Assembly: GCA_030149625.1 (NCBI GenBank)
Contig: JASLHP010000120.1
Location: 1 to 5,380, forward strand
Length of the DNA: 5,380 nucleotides
Reading direction: 5' to 3'
Source: Solirubrobacteraceae bacterium
GTDB lineage: Bacteria > Actinomycetota > Thermoleophilia > Solirubrobacterales > Solirubrobacteraceae
Shown here: piece after piece, positions 1 to 5,380 of the stretch
Layout: every line of letters starts with the position of its first letter
How positions within the stretch are numbered: position 1 is the first letter of the stretch
Position numbers and translations under genes: made by a program
Notes under the pieces: model-generated
What the model saw: the letters and a program-made list of their open reading frames with translations, nothing else
What the model was told of the DNA's origin: nothing
The model's database searches: none

Positions 1-538
1 CCGACCCTCCTCCGGACGCGCCGCCGCCCGAGGAGCCGCCCGAGGATTCGCCGCCCGACGAGCCGCCGCCAGATGAGCCCCCGCCGGATGACCCGCCGGC
101 GCCGCTGCCCGTGGAACCGCCGCTCGGCGTTTCCGAGCCGCTGCCGGCCGAGCCCGGCGTCGAAACCGCAACTTCAGGCGTGGTCACCTTTACTTCCGGC
201 GTCGCGACGCTCACTTCGGGCGTTTTGACGCTCACGCCGGGGAGGCTCACGCCGACGCTCGGCACCGTCACGCCGACGCTCGGCACGGTGACGCCGATGC
301 TAGGAAGCGAGATGCCCGCAGCCTGTCCGCCACTGCTCGACGGGCGCGGCGGCGACACGCCGATCGCGGGCAGCGCCACATCGACACGCGGCAGCGTGAC
401 GGCCACGCTCGGCAGCGTCACGTTCAGCCCCTGGGCGCGCGCGGGAGCGCCGCCGGCGAGCAGCGCAAGCGCGCATACGAGCGTCGCGGTCGCGGCGGCC
501 CACACGCGCACGAGGCGCCTGGCCGCCACGGCGCTCAC
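1..538 (-). CDS. Secreted heptapeptide-repeat protein with Gly/Ser-rich tail (C-terminus beyond window)
   Basis: This is a partial gene: 179 codons are visible before the left edge. I place the start at the GTG at 538-536. There is no in-frame ATG before the signal peptide, and a GGAG (546-543) lies 4 bases upstream; a second GTG 9 bases further in is the alternative. Residues 1-35 form a signal peptide: Arg-rich start (RRLVR), hydrophobic core (about 14-31) and a cleavage site after ARA35. Residues 42-62 and 78-126 hold ten seven-residue units of pattern [LVT]-P-x-[VI]-x-V-x (LPSVAVT, LPRVDVA, VPSVGVT, TPEVKVT and similar), split by a Pro/Ser/Gly insert. From about 129 the chain is a Gly/Ser linker (SSGGG repeats) that runs off the window. 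The alternating V-x-V pattern suggests short beta strands. The gene starts 25 bases after the anti-sigma kinase stop, so it is probably the last visible gene of that operon. I recognise no named family. An exported surface or wall-associated role is inferred only from the signal peptide and the low-complexity composition. Confidence 0.8.
   Translation of the reverse strand, partial: MSAVAARRLVRVWAAATATLVCALALLAGGAPARAQGLNVTLPSVAVTLPRVDVALPAIGVSPPRPSSSGGQAAGISLPSIGVTVPSVGVTVPSVGVSLPGVSVKTPEVSVATPEVKVTTPEVAVSTPGSAGSGSETPSGGSTGSGAGGSSGGGSSGGGSSGGESSGGSSGGGASGGGS
161..415 (-). repeat. Ten 21-bp coding repeats (heptapeptide units)
   Basis: Three units (415-353) and then seven contiguous units (307-161) of 21 bases each encode [LVT]-P-x-[VI]-x-V-x. 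The two units at 286-266 and 265-245 are almost identical in DNA (19 of 21 bases), which points to recent tandem duplication. The units towards the C-terminus (TPEVxVx) have drifted in sequence but keep the period. The two blocks are separated by 15 residues rich in Pro, Ser and Gly. Confidence 0.85.
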
Positions 539-563
539 CGCGCTCCGAAATGCGGGCGCGAGC

Positions 564-980
564 TCACGCGCGCGCCTTGGACAGACGTACGGTCGTGCCC
601 GCGGGCTCGACGCACAGCTCGACGGTGTCCATCAGGGCGACCATCAGGGGAAAGCCTCTGCCGCCATCCGTGCGCGGCGCGGCGCCGGCGCGCGGCGCGG
701 CGAACGTGCCGTAGTCGCGCACCGCGAGCGTCAGGCGCTCGCCGTCGTCGAGCACGCGCAGGTGGATGCGGCCGTGCTCGTCGGGGCGCCCGTGCCTGAT
801 CGCGTTGGTGACCGCCTCGTTGAACGCGCACACCACGTCCTCGCGGCACTCCGCGTCGAGACCGAACGCGGCGGTCGCCTCGCGAGCGTACTCGCGAGCG
901 CGCGCGAGCTCCGAAGGACGCGCCTGCAGGCGCATCTCGCTGCGGACTGTGGGGCCGGCTTGTTCGAGCGTCGCGCGCAC
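564..980 (-). CDS. Anti-sigma regulatory factor, serine/threonine kinase of the RsbW/SpoIIAB type
   Basis: The 138-residue product is a GHKL (HATPase_c) ATPase. Proteins of this family bind a sigma factor and inactivate their STAS antagonist by phosphorylating it. The N box is EAVTNAIRHG (55-64), with Glu55 and Asn59 at the places of the catalytic base and magnesium ligand of SpoIIAB. The G1 box is RDYG (88-91), the Gly-rich lid is GGRGFPLM (106-113), and the closing GTTVRL (128-133) is typical. All key residues are present, so it should be active. The GTG start at 980 lies one base after the STAS stop, implying translational coupling. An ATG at residue 16 (935) is the alternative start and would still keep the whole fold; neither has a convincing Shine-Dalgarno. 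The gene order STAS then kinase matches rsbV-rsbW and spoIIAA-spoIIAB, but no sigma factor gene follows. The next gene is a secreted repeat protein, so the target sigma factor must be encoded elsewhere. Confidence 0.9.
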   Translation of the reverse strand: MRATLEQAGPTVRSEMRLQARPSELARAREYAREATAAFGLDAECREDVVCAFNEAVTNAIRHGRPDEHGRIHLRVLDDGERLTLAVRDYGTFAAPRAGAAPRTDGGRGFPLMVALMDTVELCVEPAGTTVRLSKARA

Positions 981-981
981 G

Positions 982-1365
982 TCACGCCGCGCTACTGAGC
1001 TCCAGCAGGGCCTCCTCGCGCGAGTGATGCAACGCGATCAGGCTGTCGACGCCGGCGATCTCGAAGATTCGCGTGACCCGTCTGTTCTCTTCTGCACACA
1101 CGACGGCGAGGGTGCCGCCGCCCTCTTCGTGCAGGCGCATGACCGCGCCCACGAGCACACCGATGGCGGTCGAGTCGATGAACGTCACCTTCGAGAGGTC
1201 GACCACGAGCCGTCTCGCGCCGGCGTGGATGCGATCGGCGAGGCACTCCCTGAGCTTCGGACTCGCGTCGAAGTCGATGTCGCCGCCGGCGACGAACATC
1301 GCGAGCTCCTCGGAGTGCTCCCAGCCATCGACCGACACGTCGTCGCTGATGTAGAAAAAGCCCAT
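982..1365 (-). CDS. STAS-domain anti-anti-sigma factor (RsbV/SpoIIAA type)
   Basis: The 127-residue cytoplasmic protein is one STAS domain, close to the usual 110-120 residues of the family. The core reads FVAGGDIDFDASPKLRE (24-40), then VVDLSKVTFIDSTAIGVLVGA (54-74). Ser65 in the D-S-T motif matches the phosphorylated serine of RsbV (also DST) and SpoIIAA. The expected role is to bind the anti-sigma kinase when unphosphorylated and so release the sigma factor; phosphorylation by the kinase downstream resets it. The start at 1365 is chosen because GGAGGAG sits just upstream (1375-1369). The frame stays open to an ATG at 1464, but that extension has no SD, crosses an AT-rich palindrome and shows no STAS-like sequence. 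The gene is first in the run, with the kinase one base behind it. Confidence 0.92.
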   Translation of the reverse strand: MGFFYISDDVSVDGWEHSEELAMFVAGGDIDFDASPKLRECLADRIHAGARRLVVDLSKVTFIDSTAIGVLVGAVMRLHEEGGGTLAVVCAEENRRVTRIFEIAGVDSLIALHHSREEALLELSSAA

Positions 1366-1368
1366 CTG

Positions 1369-1375
1369 CTCCTCC
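1369..1375 (-). promoter_or_regulatory. Ribosome binding site of the STAS gene
   Basis: GGAGGAG lies three bases before the ATG at 1365 (four if counted from GGAGGA). It is the only good SD in front of any candidate start of this frame, so it decides the start and excludes the 33-residue upstream extension. Confidence 0.75.
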
Positions 1376-1421
1376 AATGCTTGGTGGCGGTATCCCGCTC
1401 TCACATCTTCGGCGATCTCAA

Positions 1422-1439
1422 ATAGTTCTATAGCACTAT
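1422..1439. promoter_or_regulatory. 18-bp near-perfect AT-rich palindrome upstream of the STAS operon (candidate operator/promoter)
   Basis: ATAGTTCTATAGCACTAT is self-complementary except for one pair (1427/1434), so 16 of 18 bases match. It lies 57-74 bases upstream of the STAS start, in an AT-rich patch within GC-rich DNA. On the minus strand it contains TATAGA and CATAGT, either of which could be part of a -10 element, but I find no good -35 at proper spacing. It could be a binding site for a dimeric regulator over the promoter. No regulator gene is visible here. Confidence 0.45.
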
Positions 1440-1452
1440 GTCTCCAGCCAAG

Positions 1453-1489
1453 GTAGTGCGGCACCCGATCGCCTTGAGCACCGCACTAC
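1453..1489. repeat. Inverted repeat with 9-bp perfect arms (GTAGTGCGG / CCGCACTAC)
   Basis: The arms at 1453-1461 and 1481-1489 are exact reverse complements separated by 19 bases. The repeat lies between the stop of the secreted protein (1525) and the STAS operon. As RNA it could form a hairpin at the 3' end of the upstream transcript, but no U-run follows on the minus strand, so it is not a standard intrinsic terminator. A regulator site or a factor-assisted termination/processing hairpin are the options. Confidence 0.5.
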
Positions 1490-1524
1490 GCCGGCTGGAC
1501 GTCTGTTCTAGTGGCGACGTCGTT

Positions 1525-2847
1525 TCAGCCGAGCGTCACCGCCGTGCTCGCCGTCGAGGCCGGCCCGCCGACGCTCGCAAAGCGCGCGTCGAGCGTCAAG
1601 CGGGCGCTCCTGTGGTGTCTGCGCAGCGATGCCGCCGCGGCCTTCGTCAGGGTCACGCGTACCGTGAGCCGCTCGGCCTTGTCTGTCTGCCTGCTCACCG
1701 AGCGCACGCCCTTGCCCGCGATCGTCAGGCGTCCCGCGGCTGGTACCCGCACGACCAGCGTGACGACGCCGCGCCGCACCATGCGCTTGAGGATCGCGAC
1801 CTTCGCGGCCGTGGCAGCGGCGCCGCCATGCGCCGTCGAGCCCTGAGCAGCCGGCTCGTCGACGACGAGCGTCACGCCGCCGGGTGTCGAGGGGCCGCCG
1901 CCGGCGCCACCCGAGCCACCGGCGCCGCCGGCCGACCCTGAGTCGTTGCCGCCGGACGCACCGCCGCCCGAACCTCCGGGCCCGCCCGCGCCCGAACCTC
2001 CGGACCCGCCGCCCGCGGGGCCTTCCTGCGCGGGGCCCAGCAGGCCGAGGTCGAGCCCGTCGAGCCCGTCGAGCACGCCCAGCGTCTTGCCGTCGGACAG
2101 TGGCGCCGTCAGCGCCATCGCGGCTGCCGGCAGTTGCGAGCTGGTCGTGCCGAACTCCGACGCGAGGCCTTCGGCGGTCGTGCCCGCCGATTGCGCCACT
2201 TCTTCGACCGTGCCCGTGGTGAACGGCTCACCGGCCAGCGTCGATCCGAGCAGTGTCCGCAGGCTTTCCGGGTTCGACGCCCCGAGCACCTCTTCGATCA
2301 ACTGCTCCGGTTCGCCCGGTTCGCCCGCGGAGCCGAGCAGCTTCGCCAGCAGCTGACTCGCGCCGACCGAGCCGAGCGCGCCTTCGAGAACACTCGACAG
2401 GCTCTTGCCTTCGAGCAGCGCGGGGAGGTCGTTCAGCTCTTCGAGCGTCAGCAGGCTGAGCAGTTGCGAGCGCAGTTTCGAAGCCAGTTCGCCCGAGCCG
2501 AGCAGTTGCCCGAGGGTGTCGCCGTTGCCCGCAAGCTGCTCGATCACGTTCTGCAATCCCGCCCGCAACGAGCCTTCCGGCAAGGCGCTGAGACCGGGCA
2601 GCTGCGCGAGCGTTTCACTCAATCGCGCAGCTGGAAGGTCTCGCAAAGGGACGCTTTCGAGCACTTCTTCGACTTCGCCGGACGCGAGCGGCGACACCGA
2701 CACCGCAGGCTGCGCGACGAGGGGACCGACCGCCGCCTGCGCCCCCGCCGGAACCGACAGGACCACCGGGACAGCACAGAGTGCGACGGCGACCGTCGCC
2801 ACCTTCCTGCGCAGCAGCGCGCTCCTCCACATCCACGATGCATGCAT
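1525..2847 (-). CDS. Secreted protein: Leu-rich helical region, Gly-rich linker, C-terminal beta domain
   Basis: The product has 440 residues. The start at 2847 is chosen for the strong AGGAGGT six bases upstream (2860-2854); an ATG 11 codons earlier (2880) has no such site. Residues 1-38 form a signal peptide (RRK at 13-15, hydrophobic 16-32, cleavage after AQA38). Residues about 55-270 are rich in Leu, Glu, Gly and Ser and look like a chain of short amphipathic helices (for example EVEEVLESV, SKLRSQLLSLL, EQLIEEVLGA), ending in an LDGLDGLD repeat. Residues 277-324 are an almost pure Gly/Ser/Ala/Pro linker. Residues about 348-440 form a beta-rich domain (VVTLVVRVPAAGRLTIAGKG ... LTVRVTLTKA ... 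LTLDARF ... TAVTLG), which I recall from secreted proteins of Solirubrobacterales. Its function is unknown; an exported, possibly surface-linked role is inferred. No LPXTG motif or closing membrane segment is visible. It has its own AT-rich upstream region and is separated from the STAS operon by 159 bases, so it is probably a separate transcript. Confidence 0.85.
   Translation of the reverse strand: MHASWMWRSALLRRKVATVAVALCAVPVVLSVPAGAQAAVGPLVAQPAVSVSPLASGEVEEVLESVPLRDLPAARLSETLAQLPGLSALPEGSLRAGLQNVIEQLAGNGDTLGQLLGSGELASKLRSQLLSLLTLEELNDLPALLEGKSLSSVLEGALGSVGASQLLAKLLGSAGEPGEPEQLIEEVLGASNPESLRTLLGSTLAGEPFTTGTVEEVAQSAGTTAEGLASEFGTTSSQLPAAAMALTAPLSDGKTLGVLDGLDGLDLGLLGPAQEGPAGGGSGGSGAGGPGGSGGGASGGNDSGSAGGAGGSGGAGGGPSTPGGVTLVVDEPAAQGSTAHGGAAATAAKVAILKRMVRRGVVTLVVRVPAAGRLTIAGKGVRSVSRQTDKAERLTVRVTLTKAAAASLRRHHRSARLTLDARFASVGGPASTASTAVTLG
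1876..2019 (-). repeat. Gly/Ser-rich low-complexity linker coding segment
   Basis: Residues 277-324 of the secreted protein are encoded by repetitive GGC/GGN and TCN codons. The segment separates the helical part from the C-terminal beta domain. It resembles in composition the linker at the left edge of the window (1-154), though the exact repeat unit differs (GGSG/GGAG here, SSGGG there). Confidence 0.7.
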
Positions 2848-2853
2848 GGCTAT

Positions 2854-2860
2854 ACCTCCT
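2854..2860 (-). promoter_or_regulatory. Strong ribosome binding site (AGGAGGT) of the secreted protein
   Basis: A full-length SD match is placed six bases before the ATG at 2847. It fixes the start inside the longer open frame and suggests strong translation. Confidence 0.85.
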
Positions 2861-2902
2861 CGAAACCGTTTGCCGAGCACTTCATCGTGTCGTTATCCCC
2901 GG

Positions 2903-2928
2903 TGAATCCATTTAATAAAATGAATTCA
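2903..2928. promoter_or_regulatory. 26-bp AT-rich inverted repeat upstream of the secreted protein
   Basis: The arms TGAATCCATTT (2903-2913) and AAATGAATTCA (2918-2928) pair at 10 of 11 positions around the 4-base spacer AATA. The site is 56-81 bases upstream of the start at 2847 and about 120 bases past the P450 stop. Such an AT-rich dyad stands out in this GC-rich sequence. It is more likely an operator or promoter element than an intrinsic terminator, because the stem is AT-rich and no U-run follows. I could not place -35/-10 boxes with confidence. Confidence 0.5.
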
Positions 2929-3047
2929 TACAAACGGCCAGTCCCGCTAATTAGAAACAATCTCGCGGAAACTCACGCGCTGCTGACAACTGAGTCCACA
3001 CAGCGACGCACCCCATCAACGCTGCGCGGAACGCCGGCACACGCGTG

Positions 3048-4280
3048 CTACGACGCGAGGCGCACGGGCAGCGTCTTCAGCTGATTGATGAACAGCGATT
3101 CGACGGCTGCCGGCCGGCCGTCGAGCGCGATCGTCGGGTAGCGCTTGAGTGTCTCCTCGAGCATCACCTTCAGCTCTAGGCGCGCCAGCGCCGTGCCCAG
3201 GCAGAAGTGCCGGCCGCCGGCGCCGAACGCCTGGTGCTCGGCTTTGCGACGCAGGTCGAAGCGGTCTGGGTCCTCAAAGCGCGTCTCGTCGCGGTTGGAG
3301 GAGACGTACCACATGACGACCTTCTCGCCCTCGCGGATCTTCTGCCCGTGCAGCTCGGTGTCGCGGGTGGCGGTGCGGCGGAAGTGCGCGAACGCTGGGA
3401 ACATGCGCAGCGACTCCTCGACCGCGTCGGGAATCAGCGACGGATCGTCGAGCAGCAGCTGCATCTGCTCGCGGTCTTCCATCAGCGCCCGCATACCGCT
3501 GCAGTAGGTCGCCTTGGTGCTGTCGTTGCCGGCCGCCATCAGCAGGAAGAAGCCCATCACGATCTCGTGTTCCTCCAGCTTCTCGCCGTCGACCTCAGCG
3601 TGCACGAGCACGCTCGTGAGGTCCTCGGTCGGGTTCTCGCGGCGCGCCGCGATCAGCTGGCGGCAGCGCTCGAAGATCTCCGGCAGGTCTTTCTCGACCG
3701 CGCCCTCGAAGCCGTCCGGGTTCAGATCCGGGTCCGCGGCTCCGAGCGTCGAGTTCATCAACCGCGCCCAGATCGCGTCGTCCTGCTCGTCAATGCCCAT
3801 GAAGCTGCCGATCACGCGCGAGACGACCGGCTGCGCGACGTCGCTGACGAGGTCGCAGCTCTCGCGTCCGTCGAGGCGATCGAGCACCTTGACGGCGATC
3901 TCGCGGATCGCGTCCTCGTGCGCGGCGATGCGCCGCGGCGTGAAACCGGCCTGGAACAGCGCCTTCAAGCGATCGTGCTTGGGCGGGTCCATGCCGATGA
4001 ACATCGCCCGGGCGAGCTCGATCGGGAAGCCCGCGGCGGCCACCAGAACGCCGCCGAGTTCGGAGGAATACGTCTGCCAGTCACGGCTGACCGTGTGGAT
4101 GTCATCGGCGGTCGTCACCGACCAGAAGCCGGCCTCCTCGGGGAACAGTTCAAAGCTCTCGGTCCAATGGATCGGGCACTTGCCGCGCATCTCCTTGAAC
4201 ATCTCGTACGGCGGCCCGTCGGTCCACAGCTCCTCCTCGGTGAGTTCCACAGCCTCGATGTCGCGCCCGATCGTCGCCAT
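3048..4280 (-). CDS. Cytochrome P450 monooxygenase, bacterial soluble class
   Basis: The 410-residue product is a full-length soluble bacterial P450, a heme-thiolate enzyme that inserts one oxygen atom of O2 into a substrate using electrons from a ferredoxin/reductase pair. The motifs are in order: MDPPKHDRLK (97-106, C-helix, His102 and Arg104 near heme propionates); AGNDST (250-255, I-helix oxygen-activation motif with Asp253 and Thr255); E289-S-L-R292 (ExxR); PDRF (338-341); and FGAGGRHFCLG with the heme ligand Cys360. The heme loop is one residue longer than the common FGxGxHxC form, a spacing I associate with CYP124/125/126-like families acting on lipids, terpenes or steroids; the substrate here cannot be told. 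The start at 4280 is supported by GGAGG (4292-4288) seven bases upstream. The open frame continues to 4742, but that stretch lies over the divergent ClC gene. No ferredoxin or reductase gene is adjacent, so the redox partners are encoded elsewhere. Confidence 0.96.
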   Translation of the reverse strand: MATIGRDIEAVELTEEELWTDGPPYEMFKEMRGKCPIHWTESFELFPEEAGFWSVTTADDIHTVSRDWQTYSSELGGVLVAAAGFPIELARAMFIGMDPPKHDRLKALFQAGFTPRRIAAHEDAIREIAVKVLDRLDGRESCDLVSDVAQPVVSRVIGSFMGIDEQDDAIWARLMNSTLGAADPDLNPDGFEGAVEKDLPEIFERCRQLIAARRENPTEDLTSVLVHAEVDGEKLEEHEIVMGFFLLMAAGNDSTKATYCSGMRALMEDREQMQLLLDDPSLIPDAVEESLRMFPAFAHFRRTATRDTELHGQKIREGEKVVMWYVSSNRDETRFEDPDRFDLRRKAEHQAFGAGGRHFCLGTALARLELKVMLEETLKRYPTIALDGRPAAVESLFINQLKTLPVRLAS

Positions 4281-4287
4281 TTTCAAG

Positions 4288-4292
4288 CCTCC
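4288..4292 (-). promoter_or_regulatory. Ribosome binding site of the P450 gene
   Basis: GGAGG sits seven bases before the ATG at 4280. It supports this start over any upstream start in the long open frame that reaches 4742. Confidence 0.8.
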
Positions 4293-4320
4293 AAGGTTCG
4301 CCCGCCGTATGGTCAGCGCG

Positions 4321-4343
4321 ATGATACTGGCTGTCTGGCCAGT
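4321..4343 (-). promoter_or_regulatory. Candidate P450 promoter with overlapping inverted-repeat operator
   Basis: On the minus strand, TATCAT (4326-4321) matches the -10 consensus at five of six bases and would give a leader of about 33 bases. No good -35 is seen. Directly upstream and sharing one base is a perfect inverted repeat, ACTGGC (4326-4331) and GCCAGT (4338-4343) with a 6-base spacer. A repressor dimer of TetR-like size bound there would block RNA polymerase. The site sits between the divergent P450 and ClC genes, so it could act on both. No regulator gene is in the window. Confidence 0.5.
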
Positions 4344-4382
4344 TTGGAGTGAGGCATCGGGCGACGTCAGACTGATGCGCGC

Positions 4383-5240
4383 ATGCTCGAGCCGATGCCT
4401 CAACCGAACGTGCCGGGCCGCGGGATCGTGGCCTCGTACGGCGTTCGGTTCTGGGTGCTGGTGATTGGCGTCGGAATCGGCGCGGGCTTGGGCGGCGCGG
4501 CGCTGATCGAGCTGCTCCGCGCCGTGCAGCACCTGGCGTGGTCGTATCACTCGGGCGATTTTCTGGACGGCGTCGAACGCGCTTCCGCGGCGCGCCGCGT
4601 GCTGGTGCTGGCGCTCGGCGGCGCGGTCGCGGGCGCGGGCGCGATGCTGCTGGCGCGTCACAGCCCCGGTGAGGTCTCCGAGGCGCTGTGGCTGCGCGGC
4701 GCGCGCGTGCCCTTCTGGGCGAGCATCGCGCGCGCGGTGCACTCGATCGTGATCGTCGCACTGGGCGCGTCGCTGGGACGCGAGGCGGCGCCGCAGCAGA
4801 CGGGCGCGGCGGTGGCGAGCGCGCTCTGCGACTGGGCGAAGCTGCCGGAGTGGCAGCGACGGCTGCTCGTGGCATGCGGCGCGGGCGCTGGCATGGCCGC
4901 GGTGTACAACGTGCCGCTGGGCGGCGCGCTGTTCGCGCTGGAGGTGCTGCTTGGCGCGCTGACGCTGCCGCTCGTGCTGCCGGCGCTCGCGACCTCACTG
5001 GTGGCGAGCGCCGTGGCGTGGATCGTGCTGCCGACGGGCCCGACGTACAAGATCCCGACATACCCGGTGCAGGGCGCGCAGCTGGTGTGGGCGGTGATCG
5101 TGGGGCCGATCGCGGGCCTCGCGGCGGTCGGCTGGATCCGTCTGATCCAGCGCGCGCACGTGCTGCGGCCAGCGGGCTGGGCGCGGTTGGCCGCGCCGAT
5201 CGTCGTGTTCACGGCGTTGGGCGTGCTGTCGCTCGCCTAC
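4383..5240 (+). CDS. ClC-family chloride channel/transporter, N-terminal 286 residues, broken by an inversion
   Basis: This is a membrane protein that conducts or exchanges chloride. Membrane segments are visible at about 23-45, 73-91, 117-131, 161-189, 193-216 and 232-252. The family signatures present are GASLGREAAPQQTGA (128-142), with Glu134 at the place of the gating glutamate, and GAGMAAVYNVPLGGALFALE (168-187). The first chloride-binding motif (usually GSGxP) is not recognisable and is replaced around HSPGEVSEALW (93-103). The position after Glu187 is Val, where proton-coupled ClC exchangers have the internal glutamate, so a channel is more likely than an exchanger (inference). The start is ATG 4383 or ATG 4395; an in-frame stop at 4350-4352 bounds it, and no good SD is seen. 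The ClC sequence stops at Tyr286 (5238-5240). The frame stays open to the edge, but residues 287 onward are not ClC; the true continuation lies on the minus strand of 5240-5380. Confidence 0.88.
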
Positions 5241-5380
5241 GGCGTGAACAGCCCGCCTGGCGCGCCGCTGCCCAGGCACGCCGCGGTCACGAGCGGCTTG
5301 AGCACGAGCAGCACGGCGAGCAGCGCCACGCTCAGCTTTGCCACGAGCGCCATCTGCACCACCGGTTTGCCGTTGCCGAG
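5240..5380 (-). pseudogene. Inverted internal fragment of the ClC gene (47 codons)
   Basis: Read on the minus strand from 5380, the sequence gives LGNGKPVVQMALVAKLSVAL, continues with a Leu/Val-rich membrane helix and KPLVTAACLGSGAPGGLFTP, then hits a stop (TAG, 5239-5237) formed by the junction. The fragment holds the GSGxPGGxFxP motif of the second half of ClC proteins. It is the segment expected directly after the LSLAY that ends the plus-strand gene, bar perhaps two or three residues. It has no start of its own and is not a separate gene. Either the DNA is inverted in place or the sequence is a chimera at a contig end. Confidence 0.87.

Follow-up and report, generated by a model that had tools for sequence, protein, structure and literature searches.

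The ClC gene and its neighbours

The window, i.e. the whole stretch of 5380 nucleotides that was analysed (contig JASLHP010000120.1 of the Solirubrobacteraceae assembly GCA_030149625.1, read on the forward strand), carries at its right-hand end the 5' part of a ClC-family gene, next to it a divergent cytochrome P450 gene and, further to the left, four genes on the minus strand (Table 1). The forward part of the ClC gene, comprising 286 residues, matches the Voltage_CLC profile (PF00654) with an E value of 3.6e-40 over profile positions 21-217, the score being 138.6 bits at a cut-off of 24.8. The ClC homolog set consisted of the best 120 of the 3677 proteins with E < 0.001, to which the forward part is 68-87% identical; with P0002, the identity is 88.7% over 282 residues of the forward part. 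A wider set of 240 proteins combined these 120 with the best 120 of the 311 proteins from a second search, and of 40 related loci that were scanned 17 carry the motif, from which 13 distinct sequences were used. When the forward part was used as the query, which concerns this part of the gene only, a protein match was found in 37 of the 146 genomes of the family, and none of the matches listed from these genomes contains an internal stop; no match nearly identical to the window was found in them.

Table 1. Features of the window, with their positions, strands and the evidence for their assignment.
Feature	Position	Strand	Evidence
Gly/Ser-rich protein, probably secreted (signal by eye)	2-538	-	no Pfam match
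HATPase_c_2 (anti-sigma-factor kinase type) gene	564-980	-	Pfam
STAS (anti-anti-sigma type) gene, adjoining HATPase_c_2	982-1464	-	Pfam
451-aa protein, probably exported (by eye)	1525-2880	-	no Pfam match
Cytochrome P450 gene, divergent from the ClC gene	3048..4280	-	PF00067, E 2.2e-24
ClC-family chloride channel / H+-Cl- antiporter gene, 5' part, residues 1-286 (to Tyr286)	4383..5240	+	PF00654
Probable wrong-join junction; C5240 is a 1-nt overlap common to both sides	5239..5240	.	sequence and related loci
Plus frame open by chance (GVNSPPGAPLPRH...), a false ClC C-terminus	5241..5378	+	chance matches only
Inverted piece, next 47 residues of the same ClC protein (LGNGK...GGLFTP), 141 nt	5380 down to 5240	-	PF00654

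A P450 gene also lies upstream of ClC on the opposite strand in the related loci L001, L002, L005 and L009, with 80.6-86.7% identity, the match being whole in L005 and L009 and cut by the end of the locus in L001 and L002. As this neighbourhood is found in relatives, the junction described below sits in an otherwise normal locus. In genome G002 (L005/L008, contig C114) there is a second ClC copy, which ends at the contig end, at residue 140, and which adjoins a P450 gene that is 87% identical to that of the window. In genome G091 (L031, contig C3, around 1559-2421) three matches that overlap one another together make up a related ClC gene, pointing to a frameshift, either real or due to a sequencing error.

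Among the remaining genes, HATPase_c_2 and STAS form a pair of what we take to be the kind known for partner-switching regulators. The Gly/Ser-rich protein contains degenerate repeats of seven residues, with a spacing of 21 nt in the DNA, for example VTTPEVAVSTPG; this low-complexity DNA is situated at the end of the window opposite to the ClC gene. The 451-residue protein has an N-terminal part that is repetitive and rich in Leu, and also a Gly/Ser linker. The 232 genomes of G001's order yielded no DNA nearly identical to the window, the best long matches, both from G002, having identities of 78% (843 bases) and 80% (411 bases), and no intact ClC gene of the same organism was found in these 232 genomes. 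No relative was found in viral contigs. In a plasmid collection 17 records gave partial matches, none of which covers 80% of the query; the five of the 17 that were listed have identities of 67.5-70.4%, and one of the 17 lies at 80-90%.

The inverted piece and its junction

Past Tyr286, the ClC protein continues on the other strand. The minus strand is free of stops from 5380 down to 5240, where it encodes 47 residues, LGNGKPVVQMALVAKLSVALLAVLLVLKPLVTAACLGSGAPGGLFTP, which match PF00654 with an E value of 1.3e-9 (38.1 bits, cut-off 24.8) over profile positions 222-268. These positions come after 217, where the match of the forward part ends, so that the inverted piece directly continues the same protein. 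It is identical in 46 of its 47 residues to 18 of the 240 homologs and in all 47 to none, and its identity at the DNA level is 87.2% with L001 and 86.5% with L002, which are two Solirubrobacteraceae MAG contigs. In all of the 120 listed homologs, the two ClC parts occur in the same orientation and order and are separated by a linker of exactly three residues, of which the first is Pro (120/120), the second Gln (110) or Glu (10) and the third Leu (114), Ile (4) or Val (2). The inverted arrangement occurs in none of these 120 proteins, which come from a search that favours intact genes. When the forward part is compared together with the inverted piece, only two of 332 positions hold private residues, one of which adjoins the junction; judged by these sequence comparisons, both pieces are ordinary ClC sequence. 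A partner fragment starting at LGNGK and identical in 47 of 47 residues was not present among the 240 homologs listed (best 120 of 3677 and best 120 of 311); among the listed proteins that begin at most three residues from LGNGK, two have at least 30 of the 47 residues identical (36 and 34).

The plus frame also stays open past Tyr286. In the resulting frame of 332 residues the Pfam match reaches as far as residue 320, its score rising by only 2.4 bits (141.0 versus 138.6), which we read as chance, and a search of the tail at 5241-5378 against 121 proteins returned matches at chance level only, with a best E value of 3.4. A gene caller could therefore write a plausible but false ClC C-terminus across the wrong join, which matters for annotation hygiene only. 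An earlier note, made from the letters of the window, had read the plus-strand gene as ClC up to Tyr286 (base 5240), had placed the next part of the protein on the opposite strand past this base, and had regarded the plus frame beyond it as open by chance and its C-terminus as wrong; each of these readings agrees with the profile matches, the forward order in the 120 listed homologs and the search of the tail given above. The note had further proposed that residues 1-286 and the 47 inverted residues be aligned to ClC homologs, and both do align, three residues apart, in 120 of the 120 listed.

The limits of the inverted stretch can be narrowed using the related sequences. The window reads ...GCC TAC before the junction, and the inverted piece starts on the plus strand with (C)GGCGTGAAC, so that C5240 belongs to both sides, completing the Tyr codon and being complementary to the final G of the Pro codon CCG. 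The last base of this Pro codon is G in 12 of the 13 related sequences and C in one. For A5239 to belong to the inverted stretch as well, the next native base would have to be T; it is T in one of the 13 and A in the other 12. Because of these two bases, the inverted stretch most likely comprises 5240-5380, i.e. 141 nt; it would comprise 140 or 142 nt if the native bases differed as they do in one of the 13 relatives in each case. An imperfect inverted repeat pair (4966-4994 and 5285-5313, 79%) is also present, with one arm inside the inverted piece and at no boundary of it, and we take it for the similarity of two membrane segments.

Origin of the inverted arrangement

We consider it highly probable that the arrangement is an artefact of laboratory work or assembly, affecting an ordinary ClC gene of a relative of the Solirubrobacteraceae, namely an inverted (fold-back) chimera that was retained by a de Bruijn assembler. 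Most likely, therefore, we are dealing with a false join of two pieces of sequence and not with a biological discovery. During library preparation or amplification, a strand reading ClC forward to Tyr286 would have been joined to the opposite strand around 150 nt downstream and read back. If the graph lacked the true forward link past Tyr286, or had lost it by pruning at the last k, the contig would have followed the wrong join and would have stopped k = 141 bases further on, at the first k-mer that is also present in the true context. What we infer in this account is the chimeric read itself, the use of MEGAHIT as the assembler with a k of 141, the identity of the window end with a contig end, the presence of the native orientation in the same sample, and that the true link was lost, low coverage being one conceivable cause. 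The earlier note had favoured a fold-back chimera or misassembly over an inversion, and this preference stands, in view of the forward order that all 120 listed homologs show, bounding repeats that do not exceed chance, the lack of a recombinase domain among the window genes and a length that fits k = 141. Its supporting argument, that a fold-back would run back into sequence already contained in the window exactly at the window's end, needs correction, as the window stops 9 nt short of this point, judged by the three-residue linker of the homologs; a better reason for the stop at 5380 may be that a single k-mer node, present in the true context as well, is made up of the last 141 bases.

The extract of the COBRA paper used here (PMC10914622) gives the k-list of MEGAHIT as 21, 29, 39, 59, 79, 99, 119 and 141, and describes how, on fragmentation caused by repeats, the contig ends of MEGAHIT and metaSPAdes mostly carry a sequence of maxK length. 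The 141 nt of the inverted stretch equal the largest k of that list, on the reading that 5380 is a contig end and with 140 or 142 nt as the possible alternatives. Other values of k are in use, and those in the extract of PMC6646334, which reach 123 with MEGAHIT and 127 with SPAdes, count against the argument from k = 141.

The consequences of such a join were followed in a toy edge-centric graph built on L002, with k = 99, 119, 127 and 141 and four chimera lengths for each. With a short chimera, a forward copy and no true link, exactly k inverted bases stood at the end of the long contig in all 16 runs, whereas without the forward copy this contig ended at the end of the chimera (160 nt) and not at k (4/4). 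With a longer chimera there was no long inverted contig, because the chimera restored the true link, and k inverted bases occurred only on short contigs of 2k-1 bases. A fixed inversion gave a contig that continued until the sequence ended (4/4); in a mixed population of both orientations the long contig ended one base after Tyr286 (4/4), and k inverted bases were found only on short contigs of 2k-1 bases. The chimera account therefore needs both a short chimera and the loss of the true link. In this model, the observed form fits a wrong join with the true link absent from the graph and the native arrangement beyond the piece present.

Two genuine inversions have to be weighed against the chimera. 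An inversion of around 150 bp that is fixed in this organism and inactivates the ClC gene, leaving a pseudogene, would be compatible with the sequence up to 5380, which could hold the inverted linker and the 141-nt piece; however, the piece has not decayed, with 46 of 47 residues identical to 18 of the 240 homologs and two private residues in 332 positions, a fixed inversion does not end the contig in the toy graph, and an end exactly 141 nt past the junction would be a coincidence, so that we regard this explanation as very unlikely. Invertible segments within genes are known, and an invertible element is expected to carry inverted repeats and a recombinase. A segment of around 150 bp in an actinobacterium that switches ClC on and off by phase variation, with no visible inverted repeats, has the inverted orientation itself in its favour and nothing else, and we find it scarcely credible. 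A real inversion would mean that an ion channel is turned on and off in an unusual way, which the evidence speaks against: the longest exact inverted matches at the boundaries in the 13 related sequences are of 4-9 nt, compared with means of 5.9-6.8 nt and maxima of 9-14 nt in 200 shuffles of each sequence, i.e. at chance level, which also upholds the remark in the earlier note that no inverted repeat is visible around the piece (the right boundary in this organism itself lies outside the window). Moreover, none of the six genes scanned in the window (ClC, P450, STAS, HATPase_c_2 and the two that have no Pfam match) showed a recombinase domain, a single orientation occurs in 120 of the 120 listed homologs, albeit in a search that favours intact genes, and a mixed population would, in the toy graph, end the long contig at Tyr286.

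Within the chimera explanation itself, the join may be simple, with an overlap of 1 nt, or it may have arisen in two steps, in which the forward strand jumps to the TLAYGV that follows GGLFTP and then folds back through the hairpin CACGCCG/CGGCGTG, giving an overlap of 7 nt. The window at 5232-5246 (CTCGCCTACGGCGTG) reads LAYGV, as in the stretch, mostly TLAYGV, that homologs have after GGLFTP; the window has Leu at residue 284, one of only two private residues in the 332 positions compared, where all of the 120 close homologs listed have Ile, Val or Thr; and bases 5229-5246 match the TLAYGV DNA of L002, which carries the 7-bp hairpin, at 16 of 18 positions. However, Leu does occur at position 284 in 11 of the 180 proteins of the wider set that have the motif (240 scanned) and in two of the 13 related sequences (L019 and L021), the exact hairpin is present in only two of these 13, and the variant requires two events, so that we put it forward as a tentative version of the chimera. 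The choice between the two does not change the verdict of an artefact.

Comparison with known artefacts and with the ClC family

According to the portion of PMC1855051 considered here, chimeras formed in MDA are mainly inverted (406 of 475, 85%), their 3' ends being primed at two or more complementary bases in 76.8% of cases and complementarity being found in 93.5% of the inverted joins less than 10 kb apart. The 1-nt overlap of the simple reading lies below that of most MDA chimeras and is thus a point against the chimera account in this form. As described in the corresponding portion of PMC10908179, inverted chimeric reads occur in sonicated libraries and palindromic ones in enzymatic libraries. 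The join in the window resembles the chimeras of MDA and of the PDSM model (PMC1855051, PMC10908179), as set out in these portions, in that nearby segments of one locus are joined in opposite orientation, but it differs from them in being seen in assembled sequence and not in reads, in its 1-nt overlap and in the absence of an inverted repeat of the PDSM type among those looked for. A PDSM-type artefact with a repeat arm at Tyr286 was considered and rejected as a misfit, with five of 15 bases agreeing in a comparison with L002 counted by eye.

As in the contig ends of maxK length described in the extract of the COBRA paper (PMC10914622), the end stretch is most likely 141 nt long, a maxK named there, and should also occur elsewhere in the assembly; unlike those ends, it is reversed relative to the gene that it interrupts and therefore marks a wrong join. 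Such joins in public metagenome contigs could be flagged simply by a terminal stretch that is inverted and exactly of maxK length. In relation to the PF00654 family, both parts, forward and inverted, are like ordinary ClC sequence, whereas the gene is interrupted in the window and runs in forward order in 120 of the 120 listed homologs.
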